Positions 1-11,020 of a stretch of 11,020 bases of DNA are shown one piece after another. The stretch comes from Jimgerdemannia flammicorona (taxonomy: Eukaryota; Mucoromycota; Endogonomycetes; Endogonales; Endogonaceae). Location of the stretch: NCBI GenBank assembly GCA_003990745.1, contig RBNI01006738.1, positions 1 to 11,020 of the forward strand. Direction: 5' to 3'. Under the pieces are notes generated by a model. The model did no database searches. It saw only the letters and a list, made by a program, of their open reading frames with translations, and was not told the DNA's origin. Made by a program: the position numbers and the translations under genes. Numbering within the stretch: the stretch's first letter is position 1; the number at the start of each line of letters is the position of its first letter.

Positions 1-119
1 TTTTTTTTATAATTATTTATTTATTTTATTTTTAAAAATAAAAAATAACAAAAATAAAATAATAATAATAATAATAATAATTAAACGCCTTGTTTCTAAT
101 TATTTTCTCGTTTATGCAG
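1..119 (+). other. 3' end of an AT-rich intron (bZIP gene)
   Basis: Very AT-rich stretch that ends in a good fungal 3' splice site: a CTAAT branch-like motif at 96-100, a T-rich tract, then CAG at 117-119. The next base begins a continuous reading frame that enters a leucine zipper with no start codon at its beginning, so the exon is internal or terminal. The 5' splice site and the upstream exon with the basic region lie outside the window. The strand and the splice site are read from sequence; the intron itself is inference. Confidence 0.6.
58..81. repeat. (AAT)8 microsatellite
   Basis: Eight perfect AAT units inside the intron, about 36 bases upstream of the inferred splice acceptor. A shorter unit array of the same type occurs at 5475-5492. 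Length variation between strains would be expected. Confidence 0.9.
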
Positions 120-1060
120 AGTACATCTCGACGCTTGAGGCACAAGTCCAACAACACCAAGACGAAGCGAAACAGCTCCGCGAGCAAATGTTGAAGATGG
201 AAGAAGAGAACCAAAAATTGCGCGAAGAAGTTGAATTGCTTCGCCAGCAACCCCCCGCACAAACTTCCCCGCCCTCGGTCTCGGCCGACAACACCCTGGT
301 CGTTAAGCAGGCGCGAGTGAACTCACCTGTAATCACGAAACCCAATCTTAACAAAGACATTAGCATCTCCGGTACCCGTGCGACGGACACCTATCGTCCC
401 GACCATGCGCGCATTCTTGTGTCGAACGCCATCATGCCTGAGTGGAACTTTGACCGCATCCTGGCGCAGGACGCCACCGCGAGCTCCAAGGCCGGTGCGC
501 AAACCCACTCTACAAGGTCCAAGTCTGTCACCTGCGCCGACACGGATTCCACCCTCGCGGATCTCACCCTCGCCATCGACCACCCACGTGAGGCTGCTCT
601 CGCCACCGCCTTCGTCACCTGTCTCATGCAGCAGATGGCCGCCTGCTTTGCTGACTCGATTACCGCCATGCCTGTCGAAGACGCTGTCCGGTGGCTCTAC
701 CCCGCTGCCTCCGCTGCCCCGGTTCCCACGCTCGCTGTCGAGAGCGAATGGGATATGCCACTGAAACCCGATGAGCTTACCTTTTCGTCCAAGCCGGTCG
801 ACGTCCGCTTCGAGAACGCTGCCCCCGCGCGTGCCGAAGATGCCCTCCCACTCGAGAATCTCCAATCGTCGGTGTCGGAACCGGAGGACAGGACCGCTTC
901 CGCCGCGTACATGGAGTGGCTCTACGACGCCATGATTATGGCTGCTCTGTCGTCCGCTCCTTCCACCACCGCCGGTATTGTGCACGAGCCTGAAACGCAA
1001 GTGTCAAGTTTGGACAGGCTAGCATCGTTCTTTTGGTGGGATGGGGCCTCTTCGGTTTGA
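120..1060 (+). CDS. bZIP transcription factor, terminal exon (MeaB-like)
   Basis: Partial gene: only the last exon is present, about 312 codons, ending at TGA 1058-1060. After the acceptor the frame reads YISTLEAQVQQ, which is the usual junction from a bZIP basic region (RRKEYI-type) into the zipper. Heptads from Leu 134-136 run L, H, L, M, L, L at the dimer position to about 250, rich in Glu, Gln and Lys, so a coiled-coil dimerisation helix is clear. Downstream are a Pro/Ser linker, NKDI near 345-360 and a SNAIMPEW motif near 420-450. NKD-type and IPEW/MPEW-type motifs are known to me from MeaB-like fungal bZIP proteins linked to nitrogen regulation, hence the tentative call. The remainder is acidic and Ala/Ser/Pro-rich, with a hydrophobic helix-like patch near 595-660, as in activation regions. 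The DNA-binding half is off the window. The exon is GC-rich with normal CpG, unlike the region after 3784. The bZIP call is firm; the MeaB subfamily is not. Confidence 0.7.
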
Positions 1061-1345
1061 AGAGTGTAGGCGAGCACAATGCTGCTATTGAGCCGATGAT
1101 TTTCCCTTTTTCTTTTTTCTTTTTCTCGCTGTGTATATAAGGCTAGTGCAGTCATTTTTTGTTTTTGCTTTTGGTTCATCTTGTTTGCCCTTTTCGTTTC
1201 ATCTCCCTTTGCACTTTGGCTTGGAGGGATCTGTATATTTGGTATGGCCACAGCGTAGACGGATAATATATCCGCACCACCCCGTGTGTCAAGAAAAAGT
1301 TTGTTCTCAATGCTTTCGCGTGATTCAGATCCCTCAAACCCTTCA

Positions 1346-1387
<42 letters not shown>

Positions 1388-2382
1388 TTATTATTATTTT
1401 TTAAAAAAAATGCGATTTGCCAAATATCAAATTGCAGATGTTCTCTTCCTAACTTTTCACACACACATCGATATAATCTCTCACGGACTCGCTTGCCCGT
1501 ATAAACTCTCCTTTCACAATTGTGTCTTCAAACCAACCAGCAAAGGCCGTTTACTACATTGACTGCTTTTTCTTCTCTTTAGTTCACCTCTCTCAAACTT
1601 GCAATTTCGGAATTAGTTTGCATACATACCTTCATACGTGTACGCCTGGGTTTCGGATTTCATGGGAGTTGGGCCGTGAAATAATAAACATCGTGTGGTT
1701 GATGTGCAGAATACAGTGGGTATTGGGTTTCTGAGGAGTGTTGGGCAAACACGGTGTTTATGAAAGTGACGTGACTGAAGGAGTTGGTGGTGGATGAGCT
1801 GCTTCCGCGGGCAGTTTAATGATAAATCCGGTGGACTTTTCGCGATGACCTTGGTGGACCGCCGTTTCCATTTCTGTTTCTGTAACTAGGAGAGTTATTT
1901 TAGATAATTTTGTGTTGTGGTCTTTATTTTTTATAGTCATGGTTTTCTTGATTGGCTTCTATTTATCGCGAGCGCTTGGTGGAGGCCGTTGATGCAATCC
2001 AACGAAGATTAATAATTTTACAATTAGTTCGCGGCAGAGAAATGCCGAAGTTATGGAGGAATGCCGACCAATGTAAGTCTGGCCAGTTGATTGCAGCAAG
2101 CCTGTATAGCTGGAAGCTCGAACTGGATAGCCATTATGAGTGACATGCGGTGTCGATCGGTCAGCTTGAGCGTTGCGTTGTGGATGGGCCATGTAGCCGA
2201 ATCGGCCAGGGGATTGCCTAACGAAACACGAAGAGCATTGGTGATTTGCAGGGAGCTTGTTGGAGAGAAGGATTCTTTGTTTCCATTTCACCCAATCAGT
2301 TTTTGTTGGGCTCATGATAAAAGGCGGGAAAACCAAAGGCCATGCTCCCTAGTGCAATTCTTGGGGAAAAATAACCAACGTA
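1061..2382. other. Intergenic region, no supported gene
   Basis: About 1.3 kb between the bZIP stop and the proposed NB-ARC start. The first part is pyrimidine-rich (CT tract 1102-1128) with a TATATAA at 1134-1140, and probably holds the 3' UTR of the bZIP gene. An AATAAA lies at 1683-1688. Short open frames at 1952-2143 and 2091-2396 have no recognisable domain and no consistent codon pattern. A strong 5' splice-like GTAAGT is at 2073-2078 and a possible acceptor CAG at 2249-2251, but joining them gives nothing I recognise. Composition is ordinary, with CpG present. It could hide the promoter or 5' exons of the downstream gene. Confidence 0.6.
1348..1384. repeat. Poly(T) tract, 37 bases
   Basis: An uninterrupted run of T, followed by ATATTATTATTA and then a run of A. 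On the minus strand this is a poly(A), which could be the tail of an old retroposed sequence. I see no target duplication or body that would prove it. Runs of this length are prone to replication slippage and sequencing error, so the exact length is unreliable. Confidence 0.9.
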
Positions 2383-3784
2383 ATGGCGCAAACTGAATAT
2401 TTCGACAATAGCGAAGGAGAGCATGCTGATAGTAGGAGGGTCAGCGACGACCCGAACATTGATAAGCACGGGCGAAGGGTGAAACTTTCAAGGCCTGCTT
2501 ACTGCCACAAAGCCATTGATGGTGCGCATTTCTCTCTCCACAGGCTCGGCAAACAATCCCCCCGACGACCGTCAGTCCAACCAAGCGTCATGTTATTTGA
2601 GCTCCTTCTTTCCTCGCTACTCAAGAGACATGATGTTTGTGGGACGTGACCAAATCTTCCAAAAGCTGCGTGACGCATTTGAGAACACCGACGACGAAAT
2701 AGGTTGCAAGCTGGTCACCCTCCGCGGACCCGTCGGCTCGGGCAAGACCTTCCATAGCCTCCGAGTACTTTTATCAGGCCGAGGGCGAGTATTCCTGCAT
2801 GCTCTGGGTAGAGGCGACCAGCATGACGGCGGTTTGGGAAAGTTTCACCGGATTATCGATAGCGCTCGAGCTCAAGGTGCCGCTGACTGGCGATCCCGAC
2901 GTGACCATTGTCGCCGTGTCAAAGGCAGAAAAGGTGGTTCATCGTGCTTGACAATTTGGGCGAGGACGAAAACTTCGATGTGTCAAGGCTCTTCCCCGCA
3001 CAACTGAACGGCGGCCACATTCTCGTCACTACTCGCGAACCCGTTGACCCCAACGACGAATCTTCCGTCGTCATCGACCTGGATGACCCGGAGATGAGAA
3101 TGAGTACGGACGAAGCATTGCATCTCCTGGTCTTCGCCAAAGCGGCCGACTTTGAGGTACGCAACGTCATCGAAGAACTGAACCGCCTACCGCCTAGCCG
3201 GCGCCCTCATCAGGGCCCACGGGATGACGGCAAAGGAATTTCTGGACGAGTTTAGAGGCAAACCCCTATGGCTCAAGTACGACGATTCCAACACCACCTC
3301 ACATGAATTGACGACAAGGGTTTGCGACATGTCCCTAAAGCGCATCCGCCGTCTCAACCCTTTGGCCCTCCGCCTCCTGTGCGGCTGCTCGTTCCTCCAT
3401 CCCTATCGGGCTCTTTCGCCGGCACTCGTTCTTGGTCAATGAGCCCTATGTACAGCCGAATGAGACCGAGTTGGGGGAGGCGCTCCACACCTTGTTTCAG
3501 TTCAATTTTTTCCGCGGGGTTGATAAGAAGGTCAACGCGGCTGATTCTGGCGTCCTTTACCTCATCGCGCACCGCTTGGTCGTGGCCACGGCGCGTCGTC
3601 GCATGGACCCGCCCGAACAGGCGCTTTGGTGTCATGCCCTTCTTACCGTCATGGAGCAGGAGGTGCCCGCCGAGGGGACGGAACCGACGCCCGGGTTCCT
3701 TTCTCTGCTACCTTACTGGTCACAAGGGTTTGGTAGGCAACCTTCCAAGTCCACTTTCCACAACTAATACCCCCTCTACCTCGG
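2383..3784 (+). pseudogene. NB-ARC (NLR-type) gene, frameshifted and truncated
   Basis: STAND-type ATPase as found in fungal heterokaryon-incompatibility and immunity-like receptors. Seen in order: VGRD of the N-terminal linker (near 2638), P-loop GPVGSGKT (near 2728-2751), ASEYFYQ helix and LWVEA (near 2757-2818), Walker B FIVLDN (near 2939-2957), ILVTTRE (near 3019-3040), an LPLAG-like motif (near 3190-3207), then a post-NB-ARC helical part with LYLIAHRLV (near 3556-3583). Reading these in one protein needs four frame changes, near 2750, 2935, 3195 and 3436. Each is a shift in the same direction and each could be explained by one extra base in a doubled base. The proposed start is ATG 2383 (G at -3, G at +4), joined by a 112-base intron to the NB-ARC exon. 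That leaves only a short N-terminus with no effector domain. The end merges at about 3784 into CpG-free repeat DNA, so the sensor repeats (usually TPR, WD or ankyrin) are missing. NB-ARC identity is confident; start, intron and non-function are less certain because assembly errors could mimic the frameshifts. Confidence 0.8.
2432..2543 (+). other. Candidate intron in NB-ARC gene
   Basis: The 5' end is GTAGGA (weak), a CTTAC branch-like motif lies near 2507, and the 3' end is TTTCTCTCTCCACAG (strong acceptor). Removing it joins the ATG at 2383 in frame to the exon that leads into VGRD. The phase match is seen in sequence; use of the sites is inference. Confidence 0.4.
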
Positions 3785-5290
3785 GTTAGTTTGTTATACC
3801 TGTTGCAGAGCAGTGGGGGGGAGGCAATGGTGATGAGTTGCCCCTTTATCAGTGTCAGATCAGTGTCTTCTCTACTTTTTCATGGTTTCTGGTGCCTTCA
3901 GCTGCATCTGGGGTATACTTGTTTGGTGTGGCACCTTCTTCCTTTTGCTATTGTCAATAAGGTGTCATCTTGGTGTGTCATGGGTTACATAGAGAGTCAG
4001 CTGACCTTGGGCATCAAGTGCCCAGTGTAGGTTACCTATAGGTCCTTAGTACCTATGGTAGGGCCCTTTGGTTTTGATGAGCTTTCCAGCAAGCATAGTT
4101 CTGATGTAGGTGATTGTTTCTTGGGTGTTGTTGGGATAGGAAGAGAGATGGCCATCATAGATAGGAGGAAGGATGATAATGGTGGACCAGTAGGGTATCA
4201 GACTAGAAGTAGTCATTGGGGCTAGGACAGGTACTGCTTCAGTGGAGCCTTTTGATTAGTGCAGGGTAGTTAGGTGGTAGATATCACTTTTGGTTTCTTT
4301 TGGTAATTCATAAGATTGGACTCTAGTCATTGAGGGGAGCTGGGAGGCCTGAGGCTACTTATGTCAGGTATCTTGACTATACTTAACTAGAACTGAGAGC
4401 TGATATAGTAATATGATTGAGACCTACAGACTTGAGTAGTGAAGTATTGGAGATCTCCTCTCATCTCACATATAAGTCCTCTACTTACCTCACTTGGGAG
4501 AACTAGGCTCTATCTACTATTCTGTATTTTGAGAAGGATTTTTTCTTTACATATCATTTCCACTTGGAGTGGCAGAGACTATTCTATTTAGCTTGGATAT
4601 ATACTTTTAGTTGTTGATATATAGCTAATAGTAGAAAGAACATGGTGTACAGAATGAGGTATAGGCCACTATAGGCCCTGTTGCACCTAGTATAGTTGAG
4701 CTGCTGGATAATAACTAGTCTAGGTTTAATGAGGTGGTATTCAGTAGGTAGTAGGAGAGGGTTTTGGCCTATATAGTCTAGATTTCCTTCTAATAAAAAT
4801 CTGTAGAACTCTGAGTCTATAAAATAAAAACCAATACTCAAAGACTATATAAAGTTCATAACCTATATATTATATATAATTCACATTATGACTCACTATA
4901 TCTGATTGACTGAGATCAGAGATATCAAGACTATAAGACTCCTGTCCAGGTAGCTAACTTCTTTGATCAGATGCATATATGAATATCTTATTAAGCAGAT
5001 ATAATTATTAGGAGTTACTGAGAAGATATATAGATAGGATATAGTGGCCTTATTTGATACTATCACAAAGTTCTATAATGCTCAGCAAGAGTACTAAAAG
5101 CTTTTTAAAATAGTTTTGAGATATAGCTCAGAAATATGAATAGCATAAGTCCATATTATCTAGATACTGCTCTAAACTATCTAAATCATTAAAGCTAGAA
5201 TCAGTTATCTTGTCTTTTATAAAGTCTGTAACTAGTTATTCTTATTCTCAGTATTATTCTAGGAATAATAAGATACTCAAAGTTAAATTT
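3785..5290. pseudogene. Degraded coding-like sequence, strand unresolved
   Basis: Long stretches read as plausible protein if the interrupting stops are ignored. On the + strand, frame of 4570 (TGG), it runs from about 4160 to 5280 and includes the segments LELRADIVI (near 4387), YFEKDFFF (near 4525), EWQRLFYLAW (near 4567) and DIVALFDTITKFYNAQQEY (near 5038). On the minus strand, about 4440 to 3785, another frame reads equally plausibly, including LPPIYDG and TYIRTMLAGKLIKTKG near 4175-4060. Interrupting codons are TAA, TAG or TGA, as C-to-T decay of Gln and Arg codons would leave, but AT-rich DNA produces such codons anyway. I recognise no family. Coding origin is plausible; strand and identity are open. 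Confidence 0.35.
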
Positions 5291-6165
5291 TTTAACATTT
5301 TAAAATTTTAAAATATTATATTTTATATGATAAAATTACTAAATAAATTATAGTTATATATTTAAACTTTATAATTTAAAAAATATTTTATATAATCTAT
5401 AGGTAAATTTATATACAAAAAAATTAAATAATTTATAATTTATTAATTATAAATATATTTATTTTTAATTATTAAATAATAATAATAATAATAAGATATA
5501 TTAGCTTACAAACTATTAAATATTTCCTAATTTAGAAATAAGTTATTTATTTTATTTTGATTATAATTCTTAAAGATGTAGGAGAAGTTCTACTAAAAAA
5601 AAAAATTTATGCTTTAATAAATTCTTCTAAAAATTACTTCTTACACTAAAAATTCTCTAAAAATCATAATCATATTTACTAATATATGTATCTTTTAACT
5701 AATATAAGAATAAAAAAATATTACTATTATATATTTTTTAAATACATATAATATATATTTATGTATATATATTTTCTTCACTAAAATGAAATAAGAATAA
5801 AAATTCTTAGCCTAATAATTAATATATATAGTATAAACAGTCTAGTCTAATTCTGACAATCAATTTCTATATGAGTTTAATTATATAGGTTTAGTCATAT
5901 ATAGAATTATAATATAGAAGGTGCCAATTAGCTATATAATAGTATCTACAAATACTATTCTTCTTTATACTCTTTTCTATATATTTCTATATATTATTCT
6001 TCTTCTCACTCTTCTCTATATATTTTTACATATTTTAACATATTTTATACTCTCTTTTATATATTTTATATATATTTTATACTCTTTTCTATATATTTTA
6101 TATATATTTTATATATATTCTCCTCTATATTTATACAAATATCTGGTTTAGAAGATCATTAATTA
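5290..6165. repeat. Extreme AT-rich tract
   Basis: Almost no G or C, with runs of TATATA, AAT units (5475-5492) and A or T homopolymers. No CG dinucleotide was seen. The only long open frame here (5921-6151, Tyr/Ile/Leu-rich) follows the TATATT repeats and is not a gene. It is likely the end state of the decay acting on the whole block. Confidence 0.8.
5965..6100. repeat. Degenerate TATACTCTTTTCTATATATT minisatellite
   Basis: A TATACTC, C/T-rich, TATATATTTT unit recurs about four times, starting near 5965, 6005, 6045 and 6078, with variable spacers. The last copy is close to the first. It may be a true tandem repeat or a product of low complexity; the shared CTCTTTTCTATATATT core favours a repeat. 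Confidence 0.55.
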
Positions 6166-6201
6166 CCGATATATAAAAATAGTCTTTATTAATTCCAGTA
6201 G

Positions 6202-6421
6202 AGTCTCTACTAATAAGAATCTCTATCACTATAAAAAATTAATTGTTTTATTAAAGAAGCTAATACTGTCAATCTTTACTATCAAGAATTCTACTATTAA
6301 GAATTTTTATTACTATAAAAAGATCATTTCATCAATCTCTACTATTAAGAATTTTCACTACTATAAGATCATTTCTTTAATCTTTATTATTAAAAATTCT
6401 CATTATGAGAAGATCTTTCTC
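6202..6421. repeat. Degenerate ~45-60 bp tandem repeat
   Basis: Four diverged units share the order TCTCTACTATTAAGAAT, then TTTTCACTACTATAA, then AGATCATTTC. They begin near 6202, 6270, 6333 and 6378. Differences are mostly C/T and small indels. This is a diverged minisatellite inside the decayed block, with no coding potential I can support. Confidence 0.65.
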
Positions 6422-6654
6422 TGAATACTACTCTATATATCTTTTGCTAGTACCTCAGACAGCAATAGCAAGAAAGTACTCAAATTGAGTCTACTTTAAA
6501 TTATTTTATAATTATATAAATCATAATTAATCTCTTTAGTAATAGTTTTTTTAATATTAGTACTTTGCTATAATTAACTTTAACTCAAAATTTACTTTCA
6601 ACTCTCTTTATAACTTTATAACAACTATATTATTTTATATTGAAAATTTAAAAA

Positions 6655-6862
6655 AGCTTCAATTATATCAATAAAAAAGATATTACATTGGAGATTTTTA
6701 GTTATTTTTATCAATTATATTATTTTTATCACATTTGTACTAAGTATTACAAGCCAGATTATGAGTACTATAAGTATCTATATCAATTGTCCTCTGACTT
6801 TGATGATAAAGAGCTAGTAAAGTAGAGAAGAGTAGAAGAGATCATTATTTAGTTCAAGATAG
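6655..6862 (+). pseudogene. Coding-like relic cut by the LTR element
   Basis: An open frame of 56 codons from about 6655 to 6822 reads as ordinary mixed protein (segments HICTKYYKPDYEYYKYLYQL and SSDFDDKELVK), then TAG at 6823 and another TAG before the LTR at 6863. In such AT-rich DNA this length without a stop is notable. The retrotransposon appears to have inserted into it. No family recognised; it may be part of the same old element as the 3785-5290 relic. Confidence 0.3.
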
Positions 6863-6974
6863 TGTGATGGTTAATCCAAATTAGTAATATGAATCAGAGG
6901 AATTAGACATTTGATTGTGGTACCTGAATCTAATTCCCAGTATAGTATAGCCTTATAGTTAGCCAAGTCTCTGA

Positions 6975-7076
6975 TTTAGACAATGTCAAAATATTTCGAC
7001 ACTTGCGAAATCAATGACCCGATATAGTATAGTATTTAGACAATATCGAAAAGTCTCAACACTTGCTAAATGACTC
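6975..7076 (+). repeat. Imperfect 60-bp direct repeat in U3
   Basis: TTTAGACAAT, then (T/C)CGA or CAAAA variants, then ACACTTGC and AAAT, occur at 6975-7019 and again at 7035-7076, a 60-base offset. The second copy is preceded by TATAGTATAGTA, and a similar TATAGTATAG precedes the first. Duplicated blocks upstream of the TATA box are typical of LTR enhancers; the regulatory role is inference. Confidence 0.6.
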
Positions 7077-7122
7077 ATAACTTAGCCATACAACTTAGTA
7101 GCCATCTCATAGTTAGCAAACT

Positions 7123-7133
7123 TATATAAATAA
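7123..7133 (+). promoter_or_regulatory. LTR TATA box and nearby AATAAA
   Basis: TATATAAATAA sits about 210 bases before the LTR end, and AATAAA follows at 7151-7156. The pair fits an RNA polymerase II start at the U3/R border with a poly(A) signal at or near R. Not tested; AT-rich sequence gives such motifs by chance. Confidence 0.5.
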
Positions 7134-7338
7134 CCCAGTATCTTAGAGTGAATAAACCTCAGATCAAAATAGTTCAAAGCAAAGAGAAAGCAAAGGAACT
7201 AGTAAGCCTGCAGACAGATACACTTTGAACTCACCCACCCCTATATACCGAGGACTCTGCAGAGTCAAAGAAGATCAAGAATTCAAGATACAGAAATCTG
7301 ATGTACTTATAAGGTTAAGTGTCCACTACATTACAACT

Positions 7339-7355
7339 TGGTGCCCATTGGCTGG
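7339..7355 (+). other. Primer binding site (minus-strand cDNA priming)
   Basis: TGGTGCCCATTGGCTGG begins three bases after the LTR end. TGG at this place pairs with the CCA end of a primer tRNA. I cannot name the tRNA, and pairing may cover only the first 8-12 bases. A leader of about 80 A/C-rich bases follows before gag. Confidence 0.65.
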
Positions 7356-7437
7356 TAATTCAAGACAAATCCCTCACTTTCAAGCTGAACAACAAACAAC
7401 CGCTACCACAAGAACTCACACAACACAATCAGACAAA

Positions 7438-8535
7438 ATGGACATGAGACCACCTGTATTCTCTGGATATACTTCGGATGAATCAATCATTACCTTCATA
7501 GATGATTTCGAGCAGTATGCTGCTATTAGGATCTTAACTGCAGTACAGCAAGTAGCCCTCATGCCCTACAGCCTACGAGGATCTGCAAGAGTAGCATTCA
7601 CAGCTGCAACCTATGCAGGAAATGATGCCGATGCTATACTGAATGCACAGAAGACCTGGCTCCAGAATACCTATTACACAGATGAGATCAAGCAAGCTCT
7701 GAAGGACCAGCTCAATACAATATGTCAAGAAATGAGTAAGGATCCAAACACATTCTTCATAAGAATCCGATATCAGATAATCCTCACAGATTATGCTGAT
7801 GCCATCCGAGACCAAGTAGCTGAAGCAATCTTTATGAAAGGAGTTCACCCAGAGATAGCCTTGGTCATCCGCTCATCACTAGTAGTCCTGGATCTGGCAC
7901 AAAAGGTCACCTATGCTCAGCGATATTGGATAGTCAGATATCCACAAGACCACATAATAGAAAGAGTGACTGGAGTTAGAATCGAAGTACCCAAGACAAC
8001 CAGTGTAATCCCTACCACTATGATCAATTAAAAGACACCACAACCAAGAGCTATAGAACAATAGAGAAATAGTGATCCTATGAAGAAACTTGCTAAGCAG
8101 TTTGCCGAAATAACTGCTCACCTAGGAGATGTGGTAAAGGAAATCAGAGGAAGAGATCGCTACCCAATTCAGAAATTTGCCACCACCTCAGATAAGAAGA
8201 AAGATACCTGCTACAGCTGTGGAGAAGAAGGCCACTATTCATATAAATGTATGAGTAAAACCAAGTGCAAGGCCCAGCCAAGCAATACTACTACTAGAAA
8301 TAAGGAGCAAGCCAACATTATCACCTTTGAGGAGATTGGAGATTCAGACAAGAAATGGGAGGCCTATTCTGCTCAGACCACTAAGAAGGATGTTCACAAG
8401 GAACCCTATAAGAGACCACCAGGAAGACCCAAGAAGAACCCAGTGGAAAAGCAGATGGAAACAACCACAGAAAGCCAAGCTGAAGAAATGGATCAAGACA
8501 TAGAGCTTGAGCAAGCAGTCCAAGATATCATCTGA
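7438..8535 (+). pseudogene. gag (capsid and nucleocapsid), with in-frame stops
   Basis: Structural protein that would form the virus-like particle and package element RNA. I chose ATG 7438 (CAAAATGG context) because the open frame further upstream runs through the LTR and primer site. Codons 1-190 or so have the Ty3-type gag core pattern (PPVFSGYTSDESIITFIDDF at the start, then helical stretches up to about 7940). A CCHC zinc knuckle, C-x2-C-x4-H-x4-C, lies at 8209-8250. An AT-hook-like PPGRPKK follows at 8416-8436. The frame is broken by TAA 8029 and TAG 8062 and ends at TGA 8533. The first two are naturally read as decayed Gln codons, and the frame continues smoothly after each. After TGA 8533 the same frame stays open to TAA 8626 and reads TKTFKYDIFKDLSQ, which belongs to the gag-pol junction, so gag and pol were probably one polyprotein or joined by a frame change. 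Confidence 0.85.
8413..8436 (+). other. AT-hook-like motif in gag
   Basis: Codons encode RPPGRPKK, matching the AT-hook core (GRP flanked by basic residues and proline) that binds the minor groove of AT-rich DNA. It lies about 55 codons after the zinc knuckle, in a Lys/Glu-rich tail. One hook only; it could also act as a nuclear localisation signal. Confidence 0.6.
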
Positions 8536-8804
8536 GGAACCACTCCAGCAAGTGAAGGAGAAAAGGAGAAGAAGCTTCACAAGACCAAGACTTTCAAGTA
8601 TGATATCTTCAAGGATCTTAGCCAATAAAAGTCAATGCAACTTTCAGCCAGCTGGTAGAAATCCCCACATTCAGGCAGCAAATGAGATTTGGACTTGCAG
8701 AGACCACTAAGGAGCAAGGTTGAAAGATAACAGAGGCCAACAATGTTCAAGAAGACTCTAGAAAAGAAAGTGAAGACAACTGCAAGACTTCTGCCTATGC
8801 AACC

Positions 8805-9119
8805 TGCCAAATCGAAGATAGAATCTTTGAAGCCATCATAGACACAGGAGCAGGAGGATGTCTCCTTAGTAAGAAGGCAGTAGATCACTTAGGATGGGAG
8901 ATCGAAGAAGCAACCAAGCTAGTATTCATTACAGTAGATGGCACAAGAGCCACCCCTCTGGGAAAGATCCGAGATGTTCCCATCAAGTTTGGAGGAGCAA
9001 CTATCCCAGTTAATGTGATTGTAATCAATGCAACCAACTATGACATCCTCATTAGCAACCAGTGGCTTCACAAAGCCAGAGCAATAATCAATCTGAATGT
9101 ACAGAAGATGCAGATTGTT
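8805..9119 (+). other. Aspartic protease domain of pol
   Basis: IIDTGAGGCLLS carries the retropepsin active site DTGA at 8841-8852. The second conserved feature, an NYDILISNQWL segment near 9039-9068, matches the usual D-[IV]-[IL]-[LI]-G-x-x-W-L pattern, with Ser in place of the usual Gly. Retropepsins act as dimers to cut Gag-Pol. The domain is intact between stops TGA 8721 and TAA 9120. Confidence 0.85.
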
Positions 9120-9308
9120 TAACGAGGACAAAAGATGTGAATCTCTATCAATGTTAACAAAGGAGTGCTCCCCAAAATAGAGGAAGAAGAAGGTGAGCAA
9201 GAGGAAGCCTACATGGTAACTATGCAGAAAAAGAAGAAGAAAGTCGAATGGATGAGTGAGGAGGAATGGTGCAAGAAGATTGCAGAAGGATATGCACCAC
9301 AAGGAGTC

Positions 9309-9365
9309 TGCCCCCATGGAATCAAGATGTACTGTATGGAGCATGTCAATGATTGCTACCAATGC
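9309..9365 (+). other. Cys/His cluster between protease and dUTPase
   Basis: Spacing is C-x-H-x5-C-x2-H-x3-C-x2-C over 19 residues, enough ligands for one zinc ion and possibly more. It lies in a Lys/Glu-rich linker and differs from the CCHC knuckle of gag and from the HHCC integrase finger. Metal binding is inference. I do not know a named family for it. Confidence 0.5.
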
Positions 9366-9497
9366 ACTGGTAGAATCAAGAAGATCCACTATGAAAGAAA
9401 ACAAAAAGTTCTCAAAGAACAGGCCAGAAGAAAAAAGGAAGAGGAGGAAGATGACGAACCACCAGCCCTCCTAGAAGACAGTGATGATGAGGAAGAG

Positions 9498-9926
9498 ATC
9501 AAGGTCAAGATTCAGAAAATCCATCCTGATGCAGTTCTACCAGAATACAAGTTGAAAAATGCAGCCGGAATGGATATCGCCACAGTGGAGGAAACTGTAC
9601 TGGAGCCCCAGACAACCACCCTACTCACAACTGGACTGGAGATGACCATCCCAAAGGACCACATTGGAATTCTCAAAACAAGAAGCAGTCTGGCAAAAAG
9701 CGAAATCACCATTGAAGAAGGAGTTATCGATTCAGACTATATTGGAGAAATATTGCTCATTGCAAGGAACCATAATCCTACAATCCCATTCCCAATCAAG
9801 AAGAAGGACTGATTGGCACAGATGCTGATCTTCCCAGTACTACAACCAAAGATCATGAAAGTCAAGAAGTTGCAGGAAACAGAGAGAGGAAGGAAGGGAT
9901 TCGGATCTACAGGAAGAGGAGTATTT
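9498..9926 (+). other. dUTPase domain within pol
   Basis: dUTPase converts dUTP to dUMP and pyrophosphate and so keeps uracil out of cDNA. The trimeric-dUTPase motifs are all visible in order: I AGMDIA 9564-9581 (family AGYDL), II RSSLA 9681-9695, III GVIDSDYIGE 9720-9749 with catalytic Asp and uracil-site Tyr, IV D-stop-LAQ 9807-9821 (family GDRIAQ), V RGRKGFGSTG 9885-9914 with the stacking Phe. It starts with IKVKIQKIHPDAVLPEYK, the normal first strand. Motif IV is broken by TGA 9810 at the Arg codon. Known elsewhere from betaretroviruses and non-primate lentiviruses; in this element it sits between protease and RT. Confidence 0.9.
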
Positions 9927-10009
9927 GCTAGTACCAAAATCACCAAATTAAATCACAAAAAGGAGGAGACCACAACCAAGCACAGCTATACTATTGGGAA
10001 TGAGTTTCC

Positions 10010-11020
10010 ACTCAAGAAAGAACTCAAGAAGATACTCTATGAATTTGAGGATATTCTTGCTACAGATTTCAAAGATATCAAAGGAAAGACCCTATATTAC
10101 TATCATAATGTAGATACAGGAGATACTGAACCAATCTATCAGAAGGCAAGACCCATCCTGCCAGCCTACCATGAATGGCTCAGAGAAGAAATCAAGCAGA
10201 TGGAAGAAGCCAGTATCATCAAAGAAGCCAGTAGTCCCTGGGCTTCACCAGTCATACTAGCCCTGAAGAAAGGAAGCAAGCCAGGAGAATTCACACCAAG
10301 ACTCTGTACCAATTACAGAAAGCTCAACTTGGTTACCAAGAAGGATCGCCAATCACTACCTCTCATCAGCGACATTCTTGTAACTCTGGGAGATGAGGCA
10401 CAATACTACAGCACCTTGAACTTATACTCAGGATTTTACCAAATCAGTCTCACAGAAGCAGCAAGTGAGAAATCAGCTTTCATCACACCAGATGGAACCT
10501 ATGTCTACCTGCGAATGCTATTTGGAATATGCAATGCACCAGCAAGCTTCTAGCGAATGATGAACAAAATCTTCTACTATGATATGGGAAGATGGATGAT
10601 GGTCTATGTAGATGATGTAATCATCTACAGAAAGACAGCCAAAGAATACCTGCAGTACATCCAGTAGATGATAGAAAGGTTGAGGAAGCATGGTCTTTAC
10701 ATCAAACCGAAGAAATGTAAGTTTGTGGAAATCGAGATCTCCTACCTCGGACATGTCATTAATCGAGATGGAACATACATGGACCCCCTCAAGATACAGG
10801 CAGTAGTAGCATATCCAAGACCCACTACAGTCACTAAAGCCCAAGCCTTCATGGGACTCACCTCCTACTATCGCAGATTTATTAGAGGATTTTCCAACAT
10901 TGCAGGCCCAATTTACAAACTCAACAAGAAGGATATCAAGTTCCAATGGACTGGCAGGCAACAAAAAGCATTTGATGAACTCAAGGTCAGGCTGACCCAG
11001 GCACCCATCCTTAGAAGACC
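10010..11020 (+). other. Reverse transcriptase domain of pol, incomplete
   Basis: Recognisable blocks: FPLKKELKKIL start, PILPAYHEWLREEI, SPWASPVILALKKG, TNYRKLNLVTKKD, LPLISDIL, motif A STLNLYSGFYQI, FGICNAPASF, the catalytic YVDD at 10605-10616, then thumb YLGHVINRDG and FMGLTSYYRRFI. In motif A the first metal-binding Asp is replaced by Asn (AAC 10419-10421), which should abolish polymerisation. TAG codons at 10551 and 10665 also break it. The domain runs on to the window end, where RNase H would begin. Confidence 0.9.

Follow-up and report, generated by a model that had tools for sequence, protein, structure and literature searches.

A dUTPase domain between protease and reverse transcriptase in a Ty3/gypsy retrotransposon of Jimgerdemannia flammicorona, with two further dUTPase-bearing families in the same genome

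The window, that is, the whole stretch of 11,020 nucleotides analysed here (C6738:1-11020), carries toward its 3' end the 5' portion (4.2 kb) of a decayed Ty3/gypsy LTR retrotransposon copy from a family with many copies, hereafter family A, and positions 9498-9926 encode a real all-beta dUTPase domain. Family A is arranged as aspartic protease (PR), Cys/His module, dUTPase and reverse transcriptase (RT). We consider it likely that its lineage has long carried the dUTPase and that this domain would act on dUTP in the particle.

The dUTPase domain and the element that carries it

An earlier note on this DNA had described a complete five-motif dUTPase and proposed a Pfam check of the segment 9498-9926. 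This search returned PF00692 significantly on the plus strand in two pieces, 9498-9809 (E 6.3e-16, 58.8 bits, profile columns 4-85 of 129) and 9813-9926 (E 1.4e-5, 25.3 bits, profile columns 97-129 of 129), both above the curated cut-off of 22 bits. The pieces belong to one frame and are separated by an in-frame TGA at 9810-9812. In the translation of 9498-9926, the stretches that we take to be dUTPase motifs 1-5 follow one another as AAGMDIA (9561-9581), TRSSLAK (9678-9698), EGVIDSDYIGE (9717-9749), a motif 4 around 9807-9821 that is interrupted by the TGA, and RGRKGFGSTG (9885-9914); this order, with the Asp and Tyr of motif 3 preserved, is that of the all-beta dUTPases. The motifs and the full extent of the domain thus stand as first described, whereas an intact gene does not: this copy is broken inside motif 4, and its frame goes on toward RT past the TGA. 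At the position of this TGA, 47 distinct copies have a sense codon (31), a stop (13) or a different spacing (3). The first piece matched 68 distinct PDB sequences at E <= 0.001, and the dUTPase of an unbroken copy (L034) reached 99.1 bits with PF00692. The E-values of the dUTPase, together with its copies elsewhere in the genome, exclude a chance match. An AlphaFold model of the linker and dUTPase of L034 (19 alignment rows, mean pLDDT 74) was confident over residues 121-240 (pLDDT 88-98 per ten-residue block), fell from 72 to 41 at the end containing motif 5 and had low confidence along much of the linker. All 50 rows that Foldseek listed for a single chain of this model were dUTPases, by title or PDB sequence match, the best being 8k6w (E 2.7e-13, target TM 0.93). 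Hydrolysis of dUTP by a homotrimer is predicted for the family A domain.

The element opens with a 5' LTR at 6863-7335 (plus strand, as for all features of this copy), whose start was taken from alignment edges and whose end is inferred from TG...CA and a putative primer-binding-site-like stretch read from the sequence (TGGTGCCC..., 7339-7355). Among the 38 listed matches of window 6500-6960, a set that excludes the window itself and C3722, 29 start at 6859-6863 and nine up to 14 bases earlier. Window 6500-6862 is 81% identical to C3722:14705-15050, in a match that stops at the insertion point; the element is inserted within another repeat. A first part of gag (7438-8028, with ATG at 7438 and a stop at 8029-8031, in the open frame 7156-8031) had no match in the Pfam search. 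It is followed by a C-terminal gag part at 8065-8532 with a CCHC zinc knuckle at 8206-8253 (PF00098, E 3.4e-5, above the cut-off) and by PR at 8724-9119 (PF13650, Asp_protease_2, E 4.1e-9; PF08284, RVP_2, E 5.1e-9). A frame from 9141 leads through an acidic linker into the dUTPase, and the PR-dUTPase interval contains, at 9258-9467, this linker and a Cys/His module with the core C-P-H-x5-C-x2-H-x3-C-x2-C at 9309-9365. Downstream, at 10059-11018, come an RT broken by stops, including those at 10551-10553 and 10665-10667, and the start of RNase H, where the contig ends and cuts the copy short. The RT pieces of the window scored 27.9 and 20.0 bits, each just below the RVT_1 (PF00078) cut-off of 29.6, and PF17919 also stayed below its cut-off; the open RT of another copy reached 98.7 bits with RVT_1.

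The LTR repeat 6900-7200 recurs on the same strand at a distance of 6246-6252 bases on four contigs and of 6117 bases on a fifth, and the dUTPase match sits between the repeats on all five. The element is therefore flanked by LTRs at both ends on these contigs, as Ty3/gypsy elements are, the window's own 3' LTR lying beyond the contig. From the repeat spacing and the inferred 473-base LTR, its length comes to ~6.7 kb. The order zinc knuckle, PR, Cys/His module, dUTPase, RT, RNase H and integrase was pieced together from three copies. One of them, L034, answers the suggestion of the earlier note to look for open copies in the same genome: its 900-aa open frame holds everything from zinc knuckle to RT, with the dUTPase in frame between PR and RT. 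L049 contributes RT and RNase H, and L062 RNase H followed by an integrase zinc domain in another frame. Assembled in this way, the pol order is that of Ty3/gypsy elements (PR, RT, RNase H, integrase) and, with the LTR pairs, it bears out the assignment to a fungal Ty3/gypsy element. No chromodomain was seen by eye downstream of family A dUTPase matches among the best 150 of 1904 chromodomain candidates.

The LTR-type repeat also occurs in same-strand pairs 1.72-1.76 kb apart on C4381, C939 and C3092, and these closely paired repeats perhaps represent a short non-autonomous derivative. Elsewhere in the window, positions 122-1057 hold a piece of a gene whose best match is a bZIP-domain protein of Endogone sp. 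FLAS-F59071 (59% identity), ahead of a J. flammicorona protein (52%), with Umbelopsis and Mucor next. By this one gene, the host is a member of the Mucoromycota, probably within Endogonales or close to them. Open frames in several frames at 2483-3767, with AAA_16 below its cut-off on 2483-3004 (E 8.4e-6), perhaps mark a decayed STAND/NLR-type gene or a gene with introns.

Retention, selection and proposed function

The genome searched comprises 134.8 Mb in 7754 contigs; Endogonales genome sizes are quoted as 96-240 Mb in the part of PMC7928374 consulted. In the dUTPase search, the best 150 of 4941 candidates were all 85-100% identical, the 100% row being the window. All 30 loci picked by RT similarity, window included, carry dUTPase sequence at the place between PR and RT that the earlier note had reported, and copies lacking the domain, which it had named as the mark of a one-off insertion, did not occur among them. 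The first dUTPase piece lies upstream of RT in 29 of these loci; L069, which ends with its contig, has only 24 residues of the second piece. Both pieces are present in two of the most diverged listed RT matches (81-82% identity). Among 30 loci picked by the dUTPase, PR was found in 29 and an RT piece 160 residues long or longer in 27, the other three being L043 and L059, which end first, and the truncated L042. Since about 5000 candidates came up per search and the top 150 were scored, a dUTPase-free sister family may lie further off than the best 150 RT matches.

Pairwise NG86 estimates of dN/dS in RT-picked copies were 0.17 for the first dUTPase piece (bootstrap 0.14-0.22, n=29) and 0.20 for the second (0.14-0.26, n=27), and RT in dUTPase-picked copies gave 0.16 (0.15-0.19, n=27), the copies being non-independent, picked by similarity and in some cases present in both sets. 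Elsewhere in family A, values were 0.23-0.25 for PR, 0.26-0.29 for the linker with the Cys/His module and 0.25 for the zinc-knuckle stretch. Estimates from copies picked by the measured segment itself (0.10 for the first dUTPase piece, 0.14 for RT) were set aside. Together, retention across copies and these ratios indicate that the dUTPase is under purifying selection and has been kept about as strictly as RT.

A protein search that used this 900-aa open frame as query yielded 36 proteins from 7427 candidates. The first four of these pol relatives, all metagenomic, are P0139 (64% identity), P0140 (45%), P0141 (40%) and P0142 (36%), and in each of them a dUTPase precedes RT: Pfam marks PR-dUTPase-RT in P0140-P0142, and P0139 opens in a protease tail followed by dUTPase and RT. 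Where family A has the Cys/His module, there is, as judged by eye, a short spacer in P0140 and P0142 and a long insert in P0141. In the remaining 32 proteins, a dUTPase is marked only in P0163 of Geosiphon pyriformis, after a protease-like stretch recognised by eye without Pfam support. Identities in RT and dUTPase are 79% and 61% between family A and P0139, 51% and 44% between family A and P0140, and 63% and 66% between P0140 and P0142; they drop broadly together, as expected if both domains travelled together. In the RT tree, which leaves out P0139 because it is too short, family A groups weakly with P0140-P0142 (55/88), and the long-branched P0174 falls inside this group. A search of IMG/VR confirmed no relative.

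The stops that break the window copy would fit a host dUTPase gene that entered one element copy in a single or recent event and has no function there, but the occurrence of the dUTPase in all 30 RT-picked loci and in each of the four best relatives, a dN/dS of 0.17 and an identity of only 33% to yeast Dut1 make such an event highly improbable. This explanation was rejected on the strength of retention in RT-picked loci, presence in relatives and dN/dS.

Conservation of single residues was scored in 59 locus rows, which represent 50 distinct sequences and count some copies twice. The Tyr of motif 3 is kept in 59, the second Asp of motif 3 and the Asp of motif 1 in 58 each, and every residue of TRSSLAK in 58 or 59. 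The middle glycine of motif 5 is changed in 29 of 56 rows (Arg 27, Glu 2) and the glycine of motif 1 in 17 of 59 (Arg 16, Glu 1), and Asn replaces the first Asp of motif 3 in 8 of 59; these changes count against an active enzyme. Transitions affect 27% of CpG letters versus 5% of other C/G and 2% of A/T, and the differences among family A copies seem to lean toward decay in which CpG transitions dominate.

The altered glycines of motifs 5 and 1 would be compatible with a domain kept not for catalysis but for a binding or structural role, be it in nucleic acid binding, in particle assembly or as a trimer organising Gag-Pol. So would the Cys/His module, which adjoins the dUTPase both in family A and in family C described below, and the bovine immunodeficiency virus dUTPase-related protein, which is inactive and reported as critical for replication (PMC4261571, in the part consulted). 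We nonetheless regard such a role as unlikely, because hardly any of the 59 rows departs in motif 2, in the Asp of motif 1 or in the Tyr and second Asp of motif 3, relatives at 36-64% identity retain the dUTPase motifs, and a purely structural role is not expected to preserve active-site residues in this manner.

If the domain is instead a working enzyme, as we consider likely, it would be released from, or work inside, the Gag-Pol polyprotein, form the usual trimer and, while reverse transcription proceeds in the particle, convert dUTP to dUMP. Lower dUTP would leave less uracil in the cDNA, which could thereby escape uracil-excision repair when host dUTPase is low. According to the portion of PMC4531489 consulted, it is mainly in non-dividing cells, where cellular enzyme is scarce, that retroviral dUTPases are important. 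By analogy, the enzyme of the element would permit copying in cells outside DNA synthesis, and the setting could be hyphae or spores that are not making DNA. Copying in cells with high dUTP, as the earlier note had put forward, would be a reasonable expectation.

Families B and C and the origin of the dUTPases

Less expected than the layout of family A, two more dUTPase families, B and C, occur in the same genome with their parts in a different order. Family B comprises the loci L001-L030 from the Pfam search of the genome, with dUTPases 27-34% identical to that of the window; the window PR, searched against these 30 loci, had no match. In the nine family B loci whose frames were inspected, L004, L008 and L014 carry nucleocapsid, dUTPase and PR in one open frame, and the six others show parts of this order. 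A chromodomain lies downstream on the same strand of 22 family B search matches, on shared contigs identified by eye, at 3.20-3.24 kb (10) or 3.49-3.50 kb (12), and the two distances suggest two subfamilies. In family C, L091 has the order nucleocapsid, dUTPase, Cys/His module and PR. The zinc knuckles of families B and C score below the Pfam cut-off. A second family C copy, 96% identical to L091 at the protease end, provides the RT of this family (L092), which is 57% identical to that of family B and 43% to that of family A. The RTs of families B and C match those of P0155 and P0152, in which no dUTPase is marked, at 54-57% identity, as closely as they match each other; they group with Ty3/gypsy RTs in another lineage than that of family A.

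The Cys/His module precedes the dUTPase in family A and follows it in family C (L091:353-655, minus strand), and the two versions share 43% identity over 70 aa (E 9e-21 in a single comparison). This figure equals the 43% identity of the A and C RTs, so that the module alone does not show recent exchange. P0139 and P0001 carry the module as well, and P0002 shows a trace of it; in the set searched, nothing else among the proteins and family B frames matched, and among P0139-P0142 and P0163 the match was confined to P0139. Pfam yielded sub-threshold zinc-finger matches only (zf-C5HC2, E 0.0033, 18.1 of 22 bits), and a zinc-binding role is suggested by the cysteines and histidines of the module. 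Its occurrence on either side of a dUTPase provides a new testable lead.

The earlier note had considered that the dUTPase might have been captured from the host. That of family A is 33% identical to yeast Dut1 versus 44-45% to the metagenomic P0003, P0004, P0005 and P0007, which makes a recent capture of a host gene unlikely. With yeast Dut1 as query, the host's own dUTPase gene was not found in the best 150 of 4952 candidates (39-46% identity), of which the sequences inspected were that of C6352 (L091, family C) and those of seven loci of family B (L002, L003, L004, L006, L011, L012 and L014).

Separate RT and dUTPase trees were built, as recommended earlier. The starred branches of the RT tree require two or more changes of the dUTPase label. 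The best dUTPase tree needs four changes, yet the AU test rejected neither a single clade of the 13 element dUTPases (p 0.089) nor one of the eight type A dUTPases (p 0.184). Family A groups there with P0139 and P0002 (99/98) among prokaryote-like rows, the nearest row to family C is yeast Dut1, and a 98/94 branch puts family B on the side of yeast, although P0013 and P0031 are the single rows closest to it from outside the family. The non-element rows of this tree are yeast Dut1 and 36 of 120 listed matches, drawn by similarity to family A, and this bias of the outgroup makes the tree a lead only. Geosiphon P0163 joins family C (100/96, on a long branch of 3.83), which speaks against a simple PR-dUTPase-RT clade.

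On these sequence comparisons, separate captures by A, B and C are favoured. One ancient capture, followed by relocation in the polyprotein through recombination between elements, is a possibility that we hold to be less likely than not. It would accommodate the surviving single clade of 13 dUTPases, the Cys/His module common to A and C, and the Geosiphon dUTPase, which follows a protease-like stretch as in family A and groups with C. It accords poorly, however, with the four changes of the best dUTPase tree and the placement of C by yeast Dut1, B on yeast's side and A among prokaryote-like rows; with the closeness of the B and C RTs to those of two proteins without a marked dUTPase; and with a gap of one residue that A-type dUTPases have between motifs 2 and 3 and that is absent in B, C, P0105 and yeast, a comparison confined to these groups. 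A short domain and a biased outgroup make for weak trees on this matter. Returning to separate captures, we tentatively propose, with close to even confidence, at least two dUTPase uptakes by different Ty3/gypsy lineages at different polyprotein positions in one genome, with a Cys/His module that has no Pfam family travelling along between lineages. Were this true, it would imply strong recurring selection for uracil avoidance on the retroelements of these fungi; uracil in cDNA would be a recurring hazard if the families acquired their dUTPases separately, and A, B and C could be compared side by side within one genome.

Comparison with known dUTPase-bearing elements

The belief expressed in the earlier note that dUTPase-bearing fungal gypsy elements had been noted before is confirmed by published work (PMC2864245, PMC5408684; both consulted in part). 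Novikova et al. 2010 described PosPlaTy3-5 of Postia placenta, with a dUTPase between PR and RT (PMC2864245). This element and family A, compared by layout alone, share the arrangement PR-dUTPase-RT and are both fungal Ty3/gypsy elements; the host of PosPlaTy3-5 is a basidiomycete, and the consulted sections of that paper mention no Cys/His module. Other Postia families carry the dUTPase at the N-terminus or C-terminus of Pol, for which the same sections suggest independent acquisitions. The bdelloid rotifer LTR elements Juno, Vesta and TelKA have a dUTPase between PR and RT in all family members, as stated in the accessible portion of PMC5408684. Compared by layout alone, they resemble family A; their hosts are animals and they bear various third ORFs, and in Juno an additional zinc knuckle follows the dUTPase, whereas family A has the Cys/His module before it. 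Tmt1 of Tuber melanosporum and Phanerochaete elements are cited in PMC2864245 as fungal LTR elements with dUTPase, and for the place of the domain between PR and RT PMC5408684 refers to Riccioni et al. By the description of the citing papers, these elements resemble family A.

The main text of Muszewska et al. 2011 (PMC3248453) contains no word beginning with dUTP, and we found no literature on dUTPase-bearing elements in Mucoromycota, Endogonales or Glomeromycota, the nearest report, in the excerpt consulted, being of enriched TE-related Pfam domains including dUTPase in Entomophthora (PMC11105155). The PR-dUTPase-RT layout is already published for Postia and rotifers, so that the window element belongs to a known kind, and family A adds another element with such a layout. 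The short list of LTR elements with dUTPase is thereby extended to an early-diverging lineage of fungi.

In betaretroviruses, the dUTPase precedes PR. The resulting order of nucleocapsid (NC), dUTPase and PR is shared by families B and C, whereas family A has its dUTPase after PR and hence not between NC and PR. Betaretroviral NC is moreover fused to the dUTPase, as described in the consulted part of PMC4531489. The betaretrovirus-like position that had been attributed to the dUTPase of the window therefore fits families B and C better than family A.
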